DNA from: Luteimonas fraxinea
Lineage (GTDB): Bacteria > Pseudomonadota > Gammaproteobacteria > Xanthomonadales > Xanthomonadaceae
Reading direction: 5' to 3'
Assembly (NCBI RefSeq): GCF_021233355.1
Contig: NZ_CP089507.1
Span: 2,667,001-2,731,000, forward strand
DNA length: 64,000 nucleotides
Position numbers and translations under genes: made by a program. The notes below the pieces were generated by a model, which saw nothing but the letters and a program-made list of their open reading frames with translations, was not told the origin of the DNA and did no database searches. Below, piece by piece: positions 1 to 64,000 of the stretch (the first letter of the stretch is position 1; every line of letters begins with the position of its first letter).

Positions 1-460
1 CCGCCGGCAGTGCATTGCCGTTGTAGTCGGCCTCGAAGCGGCGCAGGTCGATGACTAGCTTGTAGTCGGCGGTGATGCCGGCGCCCTGGCGCGCGACGGC
101 CGGGATGTTGCCCGAGTCTTCCATGGTGCGCAGCACGGTGTCCTGCAGCATGTCGGTCGGCGTCTTCGCCCAGCTGGCGCCGCGGTAGACCTGCAGCTCG
201 GCGGGCGTCGGGCGCACGGCGATGCGGAAGCTGTCGATCATGCGCGCGGCGGTCGGCGGGCTCAGCGTCAGCTGCCATTCGGCGCGCGGCCATGCGGGAT
301 TGGCCTCGACGCGTGGGTCGGGCGCGTAGATCGTCGAGCGGTCACGATCGCCGCCACCGCCGCCCAGCAGCGAGCTGCAGCCGGCGAGCAGGGTGCCGAG
401 CACGAGTGCGACGGCGAAGCGGAGCAGAGTGCGTTGCGCGGAGGTCGTGAGCGTGATCAT
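1..460 (-). CDS. ABC-type transport auxiliary lipoprotein (partial, C-terminus beyond window)
   Basis: The reading frame opens at an ATG at 460 that overlaps the mlaD stop as ATGA, and it runs off the left edge of the window, so only about 153 residues are visible. The N-terminus is a lipoprotein signal peptide: a hydrophobic stretch ends in a lipobox LLAGC with Cys28 as the predicted lipidated residue, followed by a Gly-rich spacer. The mature part resembles the periplasmic auxiliary lipoprotein family (DUF330/PqiC-like) found with MCE transport systems. As the last visible gene of the MlaE-MlaF-MlaD operon it probably sits in the outer membrane and helps the MCE protein pass lipids across the periplasm. 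The family call rests on context plus the lipoprotein signal; the role is inferred. Confidence 0.8.
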   Translation of the reverse strand, partial: MITLTTSAQRTLLRFAVALVLGTLLAGCSSLLGGGGGDRDRSTIYAPDPRVEANPAWPRAEWQLTLSPPTAARMIDSFRIAVRPTPAELQVYRGASWAKTPTDMLQDTVLRTMEDSGNIPAVARQGAGITADYKLVIDLRRFEADYNGNALPA

Positions 461-1383
461 TCGGGTTCGAATTCCTTCGGCGCGTCGCGGCCGAGCAGGT
501 AACGCGCGGGATTGGCGTCGAGACGGTCGCTGATGCGGCGCAGGTCGCGGACCAGCGAACGCAGTTCGCCCAGGGTCGGGCCGAGCTGCGACAGACCATC
601 GTTGGCGAAGCTGCTGATCGCCGCGCGGTTCTCGTTGAGGATGGTGTCGGCGCCGCCGGCGGCCGAGTCCATGCGTGCCAGCGTGCTTTCGAGGTTCGCC
701 ACCAGGCCGGGCAGCTTTTGCACCAGCTCGCGATCGAAGCTGCTCATCGCCCGGTTGGTCGTGGTCAGCGTCTGCTCCAGCTGTTCGCTGGACCTGCGCG
801 CGTTGACGATGATCGCGGCGAGGTCTTCGCGCTGCCCGGCGACCGAGCCGGTCATGCCTTCGATGTTCTCCAGCGTGTTGGAGATGCGTGCGACGTTCTC
901 TTCGCTGAGCACGCGGTCAAGGCGTTCGACGAGGCGGTTCGCGGTGTCGGAGATGTTCTGCAGCGCCGAGGCTTCGGTCTGGATGATCGGTACGCGGTCG
1001 CTGTCTTCCGACACCAGCATCGGCGCTTCGGGCGAGCCACCGGTCAGCTGGATGATCGGCGAGCCGGTCAGGCTGGTCATCGACATGCGCGCGCGGGTAT
1101 CGGTCTTCACCGGTGCATTGGCCTGCACGCGCAGACGCGCGATGACCTGGCGCGGGTCCTGCGGCGCGAGCTGCAGGTTGTCGACCGTGCCGACGGCGAT
1201 GCCGTTGTACTGCACGCTGCTGCCTTCGGTCAGGCCGGTCACCGGCTCGCGGAAGACGACGTCGAACTCGTTCCAGCTGCGGTCGGACGAATACTTCGCC
1301 GCCCAAAGCGCGAAGCCGAGCAGCGCGATCGACGCGATGAGCGTGAACGCGCCGATGAGGACGTAGTTGGCTCTGGTTTCCAT
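457..1383 (-). CDS. mlaD: MlaD-family (MCE domain) lipid transport substrate-binding protein
   Basis: This 308-residue protein starts with one membrane-spanning segment (about residues 8-28) that anchors it in the inner membrane. An MCE domain follows (about 38-115) with the typical pattern VTGLTEGSSVQYNGIAVGTV. The remainder is a long, mostly helical region rich in heptad-like residues (about 140-290), as in longer MCE proteins whose helices extend or brace the lipid channel. It is the periplasmic partner of the ATPase and permease encoded just upstream. Its start overlaps the ATPase stop by one base and its stop overlaps the lipoprotein start by four, so the genes are probably translationally coupled. 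The likely substrate is phospholipid, by analogy with the Mla pathway; that is inferred. Confidence 0.9.
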   Translation of the reverse strand: METRANYVLIGAFTLIASIALLGFALWAAKYSSDRSWNEFDVVFREPVTGLTEGSSVQYNGIAVGTVDNLQLAPQDPRQVIARLRVQANAPVKTDTRARMSMTSLTGSPIIQLTGGSPEAPMLVSEDSDRVPIIQTEASALQNISDTANRLVERLDRVLSEENVARISNTLENIEGMTGSVAGQREDLAAIIVNARRSSEQLEQTLTTTNRAMSSFDRELVQKLPGLVANLESTLARMDSAAGGADTILNENRAAISSFANDGLSQLGPTLGELRSLVRDLRRISDRLDANPARYLLGRDAPKEFEPE

Positions 1384-2225
1384 CAGTGGGCTCCCGGGGC
1401 GTTGGCCCTGGCATCGCGTGCGGCACGGCCGCGCGGGCCGTGGAAATAATCCTGGATCCAGGGATGGTCGATCTGTTCGATCTCCGCCACCGGCGCCACC
1501 GCGATCACCTGTTTGTCGGCCAGGACCGCGATGCGGTCACAGATAGCGTACAGAGTGTCGAGGTCGTGTGTGATCAGGAACACAGTCAGTCCCAGCGCTT
1601 CCTGCAGCGTGCGGATCAGACGGTCGAACGCGGCCGCGCCGATCGGATCGAGGCCGGCCGTGGGCTCGTCGAGAAACAGCAACGGCGGGTCGAGCGCCAG
1701 CGCCCGCGCGAGACCCGCACGCTTGCGCATGCCGCCCGACAGTTCCGCCGGCAGCTTGTCGAGCGCGTTGGCCGGCAGGCCGGACAGCTTGACCTTCAGC
1801 AGCGCCAGCTCGTAACGCAGTGAATCGCGCAGGTCGGGATGGTGTTCCTTCAGCGGCACCTGCACGTTCTCGCCCACGGTCAGCGACGAGAACAGCGCGC
1901 CATCCTGGAACAGCACGCCGGTGTTGCGTTCGATGTGCCGGCGTTCTTCGATATCGCGCGACAGCGCATCGGCGCCCAGCACCTCGATGGTGCCGGCCTG
2001 CGGCGGACGCAGGCCGAGGATGCTGCGCATCAGCACCGACTTGCCGGTGCCCGAGCCGCCGACCACGCCGAGAATCTCGCCGCGACGCACGTCGAGGTCG
2101 AGATTGTCGTGCACGGTCTGCGCGCCGAACTGGTTGACCAGGCCACGTACTCGGATCGCGATCTCGTCGCCGAGGTCGTCCTGCGCATGCGGGTCGCGGG
2201 TGGGCGAGTCGGACATCGTCACCAT
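1383..2225 (-). CDS. mlaF: MlaF-family ABC transporter ATP-binding protein
   Basis: A 280-residue ABC ATPase. The Walker A motif GGSGTGKS, the signature LSGGMRKR (the MlaF-type variant of LSGGQ) and the Walker B sequence LLFLDEP followed by TAGLDP are all present and intact, as is the switch-histidine region LITHD. It would power the MlaE permease in moving lipids between the inner membrane and the periplasmic MCE protein. The start chosen (2225) overlaps the mlaE stop; an ATG three codons downstream (2216) is equally possible. The gene lies between mlaE and mlaD in one minus-strand operon. Confidence 0.92.
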   Translation of the reverse strand: MVTMSDSPTRDPHAQDDLGDEIAIRVRGLVNQFGAQTVHDNLDLDVRRGEILGVVGGSGTGKSVLMRSILGLRPPQAGTIEVLGADALSRDIEERRHIERNTGVLFQDGALFSSLTVGENVQVPLKEHHPDLRDSLRYELALLKVKLSGLPANALDKLPAELSGGMRKRAGLARALALDPPLLFLDEPTAGLDPIGAAAFDRLIRTLQEALGLTVFLITHDLDTLYAICDRIAVLADKQVIAVAPVAEIEQIDHPWIQDYFHGPRGRAARDARANAPGAH

Positions 2226-3331
2226 CCCACGTGCATGAACCAGATCGCCGCGAACGCGTCGAACACGATCACCAGCGAGATCGTCTGCACCACGCTCGAC
2301 GTCGTGCGCTCGCCGACCGACTGCGCCGTGCCCTTGACCTGCAGGCCTTCCAGACAGCCGATCAGGCCGATCACCATCGCGAAGATCGGCGCCTTGGACA
2401 TGCCGACGAAGAAATGCCGGACGTTCATGGTTTCGTACATCCGCGCCATGTACGCCTGCGGCGGAATATCGAGACTGAAAGCGCCGACGGTCAGGCCACC
2501 GATCAGGCCGGCGATCATCGCGACGAAGGTCAGCAGCGGCAGCATCACCATCAGCGCGACCACGCGCGGAATCACCAGCAGATCCACCGGGTCGAGTCCG
2601 AGCGTGCGGATCGCGTCCACTTCCTCGCGGCTCACCATCGCGCCGATCTGCGCGGTGAATGCGCTGGCGGTGCGACCGGCGAGCAGGATCGCGGTCAGCA
2701 GCACACCGAACTCGCGCAGGAACGCGATCGACACCAGTTCGACGACGAAGATCGTCGCGCCGAATTCGGACAGCACGGTCGAGCCGAGGAAGGCGATCAC
2801 CGCGCCGACCAGGAACGACAGCAGCGCGACCAGTGGCACTGCGTCCAGGCCGACCTGTTCCATGTGGTGCACGGTCGAAGTCAGGCGGAAGCGTCGTGGC
2901 GAGACCAGCAGGCGACCGAGTTTGAGCAGGGTTTCGCCGAGAAAGCTGACCAGCGCGACGACCTCGCGCCAGTTGTCGTGCATCGTCTCGCCGAAACGGG
3001 CGAGCGCGGCGTAGACACCGTAATCGCGTTTCTTCTTCGGCCGGTCGTCGGCGACGTCCTCGATCGCCTCGACCAGTGCGTGGTGATCGTCGCGAAAGCG
3101 GAAGGTCGAGAAATCCAGGCCGCGTTTTTCGGCGAAACGCAGCAGCTGCAGCACGCCCACCGAGTCCAGTCGATCGACGCCGGTGGCGTCCACTTCACCC
3201 GCCGGTGCCTCGTTCGCGCGCAGCACCGTCTCGATGTCGCCGGCATAGGCGAGCGTCCAGTGTCCGCGCAGCCGCAGCGACCCACCGTCACCGGAATCGG
3301 CGCTGGGCGTGGCGTGTCGAGGGACGGTCAT
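2219..3331 (-). CDS. mlaE: MlaE-family permease with N-terminal STAS (MlaB-like) domain
   Basis: At 370 residues this is about 100 longer than a bare MlaE permease. The extra N-terminus (about 17-100) reads like a STAS domain, with a strand, an acidic turn and a DSVGVLQLLRF helix, as in the separate MlaB protein of Escherichia coli. The permease part (about 130-370) has several hydrophobic segments and the conserved stretch EVDAIRTLGLDPVDLLVIPR typical of MlaE. The fusion would place the STAS regulator of the ATPase in the same chain as the permease, which fits the absence of a separate mlaB gene beside it. This is the first gene of the operon; the divergent gene begins 118 bases away. Confidence 0.9.
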   Translation of the reverse strand: MTVPRHATPSADSGDGGSLRLRGHWTLAYAGDIETVLRANEAPAGEVDATGVDRLDSVGVLQLLRFAEKRGLDFSTFRFRDDHHALVEAIEDVADDRPKKKRDYGVYAALARFGETMHDNWREVVALVSFLGETLLKLGRLLVSPRRFRLTSTVHHMEQVGLDAVPLVALLSFLVGAVIAFLGSTVLSEFGATIFVVELVSIAFLREFGVLLTAILLAGRTASAFTAQIGAMVSREEVDAIRTLGLDPVDLLVIPRVVALMVMLPLLTFVAMIAGLIGGLTVGAFSLDIPPQAYMARMYETMNVRHFFVGMSKAPIFAMVIGLIGCLEGLQVKGTAQSVGERTTSSVVQTISLVIVFDAFAAIWFMHVGW

Positions 3332-3449
3332 GCAGGCATCGGTCGGTCGAGGTGCAAACGCCGGTGAGCATACCGAAATCAGGTGTGAGGCCGCGCATCA
3401 CGGCGCCGCGACCTACCGGGCGCCCGGCGCGACGTGCGATCCTGTGTCG

Positions 3450-4703
3450 ATGTCCGGTGCCACTCCGCTCACCACCGCCAGCTACGCCACGCGCATCGCC
3501 TTCGTGGTCGAGCTGGCCGAGCATCTGCATGCCTACGGCACCACCGCGCAGCGCCTCGAAGGCGCGGTGATCGCGGTGACCCAGCAGCTCGGCATCGATT
3601 GCGAGCCGTGGGTGAACCCGACCGGCATGGTGCTGTCCTTCAGCGATCCGCTGCGGCCGCCGGGCGACAGCGACACCACGCGCGTCATCCGCATGTCGCC
3701 GGGCGACGTGAACCTCTACAAGCTGTGCGAGACGGACCGCATCGCCGAGCAGGTCATGGCCGGCGAGATGGACCTGGCCGAAGGCTACGCCGCCCTGCGC
3801 GCGCTCGACGCACGCGAACCGCGCGCCTGGGGCAAGGCGGCGCAGGTGATGGGTTTCGCAATGGTGGCGATGGGTGTCGCCGGCCTGTGGCGGCTGCCCT
3901 GGGCCGACATCGCGACGGCAGGCACCATCGGCCTGCTGATCGGCCTGCTCGACATGGTCACGCGCAACGGCACCCGGCTCAAAGAAGCGCATGAAGCGCT
4001 GGCCGGCATGCTCGCCGGCGTGGTCGCGATCCTGGTGTCGGCCTTCGTCGCCCCGCTGAATCTCAATACTGTGGTCATCGCCTCGCTGATCGTGATGCTG
4101 CCGGGTATGGCGTTGACCAATGCGATCAACGAACTGACCAGCCAGCATCTGGTATCTGGCACCGCGCGCTTCGCCGGTGCGATCACGACGGTGCTCAAGC
4201 TCACCATCGGCACGATCATCGCGCTCACCCTGATGCAGATGCTCGGCGTCACCCCGAACGTGCGCGCGCTGCGGCCGCAGCCCGACTGGGTGGAATGGGC
4301 GGCGCTGGCGACCGCGGCTGGTGCGTTCGCGATCCTGTTCCGCGCCGGACGCCGCGACGTGCTGCTGGTCATGGCCGCCGCCGCGTCGGGGTATCTCGTC
4401 TCGCGCTGGGTCGGCGCCGCGCTCGGGCCGAACATCGGTCTGTTCGTCGCCGCGCTGGTGACCACCGCTGCCGGCAACGGCTACGCGCGATGGGCCAATC
4501 GTCCGGGCGCGGTGATCCGGGTCCCGGGTCTGATCATGCTCGTGCCCGGCAGCAACAGCCTGCGCGGGCTGATGAATCTGGTGCAGCAGCAGGACATGGC
4601 CGCCGGCCAGGAAGCAGCGCTGGTGGTGATGAACATCGTGCTGGCGCTGATCGCCGGCCTGCTGTTCGGCAACGTGCTGCTGCCGGCGCGCAAGAACCTC
4701 TGA
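3450..4703 (+). CDS. Threonine/serine exporter family protein (ThrE-like, fused two-part)
   Basis: A 417-residue membrane protein. The N-terminal soluble half (about 1-125) matches the ThrE DUF1212 type, including the pattern ELAEHLHAYGTTAQRLEGA. About ten hydrophobic segments follow, so the DUF1212 and DUF3815 halves, separate genes in some bacteria, are one chain here. Members of this family export threonine and serine across the inner membrane; the exact substrate in this organism is inferred. I chose the ATG at 3450 because similarity begins there; the frame stays open upstream to 3309, but that stretch overlaps the divergent mlaE start and looks noncoding. The gene converges on the H-NS-like gene, with a shared terminator between them. 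Confidence 0.85.
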   Translation: MSGATPLTTASYATRIAFVVELAEHLHAYGTTAQRLEGAVIAVTQQLGIDCEPWVNPTGMVLSFSDPLRPPGDSDTTRVIRMSPGDVNLYKLCETDRIAEQVMAGEMDLAEGYAALRALDAREPRAWGKAAQVMGFAMVAMGVAGLWRLPWADIATAGTIGLLIGLLDMVTRNGTRLKEAHEALAGMLAGVVAILVSAFVAPLNLNTVVIASLIVMLPGMALTNAINELTSQHLVSGTARFAGAITTVLKLTIGTIIALTLMQMLGVTPNVRALRPQPDWVEWAALATAAGAFAILFRAGRRDVLLVMAAAASGYLVSRWVGAALGPNIGLFVAALVTTAAGNGYARWANRPGAVIRVPGLIMLVPGSNSLRGLMNLVQQQDMAAGQEAALVVMNIVLALIAGLLFGNVLLPARKNL

Positions 4704-4715
4704 GCCGCATACGAA

Positions 4716-4740
4716 AACGCCCTCCGTCGGAGGGCGTTCT
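4716..4740. terminator. Bidirectional intrinsic terminator between thrE-like and H-NS-like genes
   Basis: A perfect inverted repeat (AACGCCCTCCG paired with CGGAGGGCGTT, one to three bases in the loop), flanked by AAAA on the left and TTCT on the right, lies between two convergent stop codons. Confidence 0.85.
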
Positions 4741-4772
4741 CGAACGTCACTGCGCGGCGCGAACCGCCAGGC

Positions 4773-5150
4773 TCACTTCTGGATCAGGAACTCTTCCAGC
4801 TTGCGGCCCTTCTTGGTGTGCGCGGCCAGCCACAGCGGCTGCTTGCCACGACCGGTCCAGGTCTCGGCCTTGTTCGCCGGATTGCGGTACTTCGGCGCCA
4901 CCTTGCCGAGCTTGCGACCCTTTGTCGCGCTCTTGCGCGCCGCAGGCGCGGCCGCGGTCGATGCCGCGCGCGGTGCGCTGCCACCGAACAGCTCGGCAAT
5001 GCTGTAACCCTCGGCCGCGGCCAGGTCGGTCAGCTTCTTGCGCACGGCCGTCAGCGGCTTGCGCTTCTTGAGCGTCGTCTTGCGCTCCTTGGCCTGGGTG
5101 ATCAGCGCGTCGAGCTGCTGGGGAGAAAATGCATTGAGGTCAAACGCCAT
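4773..5150 (-). CDS. H-NS family nucleoid-associated protein
   Basis: A 125-residue basic protein. The N-terminal third is helical and would form the oligomerisation domain. A flexible Ala/Lys-rich linker (about 58-80) leads to the H-NS DNA-binding signature TWTGRGKQPLWL near residues 97-108, where the GRG core is the minor-groove AT-hook-like loop. Proteins of this kind bind AT-rich DNA and silence horizontally acquired genes; xanthomonads carry several paralogues. The gene stands alone, convergent with the thrE-like gene, and shares its terminator. Its own promoter probably lies within 5151-5330, where no other gene is seen. Confidence 0.9.
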   Translation of the reverse strand: MAFDLNAFSPQQLDALITQAKERKTTLKKRKPLTAVRKKLTDLAAAEGYSIAELFGGSAPRAASTAAAPAARKSATKGRKLGKVAPKYRNPANKAETWTGRGKQPLWLAAHTKKGRKLEEFLIQK

Positions 5151-5329
5151 TCGAGTCGGCTCCGGCTGATTATTGGGAATACCAGTCCATTGGCATGGGA
5201 GGCATCTTAATCCTGTTTATCCCGGGCCGACAAACACCATGCGCACGGCGGCGCGGCCCGCTCGTGCAGGCCGCGTGAACTTTCGGGATTATCCGGCGGT
5301 AAATACCGCTGGTTTCGCCGCGGAAACCC

Positions 5330-7024
5330 TCAGCCGCGCAGGCGTGAAAACAGCGCCTCGCGATCGAGATTCTCCGATTCGCTGGCACTGCGTGCGCGAT
5401 ATTCGAATGCGCCCGATTCCAGTCCGCGTGCCGACACCACCACGCGATGCGGGATGCCGATCAGTTCGATGTCGCCGAACATCATGCCCGGGCGCAGGCC
5501 TCGGTCGTCGAGTACGGTCTCGAAACCGGCGGCGCCGAGTTCGCGGTACAGCGCGTCCGCGGCCTCGGCCACGTGCGCCTCGTTCTTCGGGTTGATCACG
5601 CACACCGCGACCTGCCACGGCGCCATCGCGACCGGCCACAGGATGCCGTTGGCGTCGTGGTTCTGTTCGATCGCCGCTGCGACGATGCGCGACACGCCGA
5701 TGCCGTAGCAGCCCATGAAGGGCACGCTCGCCTTGCCGTTCGCGTCGAGCACCTTGAAGTTCATCGCCTCGGCGTACTTGCGGCCGAGCTGGAACACGTG
5801 GCCGACCTCGATGCCACGCGCGACCTTCAGTTCGCCGCCGTCTTCGGCGCGATCGCCGGCGACGACGTCACGGATGTCGGCGACCACATCGGCCTCGGGC
5901 AGATCGCGGCCCCAGTTGACGCCGGCGATGTGGAAGCCGGTGGCATTGGCGCCGACGACGAAATCGGCCAGTGCGGCGACTTCCAGATCGGCGACGACGC
6001 GGATCGGCTTGACCGCACCGATCGGCCCGAGGAAGCCTGGCGCAGCGCCCAGATGCGCGGCGATTTCCGCTTCGCTCGCCATGCGGTAATCGGCCAGGCC
6101 GTCGACCTTGGCGAGCTTGATCGCATTGACCGCGTGGTCGCCGCGCACCAGCGCGAGCACGAAGGTCTCGCCGGCCATCAGCGCGATCGACTTCGCGGTA
6201 CGGGCGAGCGGAATGTCGAGCAGGGCGGCGACGTCCTCGCAGGTCTTCTGCGTCGGCGTGTCGACCTTGCGCAGGTCTTCCGATGCCGCCGGACGCGGCG
6301 CGGGTGCAGCGGCGCGCGCGGCTTCGACGTTCGCCGCGTATTCCGAGCCGGTCGAGAACACCAGCGCGTCCTCGCCCGAATCGGCGATGACGTGGAATTC
6401 CTGCGAGGCGTCACCGCCGATCGCGCCCGAATCGGCCTGCACCGAGCGGAACTCGAGGCCGAGGCGGGTGAAGATGCGCGTGTACGCCGTATGCATGGTC
6501 TGGTACGAAGCGGCCATACCGGCCTCGTCGATGTCGAACGAGTACGCGTCCTTCATCAGGAATTCGCGCGCGCGCATCACGCCGAAACGCGGGCGGATCT
6601 CGTCGCGGAACTTGGTCTGGATCTGGTAGAAGTTCACCGGGAGCTGCTTGTAGCTGGCCAGTTCGCTGCGTGCGAAATCGGTGATGACTTCCTCGTGCGT
6701 CGGGCCGAAGCAGTACCAGCTCTCCTTGCGGTCCTGCATCTTCAGCAGCTGGCCGCCGAACTTCTCCCAGCGGCCGGTTTCTTCCCACAGCTCGCGCGGC
6801 TGTACGGCCGGCATCAGCAGTTCGATCGCACCGGCCGCGTTCATTTCCTCGCGCACGATGCCTTCGACCTTGCGCAGCACGCGCAGGCCCAGCGGCGACC
6901 ACGTGTAGAGACCGGCGCCCAGCTTGCGCAGCATGCCGGCCTTGAGCATCAGCTTGTGGCTGGTGACCTCGGCATCGGCGGGCGTTTCTTTCTCGGTGCG
7001 GAGATGGAACTGCGACAGGCGCAT
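5330..7024 (-). CDS. proS: Prolyl-tRNA synthetase (bacterial type with INS editing domain)
   Basis: A 564-residue class II aminoacyl-tRNA synthetase that charges tRNA-Pro in the cytoplasm. The start [19 protein letters not shown] is the standard bacterial ProS N-terminus, so I placed it at 7024 although the frame stays open far upstream. Motif 1 ([18 protein letters not shown]), motif 2 ([20 protein letters not shown]) and motif 3 ([14 protein letters not shown]) are present. Between motifs 2 and 3 lies the YbaK-like INS domain (about 225-405) that deacylates mischarged Ala-tRNA-Pro. The length is normal for the family. Confidence 0.97.
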
Positions 7025-7098
7025 CGGCGGCTTCTGGCTGGGAACGGGGGGCGATAGTGTGCCACGCGCCCCGCGCGTCCCGGCCTGCCGGCCGGGCC

Positions 7099-7509
7099 TC
7101 AGCGGCAGTAGGCGCGGACCGCGGCTTCCGACAGGGCCAGCTGGTCGGCGCGTTCGCTGCCGGCGAGTTCGCGCGGCTTGCCGTCGGCGCCGAGCTGCTG
7201 CACCGCGCCTTCGCCCTTGAGCGCGGCGACGTTGGTCCGGGCGAGTTCGCACTGGGTGGTGTCGCCACCTGCGTTCGCGGTGCTCGCTGCGGGCGTGGCC
7301 GTGGGTGCGGCGGCCGCTGCAGGCGTGACCGGCGTGGGCGACGCGGCGTTGCCGTGCACGTTGCGCACTTCGAAACGCGTGCCCGCGGGCGGCGGTGTCT
7401 GCGAGTAATGGGTGACGCCGCGCGCGTCCTTCCAGCTGTAGACCTCGCTGGCGGCGAGTGGCGCGGCGGCGATGAGCAATGCAAGGGCGGTCACGAAAGT
7501 GCGGCGCAT
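7099..7509 (-). CDS. DUF4124 domain secreted protein
   Basis: A 136-residue exported protein. The start at 7509 gives a clean signal peptide ([21 protein letters not shown]). The DUF4124 core then follows ([22 protein letters not shown]), a short beta-rich module common in Xanthomonadaceae envelope proteins. An Ala/Pro/Thr-rich linker and a small C-terminal helical part with two cysteines complete it. The function of DUF4124 is not known. It lies upstream of proS in the same direction with a 74-base gap and is divergent from pssA. Confidence 0.8.
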
Positions 7510-7616
7510 GGCGGTCCCCGGCAGGTGCTCGAATGTGGCGGCGATTGCAGCACTCCGGGGCCGCAGGCGCAACCGCTGTCGCCGACCGGCCCGAAGCAGG
7601 CGCTACACTGGCCCGC

Positions 7617-8387
7617 ATGAGCCAACCCGACCCGACCCCGCGCCGCGGCCGCGGCATCTACCTGCTGCCGAACCTCTTCACCACCGGCGGCCTGTTCGCG
7701 GGATTCTTCGCGATCATCGCCGCATCGCAGGGCCGCTTCAGCGCCGCCTGCATCGCGATCTTCGTCGCCGCGGTGCTCGATGGCATCGACGGCCGGGTCG
7801 CACGCCTGACCAATACCCAGAGCGAGTTCGGCGTGCAGTACGACTCGCTGGCCGACCTGATCAGTTTCGGTCTGGCGCCGGCGCTGGTGATGTACCACTG
7901 GTCGCTGATGGCGATGCGCCTCGACGGCACCACGCTCGGCAAGATCGGCTGGCTCGGCGCGTTTCTCTATGCTGCCTGCGCGGCGTTGCGACTGGCGCGG
8001 TTCAACAGCCAGGTCGCGACGGTCGACAAGCGCTATTTCGTCGGACTGGCGAGTCCGGCGGCGGCAGGTCTGATGGCGAGTTTCGTCTGGACCTGCCACG
8101 AACTCGATTTCACCGGCGACGCACTGCGTTACGTCGCGCTCGCGGTCACCGTAGTCTGCGGCCTGCTGATGGTCAGCCGCATCCGCTACACCAGCTTCAA
8201 GGGCAGCGGCACCGGACCGAAGGCCGACCGCGTGCCGTTCGTGGCGCTGGTCGTCGCGGTCGGCCTGCTGATCGCGATGTGGGTGGATCCGCCCAAGACC
8301 CTGCTGATAGCCGCGGTGCTGTATGCACTTTCGGGTCCGACGCTGTGGCTGTGGCGGCGCCGCGGAGGCGCGGAGGCCGCCTCGTGA
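7617..8387 (+). CDS. pssA: CDP-diacylglycerol-serine O-phosphatidyltransferase
   Basis: A 256-residue integral membrane enzyme of the CDP-alcohol phosphatidyltransferase family. The family motif DG-x2-AR-x8-G-x3-D-x3-D is visible, starting DGIDGRVAR and ending with the aspartates of YDSLAD. Several membrane segments surround it. It joins serine to CDP-diacylglycerol, giving phosphatidylserine, the precursor of phosphatidylethanolamine. The length and the N-terminal [15 protein letters not shown] place it with the integral-membrane PssA type rather than the E. coli peripheral type. I chose the ATG at 7617, where similarity begins. The stop overlaps the next gene as GTGA. Confidence 0.92.
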
Positions 8388-8638
8388 CCTGGGATGCGCT
8401 GCAGATCGCGGCGCTCGATGCGCTGGGTCACGACCGCTATCGCGTGCAGGTGCCCGGCCAGGTGTTGCCGGACGATCCGCTGGTCGATCCCTTGCTGCGC
8501 GCTGCCGGCCTGAGTCGCGAAGGCGACGGCGCGTTCGCATTTGTGCGCAGCCTCGGCGCACTCTCGGAGCTGCGTTCGGCGTCGGCGAAACGTGCCCTGT
8601 GGCCGCGTCTGCGCCAGTTGCGCCGTCATGGCGGCTGA
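8384..8638 (+). CDS. Small HolD-like protein (possible DNA polymerase III psi subunit)
   Basis: This 84-residue protein begins at a GTG overlapping the pssA stop (GTGA) and ends 11 bases inside rimI. Its middle (DPLVDPLLRAAGLS) and end (LSELRSASAKRALWPRL) line up, from memory, with E. coli HolD segments DPLVSDVLRALTVS and LTDLRANPTARAALWQQI. In E. coli holD also lies directly upstream of rimI and overlaps it. Psi binds the chi subunit and links the clamp loader to SSB. The protein here is much shorter than E. coli HolD (137 residues), so it would be a compact version missing the middle insert. The assignment is an inference from similarity and position; annotation pipelines would probably call it hypothetical. 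Confidence 0.6.
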   Translation: MTWDALQIAALDALGHDRYRVQVPGQVLPDDPLVDPLLRAAGLSREGDGAFAFVRSLGALSELRSASAKRALWPRLRQLRRHGG

Positions 8639-9134
8639 GCCCGACACGCGGTCGATGCCCGATGCCGCCGCTGCGGCGCGCGACTGGTCGCTGCGTCCGA
8701 TGCGCGCGACCGATGTCGACGCGGTGATGGAAATCGAATTGCGCGCTTATCCGTTTCCGTGGACGCGCGGCATCTTCGACGACTGCCTGCGCGCGGCATA
8801 TCCGGCGTGGGTGCTGCATGTCGATCGGCGACTCGCCGGTTACGGTGTATTGAGCGTCGCAGCCGGCGAAGCGCATGTGCTCAACGTCTGCGTAGATCCG
8901 GAGCTGCAGGGCCGTGGCCACGGCCGTCGCCTGTTCCGCGCGCTGGTCGATCTCGCCCAGCAGCACGACGCGCAGCGCGTGTTTCTCGAAGTGCGACCGT
9001 CGAATCCGAATGCGGTCGCGCTGTATTACGACGAAGGTTTCAACGAAATCGGCCGGCGGCCGCGTTACTACCCCGCGCACAACGGCCGCGAGGACGCGAT
9101 CGTCATGGCCCGCGAACTGTTCGGCGCGGACTGA
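8628..9134 (+). CDS. rimI: Ribosomal-protein-S18-alanine N-acetyltransferase
   Basis: A 168-residue GNAT acetyltransferase. The acetyl-CoA binding motif V-x-PELQGRGHGRRL is clear near residues 87-99, preceded by the LNVCV strand. The substrate-side motif MEIELRAYPFPWTRGIFDD near the N-terminus is typical of RimI. It acetylates the N-terminal alanine of ribosomal protein S18. The start at 8628 overlaps the preceding small gene; an internal ATG at 8655 would remove nine residues and is also plausible. Confidence 0.9.
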   Translation: MAAEPDTRSMPDAAAAARDWSLRPMRATDVDAVMEIELRAYPFPWTRGIFDDCLRAAYPAWVLHVDRRLAGYGVLSVAAGEAHVLNVCVDPELQGRGHGRRLFRALVDLAQQHDAQRVFLEVRPSNPNAVALYYDEGFNEIGRRPRYYPAHNGREDAIVMARELFGAD

Positions 9135-9189
9135 AACCGCCGCCGCGTTGCATCCGGCGCGCGCTGCGCGCCCCGACCGGAGAGCCGCC

Positions 9190-10014
9190 ATGGGCGAACA
9201 CACCCGCATCGACAACGAGAAACGCATCGCGCTGCTGATCGATGCCGACAATGCGCCGGCGGCGAAGATCGACGTGATCCTCGCCGAGGTCGCACGCCAC
9301 GGCGTCGCCAACGTGCGCCGGGCCTACGGCAACTGGAAGAGCCCGCATCTCGGCAGCTGGGAGAAAGTGCTGCACGAATATGCGATCCGCCCGATCCAGC
9401 AGTTCGCCTACAGCACCGGCAAGAACGCATCCGACATGGCGATGGTCATCGACGCGATGGACCTGATGTATGCGCGCAATCTCGACGGTTTCGCGATCGT
9501 ATCCAGCGATGCGGATTTCACGCCGCTGGTGATGCGTCTGCTGACTGAAGGCATGAAGGTGTACGGCTTTGGTGAAAGCAAGACGCCGCTGGCGTTTCGA
9601 AGTGCGTGTTCCCGCTTCACCTATTTGGAGGCCCTGGGTTCCGAAGCCGAAGCGGAACAGGCGTCGAATCTTGCTCCGGCTGGGGCATCTGCCCAGCCGA
9701 CGCGGAAAAGCCGTGCCGAGATGCGTCAGGACACTCGGCTGGTGCAGATGCTGCGCACCGCGGTGTCATCTGCTGCAGAAGGCGATGACGGCTGGGCCAA
9801 TCTGTCTGCCGTCGGCAGTCAGATCGGCAATCAGGCCTCTTTTGATTCGCGCAACTATGGGTACGCGAAGCTCAGTGGCCTGGTCACGGAGATCGCTTTG
9901 TTCGAAATGCGCAAGGATGGAAAGACGTTCTACGTGCGGACTGCGCCTCCGAGAACTGTCGCAAAAAAGACGACGAAATCAGCCGCGAAGAAATCGCCAG
10001 GGCCGCAGACATAG
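9190..10014 (+). CDS. NYN domain protein (LabA/DUF88-like) with C-terminal OST-HTH/LOTUS-like domain
   Basis: A 274-residue protein. The N-terminal half (about 10-150) is a PIN-like NYN domain: the acidic residues of LLIDADNAPA, the ASDMAMVIDAMDL segment and SSDADF match the metal-binding Asp pattern of LabA-type predicted ribonucleases. The C-terminal part (about 178-255) resembles an OST-HTH/LOTUS RNA-binding domain, and a Lys-rich tail follows. The likely role is RNA binding or cleavage; the target is unknown. The DNA of the second half is visibly less GC-rich, with more TTT, AAA and TTG codons than its neighbours. The stop lies 46 bases from the convergent priA stop. Confidence 0.8.
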   Translation: MGEHTRIDNEKRIALLIDADNAPAAKIDVILAEVARHGVANVRRAYGNWKSPHLGSWEKVLHEYAIRPIQQFAYSTGKNASDMAMVIDAMDLMYARNLDGFAIVSSDADFTPLVMRLLTEGMKVYGFGESKTPLAFRSACSRFTYLEALGSEAEAEQASNLAPAGASAQPTRKSRAEMRQDTRLVQMLRTAVSSAAEGDDGWANLSAVGSQIGNQASFDSRNYGYAKLSGLVTEIALFEMRKDGKTFYVRTAPPRTVAKKTTKSAAKKSPGPQT

Positions 10015-10060
10015 CGTTGACGAACAGCGTCTGCGCTTCCGCGTTCCCGAATTCTCAGTC

Positions 10061-12298
10061 CTAGTACAGATCGACCGGATCCACATCCAGCGACCAGCGC
10101 GCACGGCGCGCTTCGGGCAGGGCGTAGATCAGCGGCAGGGCTGCATCGAGGATCGCGTGCAGGCGCGGACGCTGGTCGGTGGCGATCAGCAATTGCGCGC
10201 GATACACGCCTGCGCGGCGCGGCATCGGTGCGACTACCGGGCCATCGAGCAACAGTGTCGGCATGCCGGCGGCGTCGCGGCCGGCATGCGGCGCGAGCAC
10301 GCGGCGCGCGGCCTGCAGGAATGCCATCGGCGGTTCGGCCTGCTGCGATTCGGCGCGCAATAGTGCGAGCGGTGCGAACGGCGGAAATCCCGCAGCTTCG
10401 CGTTGCATCAGTTCTTCCGCGGCGAAGGCGTGATAACCGCCCTGGATCAGCGTCAGCAGCAGCGGATGTTCGGGGTGGTGCGTCTGCAGCAAGACCTGGC
10501 CGGCTTTCTCGGCGCGCCCGGCGCGTCCGGCGACCTGGATCAGCAGTTGCGCGAGTTTCTCGCCGGCGCGGAAGTCAGCCGAAAACAGGCCTTCGTCGAT
10601 GCCGACCACGCACACCAGCGTGAGATTCGGCAGGTCGTGGCCCTTGGCCAGCATCTGCGTGCCGATCAGGATGCCCGGCTGACTGCCGAGTTCGCCCAGA
10701 AGATTTTCGAGCGCATCGCGACGACGCGTGCTGCCGCGGTCGATGCGCAGCACCGGCACATCATTGAAGCGCGCGGCCAGGAGTTCCTCGATGCGTTCGG
10801 TGCCCACGCCCTGCGGCTGCAGACCGAGACTCGCGCAATCCGGACACGCCAGCGGCGCGCTCGCGCGATGGCCGCAGTGATGACATTGCAGGCGACGTCC
10901 GCCGGCGTGCACGGTCATCGGATGCGGGCGGTCGGGCGTGCTGCAGCGCGGGCAGTGCGCGCTCCAGCCGCAGTCGTGGCACAGCAGCACCGGCGCATAG
11001 CCGCGGCGGTTCTTGAACACCAGCACCTGTCCGCCGGCGGCGAGCGCGGCGGAGATCGCGGCGAACATTTCCGGTGACAGGCCGGCCTCGAGCGGGCGCT
11101 TGCGCACATCGAGCACGCGCACCGTCGGTGGCTTCGCCGCGCCCGCGCGATGGGTCAGGCGCAGATGCGCGTAGCGGCCGGAGACGGCGTTCTGCAGCGA
11201 TTCCAGCGACGGCGTCGCGCTGCCCAGCAGCACCGGCACGTCGAGCGCCTTGGCGCGTACCAGCGCGAAATCGCGCGCATGGTAGCGGATGCCGTCCTGC
11301 TGCTTGTAGCTGCCGTCGTGTTCCTCGTCGACGACGATGAGCCCGGCATCGGGCAGCGGCACGAACACCGCCGAGCGGGTGCCGACGACGACGCGCGCCT
11401 CGCCGCGCGCCGCAGCCGCCCAGACGCGTGCGCGTTCGCCATCGCCCAGGCCCGAGTGCAGGGCATGAACCGGCACGCCCAGGCGGGCGCGGAAGCGCGC
11501 CAGCGTCTGCGGGGTCAGGCCGATCTCCGGCACCAGCACCAGCGCCTGTCGCCCGCGCGACAGGCAGTCGGCGATCGCCTGCAGGTAGACCTCGGTCTTG
11601 CCGCTGCCGGTCACGCCATCGAGCAGCAGCGCGGCGAAGCCGGTGCACGCGGCGACCGCATCGACCGCCTGCTGCTGTTCGTCGTGCAGGACGGGCCCGC
11701 GCTGGGGCGTGGGCGCGAGTTGCGAGGCCGGTATCGCGAAACGTTCGGCCAGTCCGCGGCCGGCCAGCGTGCGCGCGGCGGCGCGCCAGCCGTCCATCGC
11801 CAGATCCAGCGCGTCCTCGTCCCTCGGCGTCGGCGCGAGCACGGCGGCCAGGCGCTGCGGGCGACCGCCGGCTTTGAGTCCGGCCAGCGCGGTCTGGCCG
11901 GCTTCGGTCAGCCGCCAGGCCCAGGCGTGGGTGTCGGGCAGCGCCTCGCCGCGACGCAGGGCGGCGGGCAGGGCCGTCGCCAGCACCTCGCCCAGCGGCG
12001 CGTGGGTGTAACGGGCCAGCCAGCGCAGCGAGGCGGCGAGCTCGCCGTGCAGTAGCGGGGCGTCATCGAGCCATTCGATCGCCTCGCGCAGCGCCTGCGC
12101 GGGATCGTCAGGCGCGCCGACGCCGGCGACGACCCCGACCAGTTCCCGCGGGCCGAACGGCACCCGGACCCGGCGTCCGACATCGTCCGGCCCGACTGTG
12201 GCACCGGCCGGCGCGCAATAGTCGAACAGGCGCGGCAGCGGCACCGGCAGGGCGACCTGGAGGACGGAAACGGCGGCGTTCGGATCTGGCACCTGCAA
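10061..12298 (-). CDS. priA: Primosomal protein N' (replication restart helicase)
   Basis: A 745-residue helicase of normal family length. The N-terminal 3' DNA-binding and winged-helix regions fill about 1-195. The helicase core shows Walker A GVTGSGKTEVYLQ, motif II DEEH and motif VI QVAGRAGRAEKAG. Between the core halves lies the zinc-binding insertion with CHDCGWSAHCPRC followed by CHHCG and CPDC. PriA recognises stalled forks and loads the replicative helicase outside oriC. Its 5' side faces the AT-rich gap at 12299-12717, which contains two DnaA boxes; its promoter is probably there. Confidence 0.96.
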   Translation of the reverse strand: MQVPDPNAAVSVLQVALPVPLPRLFDYCAPAGATVGPDDVGRRVRVPFGPRELVGVVAGVGAPDDPAQALREAIEWLDDAPLLHGELAASLRWLARYTHAPLGEVLATALPAALRRGEALPDTHAWAWRLTEAGQTALAGLKAGGRPQRLAAVLAPTPRDEDALDLAMDGWRAAARTLAGRGLAERFAIPASQLAPTPQRGPVLHDEQQQAVDAVAACTGFAALLLDGVTGSGKTEVYLQAIADCLSRGRQALVLVPEIGLTPQTLARFRARLGVPVHALHSGLGDGERARVWAAAARGEARVVVGTRSAVFVPLPDAGLIVVDEEHDGSYKQQDGIRYHARDFALVRAKALDVPVLLGSATPSLESLQNAVSGRYAHLRLTHRAGAAKPPTVRVLDVRKRPLEAGLSPEMFAAISAALAAGGQVLVFKNRRGYAPVLLCHDCGWSAHCPRCSTPDRPHPMTVHAGGRRLQCHHCGHRASAPLACPDCASLGLQPQGVGTERIEELLAARFNDVPVLRIDRGSTRRRDALENLLGELGSQPGILIGTQMLAKGHDLPNLTLVCVVGIDEGLFSADFRAGEKLAQLLIQVAGRAGRAEKAGQVLLQTHHPEHPLLLTLIQGGYHAFAAEELMQREAAGFPPFAPLALLRAESQQAEPPMAFLQAARRVLAPHAGRDAAGMPTLLLDGPVVAPMPRRAGVYRAQLLIATDQRPRLHAILDAALPLIYALPEARRARWSLDVDPVDLY

Positions 12299-12717
12299 AT
12301 TCTATCGGCTCGACCGGTCGCTTCCCTCATTTGCGCGCTCAACCTCGCTTGACTTGTACGTTGTGGCTGCAAGTGCCGGAAAGAAAAGGGATTGCCGCTT
12401 ATCCACATGATCTGTGGATAAGCCTGTGCATACACCGCTTCGAACACGACGTTATGCGGTATTCAGTGGGGTAAAGGATGTGTTGGACAAAAAAGTGCCA
12501 TATGGGTAATTAATATTAAAATCAATCACTTGACCGTGAAACATTGTTGTCATGCAGCATCGTCATGTGGTCATCTTCAGCTGGATGACAGCGTTGTGAA
12601 CCCTGTGAACAACCACTTGCGCGCGTCGGCGCCTGTGGAACGTTTGCGCGACGGTCTGTCAAGGCTTGGGCCACGGCGGCGGATGGCTATGATGCGCGGT
12701 CGCACACGCCGGCCCCG
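12299..12717. other. Gene-free AT-rich gap between priA and the sigma-like gene
   Basis: No open frame here is convincing. Composition drops well below the surroundings, especially at 12478-12545 (runs such as TAATTAATATTAAAATC). Besides the DnaA boxes, loosely similar TGTGAACAA and TGTGGAAC words occur near 12604 and 12634. The gap probably holds two divergent promoters; whether it has a replication-related role is open. Confidence 0.6.
12397..12423. promoter_or_regulatory. Inverted pair of perfect DnaA boxes
   Basis: TTATCCACA at 12399-12407 and its reverse complement TGTGGATAA at 12413-12421 are exact consensus DnaA boxes. They sit five bases apart within an 11-bp perfect inverted repeat. 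They lie about 100 bases upstream of priA and 300 upstream of the gene at 12718. An AT-rich stretch (about 12478-12545) follows. Confidence 0.65.
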
Positions 12718-13713
12718 ATGACCACGCCTCCCCAGTCAGCTCCACCCGGAATGTCCTCCGCCGTCGCCGCGTTCCTGCGCGGCGTGGAGCGGCGCGCGGC
12801 CGCGTTCGCGCAGTGGCAGAGCGGTGATATCGAAACCGGCGATGCCGCGCTGGCCGCCGCGATGACCGATTTCGGCCAACTGGCGACCAATACCCCGTTC
12901 CCCGACTGGCCGCGCCGGTTCTGGGCCCAGCTGCTGGCAGCGCCGGCGCTGCGCGCGCCCGCGGTGCTGCCCGACGACGCCGACGGCTTGCCCGCACTGG
13001 CCGGGCTATCCGGCGGTCCGCGGGTGACGGTGCTGCTGCGGATGGTGGCCGGCCTGCCCGAACACGAAGCGGCCGCGGTGCTCGGCGTGACCCGGGCCAC
13101 GTATCGACTCGGTCTGCAGCGCGCCCTGCCGCACCGCGAGGACGGCAGTCCCGATCCCGACGCCTGGCGTCGCATCGCCGAGGCCGCGCAGGCGGCGATC
13201 CGCGCGCTGCCGCCCGACCGTCTGGCGCGCCTGGCCGGCTTGCGCGAGGCCGCGCTGCGCGGCCAGGTGCCGCCGCTGCGCCGGTTCCCGCTGCAGCGTG
13301 CCGTCGTTGCGCCGCCGCCGGCCGAAGCCGTGCCGCCGTCGGTCCGGACCCGTGCCCGCTGGCTGTGGCCCGCGCAGGCGATCGTCCTGGTGGCGATGCT
13401 CGCCGCGCTGGCCTGGACCTGGCGCGACGCCTGGCCGGGCGGCGGTCTCGATGACGACACGACGATCCGGATCGAAGCGCTGCCGGACGCGCAGTCGCCG
13501 GCATCGACTTACGACGACGAGGTCGCGCTGCTGACCGCGCCCGACTTCGAGCTGCTGACCGAATCGGAGGCCGCGGACTGGCGCGAGGACCCCGCGTTCT
13601 ACGCGTGGTTGTCCACGCAGATCGAAACCCCGACCGACGACACCCGCGACGCCCATCTCGACGATGTGCCGGACGCCGCCGACGGTATGGAGACCACCGA
13701 TGCCGATCTCTGA
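12718..13713 (+). CDS. Sigma-70 region 4-like protein with C-terminal membrane anchor
   Basis: A 331-residue protein I do not recognise as a standard sigma factor. Residues about 95-145 (VTVLLRMVAGLPEHEAAAVL followed by GVTRATYRLGLQRAL) look like the sigma region 4 helix-turn-helix, but no region 2 is visible before it. A single hydrophobic segment (about 217-238) would anchor it in the membrane with an acidic, Asp-rich C-terminal tail outside. The next gene (DUF3106) overlaps its end by 14 bases, so they are probably co-translated. It could be a membrane-tethered regulator. Similar proteins are annotated as sigma-70 in related genomes, but the evidence for sigma activity is weak. Confidence 0.65.
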   Translation: MTTPPQSAPPGMSSAVAAFLRGVERRAAAFAQWQSGDIETGDAALAAAMTDFGQLATNTPFPDWPRRFWAQLLAAPALRAPAVLPDDADGLPALAGLSGGPRVTVLLRMVAGLPEHEAAAVLGVTRATYRLGLQRALPHREDGSPDPDAWRRIAEAAQAAIRALPPDRLARLAGLREAALRGQVPPLRRFPLQRAVVAPPPAEAVPPSVRTRARWLWPAQAIVLVAMLAALAWTWRDAWPGGGLDDDTTIRIEALPDAQSPASTYDDEVALLTAPDFELLTESEAADWREDPAFYAWLSTQIETPTDDTRDAHLDDVPDAADGMETTDADL

Positions 13714-14341
13714 GCGCATGCGGCGTCGCGCCGGTGTCGCGTTGCTGCTGCTCGCCGCGCCGCTCGCGCAGGCCGCGTTGCCGGCCGCATTGAAGGCCGA
13801 CACGCTGCCGGCCGCCGAGCGCGCGCAACTCGAAGCCCGCGCCGCGCGCCTCGCGCAAATGAGCCCGGCCGATCGCGATGCGCTGAAGGCGCGTCTGGCG
13901 GCGTGGCAGATCCTGCCGGCCAGCGAACGTGCGCGGCGGCGGATCGCCTGGCAGGCGGCCGACGCCCTGCCGCATGCCGAGCGCATGCAGCTGCAGCAGG
14001 CGGCCACGCATTTCGAGACGCTGCCCGAGTCCGAGCAGCGCGAACTGCGGCTGGCGTTCGAGCAACTCGATCTGAGCCTGCGCCGCGGCTGGCTGCTGGG
14101 CCCGGTGCTCGGCGCCGACTGGCCGCGTCTGCATCCGCTGTTCTCGGCGATGCCCGAAGACCAGCGCGGTCCGGTGCTGCTCGCGCTGCGCGCGACCTCG
14201 CTGCAGGCGCGCGACGACCTGGCCGCGCTGGCCCAGCGCACACCGCCGCAGGAGCGCGACGCGCTGCGCGCGCAATGGCTGGCGGTGCCGGCCGACACGC
14301 GCGATGCCTGGCTGCGTGCGCGGGTGTCCGGGACGCCCTGA
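13700..14341 (+). CDS. DUF3106 domain secreted protein
   Basis: A 213-residue exported protein. The start at 13700 (MPISERMRRRAGVALLLLAA) gives a signal peptide ending near AQA. The mature part is almost entirely helical, with repeated motifs of the form L-P-x-x-E-R-x-x-L (for example ILPASERARR and TLPESEQREL), the DUF3106 signature. The function is unknown. It overlaps the sigma-like gene by 14 bases and is probably its partner, perhaps a periplasmic sensor or anti-regulator; that is only an inference from the pairing. Confidence 0.8.
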   Translation: MPISERMRRRAGVALLLLAAPLAQAALPAALKADTLPAAERAQLEARAARLAQMSPADRDALKARLAAWQILPASERARRRIAWQAADALPHAERMQLQQAATHFETLPESEQRELRLAFEQLDLSLRRGWLLGPVLGADWPRLHPLFSAMPEDQRGPVLLALRATSLQARDDLAALAQRTPPQERDALRAQWLAVPADTRDAWLRARVSGTP

Positions 14342-14360
14342 CGGCGTTTCGAACGCGACG

Positions 14361-15530
14361 CTACAACGCGTACAGCGCGTAGCCCGCCATCGGAATCGCG
14401 ACGCTGAGAAACAGCGCGAAGTAGGCCATGCCGATGATCGCGAACTTGACCAGCGTCCACGGCCACGACTGGCCGTAGACGCGCTTCTGCATCAGCAGCA
14501 GATAGACCGGCATCGCCCACAGCAGCAGGATCTGCGCGAAGCCGAGAATGCCCGTCGACCACGCCGCGTGTGTCGCCAGCCAGGGCGATGCGAGCGCGCC
14601 GCACAGCACCAGCAACAACGCCAGCATCAGCGCCGCATGGCTGTAGAGGCCGACGACGACGTGCTCGAGATAGAGCCGGCCGCGGAACAGGTAGAGCAGC
14701 TTCAGCAGCACCGCGAACAGCGGCACCAGGATGAAGAGCGCGGTGGGCGCGACGCCGAACAGGGCGCGCACGAAGATCTGCGGATCGTTGTTGAACCGTT
14801 CGATGTTGCGCTCGATGCGTTCGCCGATCGGACCGCCGATGGTCGGCGGGCCGGACATCGGCATGTCGACGTCGTCGGACGCGGGCGTCGCCGCGGCCTG
14901 TGTGTCACCGGCTGCCGCACTGTCTGCGGATACCGCATCCATGCCGGTCAGCGCCGTACCTTCGGGCGCGAGTGCCGCGATCCGCGTGTCCGCATGCGCG
15001 CGCACTTCCGCGGCGGCGATGTCCAGTTGCGGTGACACGCCCGGCAATGCGCCGACGGTGCGGCGGGTCTCGGCGATGCCGGCCAGCGCGTCGTCGCGCA
15101 TCGTCCGCACCTCGTCGACGGTCCGCGCCTGCGCGAACTCGGTGGCGACATCGTCGGTGCGCACCATCTGGCCCGGCTGGACATCCTGCATCGCGTCCTG
15201 GACCACGAACTTCGCAACGAAGAACGTCAGCAGCGTCAGGATCACGAACAGCCGCATCGGCGCGACATAGCGCACGCGATGGCCGCCGAGATAGCGGTTG
15301 GCGATGCGGCCGGGCACGAACAGGTCGCGCAGCGTCCGGAAGATGCGGCCGTCGAGATGCCAGAACGATTCGAAGACTTCCTCTACCGCGTGGGCGACGT
15401 TGCGCACCGGGCTGTGCGTGGACTGGCCGCAGGCGTGGCAGAAGTCGCCCTGCAGCGGCGTGCCGCAGTTCTCGCAGGCGGACTGGTGCGCGTCATCGGA
15501 CGGCAGCGGCGGCAGGGCGGCGTGGGACAT
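14361..15530 (-). CDS. DUF3667 domain membrane protein with N-terminal zinc ribbon
   Basis: A 389-residue protein. It opens with a short four-cysteine zinc ribbon (CENCGTPLQGDFCHACGQ, about 16-33). The DUF3667 core follows (FESFWHLDGRIFRTLRDLFV), then membrane segments: one near 100-117 and several in the last 170 residues, separated by a long periplasmic or cytoplasmic linker. I chose the start at 15530 because the zinc ribbon lies just after it and no clear coding signal is seen in the open frame upstream. The function of DUF3667 is unknown. It converges on the DUF3106 gene with a 19-base gap. Confidence 0.8.
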   Translation of the reverse strand: MSHAALPPLPSDDAHQSACENCGTPLQGDFCHACGQSTHSPVRNVAHAVEEVFESFWHLDGRIFRTLRDLFVPGRIANRYLGGHRVRYVAPMRLFVILTLLTFFVAKFVVQDAMQDVQPGQMVRTDDVATEFAQARTVDEVRTMRDDALAGIAETRRTVGALPGVSPQLDIAAAEVRAHADTRIAALAPEGTALTGMDAVSADSAAAGDTQAAATPASDDVDMPMSGPPTIGGPIGERIERNIERFNNDPQIFVRALFGVAPTALFILVPLFAVLLKLLYLFRGRLYLEHVVVGLYSHAALMLALLLVLCGALASPWLATHAAWSTGILGFAQILLLWAMPVYLLLMQKRVYGQSWPWTLVKFAIIGMAYFALFLSVAIPMAGYALYAL

Positions 15531-15711
15531 GCGCGGACGGATTCCTGGCAAGGCCGCAGCGGCGCGGCCGCGGACACGGAAAAAAGGCGGGGCGTGGGGC
15601 GCCGCGCGTGTCGCTCCCCTGCGCGGCGTGCCGGTAGAATGCGGTCCTTCGCGCCCCGGTGCCAGCGCACGCATCCGTCGTACGCGCGGCCGCAGTCGCA
15701 GAGCCGTTCCC

Positions 15712-17091
15712 ATGTCTTCCGCAATCACGCCGCCGCCCTTCGGTCACGAGGTGCGGCGCACCGCCGTTCTGGCGGCTCCGCTGGTCGCCGGCCACGTCGC
15801 CACCGGCCTGATCGGCTTCGTCGATTCCGTCATCGCCGGCCACCACGGCACCGCCACGCTGGCCGGCGTCGCGGTGGGCACGGCGATCTTCTGGCTGCCG
15901 CTGATGGTGCCGATGGGCACGCTGATGGCGGTGCCGCCGTCGGTGTCGCAGCTCGACGGCGAAGGCCGCCATGCCGAGGTCGGCCCCCTGTTCCGGCAGG
16001 CGCTGTGGCTGGCGGCGGGTCTGGGCCTGGCGCTGTTCGGGCTGCTGACCGCGCTGGCCGCCGCGTTGGGTCCGTTCGGCATCGCGCCGGACATCGTGCC
16101 CGGCGCCACCGCGTTCCTGCACGGCATCCGCTGGGGCGTGCCGGCGCTGACGCTGTATTTCTGCATGCGCTACCTCAGCGACGGCCTGCACTGGACGCTG
16201 CCGACGATGGTCTTCGGCTTCGGCGGTCTCGCCGTGCTGGTGCCGATGGGCTACGCGCTCGCGTTCGGCTGGGGGCCGTTTCCGGAGGGCGGCGCCGGCG
16301 GGCTGGGCGTCGCGTCCGCGATCATGATGTGGATGCAGTCGATCGCATTCGCGTTGTATCTGGCGCTGTCGAAGCGATTCGCGCGCTACCAGCTGTTCAC
16401 CCGGTTCGATCCGCCGCGCTGGCCGGAGATCCGCGCGCTGCTGCGTACCGGTCTGCCGATCGGCGTGACGGTGACGATGGAGGGCAGCCTGTTCGTCGTG
16501 ACCGCGCTGCTGATCGGCCGGCTCGGCGAGATCGAGGCCGCCGCGCACCAGATCGCGATCAACGTCGCCGCGCTGTGTTTCATGGTGCCGTTTGGTCTGG
16601 CCGAAGCGACCACCGTGCGGGTGGGCAATGCGATCGGCCGCGGCCTCGGCAGCGCCGGCGTGCGCCGGGCGGGCTTTGCCGGTCTGGCGCTGGTGCTGAT
16701 GACGCAGACGGTCTCGGGCGTGCTGCTCCTGCTGGGGCACGACCACGTAGTGCGCATCTACACCGAGGACGCCGCGGTCGCCGCACTTGCCGGCTCGCTG
16801 CTGCTCTACGCCGCCGCGTTCCAGTTTCCCGACGGCATCCAGGCGCTGTCGGCCGGCGCGCTGCGCGGGCTCAAGGACACGCGCGTGCCGATGTTCCTCG
16901 CCGCGGCTGCGTACTGGGGCGTGGGCATGGCGCTCGGCGCGACGCTCGGTCTGGGACTGGGCTGGGGCCCGAAGGGCATGTGGATCGGCCTGATCGCCGG
17001 TCTGACCGTCGCCGCCGTGCTGCTGGGCACCCGCTTCCTGCGCAGCAGCTGGCGCGTGCCCGCGCCGACCGTGGACCCGACGGCACAGTGA
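15712..17091 (+). CDS. MATE family multidrug efflux transporter (NorM-like)
   Basis: A 459-residue membrane protein with twelve predicted hydrophobic segments in two similar halves, the usual MATE layout and length. Recognisable family sequence includes APLVAGHVATGLIGFVDSVI in the first helix and AAHQIAINVAALCFMVPFGL in the second half. NorM-type proteins export cationic drugs by sodium or proton antiport; the substrate here cannot be read from sequence. I placed the start at 15712, where the first helix can begin 17 residues later; the frame is open further upstream. The gene is divergent from the DUF3667 gene. Confidence 0.9.
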   Translation: MSSAITPPPFGHEVRRTAVLAAPLVAGHVATGLIGFVDSVIAGHHGTATLAGVAVGTAIFWLPLMVPMGTLMAVPPSVSQLDGEGRHAEVGPLFRQALWLAAGLGLALFGLLTALAAALGPFGIAPDIVPGATAFLHGIRWGVPALTLYFCMRYLSDGLHWTLPTMVFGFGGLAVLVPMGYALAFGWGPFPEGGAGGLGVASAIMMWMQSIAFALYLALSKRFARYQLFTRFDPPRWPEIRALLRTGLPIGVTVTMEGSLFVVTALLIGRLGEIEAAAHQIAINVAALCFMVPFGLAEATTVRVGNAIGRGLGSAGVRRAGFAGLALVLMTQTVSGVLLLLGHDHVVRIYTEDAAVAALAGSLLLYAAAFQFPDGIQALSAGALRGLKDTRVPMFLAAAAYWGVGMALGATLGLGLGWGPKGMWIGLIAGLTVAAVLLGTRFLRSSWRVPAPTVDPTAQ

Positions 17092-17208
17092 CGACCGGCG
17101 CATGCATTGGCCTGCCGCGCCCGGTAGGCTGCGTGCTGGGATGGACCTTGGCCGCACCGCTGCCGGCGGCCACGACCCGCGAATTCTTCTGATGGAGCCG
17201 TTTTACGC

Positions 17209-19104
17209 ATGAGTACTGTGCAGCCACGCGCGCCGCTGACGCGCTTCATTGTCGGCATCTGGGACGGGATGAATTTCATCCGCCGGTTGATCCTCAATTT
17301 CCTGTTCTTCGGCCTGTTGTTCCTGGTCGCACTGCTGATCCTGATCGCGATCGTCAGCGGCGGCTCGCGGCAGTCGCCGCTGCTCGAGCGCACCACGCTG
17401 GTCATCGCGCCGGAAGGCGCGCTGGTCGAGCAGTACAAATCCGATCCCTTCATGCGCGCGCTGGCCGAGAACAGCGGCAGTGGCGTCGGCGAAGTACAGC
17501 TGCGTGACGTGCTGCGCGCGCTGGACGCGGCGAAGACCGAAGACCGCATCGAGCGCGTGCTGCTGCGCACCGACCGCATGACGTTCTCCGGTTACGCGTC
17601 GATGCGCGAAGTGGCGGAAGCCATCAGCGAAGTGCGCGCGGCCGGCAAGCAGGTCGTCGCGTTTGGCGAGTATTTCGGCCAGCAGCAGTATCTGCTCGCC
17701 GCGCAGGCCGACGAGGTCTACCTCGATCCCGAAGGCGGCATGATGCTCGAAGGCCTGGCCGGCTATCGCCAGTACTACCGCGAGGCGCTGGCCGACAAGC
17801 TCGGCGTCGACGTGCACCTGTTCAAGGTCGGCGAATACAAGTCGGCGGCCGAGCCCTACATCCTCGACGGCGCATCGCCGGAGTCGAAGGAAGCCGACCT
17901 GTACTGGATGAACGACATCTGGCAGCGGCACATCGCCGACATCGCCAAGGTGCGCGGCACCACGCCCGAAGCGCTCAATGCCGGCGTCGACACGCTGCCG
18001 CAGGGCATCGCCGCGGCGCAGGGCGATCTGGCGCAGTACGCGCTGTCGCAGAAGTTCGTCGACGGCCTGAAGACGCGTGGCGAAGTCGAAGACCTGCTCA
18101 TCGAGCGCGGCGTCGCCGACGAGGATGCCGAGGGCGGGTTCCGCCAGGTGTCGATGCGCGATTTCCTCGCGCACGTGTCGCCGGCCAGCTCGGCCGCGGA
18201 CCGTCGCGACCAGGTCGCGGTGGTCGTCGCCGAAGGCGGCATCACCGGTGGCGAGCAGCCCCCGGGCACGATCGGTGGCGAGTCGACCTCGGCCCTGCTG
18301 CGCGAGGCGCTCGACGACGAGCACGTGAAGTCGGTCGTGCTGCGCGTGGATTCGGGCGGCGGCGAAGTGTTCGCCTCCGAACAGATCCGTCGCGAGGTCG
18401 ATGCACTCAAGGCCGCCGGCAAGCCGGTGGTGGTGTCGATGGGCGACGTCGCCGCATCGGGTGGCTACTGGATCAGCATGAACGCCGATCGCATCTACGC
18501 CGATGCGTCGACGATCACCGGTTCGATCGGCATCTTCGCGCTGGTGCCGACCTTCCCGCGCACGCTGGAGAAGATCGGCGTGCGCACCGACGGCGTCGGC
18601 ACGACGCGCTTCGCCGGCGCGTTCGATCTGACCCGCGAGATGCAGCCCGAAGCCGGCCAGGCGATCCAGGCGATCATCGATCGCGGCTACGCCAACTTCA
18701 TCGGCAAGGTCGGCGAAGCGCGTGGCCGCAGCAGCGAAGAGATCGACACCGTCGCGCGGGGTCGTGTGTGGAGCGGCACCCAGGCACTCGATCGCGGTCT
18801 GGTCGACGAACTCGGCGGTCTGCGCACGGCGATTGCCAAGGCGGCCGAACTCGGCGGGCTGGAAGAAGGCAAGTGGCGCACGCGTTACGTCGAGAAGACC
18901 GCCACGCCATTCGGTCGCTTCCTGACCGGCTTCGTCAGCGGCCGTCTCGGTGGCGCACTGGTCGGCCACAGCGACATCGCACGTGGCCTGCTGGCCCGCG
19001 CGGTGCCGCGTGCCGAACAGGACCTGCAGCTGCTCGAAAGCGTGATCACCCCGCAGCCGGGTCGTCCGGTCAAGGCGGTCGCGTACTGCTTCTGCGAACT
19101 CTGA
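17209..19104 (+). CDS. sppA: Signal peptide peptidase SppA, 67K type
   Basis: A 631-residue inner-membrane serine protease with two tandem S49 domains, the E. coli-type long form. One N-terminal membrane segment (about 27-47) anchors it. The catalytic lysine is in the first domain (KVGEYKSAAEPY, Lys211) and the nucleophilic serine in the second (GDVAASGGYWIS, Ser417), at the spacing expected for this family. It cleaves leftover signal peptides in the membrane. A strong terminator follows. Confidence 0.95.
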   Translation: MSTVQPRAPLTRFIVGIWDGMNFIRRLILNFLFFGLLFLVALLILIAIVSGGSRQSPLLERTTLVIAPEGALVEQYKSDPFMRALAENSGSGVGEVQLRDVLRALDAAKTEDRIERVLLRTDRMTFSGYASMREVAEAISEVRAAGKQVVAFGEYFGQQQYLLAAQADEVYLDPEGGMMLEGLAGYRQYYREALADKLGVDVHLFKVGEYKSAAEPYILDGASPESKEADLYWMNDIWQRHIADIAKVRGTTPEALNAGVDTLPQGIAAAQGDLAQYALSQKFVDGLKTRGEVEDLLIERGVADEDAEGGFRQVSMRDFLAHVSPASSAADRRDQVAVVVAEGGITGGEQPPGTIGGESTSALLREALDDEHVKSVVLRVDSGGGEVFASEQIRREVDALKAAGKPVVVSMGDVAASGGYWISMNADRIYADASTITGSIGIFALVPTFPRTLEKIGVRTDGVGTTRFAGAFDLTREMQPEAGQAIQAIIDRGYANFIGKVGEARGRSSEEIDTVARGRVWSGTQALDRGLVDELGGLRTAIAKAAELGGLEEGKWRTRYVEKTATPFGRFLTGFVSGRLGGALVGHSDIARGLLARAVPRAEQDLQLLESVITPQPGRPVKAVAYCFCEL

Positions 19105-19126
19105 GTCCGCGCGGCTTCTGAAACGC

Positions 19127-19157
19127 AAACGGCCCGCCATTGGCGGGCCGTTTCTTT
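19127..19157. terminator. Intrinsic terminator between sppA and kdgK (convergent)
   Basis: A 13-bp perfect stem (AAACGGCCCGCCA with TGGCGGGCCGTTT, one unpaired base) is followed by CTTTTG on the plus strand and preceded by AAAC. It can serve both convergent genes. Confidence 0.9.
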
Positions 19158-19176
19158 TGCGGGATCGCGATTGCGG

Positions 19177-20205
19177 TCAGCGGCGCACGTCGAGCCGGCC
19201 GCTGTCGACGAGCGCGGTCACATCGCTCTCGCTCACCAGATTGAAGTCGCCCGGCACGCTGTGCTTCAGCCGTGCCGCCGCAAGACCGAACGCGAGCGTG
19301 CGCGCGTCGTCCAGGCCCGACAGCACGCCGTGCAGCACACCGGCAGCGAACGCGTCACCGCCGCCGATGCGATCGACGATGTCGTCGACGGGCAGGGCGT
19401 CGATACGCTGCACGCCCCCATCGCGACGCACCAGCAACGCGCCGAGCGCGTGGCGGTCGACGCTGTGCACCACGCGCTGCGTGCACGCGATGCGCTGCAG
19501 ATGCGGGAACGCGGAAAACGCGCGTGCGGATGCCTGCAGGGTGCGTTCGGCGCTGGCGTATTCGCCGGTCCCGGACGTCTCCACGCCGAGCACGAGATCG
19601 ATGTCGCGGTGATCGATGAAGGCGATGTCGGCTTCTGCCAGCAGGCCGCGCAGCAATGGCGCCGGCGTGTCGTTCCAGGTGGCCCACAGCTTCGGACGGA
19701 AATTGCCGTCGAACGAGACCGTCGTGCCGCGGGCGCGCGCGGCGCCCACCGCCGCCAGTGCCGCGTCGGCCGCATTCGGCCCGACCGCCGGTGTCACGCC
19801 CGAGACGTGCAGGCAGTCGATGCCGTCGAGCAGGGCCGGCCAGTCGTAGGTCTCCGGCGCTGCGCGTGCGAAGACCGAATCGGCGCGGTCGTAGACCACG
19901 TCGCTGGGCCGAAGTCCGGCGCCGGCGGCGAAGAAATACAGGCCCATGCGGCCCGGCGTGCGGATGACCCGCGAGACATCCACGCCGTGCCGGCGCAGTT
20001 CGCCCAATGCGCCATCGCCCAGCGCATTCGCCGCGACCGTACCGGCCAGCGCGGTGTCGTGGCCGAAGCGTGCGAGCGACACCGCGACATTGGTTTCCGC
20101 GCCACCAACATGCACGTCGAGATGTCGCGATTGCAGCAGGAATTCGCGCCCTGGAGCGCCTAGGCGCAGCAACAGCTCGCCAAAACAGAGAATACGTTTG
20201 CCCAT
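19177..20205 (-). CDS. kdgK: 2-dehydro-3-deoxygluconokinase
   Basis: A 342-residue PfkB-family sugar kinase. It opens with the strand ILCFGELLLRLG, has the PfkB N-terminal glycine pair in VGGAETNVAVSLARFG, and ends with the catalytic anion-hole motif DRIGGGDAFAAG containing the general-base aspartate. It phosphorylates 2-keto-3-deoxygluconate to KDPG, the last kinase step of pectin and uronate breakdown. The start at 20205 is where similarity begins; the open frame upstream is not supported. It is divergent from TonB receptor 1, and the shared promoter region holds one of the TGACACCG-type operator sites. No KDPG aldolase gene accompanies it here. Confidence 0.9.
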   Translation of the reverse strand: MGKRILCFGELLLRLGAPGREFLLQSRHLDVHVGGAETNVAVSLARFGHDTALAGTVAANALGDGALGELRRHGVDVSRVIRTPGRMGLYFFAAGAGLRPSDVVYDRADSVFARAAPETYDWPALLDGIDCLHVSGVTPAVGPNAADAALAAVGAARARGTTVSFDGNFRPKLWATWNDTPAPLLRGLLAEADIAFIDHRDIDLVLGVETSGTGEYASAERTLQASARAFSAFPHLQRIACTQRVVHSVDRHALGALLVRRDGGVQRIDALPVDDIVDRIGGGDAFAAGVLHGVLSGLDDARTLAFGLAAARLKHSVPGDFNLVSESDVTALVDSGRLDVRR

Positions 20206-20296
20206 CGCGGCAGTGCCTTTCGATCGGGCCCGGTGGGGAGCGGGCGTGTGGATGTGGCGGCGCAACATGCTTTGCAGAATCGCGTCTGCTAGCGTT

Positions 20297-20311
20297 TGGC
20301 CCGCGGTGTCA
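20297..20311. promoter_or_regulatory. Putative operator (a), kdgK / TonB receptor 1 promoter
   Basis: TGGCCCGCGGTGTCA contains the CGGTGTCA half-site found in six promoter regions of this window. It lies between divergent kdgK and TonB receptor 1, 86 bases before the latter. The left half is the poorest match of the set. Confidence 0.5.
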
Positions 20312-20396
20312 TTCCGGCACCGGCGAACACCATAACAAGCGCGTCCATGCAGTCAAGACGCGCCGAGACCGCTTCGCACCCTGGGAGGGGAACGAC

Positions 20397-23222
20397 ATGA
20401 CGCAGTTGTTCGGTACGAAAAAGACACCGGTTACCTTGCTGGCCGCGGGCATTGCATTCGCGCTGCAGGCGGTGGCCATGCCCGCTTTTGCGCAGACTGC
20501 TGATACGACCGCCGACGACGGCGTCGAAGAGACCGCCACCGCCGGTGACGCCACCCAGATGGAGGTCGTGCGCGTCACCGGTTACCGCGCCAGCGTCGAG
20601 AAGGCGCTCGACATCAAGCGCGGCGAAGCAGGTGTGGTGGATGCGATCGTCGCCGAGGACATCGGCAAGTTCCCGGATCTCAATCTGGCCGAATCGCTGC
20701 AGCGCATCCCTGGCGTGGTGATCGCGCGCGACGCCGGCGAGGGCCGCCAGATCACCGTCCGCGGTCTCGGCCCGGACTTCACCCGCGTGCGCATCAACGG
20801 CATGGAAGCGCTGACCACCGTCGGCGCGTCCGACCAGAGCGGCGGTTCCAACCGCGGCCGCGGCTTCGACTTCAACGTGTTCGCATCCGACCTGTTTTCG
20901 CAGCTGATCGTGCGCAAGACCGCGTCGGCCGATGTCGAAGAAGGTTCGCTCGGTGCGACCGTCGATCTGCGCACCGCGCGCCCGTTCGACTACGACGGTC
21001 TGACCATCGTCGGCAGCGGCCAGGCCAGTTTCAACGACATGGCCAACAAGGCCGATCCGCGCGTCGCCGGCCTCATCGCCAACACCTGGGCGGACGGGAA
21101 GTTCGGCGCGCTGCTGTCGGTCGCCTACAGCGAGCGCCAGGCGCTCGAGGAAGGCAGTGGCACGGGTCGCTGGGCCAATGGTCCGAGCAATGCAAACTTC
21201 AATGCGGCATCGCCGTTCGCAGCCGCACGCGGTGCGAACGTGTTCCATCCGCGCTTTCCGCGTTACACGCTGATGGAGCATGACCAGAAGCGCACCGGCG
21301 TCACCGCGTCGCTGCAGTTCAAGCCCACCGACCGCACAGAGTTCTCGCTCGATGGCCTGTACTCGAAGATCGATGCGATCCGCGACGAGAAGTACATCGA
21401 AGCGATTTCTTTCAGTCGTGGCAACGCGCCTGCCAGTAACCTGTATCCAGTTCCGGCTCTCAACCCGCTCACCGGCAAGCCGCAGACGATCGTCCGGGAC
21501 GGCGTGATCGACGGCAACGGTGCGCTGGTCTACGGTCTGTTCGACAACGTGGACATTCGTTCCGAGAACCGTCACGACGAGTGGAACACGGTCTTCAAGC
21601 AGCTGACCCTCGACGGCAAGTTCGATGTCACCGACGACTTCACGCTGTCCGGCAAGGTCGGTACCTCGAGCTCCGTGCACGAGAATCCGATCCAGACCAC
21701 GATCATCATGGACAAGTACAACGTCGACAATTACAGCTACGACTATCGCGGTGATCCCTACAAGCCGGTGCTGAACTACGGCATCGATCCGCTGGATCCG
21801 AATGGCTGGACGCTCGCCGAGATCCGTCTGCGTCCGCAGTACGTCGAGAACGAGTTCGACACCGCGCAAGTGGATTTCAACTGGAACATCAGCCCGGGCT
21901 TCCGCCTCAAGGGCGGTCTGCAGGCCAAGGACTACTCGTTCTCCACGCGCGAACTGCGCCGCAGCTCGGAAGTCAGCGTGCCGCGCTTCCCCGATGGCAG
22001 CTTCATCGTGCCGTCGGATCTGACCAGCCAGGCGTCGTTGAGCGGCATCGATGGGTCGCCGGGTCGTTGGGTCATTCCGAGCTACGAGCGTATCGCCGAC
22101 TTCTTCGACATCTACAGCAACACCGGCACGTTCGCCGTGCTCGACCGGCCGGTGAACAACCGCAGCGTCGAGGAAGAAGATCGCGGCGCATACCTGCAGG
22201 GCGAGTTCTCGAACGATCTCGGTTCGATTCCGTTCTCCGGCAACTTCGGCGTGCGCTACGTGCGCACCAAGCAGAGCTCGACCGGCACGGCTACGGTGAC
22301 CGGCACGGCGGTCGCATCCACGGTGTCGCGCGAGTACAGCGACACGCTGCCGTCGATGAATCTCGTGGCCGAGATCGCGCCGGACTTCCTGGTCCGCTTC
22401 GGCGCGGCGCGGGTCATGTCGCGTCCGACATTGGGTTCGCTGACGCCGGGTGTGACAGTGAGCGTGAGCGGCGGCGCCCGTACCGTCAGTGGCGGCAATC
22501 CCGCGCTGGATCCGGTGCGCGCCGACACCGCCGACCTCGGTTTCGAGTGGTATTTCGACGAAGGCGCGATGGTCGGTCTGGGGCTGTTCTACAAGGACCT
22601 GAAGACCACGATCCAGAACTCGCGCGAAATCCGCAGCTATGCGTCGAGCGGTCTGCCGGCCAGCCTGCTCGACGGTACCGGCGCAAGCGTCAATGACGAT
22701 TTCGCGTTCACCGTGCCGCTCAACACGCCTGGTGGTCCGCTGAAGGGCTTCGAAGCGAATTACGTGCAGCCGTTTACGTTCCTGTCCGGCGTCTGGAGTG
22801 ATTTCGGCGTCCAGCTCAACTACACCTACGTCGATACCGAGATCCAGTATCTGACCTCGACAGGTGCCAACTCGTTGCGCACGTCGCTGCTGGGCTCGTC
22901 CAAGACGTCCTGGAACGCGACACTGTTCTACGAAGGCCAGAGCTTCTCGGGCCGTATCTCGGCGACCAACCGCGACGACTATCTGATCGCGGTGCCGGGC
23001 GTCGAGCAGGGTTTCACCGAGGATGTGCACGGCCAGAACGGCACGACGGTGCTCGACGCCTCGTTGCGCTACAAGATCAGCGAGCAGATCGAACTGAGTC
23101 TGGAAGGCATTAATCTGACCAACAAGCCGTCTGAAACCTGGGTCGGTGCCGGCTCGCGTCTGCCACTGGATTTCAGCGAGACCGGCCGTCAATACCTGCT
23201 GGGCCTGCGCTACAAGTTCTGA
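20397..23222 (+). CDS. TonB-dependent receptor 1 (Xanthomonas/Caulobacter type)
   Basis: A 941-residue outer-membrane receptor. The N-terminal signal peptide ends near AFAQ. A TonB-box-like sequence (MEVVRVTGYR) precedes the plug domain, recognisable from IVAEDIGKFPDLNLAESLQR through the VRGLGPDFTRVRINGMEAL stretch. The remaining roughly 700 residues form the beta-barrel, closing with a terminal Phe (LLGLRYKF) as outer-membrane barrels do. It should bind and import oligosaccharides, most likely oligogalacturonides given its neighbours; the substrate is inferred. It is divergent from kdgK. A good Shine-Dalgarno (GGGAGGGG) precedes the ATG at 20397. Codons 9-13 carry an operator-like sequence also present in TonB receptor 2. 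Confidence 0.92.
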   Translation: MTQLFGTKKTPVTLLAAGIAFALQAVAMPAFAQTADTTADDGVEETATAGDATQMEVVRVTGYRASVEKALDIKRGEAGVVDAIVAEDIGKFPDLNLAESLQRIPGVVIARDAGEGRQITVRGLGPDFTRVRINGMEALTTVGASDQSGGSNRGRGFDFNVFASDLFSQLIVRKTASADVEEGSLGATVDLRTARPFDYDGLTIVGSGQASFNDMANKADPRVAGLIANTWADGKFGALLSVAYSERQALEEGSGTGRWANGPSNANFNAASPFAAARGANVFHPRFPRYTLMEHDQKRTGVTASLQFKPTDRTEFSLDGLYSKIDAIRDEKYIEAISFSRGNAPASNLYPVPALNPLTGKPQTIVRDGVIDGNGALVYGLFDNVDIRSENRHDEWNTVFKQLTLDGKFDVTDDFTLSGKVGTSSSVHENPIQTTIIMDKYNVDNYSYDYRGDPYKPVLNYGIDPLDPNGWTLAEIRLRPQYVENEFDTAQVDFNWNISPGFRLKGGLQAKDYSFSTRELRRSSEVSVPRFPDGSFIVPSDLTSQASLSGIDGSPGRWVIPSYERIADFFDIYSNTGTFAVLDRPVNNRSVEEEDRGAYLQGEFSNDLGSIPFSGNFGVRYVRTKQSSTGTATVTGTAVASTVSREYSDTLPSMNLVAEIAPDFLVRFGAARVMSRPTLGSLTPGVTVSVSGGARTVSGGNPALDPVRADTADLGFEWYFDEGAMVGLGLFYKDLKTTIQNSREIRSYASSGLPASLLDGTGASVNDDFAFTVPLNTPGGPLKGFEANYVQPFTFLSGVWSDFGVQLNYTYVDTEIQYLTSTGANSLRTSLLGSSKTSWNATLFYEGQSFSGRISATNRDDYLIAVPGVEQGFTEDVHGQNGTTVLDASLRYKISEQIELSLEGINLTNKPSETWVGAGSRLPLDFSETGRQYLLGLRYKF

Positions 23223-23241
23223 TCGATCCTTGCGACGCACG

Positions 23242-23273
23242 AAAAGGCCGGAGCGGCGACGCTCCGGCCTTTT
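23242..23273 (+). terminator. Intrinsic terminator after TonB receptor 1
   Basis: A 13-bp perfect stem (AAAAGGCCGGAGC with GCTCCGGCCTTTT) around a six-base loop, ending in TTTT. Confidence 0.92.
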
Positions 23274-23408
23274 GCGTTCTGGAGTGCGCGTCGCAAAACA
23301 ACCGCGAAATACGGCTGGAAACGCGGCTCTTACATCATGGATTCGCTGCCGTCTTGTTGCGTTGCAAGATGCCGCTCATGCCCCGCGCTGTTAGGTTACG
23401 CGCCTCGA

Positions 23409-23423
23409 TGACCATCGGTGTCA
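23409..23423. promoter_or_regulatory. Putative operator (b), TonB receptor 2 promoter
   Basis: TGACCATCGGTGTCA has TGAC/GTCA ends and the shared CGGTGTCA core, 78 bases before the TonB receptor 2 start. Confidence 0.6.
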
Positions 23424-23501
23424 TTGAAGGCACAGAGAAGGCGCGCAACGCGACCTTCCGCACAAGCAACAGACCACAGGTTTTGGGGAAGGAGCGCATT
23501 G

Positions 23502-26500
23502 ATGGATCGAATCCGTAGCAGCCGGAAGACACCGGTTACCTTGCTGGCCGCCGGCATCGCTGTCGTCCTGTCTTCGCCGGCGATGGCGCAGCAGTCCACG
23601 GAGCAGGAGCGCGCCGTCGACATGGCCGCCGTAACCGTGACCGGCTATCGCGAAAGCCTGCAGAAGTCGCTCGACGAGAAGCGCTACAGCGTGGAACAGG
23701 TCGACGCGATCTTCGCCGAGGACATCGGCAAGTTCCCGGACCAGAACCTCGCCGAATCGATGCAGCGCATTGCCGGCATCTCGATCGATCGCGAAGGCGG
23801 CGAAGGCCAGCGCATCTCCGTGCGCGGCCTGGGCTCCGACTTCACCCGCGTGCGCCTCAATGGTCTCGAAGCGCTGGCGACCGCCGGCAGCGGCAGCGCC
23901 GGCGTCAACCGTTCGCGCGGTTTCGATTTCAACACCTTCGCCTCCGAGCTCTTCAGCCAGGTCAAGGTCAACAAGACCCAGTCGGCGCAGATGGATGAAG
24001 GCTCGCTGGGCTCGACCGTCGATCTGCGTGGCTCGCGCCCGTTCGACTTCAAGGGCTTCCGTGCCTCGGCGAGCGCCCAGGTCGGCTACAACGAGCTGTC
24101 GGAAGAGAACGATCCGCGCGTCTCCGGCCTGATCAGCAACACCTGGGCCGACGGCCGCGTCGGCGCGCTGCTGTCTGCGTCCTACAGCCAGCGCACGATC
24201 TTCGAGGAAGGCTACAACCCGGTCCGTTGGGAACACGGCAACCACCGCAATTCCAACCAGTCCAACGTGGCCAACAACGGCACCTACGGCTTCTGTTCGC
24301 CGGCCGGATACAACCCGCAGACGCCGCGCAATCCGCTGGCGAACGAAACCCCGGCCGGTGTCGGCAGCCAGGCCAACCAGGACCGCAACAACGGCTGGAG
24401 CAGCTACGGCATCGACGCCAACAACTGCGGCACCGGCCTGCCGCGTCCTGCCGCGACGCCGGAGAATATCGCCGCCTACGAGACCGCGACCAATGCCTGG
24501 CTGCCGCGCTACCCGCGCTACATCCGCACCAAGCACGACATCGAACGTCTCGGTGTCACCGGCGCGTTCCAGTTCCGCATCAGCGACGACACCCTGCTGA
24601 GCTTCGACGCGCTGTACTCCAAGCTCGACAAGGACCAGCGCGAGGATTCGCTGGGCGCCAACCTGCACCGCGCGGCCAACCTCGGCGGCAAGACCCAGAT
24701 CGTCGTGCGCGAAGCGCAGGTCGACGACCGCAATCGGCTGCAGTACGGCGTGTTCGACAACGTCGACTTCCGCACCGAATCCAGCCAGATCGAAGAGTCG
24801 ACCGAGTTCAAGCAGTTCAGCCTGCAGCTCGAGCACCGCTTCAACGATGCCGTGCGCCTCGACGCGACGATCGGCCATTCGTCGTCGGACTACTCGCGCC
24901 CGATCTTTTCGATGGTCAGCTTCGACAACGCGAACCTCGACGGTTTCGTGCTCGACCTGCGCGGCGATCCGGAAATGCCGAGCATGACCTTCCCGTTCGA
25001 CACCAGCAGCCCGGATGCGTGGCAGTGGCTTGGTTACGGCGCGGTGCCGGTCAACAGCAACGGCACGGCCCGCGGCGCGAACATCAGCGAAGTGCGTCTG
25101 AATCCGAACTACGTCAGCAATGCGTTCGATTCGGCCAAGGTCGACCTGTCGTTCGATCTCAATCCCACATTCACCTTCCGCACGGGCCTGGCGTGGAAGG
25201 ACTACGACATGAGCACCGAGGAATACCGGCACATCAGTTACGGACGCCTGCCGCAGGCGCTGCCGGCCGGGGTGACGATCGGTGACCTGAGCACGACGCT
25301 CGACGGCTTCGGCAGGAACCTCTCGGGCAGCATGCCGGCCTCGTGGCTGATTCCGGATTTCGACAAGATCGCCGGCCTGCTGAACATCTACAGCAACGCC
25401 GACAACGGCGTGCCGGGCGGTGATTACCGTCTCGCCGGCATTGGCCACTTCGGTTCGTCGAACAACAACTTCTCGGTCAACGAGCGCAGCATGGCGACCT
25501 ACGCCCAGCTGGACTTCAACACCGACCTGTTCTCGCGTGCACTGCGCGGCAACGTGGGCGTGCGACTGGTCAAGACCCAGATCAACGCCGCCGGCTGGGC
25601 GCCGTGTCCGACGGGCGGCGAGGCGAATTGCGAGCGCGTGTTCGGTGTCGCTAACGCGACGTCCGCGGCCGGCGACCGCTTCGTCGTCGAGAGCGTCGTC
25701 GGCCACAACTACACCGACGTGCTGCCGTCGCTGAACCTGTCGTGGGATCTGACCGACACCTTCGTGATGCGCTTCGGCGCGGCCAAGACCATGGCCCGTC
25801 CGACGCTGACCTACATGTCGCCCAGCGTGACCGGTGGCCCGACGAACTTCTTCGACGACGGCCGCTTCTACTCGATCAACCTCGGCAATCCGAAGCTCGA
25901 TCCGTTCCGCTCGACCAACTTCGACCTCAGCGCGGAGTGGTACTTCGGCGAGGGCGCCCTGCTGTCGGCCGCGGTGTTCTATAAGGACATCGAGACCTAC
26001 GTGCAGCGCACGCGTCTGCTGAGCACGTGGTCGGAACTCGGCTACTCGCTGGATCTGCTGCCGCCTGGCTTCAATGCCAACACGATCTTCAACGTGCAGA
26101 GCTACTACAACACCCCCGGTGGTCCGCTGAAAGGCTGGGAGCTGACCTACCAGCAGCCCTTCACCTTCCTCTCGGGGTTCTGGAGCAAGTTCGGCGTGCA
26201 GATGAACTACACGCATGTCGATTCGGACATCGAGTACATGTTCAGCACCGCGGCCAGCAACAACACCGCGGTCGTGACCCAGATCACCGAGAACCAGCTG
26301 GTGAACCTGTCGCCGAACTCGTACAACGCCACGCTGTACTACGACGATGGCCGCTTCAGTGCGCGCGTGTCGACCAGCTATCGCGACGGTTACATCGGTG
26401 AAGTGCTGAGCCGGGAGAACATCGTCGATCTCGACGGCAACCAGTTCGGGACCGCCGACGTCACCGGCAAGCACAGCGTGCGCAACGTCGACTTCAACAC

Positions 26501-26657
26501 CTCGTACAAGCTCACCGACAAGCTGAGCCTGACGTTCGAAGCGGTCAATCTGCTCGACACGCCGGATCGTCGTTACGTCGATTCCGACCTGATGCTGCCC
26601 GACCGCTACACCACGACCGGTCGCCAGTACTACGTCGGTGCGCGCTATCGCTTCTGA
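23502..26657 (+). CDS. TonB-dependent receptor 2 (Xanthomonas/Caulobacter type)
   Basis: A 1051-residue outer-membrane receptor related to receptor 1 and probably a paralogue: both share KTPVTLLAAGIA in the signal peptide, the plug sequence AEDIGKFPD-x-NLAES and long stretches of the barrel. The signal peptide ends near AMAQ; a TonB-box-like AVTVTGYR follows; the barrel ends with GARYRF. It contains two cysteine pairs in extracellular-loop regions absent from receptor 1 (near FCSPAGYN and PCPTGGEANCE). I chose the ATG at 23502 over the open frame upstream because it follows GGAAGGAG. It is probably the first gene of the pectin operon: the CE8 gene starts 31 bases after its stop. Confidence 0.92.
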   Translation: MDRIRSSRKTPVTLLAAGIAVVLSSPAMAQQSTEQERAVDMAAVTVTGYRESLQKSLDEKRYSVEQVDAIFAEDIGKFPDQNLAESMQRIAGISIDREGGEGQRISVRGLGSDFTRVRLNGLEALATAGSGSAGVNRSRGFDFNTFASELFSQVKVNKTQSAQMDEGSLGSTVDLRGSRPFDFKGFRASASAQVGYNELSEENDPRVSGLISNTWADGRVGALLSASYSQRTIFEEGYNPVRWEHGNHRNSNQSNVANNGTYGFCSPAGYNPQTPRNPLANETPAGVGSQANQDRNNGWSSYGIDANNCGTGLPRPAATPENIAAYETATNAWLPRYPRYIRTKHDIERLGVTGAFQFRISDDTLLSFDALYSKLDKDQREDSLGANLHRAANLGGKTQIVVREAQVDDRNRLQYGVFDNVDFRTESSQIEESTEFKQFSLQLEHRFNDAVRLDATIGHSSSDYSRPIFSMVSFDNANLDGFVLDLRGDPEMPSMTFPFDTSSPDAWQWLGYGAVPVNSNGTARGANISEVRLNPNYVSNAFDSAKVDLSFDLNPTFTFRTGLAWKDYDMSTEEYRHISYGRLPQALPAGVTIGDLSTTLDGFGRNLSGSMPASWLIPDFDKIAGLLNIYSNADNGVPGGDYRLAGIGHFGSSNNNFSVNERSMATYAQLDFNTDLFSRALRGNVGVRLVKTQINAAGWAPCPTGGEANCERVFGVANATSAAGDRFVVESVVGHNYTDVLPSLNLSWDLTDTFVMRFGAAKTMARPTLTYMSPSVTGGPTNFFDDGRFYSINLGNPKLDPFRSTNFDLSAEWYFGEGALLSAAVFYKDIETYVQRTRLLSTWSELGYSLDLLPPGFNANTIFNVQSYYNTPGGPLKGWELTYQQPFTFLSGFWSKFGVQMNYTHVDSDIEYMFSTAASNNTAVVTQITENQLVNLSPNSYNATLYYDDGRFSARVSTSYRDGYIGEVLSRENIVDLDGNQFGTADVTGKHSVRNVDFNTSYKLTDKLSLTFEAVNLLDTPDRRYVDSDLMLPDRYTTTGRQYYVGARYRF

Positions 26658-26688
26658 GGTCTCCCTGCGTCGCCCGCTGCCGTCGCGG

Positions 26689-27633
26689 ATGCGACGGTGG
26701 CGGGGGCGTGTCTGCCTCTCGCTGTCATTGGCACTGCTCGCGCCGGCCGCACTGGCCGAGCGCGCGTTCGATGTCGGCACTGATGACGCTGCGTTCGATA
26801 ATGTGCAGGCCGCGGTCGATGCGGCAGTCGCAGCCGGCGATGCCGCCACGATCCGGATTGCAGCGGGCATCTGGCGCGGCGTCGTCGACGTGCCGCCGGA
26901 CGCGCCCGCACTGCGGCTCATAGGTGCGGGCACGCAGCACACCCGCATCGTCCAGAATCACTACGCGAGCCGGATCGATCCGCGCACCGGCGAAGCGTTC
27001 GGCACCTACGGCTCGGCAACGATGTTCGTACGCGCCGACGATTTCCATGCCGAGAAACTGACCATCGCCAACGACGCCGGCCCGGTCGGGCAGGCCGTTG
27101 CGCTGGTCGTCGACGGTACGCGCGCGTCCTTCGATGACGTACATCTGCTCGGTCACCAGGACACGCTGTATCTGCGCAATGCCGGCACCCGTGCGTGGTT
27201 CCGCGACTGCCGCATCGAAGGCACGGTCGATTACGTGTTCGGCGCGGCGACCGCCCTGTTCGAACGTTGCGCGCTGCATTCGATTGGCGACGGCTATGTC
27301 ACCGCGCCGTCGACGCCCGCAGACCAGGCCCACGGCTTCGTGTTTCGCGATTGCACCTTGAGCGCCGCGCCCGGTGTGAGCCGTGTCTACCTCGGACGGC
27401 CTTGGCGGCCGCATGGCGCCACGCGCTTCGAGAACTGCCGCATCGATGCGCCGGTGCCGGCCGAGGGCTGGCACGACTGGGGCAAGCCCGACAATCAGAC
27501 CACCGCACGCTTCGCCGAGCACGCCAACACCGGCCCGGGCAGCGCGCTCGACGGCCGTGTGTCCTGGCTGCGCGATACCGCGGCTGCACCCGACACCGCC
27601 ACGCTGATGCAGGACTGGAGACCGTTCGAATGA
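26689..27633 (+). CDS. Pectinesterase (carbohydrate esterase family 8)
   Basis: A 314-residue secreted pectin methylesterase with a right-handed beta-helix fold. The signal peptide is MRRWRGRVCLSLSLALLAP with cleavage near ALAE. Family motifs appear in order: GSATMFVRADDFHAEKLTI, the QAVAL segment, LLGHQDTLY with the first catalytic Asp, GTVDYVFGAATALF with the second, and YLGRPWRP with the substrate-binding Arg and Trp. It removes methyl esters from galacturonan so the next enzyme, a pectate lyase, can cut. The start is uncertain: the frame is open to a GTG at 26638, but that overlaps the receptor gene. The stop overlaps the next ATG as ATGA. Confidence 0.9.
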   Translation: MRRWRGRVCLSLSLALLAPAALAERAFDVGTDDAAFDNVQAAVDAAVAAGDAATIRIAAGIWRGVVDVPPDAPALRLIGAGTQHTRIVQNHYASRIDPRTGEAFGTYGSATMFVRADDFHAEKLTIANDAGPVGQAVALVVDGTRASFDDVHLLGHQDTLYLRNAGTRAWFRDCRIEGTVDYVFGAATALFERCALHSIGDGYVTAPSTPADQAHGFVFRDCTLSAAPGVSRVYLGRPWRPHGATRFENCRIDAPVPAEGWHDWGKPDNQTTARFAEHANTGPGSALDGRVSWLRDTAAAPDTATLMQDWRPFE

Positions 27634-28733
27634 GACGTCCGATGCGTGTGTTGCAGTGTGCCGTGCTGCTGGTGGGCCTCGTCGCGGGCACAGTGGTGTT
27701 CGCCGCTCGAGTGGATCCGGTCGCCGAGCGCATGTTGCAGGCGCAGACCGCGTCGGGCGGCTGGCCCAAGCATCTCGACGGCAAGGCCATCGATTACGCG
27801 AAGCCGTTCGATGCCGCCGCGAGCGCCGCGCATGCGCAGGCCGATCGCGCTGACGACGCGACGATCGACAACGATGCGACCACGCGCGAGATCGCGCATC
27901 TGGTGGACGCCTGGCGCACGCACGGCGACGCCCGCTACCGCGATGCCGCCGTGCGCGGCGTCGACTACCTGCTCGCCGCGCAATACGCCAACGGCGGCTG
28001 GCCGCAGTTCCATCCGGACCGCTCCAGCTATCGCGGCCAGGTGACCTTCAACGACGACGCGATGACCCAGGTCGTCGGCCTGCTGCAGGACATCGCCGAA
28101 GGCGAAGGCGCACTCGCGGCATTGCAGCCGCTGCGTGGCGACGCCGCGGCGGGCGCGGTCGAACGGGCGATCGCATTGATCCTCTACCTGCAGGTCCGTA
28201 TCGACGGCACGCCGACGATCTGGGCCGCGCAATACGACGAGACCACGCTGCAGCCGGCCACCGCACGCAGTTACGAGCTGCCGTCGCTGGCGAGCAGCGA
28301 GTCGGTCGCGATCGTCCGCCTGCTGATGCGACAGCCGCCGTCGCCGCGCGTCGTCGATGCGATCGAGAACGCGGCGGCATGGTTCGAGGCGCACGATCTG
28401 GAAGACACCGCGATCGAACGCATCGGCCGCGACGGATCGCGTCCGCGCGATGTCCGTCTCGTCGCGCATGCGGGCGCAAAGGTCTGGGCACGGTTCTACG
28501 ATCTGCAGCGGCAACAGCCGTTGCTGGTCGATCGTGGCGGCGCGGTGGTCGCGTCGCTGGCTGACATGTCGCAAGAACGCCGCACCGGCTATGCCTGGTA
28601 CGGCATCTGGCCGCAGGCGCTGCTGGAAAAGGATCTGCCGCAATGGCGTCGCCGCCATGCGCTGGAGGGCCGACAATCCGTAATGACGTGCCGGCTGCGG
28701 CTGGCGCGCGCTGTCGAGGAGATCGAGTGTTGA
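27630..28733 (+). CDS. Pectate lyase, polysaccharide lyase family 10
   Basis: A 367-residue secreted lyase. A signal peptide (about 1-26) precedes the PL10 (alpha/alpha) domain, with the signatures TASGGWPKHLDG, TIDNDATTREI and YLLAAQYANGGWPQFHPDR, and a C-terminal GYAWYGIWPQALLEKDLPQW. It cleaves de-esterified homogalacturonan by beta-elimination, giving unsaturated oligogalacturonides. It overlaps the CE8 gene by ATGA and the next gene by a few bases. About 22 residues after the usual family end (from RRRHALEGRQ on) look like extra sequence, possibly read-through into the former gap before the next gene. Confidence 0.9.
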   Translation: MRRPMRVLQCAVLLVGLVAGTVVFAARVDPVAERMLQAQTASGGWPKHLDGKAIDYAKPFDAAASAAHAQADRADDATIDNDATTREIAHLVDAWRTHGDARYRDAAVRGVDYLLAAQYANGGWPQFHPDRSSYRGQVTFNDDAMTQVVGLLQDIAEGEGALAALQPLRGDAAAGAVERAIALILYLQVRIDGTPTIWAAQYDETTLQPATARSYELPSLASSESVAIVRLLMRQPPSPRVVDAIENAAAWFEAHDLEDTAIERIGRDGSRPRDVRLVAHAGAKVWARFYDLQRQQPLLVDRGGAVVASLADMSQERRTGYAWYGIWPQALLEKDLPQWRRRHALEGRQSVMTCRLRLARAVEEIEC

Positions 28734-31700
28734 ACCAGATGTCGAAGCGAATCCTGGCCGTCGCCTGTGCCCTGGGCCTGTCCGCCGCCGTCCATGCGGA
28801 CGATACGCCCCGCCTGCTGTTCCACGTGTCGGCCGACCAGGATTTCGTCGCCGATACCGCGGCCGGCGATCCGGTGCCGAACTTCAAGGACAAGGTGCGC
28901 CTGGTCGATGACGGCGTGCGCGGCCGTGCGATCGAATGGGACGACGACGGCGTGCTGTCGTGGAACGCACCCGGCAACATCGACGCCGCACGCGGCACGC
29001 TGAGCTTCTTCTGGCGCTCGCGTGATCCCGTCGGCGAGGCGCCGTTCGTGATCTTCCGCGTCGGCTATGCCGACCACTCCAGCTGGGACATGGCCTGGCT
29101 GCGCATCGACTGGAACGGCGAAGGCTTCGACGCCTTCGTGACCGACGCCAACCTGGCGCGCACGCGCGTCTCGTTCAAGATGGATGCCGCGCCCGCCGCC
29201 GATGCGTGGACGCATGTGGCGTTTGCTTGGGACGAGACCATCGGCGTGCGCCTGTACGTCGACGGCCGCGAGGTGGCGCGCGAAGACCGCCCGGCGAATG
29301 CGCAGGCCGGCTTCGACTACGACGCCGGGCTGGACCAGTTCGGTCTGGCCGCGCGCATCCTCGCGCCGCACCAGGTGCAGAGCCGCTACAACTTCCTGCG
29401 TGGCAGCGATTTCGACGACATCCGCGTGCACGACCGCATGCTCGACGCCAGCGGTGTGCAGGCCGTGCGCGGTTTCCGCGCGCCGACCGCTGCCGTGGCG
29501 CCGAATGATCGCCATGCCGCGTGGCTGTTCCGCCACGGCTGGGCGGACGGCGCCGCGCCGCCGGTGCTCGACGCGCCGGTGACGACGATCCGCAAGGTCG
29601 AGTTCGCCGACACCAAGGACCTGAAGCTGTGGATGTGGAAGGCCACCGACGGCATCGCCGAGACGACGTGGCCGGGCGTCTACAACCGCTCGCGACTGCG
29701 CGGGCGCGACGACTACTTCCAGTTGCCCGACTGGAACACTTATGTCGACGGCGGCAAGGCGCTGGATCTGACCCTGCCTGATGAACCCTTCAACCGCATC
29801 GAACTACGCGGCGCCGCGTATGGCGAAGCGACCTACGGCGCCGATGCCGACACGCAGCAGCCGCTGTTCTCGCGCCATCAGGGCACAGTGCGCAGCTTGG
29901 ATGACTTCGAGACCCGGCAGGGCGGTCATCTGCGCTTCGCCAACACCGCGCAGGAAACCCCGATCCAGGAGATCTGGGCCTACCACGTCAGCGATGCCGC
30001 CGAGCCCGAAGGCTCGGTGAAGCAGGCGTACACGATCCGCAGCAATGCCGAGATCGACTACACCAACCTCGCCGACCTGCGCGCCTTCATCGAAGGTCGT
30101 TACGCCCCCGAAGAACGCAGCATGGTGCTGGCGCTGCCGGGTCGCGCGGCCTTCCGCGAACGAACCACGCCGCCGGTGCGCGAGGCCAAGCAGCCGATCG
30201 TGCACGTGCTGATTCCGTCGGGCATCGGCAACGCGCCGGCCGCGCAGCCGTTGATCCGCAGCTGGGCGCACAGCTGGGAGAACATGTACGACGGGCTCGA
30301 CGGCATCGCCATCGACATTCCCGCATTGAAGCTGCCGGCGACGCACAGCGTGGACGGCGCAGACGCGATCCCGCTCAACATCCGCATCAAGGATCCGATC
30401 TGGCCGGCGCGCGACATGATCGACGTGTCGGTCTCGGTGACACCGGGCGAGAAGCGCACGCTATGGCTGGACATGCGCGACCGCATCCTGACCCAGGACA
30501 GCCTGTGGATCAGCATCGCCTCGGCCGCACCGGGATTCGATGCGGCCGCGCTCGACGGCGCCGAAGTGCGCATGGTCTACAAGCCGCGCGAAGAGGCGAT
30601 CGCCGAGCACGTCACTGATCGCTTCAACCAGGTGCGCGACAACTGGGGCTTCCTGGTCGAGGAGCACACGACGTCGAAGCGTCAGCGTCTGTATGCGCGC
30701 GCGTTCGCGGACATCAGCGATCTGCTGCGGGTGGATCCGGGCCACGAACTGGGCCGGCGCTACTGGAACTACATGAGCTACAACAGCCAGGGCCTGCCGC
30801 CGTTCGAGCAGCCGCAGGCGCCGGCCGGCGTGCCGCTGTGGGCGTTCCGCCAACTGGAAGACCTCAAGGCCGTGCGCCACTTCATCGAGTGGTGGATCGA
30901 CGAGCGCCAGGTCGAGTTCGGCGATTTCGGTGGCGGCATTTCCGACGACAGCGATCTGTCGCAGCAGTGGCCGGGTCTGGCGCTGATGGGCGTGATCCCG
31001 GACAAGATCAATGCTTCGATCACCGCACTGGCCGATGCGGCCTACGCGAACGACATGTTCGCCGGTGGCCTGTCGACGATCGAGACCGACGAGCTGCATG
31101 CCTACGAGGAAGGCATCAACACCAACAGCGCGATGTACCTGCTCAACTGGGGCGACCCGCTGACCACGACGCGCCTGATGGAAACCGTGCGCGATCTCGA
31201 CGAGAAGATCGTGCTGCGCAATCCGCAGGCCCACGTGCTGTTCTCGAGCAACTGGTTCGGCGGCAACAAGGTCTACCGCGAGCCGCGCTGGCAGTGGCAG
31301 AAGCCGTACTCGTTCCCGGTGCTGCATCCGGCGTTCCTGCTCGGTGTGTTCAATGCCGACCCGACCAGCCGCGCGATGATCACCGGCCTGGCCGATGGCT
31401 ATCTCGCCCACGCCTACACCGACCAGAAGGGCGCCTGGCAATTGCCCAACGAGATCAACTGGGCAACCGGCGAGCGCCGCGGTGGCGATCTGTTCGACGG
31501 TTCCGGCGGCGCCGACACCATGCACCTGTACTGGGCCGCGTGGCGCTGGACCGGTGACGAAAAGTACCTGCAGCCGCTGCAGTACCGCGTGGACCGCAGT
31601 GGTCCGGCGGGCCTGTCGAACCTGGCCGAGAACTACGTCGACGTGCTCGGCAAGCGCGAGGACTGGGGCACGCGTCTGCAGCAGTCGGCCGACAAGGGCG

Positions 31701-32554
31701 ACACCGGCGTGCAGAGCGTGTTCGCCTGGCAGCAGACCGGCAACAAGGCGTATCTCGAAGCCCTGCATGCCGATGGCATCCAGGCCAAGGCGATGCGCGA
31801 ATACATGAACACCGAAGGCCACTGGTGGTCGGACCGTGTCGATGCGCCGAGCGAGTTCCTGCAGCGTGCCCGCCTCGGTGGTCTGGCCCTGCGTCGCAAC
31901 ACCACGTATCCCGGTCACACGGTGAGCTGGCGCTTCGCCGACGACGCGCAGGCGGAAACTGTCGCACTGCTGGTGTCGGCGCCATCGCGCGAGGCGTTCA
32001 AGGTGATCGCGCACAACACCGGCGCGCGCACCGCGAACGCGGCGATGACCGGCTGGAACGTCGCGCCCGGCCGCTGGCGCATCACCAGCGGTGTGGACCG
32101 CAACGGCGACGAGACCATCGACGGCCGCGCGCAGACGCGCGAGGTGCTGCTGGAGTCGAGCGCATCGGTGGACCTGTCGTTCGCGTCCGGCCAGACCCAG
32201 GTGTTCGAGTTCGAGCTGATCGAAGCCGGCACGCCGGTCGAGATGCGCGCCGACATCGGCATCGGTCGCGGCGACGTGCGCGTGGTCGACGGTGCGGTCG
32301 AGGTGACCGTGCATAGCCTCGGCCATGCCGATGCGCCGGGCGGCGTCGCGATCCTGGAGGACGCGCGGGGCCGCGAGCTTGCGCGTGCAGACATTCCCGC
32401 ACTCGAAGCGCCGCGTGACCTGCAGCCGCGCAACGCGACGCTGCGTCTGGAACACGCGGCCGGCGTCGATCCGCGCGGTGGCCGCGTGCGCATCGCGCTG
32501 CCGGGTGACGGCGAGGAAGTGACGCGACTCAACAACATCGCCGAGGTGCATTGA
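28727..32554 (+). CDS. Large secreted LamG-containing protein of unknown activity in the pectin operon
   Basis: A 1275-residue exported protein I cannot assign to a known enzyme family. After a signal peptide (about 5-26), residues about 45-270 form a LamG/concanavalin-like jelly-roll (GTLSFFWRSRDPVGEAPFVI, WTHVAFAWDETIGVRLYVDG). A long middle section follows. Residues about 690-960 look like an (alpha/alpha) toroid with conserved-looking acidic clusters GDFGGGISDDSD (732-743) and ELHAYEEG (789-796), suggesting a lyase or glycoside hydrolase active site. The last 160 residues form an Ig/CARDB-like beta domain. I chose the GTG at 28727 because GAGGAG lies five bases before it; the ATG at 28739 is too far from it. 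Its coupling to CE8, PL10 and GH43 genes implies a role in rhamnogalacturonan or pectin breakdown. Confidence 0.75.
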   Translation: MLNQMSKRILAVACALGLSAAVHADDTPRLLFHVSADQDFVADTAAGDPVPNFKDKVRLVDDGVRGRAIEWDDDGVLSWNAPGNIDAARGTLSFFWRSRDPVGEAPFVIFRVGYADHSSWDMAWLRIDWNGEGFDAFVTDANLARTRVSFKMDAAPAADAWTHVAFAWDETIGVRLYVDGREVAREDRPANAQAGFDYDAGLDQFGLAARILAPHQVQSRYNFLRGSDFDDIRVHDRMLDASGVQAVRGFRAPTAAVAPNDRHAAWLFRHGWADGAAPPVLDAPVTTIRKVEFADTKDLKLWMWKATDGIAETTWPGVYNRSRLRGRDDYFQLPDWNTYVDGGKALDLTLPDEPFNRIELRGAAYGEATYGADADTQQPLFSRHQGTVRSLDDFETRQGGHLRFANTAQETPIQEIWAYHVSDAAEPEGSVKQAYTIRSNAEIDYTNLADLRAFIEGRYAPEERSMVLALPGRAAFRERTTPPVREAKQPIVHVLIPSGIGNAPAAQPLIRSWAHSWENMYDGLDGIAIDIPALKLPATHSVDGADAIPLNIRIKDPIWPARDMIDVSVSVTPGEKRTLWLDMRDRILTQDSLWISIASAAPGFDAAALDGAEVRMVYKPREEAIAEHVTDRFNQVRDNWGFLVEEHTTSKRQRLYARAFADISDLLRVDPGHELGRRYWNYMSYNSQGLPPFEQPQAPAGVPLWAFRQLEDLKAVRHFIEWWIDERQVEFGDFGGGISDDSDLSQQWPGLALMGVIPDKINASITALADAAYANDMFAGGLSTIETDELHAYEEGINTNSAMYLLNWGDPLTTTRLMETVRDLDEKIVLRNPQAHVLFSSNWFGGNKVYREPRWQWQKPYSFPVLHPAFLLGVFNADPTSRAMITGLADGYLAHAYTDQKGAWQLPNEINWATGERRGGDLFDGSGGADTMHLYWAAWRWTGDEKYLQPLQYRVDRSGPAGLSNLAENYVDVLGKREDWGTRLQQSADKGDTGVQSVFAWQQTGNKAYLEALHADGIQAKAMREYMNTEGHWWSDRVDAPSEFLQRARLGGLALRRNTTYPGHTVSWRFADDAQAETVALLVSAPSREAFKVIAHNTGARTANAAMTGWNVAPGRWRITSGVDRNGDETIDGRAQTREVLLESSASVDLSFASGQTQVFEFELIEAGTPVEMRADIGIGRGDVRVVDGAVEVTVHSLGHADAPGGVAILEDARGRELARADIPALEAPRDLQPRNATLRLEHAAGVDPRGGRVRIALPGDGEEVTRLNNIAEVH

Positions 32555-34284
32555 TGCCGGCGCATCGCGGTCTCCGGGCCGCGCTGCTGGCGGTCGCGAT
32601 CGCGGGTGCCTGCACGGCACCGGCCATCGCGCAGCCGCCGATGGCGCCGGGCATGTGGATGCCGGATCAGGGAAACGGCACCTACGCCAATCCGATCCTG
32701 GCCGGCGACTACTCCGATCCGGATATCGTCCGGGTCGGCGAGGACTACTACCTCACCGCGTCCAGCTTCGCGAACGTGCCCGGCCTGCCGGTGCTGCATT
32801 CGCGTGATCTGGTGAACTGGACGCTGGTCGGCCATGCGCTGACCCGTCTGCCGCAGGCGCACCACGACGTGCCGCGTCGCGGTGGCGGGGTGTGGGCGCC
32901 GGCGATCCGCCATCACGACGGCCTGTTCCGCATCTTCTGGGGCGATCCGGATTTCGGCATCTACACCGTGACCGCCAAAGATCCGGCCGGTCCGTGGAGC
33001 GATCCGATCCTCGTCGACAATCCCGGCGGCGCGATCGATCCGGCGCCCTTTTGGGACGACGACGGCCAGGGCTGGATCGTCTACTCGTACGCGAAATCGC
33101 GCTCGGGCAAGATCAATCTCGTCGCGCTCAAACAGCTCGACGACAGCGGCACGCGCGCGGTCGGCGAGGAACGCATCATCGTCGACGGCGACACGCTGGC
33201 GCAGGTCGAGACCTCGGACGGGCCCAAAACTTGGGTCGTCATCGAGGGCGGCAAACTCTACAAGCGCGACGGCTGGTACTGGCTGTTCACGCCGGCCGGT
33301 GGCGTCAAGGGCGGCTGGCAGGGCGTGTTCCGTTCGCGCGACATCGCCGGGCCGTACGAAGCGCGTAACGTGCTCGACCAGGGCGACACGCCGGTCAACG
33401 GTCCGCATCAGGGCGGCTGGGTCGACACGCCGCAGGGCGAACACTGGTTCGTGCATTTCTCGGATGCGGATGCGTACGGGCGCCGCGTGCATCTGCAGCC
33501 GATGACCTGGAACGCCGACGGCTGGCCGCTGATCGGCACGCCGCAGCCGGGCATGCACCGCGGGCAGCCGGTGCTGACGCATGCAAAGCCCGCATTGCCG
33601 CCGCAGCCTGCGATTGCGCCGGTCGTCGACGACAGTTTCGATGACGGCTTCCACATCGGCTGGCAGTGGCAATCGAATCCGGCGGCCGACTGGCATGACG
33701 CATCCGCCAAGGGCGTGCTGCGGCTGAAGTCGGCGTCGTCGCCGGACAACCTGTGGGAAGCCGGCCACGTGCTGTCGCAGAAGCTGCCGGGCATGACCTT
33801 CAGTGCGACGACGACGCTGGAGTTCGCACCGGTCGCGGTCGGCGAGCGCGCGGGGCTCACGCTGTTCGGTGCTGCCTACGGCTGGATCGGACTCGAGCAC
33901 ACGGCGGACGGCACGCGTCTCGTGCAGGTCACGCGCGAGGACGCGGCCGGGCAGGGCGATGCGCGCAGCGTGACTGCCGACGTCGCGATCGACGGGCCGG
34001 TCCACCTGCGTGTCGATGTGGCGCCGGTCGAAGTCGCCGTCGCGCCGCCGGCGGATCCCACGCGCTACTGGCCGTCGATGGAACGCGCGTATCACGCACG
34101 CGCCCAGTTCCACTACAGCCTCGACGGCGACACCTGGATCACGCTCGGCGAACCGGTGACTGTGCTGCCGGGTCGATGGGTGGGCGCGCAGCTGGGCCTG
34201 TTCGCGCAGAGTCCGGCCGGCACGCCGGCGTTCACTGCGACGCGCGTCGGCTACGCGGACTTCGACGACTTCCGCGTGCGCTGA
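32554..34284 (+). CDS. Glycoside hydrolase family 43 protein
   Basis: A 576-residue secreted enzyme. The signal peptide ends near AIAQ. The five-bladed propeller domain (about 40-345) shows the three GH43 catalytic acids: the general base in AGDYSDPDIVR, the pKa-tuning Asp in AIDPAPFWDD and the general acid Glu in VVIEGGKLYKRDG. A C-terminal beta-sandwich (about 360-576) resembles the usual accessory domain of GH43 xylosidases and arabinofuranosidases. It probably trims arabinose, xylose or galactose side chains from pectin; the exact sugar is not clear from sequence. The ATG overlaps the preceding TGA by one base, so it is the last gene of the coupled CE8-PL10-LamG-GH43 set. Confidence 0.88.
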   Translation: MPAHRGLRAALLAVAIAGACTAPAIAQPPMAPGMWMPDQGNGTYANPILAGDYSDPDIVRVGEDYYLTASSFANVPGLPVLHSRDLVNWTLVGHALTRLPQAHHDVPRRGGGVWAPAIRHHDGLFRIFWGDPDFGIYTVTAKDPAGPWSDPILVDNPGGAIDPAPFWDDDGQGWIVYSYAKSRSGKINLVALKQLDDSGTRAVGEERIIVDGDTLAQVETSDGPKTWVVIEGGKLYKRDGWYWLFTPAGGVKGGWQGVFRSRDIAGPYEARNVLDQGDTPVNGPHQGGWVDTPQGEHWFVHFSDADAYGRRVHLQPMTWNADGWPLIGTPQPGMHRGQPVLTHAKPALPPQPAIAPVVDDSFDDGFHIGWQWQSNPAADWHDASAKGVLRLKSASSPDNLWEAGHVLSQKLPGMTFSATTTLEFAPVAVGERAGLTLFGAAYGWIGLEHTADGTRLVQVTREDAAGQGDARSVTADVAIDGPVHLRVDVAPVEVAVAPPADPTRYWPSMERAYHARAQFHYSLDGDTWITLGEPVTVLPGRWVGAQLGLFAQSPAGTPAFTATRVGYADFDDFRVR

Positions 34285-34319
34285 GGCAAGCGGCGCGCGT
34301 CGTTTCGACCCGCGTCCGC

Positions 34320-35201
34320 TCAGAGAATCAGGTTGCGTCGCAGCGCCGGCACCTGCTGCGCGAGTTCGTCGGCAACGATTGCCGCGAACAGCGCGGCGCC
34401 TTCCGGGCCGAGATGCGTGTAGTCGAACGCGAGCTTGGCCTGGCCCATCGGTTCCGTGGCGGCGTTGTCCTGGGCGATGGCTGGTGAGGGTGATGCTGAA
34501 GTCGCCACAGGCGCAGCGGACGGCGGCGCACCGATCGTCGTCCCCGCCTGCGCGGCCACGACCTGTTCGGGCGCCGCAGGACGTTGCGCTGTGCGCATCG
34601 CCAGCACCGGCCCCATGCCCTGCACCAGCGCCCGGCTGCGTGCGTGCAGGTCGACCAGCGAGACATCGAGTTCGCGTGCGACCGTGCGCGTTGCCTCGGC
34701 CCAGGGCGCGAGATCGTCGAGCAGCTTGCCGTTTTCGAACTGGCGCCGCGTCAACGGCGTGACCAGCACCGGATGCGCACCGGCGGCGCGGATCTCGGCG
34801 ACATAGCGGCGCAGGTTGTCCGGGTACTCGGTCGCCAGATCGGTCGAGCGGCCCGGCTTGCCCGGCTGGTCGTTGTGGCCGAACTGCACCAGCACATAGA
34901 CCGCATCGAAGGGCCCGGCGCGCATCTCGTGCAACGCGATCTCCCACGAGCCTTCGGCGCGGTAGTTGTAGGTGCTGCGGCCGCCGCGGGCGAGGTTGGT
35001 GCAGGCGAGAAACGAGGCGACATGACGATCGCAGAACGCACCGCCCCAGCCGCCCTGTACGGCGGTCGTGGAATCGCCGACCAGCACGATCTTGCTGGCA
35101 CGGATCGGCGTCACCGGCGGCCGCAAGGGGTCATCGGCCGCGATCGCGGACCACGGCGCGAGCACAGCGCAGGCGAGGGCGGTAGCAAGATATCGACGCA
35201 T
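34320..35201 (-). CDS. Rhamnogalacturonan acetylesterase-like SGNH hydrolase (CE12 type)
   Basis: A 293-residue secreted esterase. After the signal peptide (cleavage near AIAA), SGNH motifs appear in order: VGDSTTAVQG with nucleophile Ser44, ARGGRSTYNY, GHND with Asn110, and DYTHLGPEGA with Asp260 and His263. It should remove acetyl groups from rhamnogalacturonan I. Unusually, residues about 203-254 form a Pro/Ala/Ser/Gln-rich low-complexity insert just before the catalytic Asp-His block. It is the third gene of a minus-strand set with two other esterases, separated by 103 bases from the carboxylesterase stop, and converges on the GH43 gene. Confidence 0.85.
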   Translation of the reverse strand: MRRYLATALACAVLAPWSAIAADDPLRPPVTPIRASKIVLVGDSTTAVQGGWGGAFCDRHVASFLACTNLARGGRSTYNYRAEGSWEIALHEMRAGPFDAVYVLVQFGHNDQPGKPGRSTDLATEYPDNLRRYVAEIRAAGAHPVLVTPLTRRQFENGKLLDDLAPWAEATRTVARELDVSLVDLHARSRALVQGMGPVLAMRTAQRPAAPEQVVAAQAGTTIGAPPSAAPVATSASPSPAIAQDNAATEPMGQAKLAFDYTHLGPEGAALFAAIVADELAQQVPALRRNLIL

Positions 35202-35304
35202 CAACACGGTTCCAGGCAGGGAGTGGAGGGCGACGGTCCGTGTCGCGGCATCAGCCGGCGCGTCTGCCGCATCCAGTGCGGACACACACAGGCCGAAGTC
35301 GCGG

Positions 35305-36909
35305 TTACTGGGTGCCGCGTTGCACGAACGGCGCCTGCTGGTAGAGCCGGCGCTCGCCGCCGCGCGGGTCGTCTTCGAGGCGCGGCGCCGCATCGAACAC
35401 CATCGTCTCGCGCGACGCCATCGAGTACGGCGCCCAGGCCGGCATGCCGGCGTGGTTGGGATCGCCGCTGCGTGCGAAAGCCAGCAGGGCGTCGCGCAAT
35501 GCCGCAGCCACGGTGCGCGCTTCATCGGTGTCGCCGGTCTTCGCGCCGGCCACGTCGGTGTTGCCGAACACCAGCGGAATGTCAAGCGTGTGGAATGCGC
35601 GCAGGCGCTTTCCTTCCCCGGTGCGCGGATACCAGTCGAGCTGGTAGGCCCAGGTGTTGGTGCCTTGCGCGGCGCGTACTTCCAGTTCCTCGACGGCGCC
35701 ACGCCACGAGCGTCCGGCCGTCGTCGCGGCGAAGAACACCTCCGACGGCGTGTAATCCGGATACAGCCGCCGGTACTCGGCGACGACGACCGCAGGATCG
35801 AGATCGACGAACTGCTGCGTGCGCAGCTTCGCCGGCAACGCATCCCAGGTCAGCGCGAAGTTGTCCGGATCGTTGCCGAGGAAGGCGCGCGTTTCGTCGC
35901 GCGTGTTGCCGATGACCATCGGGATGCCGGCCGACTGCGGCGGCGCATCCGGCCAGAACGGATGGCGCGGCAGATGCACGGTGTCGACGACCGGGCCGAA
36001 ATACAGCGCGCTGTCCTCGACACGCGAGGGATCGCGCGCGCGCTGCGCATCGAGCAGCGCCTGCATCGGCAGCGTGCGCAGCCGGTCGAGTTCGCCGGGT
36101 GCGATGCCCAGCGCATCCAGAAAGATCTGTGCGCGTTGCGTGGCGGCGCGCGGTCCTGCGGCGGTGACCTGCTGGCCGCTCATCGTCCATGCGCGATGGA
36201 ACAGGCCGCGCGCGGCCGGCATCGCCATCAGCGTCGCGATCTTCGCGCCGCCGCCGGACTGGCCGAACACGGTGACGTTGCCGGCGTCGCCGCCGAACTC
36301 GGCCGCATGCGCGCGGACCCATTCCAGCGCCTGCACCAGATCGAGCTGGCCGACGTTGCCGGCATACGCGAACGACGCATCGCCGAGATCGCGCAGATGC
36401 AGATAGCCGAACGCGTTGAGCCGGTGATTGATCGTGATCACCACGACATCGCCGCGGCGCGACAGCGCGCCGCCGTCATAGAGCGGATCGCTGCCCGATC
36501 CGGTGTTGAACGCGCCGCCGTGGATGTAGACCAGCACGGGGCGCTTCGCGCCATCGCGCAAGGCCGGCGTCCAGATATTGAGGCGCAGACAGTCCTCGCT
36601 GCCGGGTCCATCGCTGCCACGCTGCGGGGCGGACGGCCCGTAGTCGAACGCATCGCGCACGCCGCGCCAGGCGGTTTCCTGCAGCGCCGGCTGCCAGCGG
36701 CGCGTCGCCGTGTCGGCGCCATAGGGCACGCCGCGGAAGACATGCACGCCGTTCTCGACGCTGCCGCCGATCCGGCCGCTGCGCACGCGCGCGACCGTAG
36801 TGTGGGGTGATGTGGCGGCAAATGCGCCGGGCAGCGCGGACAACGCTGCGACGCCGGCGCCGACGCCCAACCAGTGGCGGCGGCCGGGATCGGTCGGGAT
36901 GTCAGTCAT
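35305..36909 (-). CDS. Type-B carboxylesterase/lipase family protein, exported
   Basis: A 534-residue alpha/beta hydrolase. The N-terminus has a twin-arginine-like signal (PGRRHWLGVGAGVAAL), so export may be through Tat. Family signatures are EDCLRLNIWTP, YIHGGAF with the oxyanion hole, and VFGQSGGGAK with the nucleophilic Ser; the likely catalytic His is in RAFHTLDIPLVF. The natural substrate is unknown; with acetylesterases on both sides it may hydrolyse acetyl or feruloyl esters on pectin side chains, an inference from context. Its ATG overlaps the stop of the preceding esterase gene by eight bases. Confidence 0.85.
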   Translation of the reverse strand: MTDIPTDPGRRHWLGVGAGVAALSALPGAFAATSPHTTVARVRSGRIGGSVENGVHVFRGVPYGADTATRRWQPALQETAWRGVRDAFDYGPSAPQRGSDGPGSEDCLRLNIWTPALRDGAKRPVLVYIHGGAFNTGSGSDPLYDGGALSRRGDVVVITINHRLNAFGYLHLRDLGDASFAYAGNVGQLDLVQALEWVRAHAAEFGGDAGNVTVFGQSGGGAKIATLMAMPAARGLFHRAWTMSGQQVTAAGPRAATQRAQIFLDALGIAPGELDRLRTLPMQALLDAQRARDPSRVEDSALYFGPVVDTVHLPRHPFWPDAPPQSAGIPMVIGNTRDETRAFLGNDPDNFALTWDALPAKLRTQQFVDLDPAVVVAEYRRLYPDYTPSEVFFAATTAGRSWRGAVEELEVRAAQGTNTWAYQLDWYPRTGEGKRLRAFHTLDIPLVFGNTDVAGAKTGDTDEARTVAAALRDALLAFARSGDPNHAGMPAWAPYSMASRETMVFDAAPRLEDDPRGGERRLYQQAPFVQRGTQ

Positions 36910-37858
36910 GGTGTCGGGTCTGTTCCTGGATCCAGTCGATGGCGAGCTGTGGCCAGCGGGCGAGGGCGCCCGTGGCGCCGCGCGTGCCGAAGCCATGTCC
37001 GCCATGCGGGAACACGTGCAGCGAGGTCGGCACGCCCGCGCGCAGCGCGGCGGCGTGCATCGCCAGGGCATTGCCGACCGGCACGACATCGTCGTCCTGC
37101 GCATGCAGCAGGAACAGCGGCGGCGTGCGGCTGTCGACGTGCAGATCGGGCGAATAGCGGTCGAGCGCGATCGCTTCGGGCGTGTCGCCCGCGGTGAGGA
37201 CACGCGCGCGGGAGCCGGCATGCGCCACCGGTGCATGCATCGAGATCACCGGATAGACGAGCAGGGCGAAGTCGGGCCGGAACGATTGCGTATCCGCCGC
37301 GTCCGTAGCGGCGTAGACCGCATCCGGCGTTGTGGCGAGACGCGCGGCGACGTGCCCGCCTGCGGAAAAGCCCATGACGCCGACGCGCGCCGGATCGATG
37401 CCGTAGTCGGATGCATGCGCACGGATCAGACGCATCGCGCGTTGTGCATCGGCCAGCGGCGCATCCGCGCCTTCGGCATGCGTGCGATCCGGCAGCCGAT
37501 AGCGCAACACGAACAGGGTGATGCCGGCCGCGTCCACGAACGCCGGCACCAGCGCCGTGCCCTCCTTGTCGAGGACGACGCGCGCATAGCCGCCGCCGGG
37601 CGTGACCAGCAGCGCGGTGCCGTTCGGGCGCTGCGGCGCGTACACGGCGAGATAGGGTGCGCGGACGTCTTCGATGATGCGATCGGGCAACGCGGGATCG
37701 TCGCTGCGCTCGGTGATGCGTCTAGTTGGCGCGTCCTCTGCGGTGTCCCACAAAACGATCGTCGGCACCGCATCGTCGCGTGCGAGTGCAGCATGAACGA
37801 CTGCAGGCAGCGCGAGCAGTAAAACGCTCAAAAGCGCTGTAAATCCACGTTTCCGCAT
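36902..37858 (-). CDS. Secreted alpha/beta hydrolase, acetylesterase-like
   Basis: A 318-residue protein with a signal peptide (MRKRGFTALLSVLLLALPAV, cleavage near VHA). The oxyanion-hole region VTPGGGY, the nucleophile elbow GVMGFSAGGHVA and the late Asp-His segment (HAQDDDVVP, HGGHGFG) match the esterase/acetylxylan-esterase-like branch of the alpha/beta hydrolases. It probably removes acetyl groups from hemicellulose or pectin fragments in the periplasm. It is the first gene of the three-esterase minus-strand set and shares a divergent promoter region, with operator (c), with the hydratase gene. Start 37858 is chosen for its clean signal peptide. Confidence 0.82.
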   Translation of the reverse strand: MRKRGFTALLSVLLLALPAVVHAALARDDAVPTIVLWDTAEDAPTRRITERSDDPALPDRIIEDVRAPYLAVYAPQRPNGTALLVTPGGGYARVVLDKEGTALVPAFVDAAGITLFVLRYRLPDRTHAEGADAPLADAQRAMRLIRAHASDYGIDPARVGVMGFSAGGHVAARLATTPDAVYAATDAADTQSFRPDFALLVYPVISMHAPVAHAGSRARVLTAGDTPEAIALDRYSPDLHVDSRTPPLFLLHAQDDDVVPVGNALAMHAAALRAGVPTSLHVFPHGGHGFGTRGATGALARWPQLAIDWIQEQTRHHD

Positions 37859-37917
37859 CGCAACCGCCCTCTCTTCCAACCGCGTCTTCGTGTTTTTGCC
37901 GCAGTGCACATTGAAGA

Positions 37918-37933
37918 TGACACCGGTTTACCA
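37918..37933. promoter_or_regulatory. Putative operator (c), esterase / hydratase divergent promoter
   Basis: TGACACCGGTTTACCA, an imperfect palindrome centred on CCGG with TG/CA ends. It lies 60 bases from the esterase start and 67 from the hydratase start, so it could control both directions. Confidence 0.6.
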
Positions 37934-37999
37934 TACAAGACACCCCCAGGCACCGCGATCTGCGGTGCAGCAAACGGACCCAGGCCAGGAGCAACCCGC

Positions 38000-38854
38000 T
38001 TGAACAACGCCTCCGCGCATCCGTCGACGTCGAATCCGACGCCGAGCGACGCCACCCGCGGCATCGTCGACGCCTTCCTCGACGCACGCCGGAACGGGCA
38101 GTCGCTGCCCGGCTTCCCCGGTGACATCCCCGATGATCTCGTTGCCGCATACGCGGTGCAGGACGCTGCAATCGCGCAGTGGCCCGACACCCTGGTCGGC
38201 TGGAAGGTCGGCTACATCGCACCGGAAAAGCGCGATGCCTCCGGTGACGAGCGTCTGCTGGGACCGGTGTTCCGCAACCGTCTGCAGCAGGCCGGCGAGG
38301 CCACGGAGTTCCATGTCTTCGCAGGCGGTTTCGGCGCGATCGAAGCCGAATTCGTGCTGCGTCTCGACGCTGACGCACCGGTGGACAAGATCGACTGGAC
38401 GCCCGACGAGGCGGCTGCTCTGCCGGCGACGCTGTTCATCGGCCTGGAAGTCGCCAGCAGCCCGCTGGCCACGATCAACCAGCTCGGCCCGCGCGTCGTG
38501 GTGTCGGACTTCGGCAACAACAACGGTCTGGTCGTCGGCGGCGAGATTCCGGACTGGACCTCGCTCGACGAAACCACGCTGAGCGCGGAGAGCTGGATCG
38601 ACGACACGCGCGTCGGCACCGGCGGTGCGACCACGCTGCCCGGCGGTCTGCGCGCGGCGTTCGCCTTCGCACTGTCGCGCTCGGCGCGTCGCGGCCGTCC
38701 GCTCAAGGCGGGCGAACTGATCGCGACCGGCAATGCCACCGGCATCCACGACATCCTGCCGGGCCAGCGCGCCCGCGTGGTGTTCGCCGGTCACGGCGAG
38801 ATGGTGCTGACGGCGCGCGCCGCGGCACCGCAGTCGGAGGAGGGCGCGGCATGA
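38000..38854 (+). CDS. 2-keto-4-pentenoate hydratase family protein (FAH/MhpD-like)
   Basis: A 284-residue cytoplasmic protein of the fumarylacetoacetate-hydrolase/MhpD fold. Visible family sequence includes VGWKVGYIAPE, FGAIEAEFVLRL with metal-ligand Glu residues, and LKAGELIATGNATGIHDILPG near the end. The family hydrates 2-hydroxypenta-2,4-dienoate-type acids or cleaves 3-ketoacids; the substrate here is unknown. I chose a TTG start at 38000 because AGGAG lies eight bases before it; an ATG at 37904 would put the operator inside the gene. It overlaps the TRAP binding-protein gene by ATGA, so it may process what that transporter brings in. Confidence 0.75.
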   Translation: MNNASAHPSTSNPTPSDATRGIVDAFLDARRNGQSLPGFPGDIPDDLVAAYAVQDAAIAQWPDTLVGWKVGYIAPEKRDASGDERLLGPVFRNRLQQAGEATEFHVFAGGFGAIEAEFVLRLDADAPVDKIDWTPDEAAALPATLFIGLEVASSPLATINQLGPRVVVSDFGNNNGLVVGGEIPDWTSLDETTLSAESWIDDTRVGTGGATTLPGGLRAAFAFALSRSARRGRPLKAGELIATGNATGIHDILPGQRARVVFAGHGEMVLTARAAAPQSEEGAA

Positions 38855-39843
38855 CGACACGGCGCGCATTCCTCGCCGGACTCGGTGCGGCCTGCGCCGC
38901 GCCGTTGATCCCGTCCGTGTCGCGCGCCGACGAGGCGAACACGGTCCTGACCGCCACCGACGTCCACGTCGCCGATTACCCCACCGTCAACGCGGTGAAG
39001 TGGATCGGCGAAACGATGGACCGCGAGACCAACGGTCGCGTGCGTCTGCGCCAGTACCACTCGGGCCAGCTGGGCCGCGAGTCGGAGGCGATCGACATGG
39101 CGCGCTTCGGCGCGATCGACATGACGCGCGTCTATGCCGGTGCGCTCAATAACGCGTTTCCGCTGACCACCGCACTGTGCCTGCCGTATGCATTCGATTC
39201 CGTCGCGCACATGCGCCACGCGCTCGACAGCGGCGTGGCGCAGACCGTGCTCGACGGCTTCGGCACGCGGGATCTCGTCGGCATGGCCGTCTACGACAGC
39301 GGCGCGCGCTGCTTCTACAACACGCGCCATCCGATCGTCACGCCGAAGGATCTGCACGGGTTGAAGCTGCGTGTTGCCTCGTCGGACATGTTCATCGACC
39401 TGGTGCGTCTGCTCGGTGCGAACCCGACGCCGATGTCACTGGGCGATACGTTCTCCGGCATGGAGACACACATGATCGACGGCGCCGAGAACAACATGCG
39501 CAGCTTCCATTCCAGCCGTCATTTCGAGGCCGCGCATTACTGGTCGCAGAGCGAGCATTCGTATGCGCCCGACATCCTGCTGATCTCGCGCCGCTCGCTG
39601 GATGCATTGCGTCCGGGCGATCGCGATCTGCTGATCGACACTGCACGTGCGTCGGTGCCGGTGATGCGCAAGATGTGGGACGAGTCCGAAGGCGCAGCGC
39701 GCCAGCAGGTCGCCGATTACGGCATCGAGTTCAACGATGTCGACATGGACGCGTTCCTCACCGCGGCGCAACCGATTCGCGACCGCTACCTGCAGCAGCC
39801 GGAACTGCAGGCCCTCTACCGTCGCATCCGCGACCTCGCCTGA
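38851..39843 (+). CDS. TRAP transporter substrate-binding protein (DctP family)
   Basis: A 330-residue periplasmic binding protein. Its N-terminus MTTRRAFLAGLGAACAAPLI is a Tat-type signal, so it is probably exported folded. The DctP fold is recognisable from GRVRLRQYHSGQLGRESEA, and LRVASSDMFIDLVRLLGAN contains the Arg that usually binds the ligand carboxylate. With the two membrane genes downstream it forms a sodium-driven TRAP transporter. Ligands are generally organic acids; in this island a uronate or unsaturated uronide is a reasonable guess. The stop lies 29 bases before the DctQ start. Confidence 0.9.
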   Translation: MTTRRAFLAGLGAACAAPLIPSVSRADEANTVLTATDVHVADYPTVNAVKWIGETMDRETNGRVRLRQYHSGQLGRESEAIDMARFGAIDMTRVYAGALNNAFPLTTALCLPYAFDSVAHMRHALDSGVAQTVLDGFGTRDLVGMAVYDSGARCFYNTRHPIVTPKDLHGLKLRVASSDMFIDLVRLLGANPTPMSLGDTFSGMETHMIDGAENNMRSFHSSRHFEAAHYWSQSEHSYAPDILLISRRSLDALRPGDRDLLIDTARASVPVMRKMWDESEGAARQQVADYGIEFNDVDMDAFLTAAQPIRDRYLQQPELQALYRRIRDLA

Positions 39844-39872
39844 TTCGACTGAATCCGACACGGGAATCCACG

Positions 39873-40391
39873 ATGTCCGAAGACACGACCCTCGCGCCCG
39901 AAGATGCGCCGAAAAGCGCGCTCGATCGCCTGGCCGATGCCGTCATCGCCGTTGCCGCCACCGCCCTGTTCGGGCTGGTGATCGTGCAGGGCTGGCAGGT
40001 GTTCGCCCGCTATGTGATCAATGATTCGCCCAGCTGGACCGAGCCGGTGACCCTGTTGCTGCTGGCCACCGCCATGAGTTTCGGTGCCGCCGCCGGCGTG
40101 CACACGAAGCGCCATTTCGGCTTCTTCCTGCTGCAGGACTACATGCGCCCGGCGATCCGCAAGCTGGTGGATCTGCTGATCCCGCTGGTGATCGTCGCGA
40201 TCGGCGCGGTCATCGCGTACTGGGGCGCGGTGCTGCTGTTCGACGGTCTGCACATCAAGGCTGCCGGCGCGTCGCTGCCGCAGAGCATCAACTACCTGCC
40301 GCTTTCGGTGGGTGGTGCGCTGATGGTGGTGTTCGCTCTCAACCAATTCGTGGGCGTGCTGCGCGCCGCGCCGGCCGGGGAGGGCCTCTGA
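39873..40391 (+). CDS. TRAP transporter small permease subunit (DctQ family)
   Basis: A 172-residue membrane protein with four hydrophobic segments, the normal DctQ layout. The stretch VFARYVINDSPSWTEPVTLL between segments one and two is characteristic. It joins with the DctM subunit encoded one base downstream to form the inner-membrane part of the TRAP transporter. Confidence 0.9.
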   Translation: MSEDTTLAPEDAPKSALDRLADAVIAVAATALFGLVIVQGWQVFARYVINDSPSWTEPVTLLLLATAMSFGAAAGVHTKRHFGFFLLQDYMRPAIRKLVDLLIPLVIVAIGAVIAYWGAVLLFDGLHIKAAGASLPQSINYLPLSVGGALMVVFALNQFVGVLRAAPAGEGL

Positions 40392-40392
40392 C

Positions 40393-41676
40393 ATGGCGAT
40401 CGCGCTTCTCTTCATCGTCTTCGCACTGCTGCTGATCCTCGGCGTCCCGGTGGCGTTCGCGCTCGCCGCGGCCGCACTGGCGACGCTGCTGTATCTCGAC
40501 CTGCCGTCGATCGTGCTGGTGCAGCAGATCTCCGCTGGTACGGGCACCGCTTCACTGATCGCGATTCCGCTCTTCATCTTCGCCGGCGAAATCATGATGC
40601 GCGGCGGCATCTCGGAACGCCTGATCGCACTGGCCTCTTCGCTGGTCGGCCGCATGCGCGGTGGTCTGGGCCAGGTATCGATCCTGTCGTCGCTGTTCTT
40701 CGGCGGCGTCTCGGGTTCGGCGATCGCCGACGTCTCCGCGGTCGGTGGCACGATGATTCCGCAGATGGTCAAGCGCGGCTACGACCGCGACTTCGCGGTC
40801 AACGTCAGCATCACCGCCGCGCTGGTCGCACTGCTGGTGCCGCCGTCGCACAACCTGATCCTCTACACCGCAGCGGCCGGTGGTGGCCTGTCGATCGCCG
40901 ACCTCTTCGCGGCCGGCATCATGCCCGCGCTTTTGATGACCGCGGCACTGATGGTGACCGGTTACTTCGTCGCCCGGCACCGCGGTTACGGCGTTGAGAT
41001 CTTTCCGGGCTGGCGCGCGGTACTGTTGCGTCTGGTGTCGGCGCTGCCGGGGCTGGGTCTGGTCGCCCTGATCTTCATCGGTATCCGCGCCGGCATCTTC
41101 ACCGCGGTCGAGAGCGCGGCCATCGCCGTGGTCTACGCACTGCTGGTGACGATCGTGCTGTACCGCCAGCTCAAGCTGCGCGAGTTCAAGGACACGATTG
41201 TCCACGCGGCGCGCAGCACTGGCGTGATCCTGTTCGTGATCGCGACGGCCTCGGTGTTTGGTTGGCTGCTTGCGTATCTGCAGGTGCCCTCGGCCGCGGT
41301 CGACTTCCTGCAGTCCTTCGCGCACAGCAAGCTCGCGGTGCTGCTGATGATCATCGTGGTGCTGCTATTGCTCGGCACCTTCATGGATCTGGCCCCGCTG
41401 ATCCTGATCTGCACCCCGATCTTCCTGCCCGTCGCCCGTGCCTACGGCATTGATCCGATCCACTTCGGTCTGGTGCTGGTGCTGACCGGCGGTCTCGGCC
41501 TGGTGACCCCACCGGTGGGCTCGGTGCTGTTCATCGGCACGGCGATCGGCAAGATCACCGTCGGCGAGAGCATGCGCACGATCTGGCCGTTCTGGCTTGC
41601 GGGTCTGGGGGTGTTGTTGATCGTGGCGCTGTTTCCGGAGCTGTCGTTGTGGTTGCCGGGGGTGTTGCGGGCCTGA
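40393..41676 (+). CDS. TRAP transporter large permease subunit (DctM family)
   Basis: A 427-residue membrane protein with about twelve hydrophobic segments, matching DctM in length. Family sequence such as IPLFIFAGEIMMRGGISERL, FFGGVSGSAIADVSAVG and LTGGLGLVTPPVGSVLFIG is present. It carries the substrate pathway and sodium sites of the TRAP transporter. It starts one base after the dctQ stop and ends before a strong terminator. Confidence 0.93.
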   Translation: MAIALLFIVFALLLILGVPVAFALAAAALATLLYLDLPSIVLVQQISAGTGTASLIAIPLFIFAGEIMMRGGISERLIALASSLVGRMRGGLGQVSILSSLFFGGVSGSAIADVSAVGGTMIPQMVKRGYDRDFAVNVSITAALVALLVPPSHNLILYTAAAGGGLSIADLFAAGIMPALLMTAALMVTGYFVARHRGYGVEIFPGWRAVLLRLVSALPGLGLVALIFIGIRAGIFTAVESAAIAVVYALLVTIVLYRQLKLREFKDTIVHAARSTGVILFVIATASVFGWLLAYLQVPSAAVDFLQSFAHSKLAVLLMIIVVLLLLGTFMDLAPLILICTPIFLPVARAYGIDPIHFGLVLVLTGGLGLVTPPVGSVLFIGTAIGKITVGESMRTIWPFWLAGLGVLLIVALFPELSLWLPGVLRA

Positions 41677-41700
41677 TTGGCGGTTGGTGATGGATTGACG

Positions 41701-41732
41701 AAACGGCCCCGCTTGCGGGGCCGTTTCTTTTG
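41701..41732 (+). terminator. Intrinsic terminator after the TRAP operon
   Basis: A 12-bp stem (AAACGGCCCCGC with GCGGGGCCGTTT) and a two-base loop, followed by TCTTTTG. Confidence 0.92.
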
Positions 41733-41745
41733 ATGGGGTGTGTTC

Positions 41746-42529
41746 CACCGCCGTCATTCCCGCGCATGCGGGACACGCTTCTTCGACAGCGCGTAGTGCT
41801 GGTCATCATTCTGATCTTGCTGGTTTCTTGCTTGGGCTTCGGCCGTTGCTGTTGCTGTTGCTTTCAGCTCTTGATTTTCAATCGAAAGCCGTAAAGCGAG
41901 CCGAGCACCGGAGCCTGGCGTGGCCGAAGAGCAGCCCATGTCTGAGCGCAGCGAGTTTGGGCTGCGTGCCGCGTCAGGCGAGGAGCGGAGGGAACCGACG
42001 CGGCTTCATCGCGTCGGCTCGCGTCCGGCGAAGGGACCTTTTGGTTCCTTTTGGGTCCATCCAAAAGGGACTCGCACGCGCAGCGGGCGAAAGCCGTGCA
42101 CTTGCTCAAGATTCTTCGCGTGTCGCTTCGCGACCTAGATGTTCGAAGCAAAAGATCAATCGCAAGAGCGAAGATCAAGGACAGGGCTTCCGCGCTGTCG
42201 CGCGGCTTACTTTTGTCTTGGCAAAAGTAAGCAAAACCGTCTTCGCCGGACGCGATCCGCCGCGATACAACCGCGGCGGTCCCCTGCGCTTCTCGGTCGA
42301 CGGGGCACGCAGCCCAAACTCGCTGCGCTCAGACATGGGCTGCTCTTCGACCCCGCCGCCCTGCGATGCTCGGCTCGCTTTACGGCTCGCTTTACGGCTC
42401 GATTGAAGTCAAAGGCGGAGGCCAAAGCCAAAGTCAAGGGCGGGCAAAGCCAAAGCAATATCAAAATGGATGACCAGCGCTACGCGCTGTTGAAAAGCGT
42501 CTCCCGCTTTCGCGGGAATGACGGCGGTG
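41746..42529. repeat. 784-bp near-palindromic intergenic repeat element
   Basis: The outer 70 bases on each side are imperfect inverted copies beginning CACCGCCGTCATTCCCGC and running through AGCGCGTAG and GCTGGTCATC. Inside, 41925-41970 and 42304-42349 are a perfect 46-base inverted repeat, and shorter inverted matches (for example TCGCGTCCGGCGAAG near 42010 with its complement near 42242) lie nearer the centre. Flanking this core, GCGAGCCGAGC words are also inverted. No gene is supported; open frames in it are repeat-derived. It resembles a composite of REP-type ends around a repeat common in Xanthomonadaceae intergenic DNA, the latter being from memory. Confidence 0.8.
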
Positions 42530-42726
42530 AAGCCATAGCCAAGTCAAAACGAAGGACGAATCCAAATCCAAGAGCAAAGCGAAGCGCAAAGAAGACCCGC
42601 TCAAACTGCCGGAGAAAACTGACCCGAACGGAGCGAGCGAAAAGGCTTCTAACTGGAAGTCGCGACCAGTTGAGAGAGAGAGTGAGGCAAGGGAAAAGCA
42701 TAAGAGAGCGAACCCTCACTCAATCC
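42530..42726. other. A/G-rich gene-free stretch
   Basis: This segment between the palindromic repeat and the methylglyoxal synthase stop is rich in AAG and GAG words (for example GAGAGAGAGTGAGG) and lower in GC than its neighbours. I see no gene, terminator or clear regulatory site in it. Confidence 0.5.
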
Positions 42727-43593
42727 CTACCGCATCCGCATCTGTGCCGCGCGCGCCCATCGATCCGCCACCGCCGGCGATGTGAGACACGCCACCGTAT
42801 CCGTCACCGTCGTCACCGCCCGCTCCAGCAACTGGATATCCGCCTCGTGCTGACGCGCGACGTGCGGATCCTCGAAGAACACCGCGCGCTGGCAGCGCCC
42901 GGACAACACCAGATCGGCGATCTGCGCATCGCCGCCGAGCGGACCGCTCTGGAAACGTTGCGTCCACGGTTGATCGCTTGGCCAGCCGCGTTGCCAGGCG
43001 AGGTTGTTGAGCAACTGGCCTGTCGTGCCGGTCGCGACGCGGCCGGCGAAGCGGGAGAGCAGGTCGAAGTGGCGTTCGGCGAATTCCAGCATCCGCGGCT
43101 TCATCGCGTCGTGGGCGATCAGGGCGACGGTCTGGTGTTCGAAGGCGTGCAGATCGTCGGCGCCGCGATCGGCGGCGAGCCCTGCATGCAGGCGCTCGCT
43201 TTCGATGAAGTCGCGCGCTGATGCCACCGTCGACAGGAACGGTTTGCTCTGGATCACGCACTGGCGCTTCAGCGCCACTGCCTCGGGAAAAATAGAAGAC
43301 GGATCGACCGGATCGATCAGATACACCACGCCGTCGAGCGTGCGCTCCGGGCCGAGGCCGACGATTTCCGCGACCAGCGTCATCAGGCCGCCTTCGCGGC
43401 CGTAGGGATAGCGCCGCAGGCCGGCGTGGCCTGCGAGTGCATCGCGTTCGACGATTGCGTCGAACGTGCGGCCCACGGCATGCAGGCCGATGTCGAGTTC
43501 ACGGATGCCGGCGCCGCTGGCGTGGAGCCAGCGGAACAGCGCGGCATCCGGGCGCGCGTGGTGCAGCCGGTTCGCGGCCAGCCCCAGGCGCAT
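42727..43593 (-). CDS. Two-domain methylglyoxal synthase
   Basis: A 288-residue protein, nearly twice the size of standard MgsA (152 residues in E. coli). The C-terminal half (about 153-280) is a complete methylglyoxal synthase: His161-Asp162 in IAHDAMK, the phosphate-binding ATGTTG (188-192), GPLGGD with catalytic Asp222, and DPHVARQHEAD with His249 and Asp252. The N-terminal half (1-132) is a second, degenerate copy: LHAVGRTFD, GREGGL (the Asp replaced by Leu70) and LIDPVDPSSIFPE (His replaced by Ile101), then KPFLSTVASARDFIES as in MgsA. The enzyme turns dihydroxyacetone phosphate into methylglyoxal, a bypass when sugar influx exceeds phosphate supply. It is the last gene of the xyl operon, its ATG overlapping the transporter TGA. 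Confidence 0.85.
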   Translation of the reverse strand: MRLGLAANRLHHARPDAALFRWLHASGAGIRELDIGLHAVGRTFDAIVERDALAGHAGLRRYPYGREGGLMTLVAEIVGLGPERTLDGVVYLIDPVDPSSIFPEAVALKRQCVIQSKPFLSTVASARDFIESERLHAGLAADRGADDLHAFEHQTVALIAHDAMKPRMLEFAERHFDLLSRFAGRVATGTTGQLLNNLAWQRGWPSDQPWTQRFQSGPLGGDAQIADLVLSGRCQRAVFFEDPHVARQHEADIQLLERAVTTVTDTVACLTSPAVADRWARAAQMRMR

Positions 43594-44999
43594 CAGCCCT
43601 CCATCTGTTCGAGTGCGCGGCCCTTGGTCTCGTGCACGTAGCGCAGCACGAAGAACACCGAGATCACCGCAGCCACCAGATAGATGCTGTACGTCGCCGC
43701 GAGGCCGATGCCGGCCAGCAGGATCGGGAAGCTCACGGTCACCGCGAAGTTCGCCGTCCATTGCACCGCGCCGGCGACGGCGAGGCCGGAACCGCGGATC
43801 TGGTTGGGGAACATCTCGCCCAGCATCACCCACATCACCGGGCCCCAGGAGACGTTGAAGAACACGACGTAGGCGTTGGCGGCGACCAGCGCGAGCATGC
43901 CCATGTTGTCCGAGAGCTGCAGATGGCCGTCGACCAGCGAGCCGGATGCGAACGCCCAGGTCACCAGCGCCAGCGAGATCGCCATGCCGACCGAACCGAT
44001 CCACAGCAGCGGCTTGCGGCCGATGCGGTCGATCAGCAGCAGCGCGACGATGCAGGCGCCGATGCTCAGCGCGCCGGACAGCACGTTGATCAGCAGCGCG
44101 TCGTTCTCGGAGAAGCCGACTGCCTGCCACAGCACCGCGCCGTAATAGAACACGACGTTGATGCCGACCAGCTGCTGGAACGTCGCCAGGCCGATGCCGA
44201 CCCAGACGATCTTGCGCACCTTGCGGGTCTGCTTGTCGACGAGATCGGACAGGCGCGGGCGGTGCTGTTCGTCGGACAGCGAACCTTCGATCTCGGCCAG
44301 CGTGGTGCGGGCCTGCGTGGCGCCGAACAGGCGCGTCAGCACGGCCAGTGCTTCTTCGCCGCGACGCTTGACCACCAGATAGCGCGGGCTTTCCGGAATC
44401 GCCAGCAGCAGCACCAGGAACACCAGCGACGGGAAGGCCTGCATCCAGAACATCCAGCGCCACGCGGGCAGGCCCAGCCACAGCGCTTCGGTGGATGCAC
44501 CCGCGGCGCGCGCGAGCAGGTAATTGCTGAGGAAGGCCGCGAACAGGCCGCTGATGATCGCGATCTGCTGCATCGTCGCCAGCCGGCCGCGGTAACGCGC
44601 GGGCGCGACTTCGGCGATGTAGGCCGGCGACATCACGCTGGCCGCGCCGACGGCGAAGCCGCCGAACACGCGCGCGATGATGAAGACCAGCGAGCTGTTC
44701 GCCGCGCCGGCGCCGATCGCCGAGACCAGGAACAGCACCGCCGAGATGATCAGCACCGAGCGGCGCCCCCAGCGGTCGGCGAGGCGGCCAGCGAAGAACG
44801 CGCCGATCGCGCAACCCAGCAGCATCGACGCGACCTCGAAGCCGAGGCCGGCCTTGCTCGATCCGAACGCGTGCTGCAGGCCGTCGACGGTGCCGTTGAT
44901 GACGCCGCTGTCGAAACCGAACAGGAAGCCGCCGATCGTGGCGACGCAACTGATCAGGATGATCAGGCGCGTGTTCTCGCCCGCGTGGGATGTGCTCAT
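43593..44999 (-). CDS. MFS sugar porter (XylE/GalP-like)
   Basis: A 468-residue transporter with twelve membrane segments. Sugar-porter signatures are clear: GRLADRWGRR between helices 2 and 3, IPESPRYLV after helix 6, QQLVGINVVFYYGAVL in helix 7, DRIGRKPLL between helices 8 and 9, and VHETKGRALEQ at the end. It probably brings D-xylose into the cell by proton symport, given xylA and xylB upstream in the same minus-strand operon. The gap from the xylA stop is 32 bases. Confidence 0.92.
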   Translation of the reverse strand: MSTSHAGENTRLIILISCVATIGGFLFGFDSGVINGTVDGLQHAFGSSKAGLGFEVASMLLGCAIGAFFAGRLADRWGRRSVLIISAVLFLVSAIGAGAANSSLVFIIARVFGGFAVGAASVMSPAYIAEVAPARYRGRLATMQQIAIISGLFAAFLSNYLLARAAGASTEALWLGLPAWRWMFWMQAFPSLVFLVLLLAIPESPRYLVVKRRGEEALAVLTRLFGATQARTTLAEIEGSLSDEQHRPRLSDLVDKQTRKVRKIVWVGIGLATFQQLVGINVVFYYGAVLWQAVGFSENDALLINVLSGALSIGACIVALLLIDRIGRKPLLWIGSVGMAISLALVTWAFASGSLVDGHLQLSDNMGMLALVAANAYVVFFNVSWGPVMWVMLGEMFPNQIRGSGLAVAGAVQWTANFAVTVSFPILLAGIGLAATYSIYLVAAVISVFFVLRYVHETKGRALEQMEG

Positions 45000-45031
45000 G
45001 CCGCGTCTTCTCCGGACGTGGGACGTCGCGA

Positions 45032-46375
45032 TCAGCGACGCAGGTACTGGTTGATCAGGTTTTCGTAGAGTTCCTGGCGGCCGCTGCGCTGCTGCGGTTC
45101 GCCGCGCTTGCTCGCGATCGAGTGCAGGTCGGTCAGCGAGCGCTCGCCGCGTGCGAAGGCCTGGCCGTCGCCATCGTCGAAGCTCGCGTAACGCGCACTT
45201 CGCCAGTCTTCCAGCGGCGAGACGTCGAGCAATGCGTGCGCGACCTCGAGGCCGCGCGCGAAGGCGTCCATGCCGCCGATGTGCGCGGCGAACAGATCTT
45301 CGGCATCGGTCGATTCGCGGCGCACCTTGGCGTCGAAGTTCAGACCGCCCGGTGCGAGGCCGCCCTGACGCAGCACGACCAGCATCGCGCCGACGGTGTC
45401 GTAGAGATCGCTCGGGAACTGGTCGGTGTCCCAGCCGTTCTGCGGATTGCCGCGGTTGGCGTCGATGCTGCCGAGCATGCCGGCGTCGCTGGCGACCTGC
45501 AGGTCGTGTTCGAAGCTGTGGCCCGATAGCGTGGCGTGGTTGGCCTCGATGTTGAGCTTGAAGTCCTGGTCCAGGCCGTGCGCACGCAGGAAGCCGACGC
45601 AGGTCGCGCTGTCGAAATCGTACTGGTGCTTCATCGGTTCCATCGGCTTGGGCTCGATGAGGAAGGTCCCCTTGAAGCCGATGCTACGCCCGTAATCGCG
45701 CGCCGCGGTCAGGAAGCGCGCCATGTGGTCCTGCTCGCGCTTCATCTGCGTGTTGTGCAGGCTGGCGTAGCCCTCGCGGCCGCCCCAGAACACGTAGTTC
45801 GCACCGCCCAGTTCCACCGTCGCATCCAGCGCCGCCTTGACCTGCACCGCGGCGCGCGCGACGACGGCGAAGTCCGGGTTGGTCGATGCACCGTTCATGT
45901 AGCGCGGATGCGAGAACAGGTTCGCCGTGCCCCACAGCAGCTGCATGCCGGTGGCCTGCTGGCGCTGCTTGGCCAACGCGACCATGTGCTGCAGATTCTT
46001 CTCGTACTCGCCGATGTCGTCGGCATCCGGCGACAGGTCGACATCGTGGAAGCACCAGTACGGCACGCCGAGCTTGGTGAAGAATTCGAACGCCGCATCG
46101 AGGCGCGCTTCGGCCTTGTGCAGCGCCGTGCCGGTGCCGGCGTCCCACGGATACGCGCGCGAGCCGGGACCGAAAGGATCGGCGCCGTTGCCGCAGAAGC
46201 TGTGCCAGTAGCAGGCGGCGAACCGCAGGTGCTCGGCCATCGTGCGATCGCCGATCTTCCTGTTCGCGTCGTAGACCTTGAACGCCAGCGGATTGTCGGA
46301 GTCCGGGCCTTCGAATGCGATGCGCTCGATGCCGGGGAAGAACGTGGTGTCGCCGGTGAAAACCTGGGTGGACAT
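45032..46375 (-). CDS. xylA: Xylose isomerase
   Basis: A 447-residue class II-type xylose isomerase. It has the catalytic His in [13 protein letters not shown], the Lys in [18 protein letters not shown], and metal ligands in [19 protein letters not shown] and [20 protein letters not shown]. It converts D-xylose to D-xylulose in the cytoplasm. The start at 46375 gives the usual N-terminus; the open frame upstream overlaps the gap to xylB. It lies between xylB and the sugar porter. Confidence 0.97.
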
Positions 46376-46409
46376 GTAGGGATTCCGTGGTCGGTCTTGG
46401 GGGATGCGA

Positions 46410-47903
46410 TCAGGCGCGGTAGAGCGGGGCGATCGCGTCGAGATGGCGCACGAAGGCGCGGTAATGGGTGCGGTAGGCGTCGACGGTGGCGGCGTCGGGC
46501 TGCGCGGCGGCTGACTCGTCGAGCTGCACGTGCGCATCGACGACATCGGCCAGCGCGGCCCGGTCGCCGGCATGGCGCTGCAACGCCCAAAGCGCTTGCA
46601 GCGCGGCACCGAATGCGGCGCCTTCGGGCTGGGTGGGTACCGAGACCGGCAGATCGAGCATGTCGGCGGCCATCTGCCGCCAGGCCGCGCTGCGGCTGCC
46701 GCCGCCGGTGAGCAGCAGGGTGTCGAAACGCAGGCCTGCATCGACGAACGCATCGAAGCCGCTGCGCAGGCTGCAGGTCGCGCCTTCCATCGCTGCGCGC
46801 ACCAGATGCGCGGGCGTCATGTTCGATGGCGTCATGCCATGCAGGCAGCCGCGACCGGCCGGCAGGTTCGGCGTGCGCTCGCCGTTGAAGAACGGCAACA
46901 GCAGCAGGCCGTCGGCGCCGGGCGCCGTGTCGGCCAGCAGCGCTTCGCGTGCGGCGGTGGACAGCCCCAGCAGCCGGCCGATGGTCTCGGTGGCGACGGT
47001 GCAGTTCATCGTGCAGATCAGCGGCAGCCAGCCATCGGCCGATGCGCAGAACGCGGCCCAGCGCGCAGCGTCATCGACGACCGGCTGCGCGGCATGCGCG
47101 AACAGTGTGCCCGAGGTGCCGAGGCTCATCGTCAGACGGCCGGGCACGACGTTGCCGGTGCCGATCGCCGCCATCATGTTGTCGCCGCCGCCAACCGACA
47201 CGCGCACGTCCGGCGACAGGCCCAACGATTCGGCGGTCGTCGCGCGGATCGGCACGCTGGCGTCCGCGTCGAGCAGCGGCGGCAGGCACAGCGTGAGATC
47301 GCGATCGGGATCGATTGCCGACAGCAGCTCAGGCGACCAGCGACGCGTGCGCACATCCAGCCAGCCGGTGCCCGAGGCATCGCCGGCTTCCATGAAACGC
47401 TCGCCGGTCAGCCAGAAATTGAGGTAGTCGTGCGGCAGCAACACGGTGCGCATCGCGCGCCAGGCGTCGGGCCGGTTCGTGCGCGTCCATGCGAGTTTCG
47501 ACGCGGTGTAGCCGGCGAGGATCGGATTGCCGGCCGCGGCGATGCAGGCGGCCTCGCCGCCGACCGCGGCCATGATCGCATCGCATTCGGCCTGCGTGCT
47601 GGTGTCGCACCACAGCTTGACCGGCGCGACGACCGCGCCCGCCGCATCGACCGGCACGAAACCGTGCTGCTGGCCGGACACGCCGAGCGCGCGGATCCGC
47701 TGGCGGATGTCGGGGGCGATCTGCGCGAAGCAGTCGGCGATCGCCGTCGTCCACCAGTCGGCCTGCTGTTCGCGGGTGCCGTCGTCGCGTTCGATCAACG
47801 TCAACGCGGCGCTGGCGGCGGCGACCACGCTGCGACTGTCGGTGTCGTAGACCAGCAGTTTGACGCTCTGCGTGCCTGCATCGACGCCGGCGACGAGGGT
47901 CAC
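46410..47903 (-). CDS. xylB: Xylulokinase
   Basis: A 497-residue FGGY-family kinase. The first phosphate-binding loop is [15 protein letters not shown], the substrate region shows the [15 protein letters not shown] motif, and the second ATP-site glycine run is [14 protein letters not shown]. It phosphorylates D-xylulose to xylulose 5-phosphate. As first gene of the minus-strand xylB-xylA-porter-mgs operon, its promoter shares the 47904-48114 region with the divergent GH43 gene, where two operator sites lie. Confidence 0.95.
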
Positions 47904-47934
47904 GACAGGACCTGCGGATTCACGCCGGAATGGC

Positions 47935-47949
47935 TGGCTATCGGTGTCA
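47935..47949. promoter_or_regulatory. Putative operator (d), near xylB
   Basis: TGGCTATCGGTGTCA, 31 bases before the xylB start; shares the CGGTGTCA half. Confidence 0.6.
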
Positions 47950-48059
47950 TTTTGGGGCGGACTGCAGCGGCTTGGATCGTTGCGACTGTAGCGGCGCGGT
48001 CGGGAAAAGCCTTGCTGCGACGCAAAATGATGGATCCGGGCGCGTCTGCTAGGGTCCGT

Positions 48060-48074
48060 TGACTATCGGTGTCA
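48060..48074. promoter_or_regulatory. Putative operator (e), near GH43-2
   Basis: TGACTATCGGTGTCA, with perfect TGAC/GTCA ends, 40 bases before the GH43 start. Sites (d) and (e) share CTATCGGTGTCA and are 125 bases apart, a spacing that could allow looping between the divergent promoters. Confidence 0.65.
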
Positions 48075-48114
48075 TCCGACTGGATGCACCTGCCGTTTCT
48101 GCCTGGAGTTGCTG

Positions 48115-49740
48115 ATGTCGCGATCGATGTTGCGTGCCCCCGTTCTCGTTGCCTGCTGCGTGGCCGGCCTGTCATTCGCCGCGGGCGCATTCGCCGCGCC
48201 TCCTGTCGCCAGCGCCACGACGGACACGTCGCCCTGGGCGCGCGGCATCGAGAACCAGCGTCAGGCCGATCTCGGCGACGGCACCTTCCTCAATCCGGTG
48301 TTCGCAGGCGATCGCCCCGATCCATCGGTGCTCAAGGACGGCGACGATTACTACCTCACGCTGTCCTCGTTCGATGCCTATCCCGGCTTGCCGGTGTGGC
48401 ATTCGCGCGATCTGGTGAACTGGCAGCCGCTGGGCCACGCGATCACCAAGAACGTCGGTTCGATCTGGGCGCCGGACATCATCAAGCACGGCGAGCGCTA
48501 CTACATCTATTTCCCCGCGCGTACCGGCGGCACCGAAGGCAGCGAGCGCAGCAACTACGTGGTCTGGGCCGACGACATCAAGGGCCCGTGGAGCGAGCCG
48601 GTCGACATCGGCCTCGGCCGCTACATCGATCCCGGTCATGCGGTCGGCGAAGACGGCAAGCGCTATCTGTTCCTCAGCGGCGGCGGATACGTGCAGCTGT
48701 CCGATGATGGTCTGAGCGTCGTGGGCGAGCCCAAGCACGTCTACGACGGCTGGCAGTATCCGCAGGAGTGGGACGTCGAGGCCTATGCGCAGGAAGGCCC
48801 GAAGATCAATTTCCGCGACGGCTGGTATTACATGACCACCGCTGTCGGCGGCACCGCCGGTCCGCCGACCGGCCACATGGTGATCACCGCGCGCTCGCGT
48901 TCGATCCACGGCCCGTGGGAGAACTCGCCGCACAACCCGATAGTGCGTACCGTGGATCGCAGCGAGCCGTGGTGGTCGCGCGGCCACGCGACGATCGTCG
49001 AAGGCATCGACGACCGCTGGTGGATGATCTATCACGGCTACGAGAACGGCTATTGGACGCTCGGCCGCCAAGCACTGCTCGAGCCGATCGAATGGACCGA
49101 CGACGGCTGGTTCGTCGCCAAGGGCGGCGATCTCGGCCAGCCGCTGGCCAAGCCCGCCGGCGAGTCGGTCGGGCAACACGGCATGGCGCTGTCGGATGAT
49201 TTCAGCGGCAGCACCCTGGGCGCGCAGTGGTCGTTCTACAACCCGACTCAGACCGAATATGCGCGTCTGGGTTTCGGCGACGGCACGTTGTCGCTGCAGG
49301 GCAAGGGCACGCAGCCGCGCGACAGCTCGCCGCTGACGGTGATCGCCGGCGACAAGTCCTACGAATTCCAGGTGGAAATGGAGATCGAACCGGGCGCGCA
49401 GGGCGGGGCGCTGCTGTTCTACAGCGACAAGCTCTACGTCGGCGTGGGCAGCAACGGCGAGCGCTTCATCATGCATCGCTACGGCGAGGAACGACCGAGC
49501 CAGATCGCGCCCAGCGCCACCGGCGGCAAGCTCTGGATGCGGGTCAAGAACGACCAGCACATCGTGACCATCCACACCAGCACCGACGGCGAGACCTGGA
49601 CAAAATACCCGGTGCAGATGGAAATCTCGGGCTATCACCACAACGTGGCCGGCCGTTTCCTCGCGGTGAAGCCGGCGATCTACGCGGCTGGCGACGGCAA
49701 GGTGCACTTCCGGAACTTCCAGTACCGCGCGCTCGACTGA
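48115..49740 (+). CDS. Glycoside hydrolase family 43 protein (second copy)
   Basis: A 541-residue secreted enzyme; the signal peptide ends near AFAA. GH43 propeller motifs are DRPDPSVLKDGDDYYLT (general base), RYIDPGHAVGEDG (pKa Asp) and AQEGPKINFRDGWYY (general acid Glu). The C-terminal half (about 350-541) is a jelly-roll domain of the GH43 accessory type. Only modest similarity to the GH43 protein encoded at 32554 is visible, so it likely acts on another linkage, probably beta-xyloside or alpha-arabinoside given the adjacent xylose genes. GGAG six bases before the ATG at 48115 supports that start. The regulator gene follows 97 bases downstream. Confidence 0.88.
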   Translation: MSRSMLRAPVLVACCVAGLSFAAGAFAAPPVASATTDTSPWARGIENQRQADLGDGTFLNPVFAGDRPDPSVLKDGDDYYLTLSSFDAYPGLPVWHSRDLVNWQPLGHAITKNVGSIWAPDIIKHGERYYIYFPARTGGTEGSERSNYVVWADDIKGPWSEPVDIGLGRYIDPGHAVGEDGKRYLFLSGGGYVQLSDDGLSVVGEPKHVYDGWQYPQEWDVEAYAQEGPKINFRDGWYYMTTAVGGTAGPPTGHMVITARSRSIHGPWENSPHNPIVRTVDRSEPWWSRGHATIVEGIDDRWWMIYHGYENGYWTLGRQALLEPIEWTDDGWFVAKGGDLGQPLAKPAGESVGQHGMALSDDFSGSTLGAQWSFYNPTQTEYARLGFGDGTLSLQGKGTQPRDSSPLTVIAGDKSYEFQVEMEIEPGAQGGALLFYSDKLYVGVGSNGERFIMHRYGEERPSQIAPSATGGKLWMRVKNDQHIVTIHTSTDGETWTKYPVQMEISGYHHNVAGRFLAVKPAIYAAGDGKVHFRNFQYRALD

Positions 49741-49837
49741 GCGGTTCGCGCGCGTGGCCGGGGCGTCGACGACACGACGCTCCGGGATGTACCGCTAGAA
49801 TGGAAACCGCGCGACAACCCGACGGACGGAACGACCG

Positions 49838-50890
49838 ATGCCCGCAGCGAAGAAGACCACGAAGGCGGCGGCCGTGCGGGATCCATCGCGCCCAGCGACG
49901 ATCAACGACATCGCCCGGCTTGCCGGCGTGTCGAAGAAAACCGTGTCGCGGATCATCAACCACTCGCCGCTGGTCCGTCAGGATACGCGGGAGAAGGTCG
50001 AAACCCTGATGCGCGAGGTCGGCTATTCGCCCGACCCATTGGCGCGCGGACTCGCATTCCGTCGTTCGTTCCTGATCGGCATGGTCTATGACAACCCGAC
50101 CGCGCAGTTCATCGTCAACATGCAATACGGTGCGCTGGATTCGCTGCGCGGCTCGGGCTACGAGCTGGTGGTGCATCCCTGCGACAGCCGCAGCCCCGAT
50201 TATGTCGACGGCGTGCGCCGCTTCGTGCAGCAGCAGAAGCTGCACGGCGTGATGCTGGTACCGCGCGTGTCGGAAGATCCGGCGCTGGCGGCGATGCTCG
50301 ATTCGATCGGCGTGCGTTACGTGCGCATCGCCGCCGTGTCGATGGACAAGCCCGAACGCATGGTGGTCACGCACGATCACGACGGCGCGGCGGAAGTGGC
50401 CGATTACCTGCAGTCGCTGGGTCATCGCGACATCGCCCTGATCACCGGCCCGCGCGATTACCGCTCGTCGATCGAACGCACCGGCGGTTTTCTGTCGGCG
50501 CTGCAGAAGCGCGGCATCGATCTGCCCAAGTCGCGCGTCGTCGAAGCCGGTTACACCTTCGAATCCGGCGTCGCCGCGGCGGAAAAGCTGCTGTCGGCGA
50601 AGAAGCGTCCAACCGCGATCTTCTGCGGCAACGACGAAATGGCCGCGGGTGTCTACCGCGTCGCGATGCGCGACGGCATCAACGTGCCGCGCGACCTGTC
50701 GGTGGTCGGCTACGACGACAGCCCGCTGGCGACGCGTCTGTGGCCGCCGTTGACCTCGGTGCGGCGCGACACCCGCGACACCGGCCGCATCGCCGCGGCA
50801 ATGCTGATCCAGCCCGAAGACGGCCCCAGGCCGCTGGCCAGCGTGCGTCCGCATCTGATCCTCCGGGATTCCTGCCAGCCCCCCAAGTAA
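49838..50890 (+). CDS. LacI family transcriptional regulator
   Basis: A 350-residue regulator. After a Lys/Ala-rich start, the helix-turn-helix is TINDIARLAGVSKKTVSRII (about 21-40), with recognition helix SKKTVSRI and a hinge at PLARGLAFRRS. The periplasmic-binding-protein-like ligand domain fills the rest, ending near ILRDSCQPPK. It would bind palindromic operators and release them on binding a sugar or uronate. Its position inside the island makes it the best local candidate for the six shared TGACACCG-type sites; the ligand is probably a pectin or xylose catabolite. It may be co-transcribed with the GH43 gene. Confidence 0.92.
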   Translation: MPAAKKTTKAAAVRDPSRPATINDIARLAGVSKKTVSRIINHSPLVRQDTREKVETLMREVGYSPDPLARGLAFRRSFLIGMVYDNPTAQFIVNMQYGALDSLRGSGYELVVHPCDSRSPDYVDGVRRFVQQQKLHGVMLVPRVSEDPALAAMLDSIGVRYVRIAAVSMDKPERMVVTHDHDGAAEVADYLQSLGHRDIALITGPRDYRSSIERTGGFLSALQKRGIDLPKSRVVEAGYTFESGVAAAEKLLSAKKRPTAIFCGNDEMAAGVYRVAMRDGINVPRDLSVVGYDDSPLATRLWPPLTSVRRDTRDTGRIAAAMLIQPEDGPRPLASVRPHLILRDSCQPPK

Positions 50891-50899
50891 GTTTCTGTC

Positions 50900-50985
50900 C
50901 TGCCGCCTGCGGCGGCAGACGCCGATGCCCCTCTCCCTCCGGGAGAGGGGAGGACCGCCTGCGAAGCAGGCGGTGGGGTGAGGGG
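50900..50985. repeat. Intergenic GC-rich hairpin cluster
   Basis: Three perfect hairpins in a row: CTGCCGCC/GGCGGCAG, CCCCTCTCCC/GGGAGAGGGG and ACCGCCTGC/GCAGGCGGT, followed by GGGGTGAGGGG. This layout is a common intergenic repeat type in proteobacteria. No T run follows, so it may not be a true terminator although it lies just after the lacI-type stop. Confidence 0.6.
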
Positions 50986-51047
50986 CTCTTGCTGGTCTTT
51001 CAGACCACAGCTGCCGCGTTCTCGCAGCTGACGCTCAACCTGCAGAT

Positions 51048-51201
51048 CGTCATTCCCGCGCAGGCGGGAATCCAGTGCCTTCGGCTACTGCAAGGATTGA
51101 GATTTCGTCTACATCACAGGCTGACTCGGTCGAAACAGGTCTCACAGAGTCGGGCTCACGCCGCGCAAAGGCGCTGGATTCCCGCCTGCGCGGGAATGAC
51201 G
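51048..51201. repeat. REPIN-like inverted repeat pair (GTCATTCCCGC family)
   Basis: A 33-base arm beginning CGTCATTCCCGCGCAGGCGG and its inverted copy at 51169-51201 differ at one base. Each arm contains ATTCCC-N8-GGGAAT. The enclosed 88 bases hold no gene. The rest of the 50891-51395 gap contains only the hairpin cluster at its left end and operator (f) at its right. Confidence 0.8.
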
Positions 51202-51301
51202 ACCCAAGGAGTGCGCGCACTGGTGCGCGGTCGCCCGTCCGAAGCGCAGACGTTGTCATGCAGGCATCGATCGGCCCACATCCCCATGCCGCGCCGCAGA
51301 A

Positions 51302-51316
51302 TGACACCGGTTACCG
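51302..51316. promoter_or_regulatory. Putative operator (f), kduI promoter
   Basis: TGACACCGGTTACCG, 79 bases before the kduI ATG. It shares GACACCGGTTACC exactly with a sequence inside both TonB receptor genes (20423-20435 and 23528-23540). Confidence 0.6.
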
Positions 51317-51395
51317 GACATCATAGAATGACCGTCCGCGCAAGAGCCCGGCGACGTGCCGTGGTGACCGTGCCCTGTCCCGTCTGGAGCCCGCC

Positions 51396-52244
51396 ATGTA
51401 CCAGAAGACCTATCACGCGACCCACCCCGGTGTGATGCAGGGCATCGACAACGACGCGCTGCGCGATCTGTATCTGCTCGACGGCCTGTTCGTCGACGAC
51501 GCGATCCGCTTGAGCTACACGCACTACGAGCGCTTCGTCATCGGCGGCGCCTCGCCGGTCGCCGGTCCGCTGTTGCTGCCTGCGCAGACCGAGCCCGCCT
51601 CCGCTGCGGGACGTCCGTTCCTGGAGCGTCGCGAGCTCGGCATCGTCAATGTCGGTGCAGGCGCCGGCACGGTGACCGTCGACGGCACCGCGTATGCGCT
51701 CGCGCCGAAGGACGGCCTGTACGTGCCGATGGGCAGTGCCGACGTCGTGTTCGCGTCCGACGACGCGTCCGCGCCCGCGAAGTTCTATCTCGCTTCGACA
51801 CCGGCGCATGCGCGCTTCGAGACAAAGAAAATCTCGATCTCCGACGCGGTGCCGCTCGAGCGCGGCGCGCTGGAGACCAGCAACGAACGCACGATCTACC
51901 AGTACATCGTGCCGGCGACCTGCCAGTCCTCGCAGCTGCTGCTGGGCCTGACGATCCTCAAGCCGGGCAGCGTCTGGAACACGATGCCGCCGCATCTGCA
52001 CGACCGGCGCAGCGAGGTCTATTTCTACTTCGATCTCGCCAACGCCGATCGCGTCTACCACTTCATGGGCGAGCCGCACGCGCAGCGCCACATCGTGGTG
52101 CGCAACGGCGAGGCCGTCGTCTCGCCGCCGTGGTCGATCCACATGGGCGCCGGCACGTCGAACTACTGCTTCATCTGGGCGATGGGCGGCGAAAACCTCG
52201 ACTACACCGACATGCACGTGCTGGACATCTGCCAGCTCAAGTAA
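51396..52244 (+). CDS. kduI: 5-dehydro-4-deoxy-D-glucuronate isomerase
   Basis: A 282-residue cupin-fold isomerase of standard length. Zinc ligands are in [16 protein letters not shown] (two His and a Glu) and [10 protein letters not shown] (His). It converts 5-keto-4-deoxyuronate, formed spontaneously from the unsaturated galacturonate released by pectate lyase products, to 3-deoxy-D-glycero-2,5-hexodiulosonate. It is first in a plus-strand operon with kduD and an RpiB-like isomerase. Confidence 0.95.
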
Positions 52245-52290
52245 CCGGCCGCATGTGGCCACCACCCGCATCGCAACAGGGAGCAACGCA

Positions 52291-53046
52291 ATGACGAATC
52301 CGTTCAGTCTCGAGGGCAAGGTCGCGCTGGTCACCGGCGCCAACACCGGCCTGGGACAGGGCATCGCAGTGGCACTGGCGGAAGCCGGCGCCGACATCGC
52401 TGCGGCAGGCATCAGCCCGCCGACCGAGACCGAAGCCAAGGTCAAGGCGCTGGGTCGCAAGTTCGTGTCGATCGAAGCCAACCTGACCAGCATCGAGCCG
52501 GTCGCGCGTCTGCTGCAGGAAACGCTCGACGGCCTCGGCGGCGTCGACATTCTGGTCAACAACGCCGGCCTGATCCGCCGCGCCGACGCGGTCGATTTCA
52601 GCGAGCAGGACTGGGACGACGTCATGAACGTCAACATCAAGTCCGCGTTCTTCCTGTCGCAGGCCGTCGGCCGTCATTTCATCGCGCAGGGCAGCGGCAA
52701 GATCATCAACATCGCATCGATGCTGTCGTTCCAAGGCGGCATCCGCGTGCCGTCGTACACGGCCAGCAAGTCGGGCATCGCCGGCATCACCCGCCTGCTC
52801 GCCAACGAGTGGGCCGGCAAGGGCGTCAACATCAACGCCATCGCGCCGGGCTACATGGCGACCGACAACACCGCGCAGCTGCGCGCCGACGAAGCCCGCA
52901 ACAAGTCGATCCTCGATCGCATCCCGGCCTCGCGCTGGGGCGAGCCCTCGGATCTCGGCGGCACGGCGGTGTTCCTCGCCAGCCGCGCGTCCGACTACGT
53001 CAACGGCGCGGTGATCCCGGTCGACGGCGGCTGGCTCGCACGCTGA
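52291..53046 (+). CDS. kduD: 2-dehydro-3-deoxy-D-gluconate 5-dehydrogenase
   Basis: A 251-residue short-chain dehydrogenase. The nucleotide-binding loop TGANTGLGQGIA, the NNAGLIRRA motif and the catalytic Ser/Tyr-Lys pattern (IASMLSFQGG followed by YTASKSGI) are all present. It reduces the KduI product to 2-keto-3-deoxygluconate, which KdgK then phosphorylates. The ATG at 52291 follows ACAGGGAG; the gap from kduI is 46 bases. Confidence 0.94.
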   Translation: MTNPFSLEGKVALVTGANTGLGQGIAVALAEAGADIAAAGISPPTETEAKVKALGRKFVSIEANLTSIEPVARLLQETLDGLGGVDILVNNAGLIRRADAVDFSEQDWDDVMNVNIKSAFFLSQAVGRHFIAQGSGKIINIASMLSFQGGIRVPSYTASKSGIAGITRLLANEWAGKGVNINAIAPGYMATDNTAQLRADEARNKSILDRIPASRWGEPSDLGGTAVFLASRASDYVNGAVIPVDGGWLAR

Positions 53047-53128
53047 TCCACGCCCGTTTTCCGACCGGTTTGCCATCTCGGCGGGCCTGTCGTTTCTTTC
53101 CCCTTCGAACACGCAAGAGAGACACGCA

Positions 53129-53767
53129 ATGAAAATCGCACTGATGCAGGAATTCAGCCAGGCCGCCAAGAACCCGGTCGTGCTGGAGCAGCTCAACACC
53201 GTCGCCGCCGACAAGGGCCACACGGTCTTCAACGTCGGCATGGACGGCGACAACGACCACCGCCTGACCTACATCCACCTCGGCATCTGCGCCTCGCTGC
53301 TGCTGAACTCGAAGGCCGTCGATTTCGTCGTCGCCGGTTGCGGCACGGGCCAGGGCGCGCTGATGTCGCTCAATGCATGGCCTGGCGTGTACTGCGGCTA
53401 CTGCATCGAGCCGACCGACGCGTTCCTGTTCGCGCAGGTCAACAACGGCAACGCGCTGGCACTGCCCTTCGCCAAGGGCTACGGCTGGGGCGCGGAAATC
53501 AACATCCGCTACATCTTCGAGAAGGCGTTCGACGGCGAGCGCGGTCAGGGCTACCCGGCCGAGCGAAAAGAATCGCAGATGACCAACGCCGGCATCCTCG
53601 CCGACGTCAAGAAGGGCGCATCGAAGGACTTCGTCGAAGGCCTGAAGGCGATCGACCAGGAACTGGTGAAGCAGGCCGTCGGCGGCGAGCGCTTCCAGAA
53701 GGCGTTCTTCGACAACGCCCAGGACGACGCCATCGTCGCCTACGTCAAGGGCGTGCTGGGCCAGTAA
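53129..53767 (+). CDS. RpiB/LacAB family sugar isomerase, possible DhuI-type uronate isomerase
   Basis: A 212-residue protein of the RpiB/LacA/LacB isomerase family, longer at the C-terminus than RpiB (about 150). The family core is visible as NVGMDGDNDHRLTYIHLG, VAGCGTGQGALMSLN (the anion-binding Cys loop) and GYCIEPTDAFLFAQVNNGNAL. Within pectin or glycosaminoglycan clusters, an RpiB-type enzyme (DhuI in streptococci) performs the same isomerisation as KduI. This gene sits 82 bases after kduD, so a DhuI-like role is likely; ribose-5-phosphate isomerase activity cannot be excluded. A strong hairpin follows the stop. Confidence 0.75.
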   Translation: MKIALMQEFSQAAKNPVVLEQLNTVAADKGHTVFNVGMDGDNDHRLTYIHLGICASLLLNSKAVDFVVAGCGTGQGALMSLNAWPGVYCGYCIEPTDAFLFAQVNNGNALALPFAKGYGWGAEINIRYIFEKAFDGERGQGYPAERKESQMTNAGILADVKKGASKDFVEGLKAIDQELVKQAVGGERFQKAFFDNAQDDAIVAYVKGVLGQ

Positions 53768-53793
53768 GCCCCGCGCAACACCGTTGCACGACG

Positions 53794-53821
53794 CAGGCCG
53801 CCGCCAGAGTGCGGCGGCCTG
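53794..53821 (+). terminator. Hairpin after the kdu operon
   Basis: An 11-bp stem CAGGCCGCCGC with GCGGCGGCCTG around CAGAGT. It lacks a T run, so termination may be partial and the CE12-cupin gene could still be read through. Confidence 0.5.
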
Positions 53822-53857
53822 TGGTGCCAACCCAGATTTCTGCGGAGCGCCCTCACG

Positions 53858-54964
53858 ATGCAATATCTGTTGTCGCTGCTGCTGTTGGGTGCCACGGGCT
53901 CCGCGTTCGCCGCATCGCCCACACCGCACCGCATCTTCATTGCCGGTGATTCCACCGCGGCGACCTACGGCGCCGAGCGCGCGCCACAGGCCGGCTGGGG
54001 CCAGAAATTTCCGGACTGGGCCGCCGATGGCTGGGAAGTCCGCAATCACGCGGTGGGCGGGCGCAGCACGCGCAGTTTCATCGACGAAGGCCGGCTCGAC
54101 GCGATTGCCAGCGAGATTCGCGCAGGCGACGTGCTGCTGATCCAGTTCGGCCACAACGATGCCAAGCGCGAGGACGTCACGCGCTATACCGATCCCGCGA
54201 CCGACTACCCGCAGCTGCTGCAGCGTTACGTCGAGGTCGCCCGTACACACGGCGCCATGCCGATCCTGATCACCCCGGTCGCGCGGCTGCTCTACGACTT
54301 CCGCTCGCTGGTCGACACGCATGGCCGCTACACGCTGGCGATGCAGGCCCTGGCGGAGCGCGAGAACGTCGCGCTGATCGATCTCAACGCCACGTCCAGC
54401 GACTGGATCCGCGTGCACGGCGAAGGGGGCGCCAAGCCCTATTTCATGTTCACGCAGGGCAAGACCGACGGTACCCATTTCAGCGAGGCCGGCGCCGATG
54501 CCGTCGCCTGTCTCGTCGCCGCCGGCTGGCGCGGCATCGATGCCGATGCACCGGTGAATGCCGTGACCGCGGCCGAGTGCAACGCCTTGCCGGCACCGCC
54601 CGCTGCGCCCGTGTCGCCGTCGGTGGTCGTGCAGGAGCGCGACATCGCGATCGAACAGCCCGGCCCGCACGAGGGGCTCGGCACGACGACGGCGTACCCG
54701 TTTTTCTCCGACGCCACCGGCTTCGATCTGATCTTCCGCAAGCGCGCCTTCTATCCCGGCGCGACGATCGGCGACCACGTCAACGACAAGGACGAGATCT
54801 ACTACGTGCTGTCGGGCCGCGGCCGCTTGACGCTGAACGACACGGTCCGCGAGGTCGGGCCGGGGGACGCGATCCTGACCCGCAACGGCGACCGACACGC
54901 GCTCGACCAGATCGGCGATGAGGAGCTGGTGATCTTCATCGTGTATCAGCCGGTGAGGCGCTGA
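53858..54964 (+). CDS. CE12-type SGNH acetylesterase fused to a cupin domain
   Basis: A 368-residue secreted protein; the signal peptide ends near AFAA. The SGNH domain (about 24-235) has IAGDSTAATYG with the nucleophile, HAVGGRSTRSF, QFGHNDAKRE and DGTHFSEAGADA with Asp-His. From about 250 a cupin beta-barrel begins (YPGATIGDHVNDKDEIYYVL, RHALDQIGDEELVIFIVYQP). CE12 enzymes deacetylate rhamnogalacturonan. The cupin keeps the H-N-x5-E-I-Y-Y-V-L pattern and a late His, so it may bind a metal or a uronate ligand. It follows the kdu operon and probably acts in the periplasm. Confidence 0.85.
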   Translation: MQYLLSLLLLGATGSAFAASPTPHRIFIAGDSTAATYGAERAPQAGWGQKFPDWAADGWEVRNHAVGGRSTRSFIDEGRLDAIASEIRAGDVLLIQFGHNDAKREDVTRYTDPATDYPQLLQRYVEVARTHGAMPILITPVARLLYDFRSLVDTHGRYTLAMQALAERENVALIDLNATSSDWIRVHGEGGAKPYFMFTQGKTDGTHFSEAGADAVACLVAAGWRGIDADAPVNAVTAAECNALPAPPAAPVSPSVVVQERDIAIEQPGPHEGLGTTTAYPFFSDATGFDLIFRKRAFYPGATIGDHVNDKDEIYYVLSGRGRLTLNDTVREVGPGDAILTRNGDRHALDQIGDEELVIFIVYQPVRR

Positions 54965-55041
54965 GACGATTGCGAGGGATCGCGTCACGGCGTCGAGGCG
55001 GGGCAGCAGGCCTCCAAACGCGCGCGGATGATCGTTGAAAT

Positions 55042-55125
55042 CGTCATTCCCGCGAAGGCGGGAATCCAAGGACGTTGTGCCTTCCAAAGCAAAGTCCCTG
55101 GATTCCCGCCTTCGCGGGAATGACG
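55042..55125. repeat. REPIN-like element (GTCATTCCCGC family)
   Basis: Two 32-base arms, CGTCATTCCCGCGAAGGCGG onwards and its inverted copy at 55094-55125, differ at one base. They enclose about 20 bases. The remaining DNA between 54965 and 55462 shows no gene or other clear feature. Confidence 0.8.
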
Positions 55126-55462
55126 GCTGTTAGCCAAAGCCGCTTCCAGCTGACCGCAGAACGGATTCCAGCGTGAACAGCCATATGGCGGGTCAGGGTG
55201 AGCTTCGGACGACTGCAGCCACTGAAAGCCGGCGCCCCTGGACCTCGCCCAGTCCCCCAATGGCACAGCCCCCGCCAATCGGCGAAAATGCCCCGGCCGC
55301 GGATCCCATCCGATCCCGGCACGGTCATGCACCAGGCGCCCTGCGCCGGCATCGTGACCACCCCACACCCGCGACGGCCGACGCGCCGATGCACTGCACG
55401 CTTTCCCCGCACGACACCGGCGCCCCGCGTCCGACACGTCGCGCACGCTCACGGACACGCTC

Positions 55463-57034
55463 TTGAATTCGACCTCTGCTCCGCTTCCGGCCTCCGGTGC
55501 CGACGATTCCCTGCCGCAGCGCGCGCGCATCGCGTTCGAACTGCTCGAGGCGATCCGCGACGACCGCAGCGTGCTCGACGGCCTGCCGGACGAGGCCCGT
55601 ATCCGCCTGCTGCAGGCGGTCGCGCTCGTGCATCACCCCGAGCCGCGCGCGCGTCGCAAGCAGGCCAAGGAAGCCTTGCGCGAAGCCAACCGCGAGAAGG
55701 TGCGCCGCACCGAGGCACTGCTCGACCAGACCGGCATCCGCACGCTGCGCCGCAAGCCGGTGTTCACCACGCCGAACTATTTCCCGCCGCAGCCGCCGGG
55801 CCAGCACGATCCGCGCAACGCCGCGCCCGAAGCATTGCCCTATTCGGAATCGCCGGAGCTGCTGCACTGCTACGTCTGCAAGCAGAAGTACACGCAGGTG
55901 CATCACTTCTACGACCAGCTGTGCCCGACCTGCGCGGAACTGAACTTCATCAAGCGCACCGAGACCGCCGACCTCACCGGGCGCGTCGCGCTGCTGACCG
56001 GCGGCCGGGTCAAGATCGGCTACCAGGCCGGGCTGAAACTGCTGCGCGCGGGCTGTTCGCTGATCGTCACCACGCGGTTTCCGCGCGACTCCGCGCAGCG
56101 CTACGCGCAGGAGCCGGACTTCGGCGACTGGGGCGGCCGGCTGGAAGTCTTCGGCCTCGATCTGCGCCACACGCCGAGCGTCGAAGCGTTCTGCGCCGAA
56201 CTCGTCGCCACGCGCGACCGCCTCGACTTCATCGTCAACAACGCCTGCCAGACCGTGCGCCGTCCGCCCGCGTTCTACGCGCACATGATGGCCGGCGAGA
56301 CCGCCGCGCTGCACGAGCTGCCCGAACACGTGCGCAAGCTTGTCGGCGGTTACGAGGGCCTGCGTGCGGCCGATCTGCTGCCGGGCGGCAGCCAGTCGCT
56401 GGTCGAGAGCAGCGCGGGCCGTGCCGGCCTCGCACGCGCGGCAGAGTTGTCGCAGGTGCCGCTGCTCGCCGACGAACTGGTCGGCCAGGCGCATCTGTTC
56501 CCGGAAGGTCGCGTCGACAAGGATCTGCAGCAGGTCGATCTGCGCGGGCGCAATTCATGGCGCCTGCAGATGGACGAAGTGCCGGCGGTCGAACTGCTGG
56601 AGACGCAGCTGGTCAATGCGGTCGCGCCCTTCATCCTCAATGCGCGTCTCAAGACGCTGATGGTGCGCACGCCCGAACGCGACAAGCACATCGTCAACGT
56701 GTCCGCGGTCGAGGGGCAGTTCTACCGCAACTTCAAGACCACCAAGCATCCGCACACCAACATGGCCAAGGCCGCGCTCAACATGATGACGCGCACTTCG
56801 GCTGCGGATTACGAGGGCGATGGCATCCACATGAACGCCGTCGACACCGGCTGGGTGACCGACGAGGATCCGGTGGAAATCGCCGAGCGCAAGATCGTCG
56901 AAGAACGCTTCCATCCGCCGCTCGACATCGTCGACGGCGCGGCGCGCATCGTCGATCCGATCATCGATGGCATCAACACCGGCACCCACGTCTGGGGTCA
57001 GTTCCTCAAGGACTACAAGCCGACGGACTGGTGA
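55463..57034 (+). CDS. Atypical short-chain dehydrogenase with N-terminal zinc ribbon
   Basis: A 523-residue protein. Residues 1-95 are helical with many charged residues; a zinc ribbon follows (CYVC at 136-139 and CPTC at 154-157). An SDR Rossmann domain occupies about 170-500, with VALLTGGRVKIGYQAG as the dinucleotide site and FIVNNACQTVRR as the NNAG-type motif. The catalytic Tyr of YxxxK is missing: the lysine is in TNMAK (Lys436), preceded at -4 by Thr432, while a Ser is present in NVSAVEG. It may bind NAD(P) without classic SDR catalysis. The start is a TTG at 55463 with only a weak ribosome site, so it is uncertain. Confidence 0.75.
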   Translation: MNSTSAPLPASGADDSLPQRARIAFELLEAIRDDRSVLDGLPDEARIRLLQAVALVHHPEPRARRKQAKEALREANREKVRRTEALLDQTGIRTLRRKPVFTTPNYFPPQPPGQHDPRNAAPEALPYSESPELLHCYVCKQKYTQVHHFYDQLCPTCAELNFIKRTETADLTGRVALLTGGRVKIGYQAGLKLLRAGCSLIVTTRFPRDSAQRYAQEPDFGDWGGRLEVFGLDLRHTPSVEAFCAELVATRDRLDFIVNNACQTVRRPPAFYAHMMAGETAALHELPEHVRKLVGGYEGLRAADLLPGGSQSLVESSAGRAGLARAAELSQVPLLADELVGQAHLFPEGRVDKDLQQVDLRGRNSWRLQMDEVPAVELLETQLVNAVAPFILNARLKTLMVRTPERDKHIVNVSAVEGQFYRNFKTTKHPHTNMAKAALNMMTRTSAADYEGDGIHMNAVDTGWVTDEDPVEIAERKIVEERFHPPLDIVDGAARIVDPIIDGINTGTHVWGQFLKDYKPTDW

Positions 57035-57056
57035 GCCGTCGCAGCGCCGGGGCCGC

Positions 57057-57314
57057 TCAGCCGCCGGCGTCTTCGATCGCCTGACGTTGACGCTGCGCAT
57101 CGGCGTCGACGGTGGCCTGCGTCGAGCGCGCGCTGTCGAGTGGCTTCTGCATTGCATCGCGCAGTTGCGTGGCCTGCGGCTCGGCGGGTTTCTCGGTCGG
57201 CGAGTCGGGCGGCGGCGTACAGGCCGCGCAAACGAGCAGCAGCAGCGCACCGATGCCGACTCGGGCGCGGCGATGGACGAAGGCGAGATGCGGATACACG
57301 CGTTGGCTGGACAT
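57057..57314 (-). CDS. Small lipoprotein-like protein
   Basis: An 85-residue protein with a hydrophobic segment ([15 protein letters not shown]) ending in a possible but imperfect lipobox at Cys32. The rest is polar and helical ([20 protein letters not shown]). It resembles small envelope lipoproteins but I do not recognise a family. It converges on the SDR gene with a 22-base gap and is divergent from the next SDR gene. Confidence 0.6.
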
Positions 57315-57370
57315 GCTTACGCTCCGACGGACGGGCTCGGCGCTATCCTAACGCCGACGCAGATTGGGGA

Positions 57371-58153
57371 ATGTCGATGGATCCGCACCGCTGGCGCCTG
57401 GATGGACAACTGGCCCTCGTCACCGGCGGCAGTGCCGGCATCGGCCGCGCGATCGCACGCGAACTGACCGGCTTCGGCGCGACGGTACTGATCGTCGGCC
57501 GCAACGGCGACGCACTGGAGTCGACGCGCGAGGAACTGCTCGAGGAATTTCCGCAGGCCGACGTGCGCGCGATGATCGCCGACGTCGTCGACGAAGAGCA
57601 GCGCCGCGAGATTCTCGACTGGGTCGAGGACCAGGGCGACGGCCTCGACATTCTGGTCAACAACGCCGGCGGCAATCTCAGTCGCGCGGCGAACGACTAC
57701 GCCGAAGACGAATGGCGCGAGATCTTCGAGGTCAATGTCTTCAGCGCATTCGAACTTGCGCGCTACGCGCACCCGCTGCTCGCGAGTCGCGGCAGTTCGG
57801 CGATCGTCAATGTCGGCAGCGTGTCGGGTATCACCCACGTGCGCAGCGGCGCACCCTACGGCATGAGCAAGGCGGCGCTGCACCAGATGACCCGCAACCT
57901 CGCGGTCGAATGGGCCGAGGACGGTATCCGCGTCAATGCGGTCGCGCCCTGGTACATCCGCACGCGGCGCACCTCGGGTCCGCTGTCGGATCCCGACTAT
58001 CTCGACGACGTGCTGCTGCGCACGCCGATGGGCCGCATCGGCGAACCGGAAGAAGTCGCCGCAGCGGTTGCGTTTCTGTGCCTGCCGGCATCGGCCTACA
58101 TCACGGGCGAGTGCATCGCGGTCGACGGCGGCTTTCTGCGCCATGGTTTCTGA
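57371..58153 (+). CDS. SDR family oxidoreductase, tropinone-reductase-like
   Basis: A 260-residue classic short-chain dehydrogenase: [13 protein letters not shown] is the cofactor loop, [11 protein letters not shown] the NNAG motif, [11 protein letters not shown] the catalytic Ser, and [11 protein letters not shown] the Tyr-x3-Lys pair. The N-terminal [14 protein letters not shown] matches plant-type tropinone reductase-like bacterial proteins. The substrate is unknown. Start 57371 follows GGGGA. The methyltransferase-like gene begins ten bases before its stop. Confidence 0.9.
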
Positions 58154-58622
58154 GCGCGCACACTGGCTGGTGCGGTCCACGTCACCGCTGCATTTCTGCG
58201 TGACCTTCGCCGTGGCCGCGCTGCTGCAGAACGTGTTCGATCTGCCGCTGCCGCCTCCGGGCCTTGCGCTCGACACCGTGCATCTCGTCGGCACCGTGCT
58301 CGCGAACACCGGCCTCGCACTGGCGCTGTGGTGCATCGCGCTGTTCGCGTTGCGCCGCACGACGATCATGCCGGCGCACATGCCGGCGCGGCTGATCGTA
58401 CGCGGCCCGTATCGCTGGACGCGCAATCCGTTCTATCTGAGCCTGCTGCTGAGCTACGCAGGACTGGCCGCGATCCTGGATGTGCCATGGGCGCTCGCAC
58501 TGATGCCGATCCCGCTCGCGATCCTGCGCAAGGCGATCATTCCGTTCGAGGAAGCGTGTCTGGAGACGCGTTTCGGCGCCGACTACGCGGACTATCGCGC
58601 GTCGGTGCCGCGCTGGTTCTGA
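58143..58622 (+). CDS. Isoprenylcysteine carboxyl methyltransferase family membrane protein
   Basis: A 159-residue membrane protein with four to five hydrophobic segments. The family signature [19 protein letters not shown], and [20 protein letters not shown] near the C-terminus, match the ICMT/phospholipid-methyltransferase-like family. The likely reaction is SAM-dependent methylation of a membrane lipid or hydrophobic substrate. It overlaps the preceding SDR gene by 11 bases, and its last 31 bases overlap the convergent DUF4124 gene. Confidence 0.8.
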
Positions 58623-59260
58623 GCCGACGCTGCGTCGCCAGCGGGTCCGCAACTGCTGTCGCGCCACGTCGTGAACAGCTGCTCGTATTCCAGCCGCAGC
58701 GGATCCTGCGCGCGGCCCTGCGCATAGCGCCAGCGGAACTCCGCTTCGCGCACGCGGGTTTCCCAGGTGCTGCACAGCGCGTCGGCCGGCACCGCCTCAC
58801 AGACATCCGCGACCTGCTCGCAGGCCTGGCCCGCTTCCATGCCGGGCAATCCGCCGATGCCGACGGTTTGCATCGGCCGGCAGCGCAGCGGCGGGGTGTC
58901 GTCCTCGCGCCAGTAGGTGCTGTTGTCGAACACGCGACAGGCGAACAGCGCGGGCGGCGGATCGGGCGCATCGTCGTCCTTGCGCGCCGTCACCGGTTCG
59001 GCGGCGGGCAGACGCGAAATGAGCGGCACCTGCGGTGCAGCGACCGGCGCTGCGGGCGGCGACACGAAGGCGGGCATCGGCGTGGCCATCTCCACGACGC
59101 GACGCTCCTGCGTGTGACCGGCGGGGCAGGCCTTGCCGTTCTGGAACGTCACCGCGCCGGCGGCGTCGGTGCAGCGGTAGATCACCGTGGTCACCGCCTG
59201 ACTGCCACCACTCGCCAGCGCGCACGCGAGCGCAATCGACCACACAGCACTGCGTGTCAC
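58592..59260 (-). CDS. DUF4124-type secreted protein
   Basis: A 222-residue exported protein starting at a GTG at 59260 that overlaps the preceding gene's stop as GTGA. After the signal peptide (near SQAV) comes the DUF4124 core TVIYRCTDAAGAVTFQNGKA with its Cys pair. A Pro-rich linker and a C-terminal domain with several further cysteines follow (CRVFDNSTYWRED, CEQVADVCEAVPADALC). The end overlaps the convergent methyltransferase-like gene by 31 bases. The function is unknown. Confidence 0.75.
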   Translation of the reverse strand: MTRSAVWSIALACALASGGSQAVTTVIYRCTDAAGAVTFQNGKACPAGHTQERRVVEMATPMPAFVSPPAAPVAAPQVPLISRLPAAEPVTARKDDDAPDPPPALFACRVFDNSTYWREDDTPPLRCRPMQTVGIGGLPGMEAGQACEQVADVCEAVPADALCSTWETRVREAEFRWRYAQGRAQDPLRLEYEQLFTTWRDSSCGPAGDAASAQNQRGTDAR

Positions 59261-59949
59261 CGGTCGCAGTCCTGCGACAGGCGGGTGTTGATGGTCTGTT
59301 CTTCGTTCGTCAGCTGGCTGCGTTCGGTCGGCTGCGCGTTGAAGAAGCGACGGCGGATCTCTTCGCGGCGGTTGCCCAGCAGGCTGCAGACTTCGCCCTG
59401 CGGCATCTGCCGGCATTCGTCGCGGATCCACGTGCCCGCGCCGTAGTACCCGCCGCGCGCGCGCTGTCGCGTATCGACGCCGGCATCCACGCCGATGCTG
59501 CCGCGTCCGTCGCCGGTCTCGACACGAGCCGATGGCCCGCGTCGCGTGGGCCCGTAGCCGAGCGTCCACAGCGGAACCCAGCGCGGATTACCTTCCGAGG
59601 AATCGCTGGTGTAGTCGCTGCCATCCGGGCGCACGCAGCGGTACATCGGCTGCGGCGGGCGCAGCACGATCACCTGCGGCGCCGGCGGATCGACGACGCC
59701 TGCAGTGGGTTCGCTCGCGCGCGGCGGCAATGGCGTGCCGTCGACAGGCCGTAGCATGCTGCGCACTTGCTGGGTCGCCCCATCCGCGCAGGGCGAATCG
59801 CGCAGAGCCACTCGTCCGCTCGCATCCGTGCAGCGGTAGACGGTGACCTGCGGTGGCGTGTCCGCCATGACCGGAAGTGCCGACGCGCAGGCAAGGGTCG
59901 CCAGCAGCGTCGTCGCGAGGAACGTGCGGGAGCGGAGTGGTAGGCGCAT
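59257..59949 (-). CDS. DUF4124-type secreted protein
   Basis: A 230-residue exported protein. The ATG at 59949 gives a signal peptide (RTFLATTLLATLACASALPV). DUF4124 follows as VTVYRCTDASGRVALRDSPC. A later segment, MYRCVRPDGSDYTSDSSEGN, resembles a second DUF4124 copy. The C-terminus has DECRQMPQGEVC and a helical, Arg-rich end. It is translationally coupled to the next DUF4124 gene, so the two may form a complex; that is inferred. Confidence 0.78.
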   Translation of the reverse strand: MRLPLRSRTFLATTLLATLACASALPVMADTPPQVTVYRCTDASGRVALRDSPCADGATQQVRSMLRPVDGTPLPPRASEPTAGVVDPPAPQVIVLRPPQPMYRCVRPDGSDYTSDSSEGNPRWVPLWTLGYGPTRRGPSARVETGDGRGSIGVDAGVDTRQRARGGYYGAGTWIRDECRQMPQGEVCSLLGNRREEIRRRFFNAQPTERSQLTNEEQTINTRLSQDCDR

Positions 59950-60573
59950 GTCCACATCATGGGACGTGGAAAGCCCTGCGGAAACCCGCATCTTCTTGAA
60001 TGGGGCCTGCAATTCAGCCCATGCACGAACCAAGCGTGATTGCCATCAGATTAGTCCTTGCTGCATTGCGGGATGTAACCGCTTTCAATGGGTGTTAGCG
60101 TCCGCCTCACTGACGAGGGCGGACGTTCGAATGAGCGCGGGGGCGGTCGGATACGGGGACCATGCGGCAGCAGGCCGCCGGGCAGCTTCGGCCTTTTCGG
60201 CCCCGATGATCGTCCTCGTAGACGGCGACGCGGCGCGGGATTACGATGCGCGCCGACCCGCACCACCACGCCCCCTCGTGACCCGAGGCCGCGCGGATGA
60301 CGCAGGCGCCGGCGCCCGCCGCGACCACGTACCCCAGCACGGACCGCGACGCGGCGCGATCGGTAGGACGCCGATCCGGCCAGGAAGTGGATGCAACCCG
60401 GCATCCGCGCTCCGTCCCGTCGACATACAGGCCCATCCCGCTTCCGAAGCGCCGGCGAAGACCGGTGCGCGGTCGCGCGTGGGCGTGCCGCAAACGCTGT
60501 GCCGCTGTGCCGTTGTCCCGACCCCACAAGAACAATTCGAATCACGTAACGGAAATCCCTCGGAGGGGATGCC
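59950..60573. other. Gene-free region upstream of TonB receptor 3
   Basis: No convincing gene. Besides the LacI-type site at 60074-60087 it contains an 8-bp hairpin CGTCCGCC/GGCGGACG (60099-60125). The right end carries GGAGGGG just before the receptor ATG. A long 5' untranslated region is possible. Open frames here lack ribosome sites and family similarity. Confidence 0.5.
60074..60087. promoter_or_regulatory. LacI-type operator upstream of TonB receptor 3
   Basis: TGTAACCGCTTTCA fits the general LacI-family pattern TGnAAnCGnTTnCA at every fixed position. It differs from the TGACACCG sites of the pectin island, so another regulator is likely. It lies 487 bases before the receptor start. Confidence 0.55.
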
Positions 60574-63500
60574 ATGAAAGCCAACCGCACCTCGCGTGCC
60601 CCCAAGCCCAGCCTGCTCGCGTGCGCGCTGCTGGGTTGTCTCGTCGTCGCGACGCCCGTGCTCGCCCAGTCCAGCAGCGCCACGCTGCGTGGCCAGGTGT
60701 CCTCCCAGGCGGGTGCGGAAGCCGGGACCACGGTGTCCGCCACCAATATCGCCACCGGCGCGACCCGCAGCGTGCAGACCAATGCCAACGGCAGCTACAC
60801 GCTGGGTGGCCTGCCGCCGGGCACGTACCGGGTCGAAGCCGGCGGTGCATCGCAGACGGTGACGCTGACGGTCGCCTCCACCTCGACGTTGAACCTCTCG
60901 GGCACCACCACCGAGACACCGACCCAGGGTGACGTGACGGACATCGGCACCGTGAACGTCACCGCGCCGGTGCTGCGCGAGGTCAAGACCTCGGAAGTGG
61001 GCAACACCATTTCCCTGCGCCAGATCCAGCAGCTGCCGCAGGCCACGCGCAACTTCCTCGAGTTCGCGGACGTCGTGCCGGGCATGGTCTTCGAGATCGA
61101 CGGCAACGGAAACACCAAGCTGCGCGGCGGCGCCTCGAACGCGAGCGCCGGCAACCTGTACATCGACGGCGTGGGCCAGAAGAGCTACGTGCGCAGCGGC
61201 GGCATCGCCGGCCAGGCGGACACGCAGGGCAACCCGTTCCCGCAGCTCGCCGTCGGCGAGTACAAGGTCATCACCTCGAACTACAAGGCCGAGTACGGCC
61301 AGATCAGCGGCGCGGCGATCACCGCGGCGACCAAGTCGGGCACCAACGAGTTCGAAGGCGAAGTCTTCTACCGCTTCACCGATCAGGACCTGCGCGAAGA
61401 ACGTCCCGACGAGGCGACGAGCGGCAAGATCGATTCGCAGACCAAGGAATACGGCTTCGCCCTCGGCGGCCCGATCCTGCAGGACCGTCTGCACTTCTTC
61501 GTTGCCTATGAGGGCAAGGAGAACATCGTGCCCAAGAGCGTGCAGGCGGATCCCAGCGCGCTGCCGTACGTCGGGCTGCTGCCGGCCAATCTGTCGAGCC
61601 AGTACGGCGCGGCCAACATGCCGTTCGAACAGGATCTGGTCTTCGGCAAGCTGACCTTCGAGGCCGGTGAGAACGACCGCATCGAACTCAGCACGCTCTA
61701 CCGCGACGAAACCCAGACCGCGAACGTCGGTGGCATCAACAACATCGAGCAGGCGACCGAGAAGCTCAACACCGACAAGCGCACCAACCTGCGCTGGCAG
61801 CATTACTCCGACAACTGGATCAACGAGCTGGTCGTCGGCACCGAGGATTCCTCCAACAATCCCAGTGCCACGAGCCTGGGCAACGGCATCCTCTACAAGG
61901 TCCTCGTGCCGCGTGCCAATTCGACCGACGTCGACGAATACGCCTTCCTCGCCACCGGTCCGGCCGGCGGTCTGAGCGTGCAGAACAAGAGCCAGAAGGG
62001 CTGGTTCCTGCAGAACGCGCTGACCTTCACCAGCTTCGACTGGCACGGCGACCACACCATCAAGATGGGCTTCAACTACAAGGACGTGGAACTGACCTCG
62101 CAGGACGCGGCGTCGGTCAATCCGCAGTTCTCGTACGCCGTCAACGCCGCCGGCGTCGCGGCCACGCCGTACCGCGTCGACTTCGTCGCGCCCTATGACA
62201 CACCGGGCCAGCGGGCGACCGTAGTGTCGCCGTCCAAGCAGTACGGCATCTTCATCCAGGACGACTGGGCGGTGACCGACAAGCTGCTGATCAACCTCGG
62301 CATCCGTTACGACTATGAAGACACGCCGGCCTATACCGACTTCGTGACCTCGCAGGGCATCGTCGACGCGCTCTACGGCGACGATCCGGACCTGCCGGGC
62401 CAGCAGCCGTGGGCGAACCGCCTGCTGCCGAGCGGCATCGACATCGCGGACTACATCAGCACCGGCAACAACCGTGACAACTTCAAGGATGCGTGGGCGC
62501 CGCGGTTCGGCTTCTCCTACGACTTCCTGGGCGACGAGACGGCCGTGCTGCACGGCGGCGCTGCGCGTTCGTACGACCGCAACCTGTTCGAGCAGCTGGC
62601 GCTGGAAACCAGCAAGGCCGCACTGTCGCCCGTCGCCGTGTACTTCCAGGACCCGGCGAACGGCCAGTGCTACCGCGCGGACCGCGTCTGCGTGCCGTTC
62701 GACCAGCGTTATCTGGGCGGCATCGACCAGCTCAACACGATTCCGGGCGTCAGCGGCAGCGCCGAACTCTTCATGTTCGACAACGAGATCAAGACGCCCT
62801 ACAGCGACCAGTTCAGCATCGGCATCAGCAACCAGGTCGGCGAGTGGCTGACCGATGTGACCTTCCAGCGCGTGCTGAGCTACGACGGCTTCGCGATGTC
62901 GCTGATCAACCGCTATCCGGATGGTTCCTACTTCCAGAACGGCGGCGCGCCGTGGGGCGAGCCGGTGCCGGGCTACCAGAACACGATCATCGGTTCGAAC
63001 GGTCTGGAGCAGCGCAGCAGCCAGATCCTGCTGTCTGCCGAGCGTCCGTATACCGAGGAATCGGGTTGGGGCCTCAACCTGGCCTACACGCACACCAGCG
63101 CACGCCAGAACCGCAACATCGACGAGGCGTTCGCGTTCGACAAGGCGACGATCCACGACTACCCGTTCGTGAAGTCGAACGCGGCGTCGGCGCATCGTTT
63201 CGTCGCGTCCGGCTCGATCGACGGCCCGTGGGACATCACCTTCGGCGCGAAGATCGTGCTGGCGACACCGGAGCCGATCAACACGATCGCCTGCTTCGGT
63301 GTCACCGATCCGGACGGCGCAACCTGCCAGCAGGTTGCGGCGACGCCGCCGGGCGCGGGCAAGTTCATCTTCGGCGGCGACATCTGGGGCTACCGCACGG
63401 TCGACTTCCAGGCCAGCAAGGACTTCACCGTGGCCGGCAACTTCAAGCTGTCGACGCGCGTGAACCTGCTCAACGCGTTCGATTTCAAGAACTACTCGTC

Positions 63501-63621
63501 GTATGCCTACAACGGCTTCGGCAGCAACGGCCGCTTCAATCCGGATCTGACGATCAATACGTCGGGCGATATCCTGTACGTGCCGCGTACGGTGACCTTC
63601 GAGGTCGGCCTGAAGTTCTGA
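60574..63621 (+). CDS. TonB-dependent receptor 3 with N-terminal carboxypeptidase-regulatory domain (Oar-like)
   Basis: A 1015-residue outer-membrane receptor. The signal peptide ends near VLAQ. Residues about 35-110 form a carboxypeptidase-regulatory-like beta domain ([33 protein letters not shown]). The plug follows ([34 protein letters not shown]), then the barrel, ending [11 protein letters not shown]. Such receptors occur in Oar-like and sugar-uptake systems; the ligand is unknown. A halogenase-like gene follows with a hairpin between them, a pairing common in xanthomonad sugar-uptake loci (family knowledge from memory). Confidence 0.9.
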
Positions 63622-63645
63622 CGCAGTCCATCGCGTCCGCGTGAC

Positions 63646-63673
63646 CACGACGGGACCTGCGGGTCCCGTCGTG
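63646..63673 (+). terminator. Hairpin between TonB receptor 3 and the halogenase-like gene
   Basis: A 12-bp perfect stem (CACGACGGGACC with GGTCCCGTCGTG) around a four-base loop. No T run follows, so it may attenuate rather than fully terminate. Confidence 0.6.
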
Positions 63674-63709
63674 CTGTGTGTGTCTTCGCCATCGCAACAG
63701 GAGACCGGA

Positions 63710-64000
63710 ATGGAACGTCTGCAACGCATCGTCATCGTCGGCGGCGGGACCGCGGGCTGGATGACCGCAGCCGCGCTCGCGCGCGTGCTCGGGCCCAGTT
63801 ACGACATCGCGCTGGTCGAGTCGGAACAGATCGGCACCGTCGGCGTCGGCGAAGCGACCGTGCCGCACATCAAGGCGTTCAACCAGTTGCTGCGCATCGA
63901 CGAGGCCGATTTCGTGCGCAGCACGCAGGGCAGCTTCAAGCTCGGCATCGAATTCGTCGACTGGCTCGATGTCGGCGAACGCTAAATCCACGGTTTCGGC
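63710..64000 (+). pseudogene. Tryptophan halogenase-like gene with an in-frame stop (runs past window)
   Basis: The ATG at 63710 follows a GGAG site. The first 91 codons encode a flavin-dependent halogenase N-terminus: [20 protein letters not shown] is the FAD-binding loop, and [20 protein letters not shown] and [13 protein letters not shown] are family sequences. At 63983-63985 a TAA interrupts the frame, yet the five codons after it (IHGFG) continue in frame exactly as the family does, where a Tyr (TAC or TAT) is expected before IHGFG. So this is either a recent one-base nonsense change or a sequencing error; the rest of the gene lies outside the window. Confidence 0.75.

What the first reader, a model, noticed from the sequence alone, without database searches (positions are those of the whole stretch)
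42727..43593. Methylglyoxal synthase with two tandem domains, one catalytically dead, ending the xylose operon
The C-terminal half retains every E. coli MgsA catalytic residue I can align (His161, Asp162, Asp222, His249, Asp252). The N-terminal half is a clear second copy that has lost Asp71 (now Leu70) and His98 (now Ile101). A pseudo-domain fused to an active one suggests built-in regulation, for example phosphate or sugar-phosphate sensing. Its place in a xyl operon suggests an overflow valve for pentose catabolism.
Basis: partly seen in the sequence, partly recalled or inferred. Interest (0 to 1): 0.75.

Follow-up and report, generated by a model that had tools for sequence, protein, structure and literature searches.

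The report
Methylglyoxal synthase with non-catalytic twin domain
This bacterial gene encodes a methylglyoxal-making enzyme fused to a second copy of itself that has lost its catalytic residues but kept others of the pocket, which suggests a built-in control or support part.

Summary

The xylose reading is local. The gene ends a xylB-xylA-transporter cluster here, but xylBA is beside it in only 3 of 13 intact copies of the genus; 51 of 80 related loci have it downstream of gltD.

Best explanation: a working MGS domain with a non-catalytic twin that probably binds a ligand and tunes it (inferred). A purely structural twin is the main rival. NF003559's cut-off is met; those of TIGR00160 and Pfam MGS are not. 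New variant of a known kind.

The parts
42727..43593 (-). Two-domain methylglyoxal synthase gene, 288 aa
   Evidence: ORF and translation; NF003559 105 bits, cut-off 84
43174..43593 (-). N-terminal non-catalytic MGS-fold domain (residues 1-140): N8, L70 and I101 at the H19, D71 and H98 positions; D94 and E104 at the D91 and D101 positions
43141..43173 (-). Linker (residues 141-151)
   Evidence: Between the two folds in the full-length model, where it is partly helical
42730..43140 (-). C-terminal MGS domain (residues 152-288), catalytic and substrate residues present
43593..44999 (-). Sugar porter (MFS; best equivalog hit XylE, 383.8 bits, below its 608 cut-off); stop overlaps the MGS start (TGATG)
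45032..46375 (-). xylA, xylose isomerase (start inferred from the model match; the listed ORF runs on to 46753)
   Evidence: NF009115 899.1 bits (cut-off 888), TIGR02630 680.1 bits (cut-off 533.25); start context
46410..47903 (-). xylB, xylulokinase
   Evidence: TIGR01312 507.8 bits, cut-off 380.25
48109..49740 (+). Glycoside hydrolase family 43 with a beta-xylosidase-type C-terminal domain, divergent from xylB
   Evidence: PF04616 and PF17851
49838..50890 (+). LacI-family regulator
   Evidence: PF00356 and PF13377

Best explanation
The gene encodes a two-domain methylglyoxal synthase. The C domain turns dihydroxyacetone phosphate into methylglyoxal and phosphate (inferred from the complete active site and the fold). 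The N domain is an old second MGS fold that lacks the residues for this reaction but keeps a pocket with acidic residues at both substrate-recognition positions and basic residues near the phosphate loops. It most likely binds a small acidic or phosphorylated metabolite and tunes the C domain, much as the MGS-like domain of carbamoyl phosphate synthetase is an allosteric domain. In this genome the gene is probably translated together with a sugar transporter behind xylB and xylA, so it would rise with pentose uptake and act as a relief valve that frees phosphate when triose phosphates pile up; the glyoxalases of the same genome would remove the product. Shown: the two folds (as predicted models), the residue pattern, the co-directional overlapping genes, the glyoxalase genes. 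Inferred: enzyme activity, ligand binding, allostery, co-expression, the physiological role.
Against: No activity, ligand or oligomer data. The C domain is far from classical MgsA (branch 2.65) and misses the TIGR00160 and Pfam MGS cut-offs, so its substrate is not proven. The C pocket is much more conserved than the N pocket (4.06 against 3.21 bits), and several of the most fixed N residues (A107, R110, C112, A126) lie outside the pocket set. Some N-pocket residues vary: Arg42 in 143 of 239, Arg66 in 211 of 239. The gene context outside the genus gives no support for a sugar-linked role in general, apart from edd/eda in one distant member.
Confidence: 0.58

Rival explanations
1. The N domain is purely structural: MGS works as a hexamer (recalled), and three fused chains would supply six MGS folds, with the dead copy holding the three live ones in place. 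No ligand is sensed.
For: Two MGS folds with a confident mutual placement in the model (pTM 0.90); strongly conserved positions outside the pocket set such as A107, P118, F119 and A126; no clearly intact stand-alone N domain seen.
Against: The pocket positions are on average more conserved than the rest of the domain, and both substrate-recognition acids are kept in 239 of 239, more than a mere scaffold seems to need.
Confidence: 0.3
2. The N domain is a second enzyme with different chemistry on a related sugar or triose phosphate, so the protein is bifunctional.
Against: NCBIfam gives the N domains no other family at a convincing E-value (three other families, one member each, best 0.04). The D71 position is Leu, Val or Ile in 237 of 239 and the H98 position in 215 of 239.
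Confidence: 0.08
3. The C domain is not a methylglyoxal synthase but acts on another phosphorylated substrate, and the database name is wrong.
For: Scores 84.6 bits against TIGR00160's cut-off of 146.9 and 16.4 against Pfam's 24.1; long branch to classical MgsA; extra segment between the TGTTG and SGP loops, tens of residues in some distant members.
Against: All six listed catalytic and substrate residues intact in 238 of 239; over the NF003559 cut-off; none of 8 sampled genomes with the two-domain form has a classical gene, as expected for the same role, though 8 is few.
Confidence: 0.08

Closest known systems
Classical single-domain methylglyoxal synthase MgsA (E. coli, Thermus, B. subtilis; EC 4.2.3.3)
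   Same: Fold and all catalytic and substrate residues of the C domain; over the NF003559 cut-off
   Different: 288 aa with two MGS folds, the first non-catalytic; C domain forms its own clade away from classical MgsA; below the TIGR00160 and PF02142 cut-offs
MGS-like allosteric domain of carbamoyl phosphate synthetase (CarB, human CPS1 L4)
   Different: Here the partner is an MGS domain and the dead copy is N-terminal; no ligand is known
Tandem universal stress proteins (UspE type)
   Different: A weak match in the range that the tool calls a common arrangement; no sequence relation seen; treated as likeness only

Membership tests
Methylglyoxal synthase (MgsA) | Catalytic residues H19, D71, H98 and substrate residues G66, D91, D101 | tested here: met
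   C domain: all six in P0001 and in 238 of 239 proteins, window's own included
Methylglyoxal synthase (MgsA) | MGS fold | tested here: met
Methylglyoxal synthase (MgsA) | NCBI equivalog NF003559 cut-off | tested here: met
   105 bits against 84
Classical single-domain MgsA | NCBI equivalog TIGR00160 cut-off and Pfam MGS gathering score | tested here: not met
   84.6 against 146.9; 16.4 against 24.1
Classical single-domain MgsA | One domain of about 125-155 residues | tested here: not met
   288 aa, two MGS folds
Methylglyoxal synthase (MgsA) | Forms methylglyoxal from dihydroxyacetone phosphate; phosphate-inhibited hexamer (recalled) | not testable with these tools
   Needs purified protein
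MGS-like allosteric domain (as in CPSase) | Non-catalytic MGS fold | tested here: met
   N domain: 0 of 239 with Asp at D71; fold. Lack of catalysis is inferred from the residues
MGS-like allosteric domain (as in CPSase) | Binds an effector that changes the activity of its partner | not testable with these tools
   No ligand data
Xylose operon gene | Kept beside xylA/xylB in relatives | tested here: not met
   xylBA adjacent in 3 of 13 intact copies of the genus and in 2 of 80 loci (the two sets overlap)

The most novel reading that the evidence does not exclude
The two-domain protein is an unrecognised, allosterically controlled class of methylglyoxal synthase in which the dead twin reads a metabolite other than the classical inhibitor phosphate: a pentose or triose phosphate at this locus, or, given its frequent place downstream of glutamate synthase genes and the glutamate-like ligand of the related CPS1 domain, a signal of nitrogen state, so that carbon overflow is set by carbon/nitrogen balance.
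Probability: 0.2. Interest if true: 0.7.

Novelty: new variant of a known kind. Interest (0 to 1): 0.5.

Why it matters
Methylglyoxal synthase makes a toxic compound and must be tightly controlled. A second form of it, with a dead twin that has lost catalytic residues but kept acids at both substrate-recognition positions in 239 of 239 listed proteins, gives a direct test of how such control can be built into the chain, and refines the automatic name that many of these proteins carry. In the 8 sampled genomes that hold it, it is the only methylglyoxal synthase found, so it may be the form to study in Xanthomonas, Stenotrophomonas, Dyella and relatives such as Variovorax.

Tried and rejected
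Chance or artefact: rejected, because N-half similarity to MGS is found by HMM, by profile comparison and by fold. A BLAST of the two halves against each other found nothing of note (E 0.68), and a first profile comparison on near-identical sequences was weak (E 0.018, probability 2.5%). Profiles of 59 and 56 diverse rows connect them only moderately (E 1.6e-4, probability 50%), so each half resembles MgsA more clearly than the other half. Pfam does not report the N half at E up to 1, and PDB sequences match only the C half at E up to 1.

Xylose operon as the general home: rejected. Within the genus 11 of 13 genomes with the gene intact have xylA over its cut-off, against 15 of the other 39 (Fisher p 0.009); this ignores shared ancestry and is not used as evidence.

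Stand-alone N domains: 168 short proteins matched, 120 were listed; 64 of the 120 lacked a C-domain hit, and by their printed ends look mostly like fragments or frame-shifts; they were not checked one by one, and only candidates sharing most words were scored.

Dating the fusion: the tree separates N, C and classical MgsA but is unrooted, with long branches that the tool warns about; whether N arose from C or from another MGS is open.

Gene calls for neighbours: a first greedy ORF scheme failed in these GC-rich loci and was replaced by tblastn with chosen neighbours, so other shared neighbours may be missed.

Papers: eight searches of the held open-access library showed no work on a two-domain or tandem methylglyoxal synthase, judged from titles and abstract starts. 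Lists were capped (15 of 8,612; 20 of 38; 12 of 52). Four papers were read in passages. Subscription papers are not held.

The 239 proteins are the window protein and the listed best hits of two searches (120 each) of 270 aa or more; two shorter ones were dropped. They are not a random sample. N-domain position matches rest on alignment; the stretch D91-D101 is gap-free, the match near K23 is uncertain because of a four-residue insert.

Full report
The gene. The ORF at 42727-43593 (minus) gives a 288-aa protein. It is the last of four co-directional genes: xylB (46410-47903), xylA (45032-46375; the listed ORF is longer, but the xylose isomerase models begin at residues 127-138 of it), a sugar porter (43593-44999) and the MGS gene. 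The porter's stop and the MGS start share one base (TGATG) with a GGAGG just before, so translation is probably coupled. The porter's best equivalog is XylE but below its cut-off (383.8 against 608), so its sugar is not certain. A GH43 enzyme and a LacI regulator lie divergently upstream. The genome (4.0 Mb, one contig) shows no other MGS at E up to 1 except a 12-bit match taken as noise, and has glyoxalase I and II. The genus is probably Luteimonas, by the names of the nearest proteins and loci.

The C half. It carries the NF003559 match that is over the cut-off, misses TIGR00160 and Pfam MGS, and finds only MGS structures by sequence. The six residues that PMC1877815 (passages read) lists for E. 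coli (H19, D71 and H98 catalytic; D91 and D101 substrate recognition; G66 binding) are all present in 238 of 239 full-length proteins; the one exception has a gap at D71.

Spread. The 120 listed best hits are 254-297 aa long; where a source names them they are nearly always 'methylglyoxal synthase', mostly of Xanthomonadales. A distant member (43% identity), identical to an Arhodomonas protein, leads to others in Variovorax, Rhodoferax, Alcaligenes, Elstera, Telmatospirillum and Rhodovastum (their classes are recalled). Even draws of genomes give the N domain in 8 of 299 of the phylum and 6 of 369 of the class, the whole protein in 58 of 198 of the family and in 13 intact copies plus one remnant among 52 of the genus. 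In a phylum draw with the same handles 60 of 299 have an MGS match; the 8 with the N domain show only the weaker match (79.9-87.8 bits) and no classical gene, the other 52 score 130.5 or more. In a tree of 60 rows N halves, C halves and classical MgsA each fall on one side of a branch (100/100, 100/98, 87/80), which fits a single old fusion; the tree cannot say which came first.

Context. Of 80 loci, 51 have gltD and 49 gltB upstream on the same strand, 84 to 5756 bases away, 15 under 400 bases (identity confirmed by family models on one locus). Nine have the GH43/LacI locus of this window, two of those with xylA and xylB. The other 20 have neither; four of these hold less than 7 kb upstream. 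In the genus all 13 intact copies lie at this window's locus: next to the porter in 9, next to GH43 without it in 4, with xylBA in 3 (the window included). Arhodomonas has edd and eda upstream and a C-terminal extension; one genome of another family of the class has NADP glutamate dehydrogenase two genes on, on the other strand. So the xylose link is a local arrangement, not the protein's general setting.

Mechanism. The most likely reading is a working MGS with a ligand-binding, non-catalytic twin. In this genome, induction with pentose genes would fit the use of methylglyoxal formation against sugar-phosphate stress, for which PMC9356451 (passages) gives background, including a cited report that mgsA deletion gives glucose-xylose co-use in E. 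coli. The precedent for a regulatory MGS fold is human CPS1 (PMC4655335, passages). Activity, ligand and allostery are inferred. A structural twin that completes a hexamer is the serious rival.

Novelty. The parts are known; the arrangement, its strict residue pattern and its spread did not appear in the papers I could search (eight searches, partly capped listings). It is a variant of a known kind, of moderate interest because it makes control of a toxic side path directly testable.

Noticed in passing
L010-L080 (e.g. L012:1362-6891): The two-domain MGS gene lies downstream of gltB-gltD on the same strand in 51 (gltD) and 49 (gltB) of 80 loci; I know of no reason that links methylglyoxal to glutamate synthase.
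   Followed up: partly
L092 / L097 (Arhodomonas aquaeolei by identity to P0242): MGS relative of 542 aa with a C-terminal extension of about 200 residues of unknown function, just behind edd and eda of the Entner-Doudoroff pathway.
   Followed up: partly
window 35305-41676: Next to the xyl cluster: carboxylesterase, BD-FAE-type esterase and a TRAP transporter (DctP, DctQ, DctM); looks like a xylan or sugar-acid uptake locus.
   Followed up: partly
window 37904-38854: Conserved 316-aa ORF beside the TRAP genes (94% identity in L001) without a Pfam match at E 0.001 or an NCBIfam match at E 1e-10.
   Followed up: no
L125 (G660) and G652: One genus member keeps only remnants of the MGS gene (parts of residues 4-92) near a copy of the porter gene; another has its xylA in two pieces.
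   Followed up: no
L038, L075, P0086: Records titled Microbacterium, Bacillus subtilis and Flavobacterium carry copies at 74-77% identity like those of Xanthomonadales, probably mislabelled or contaminated assemblies.
   Followed up: no
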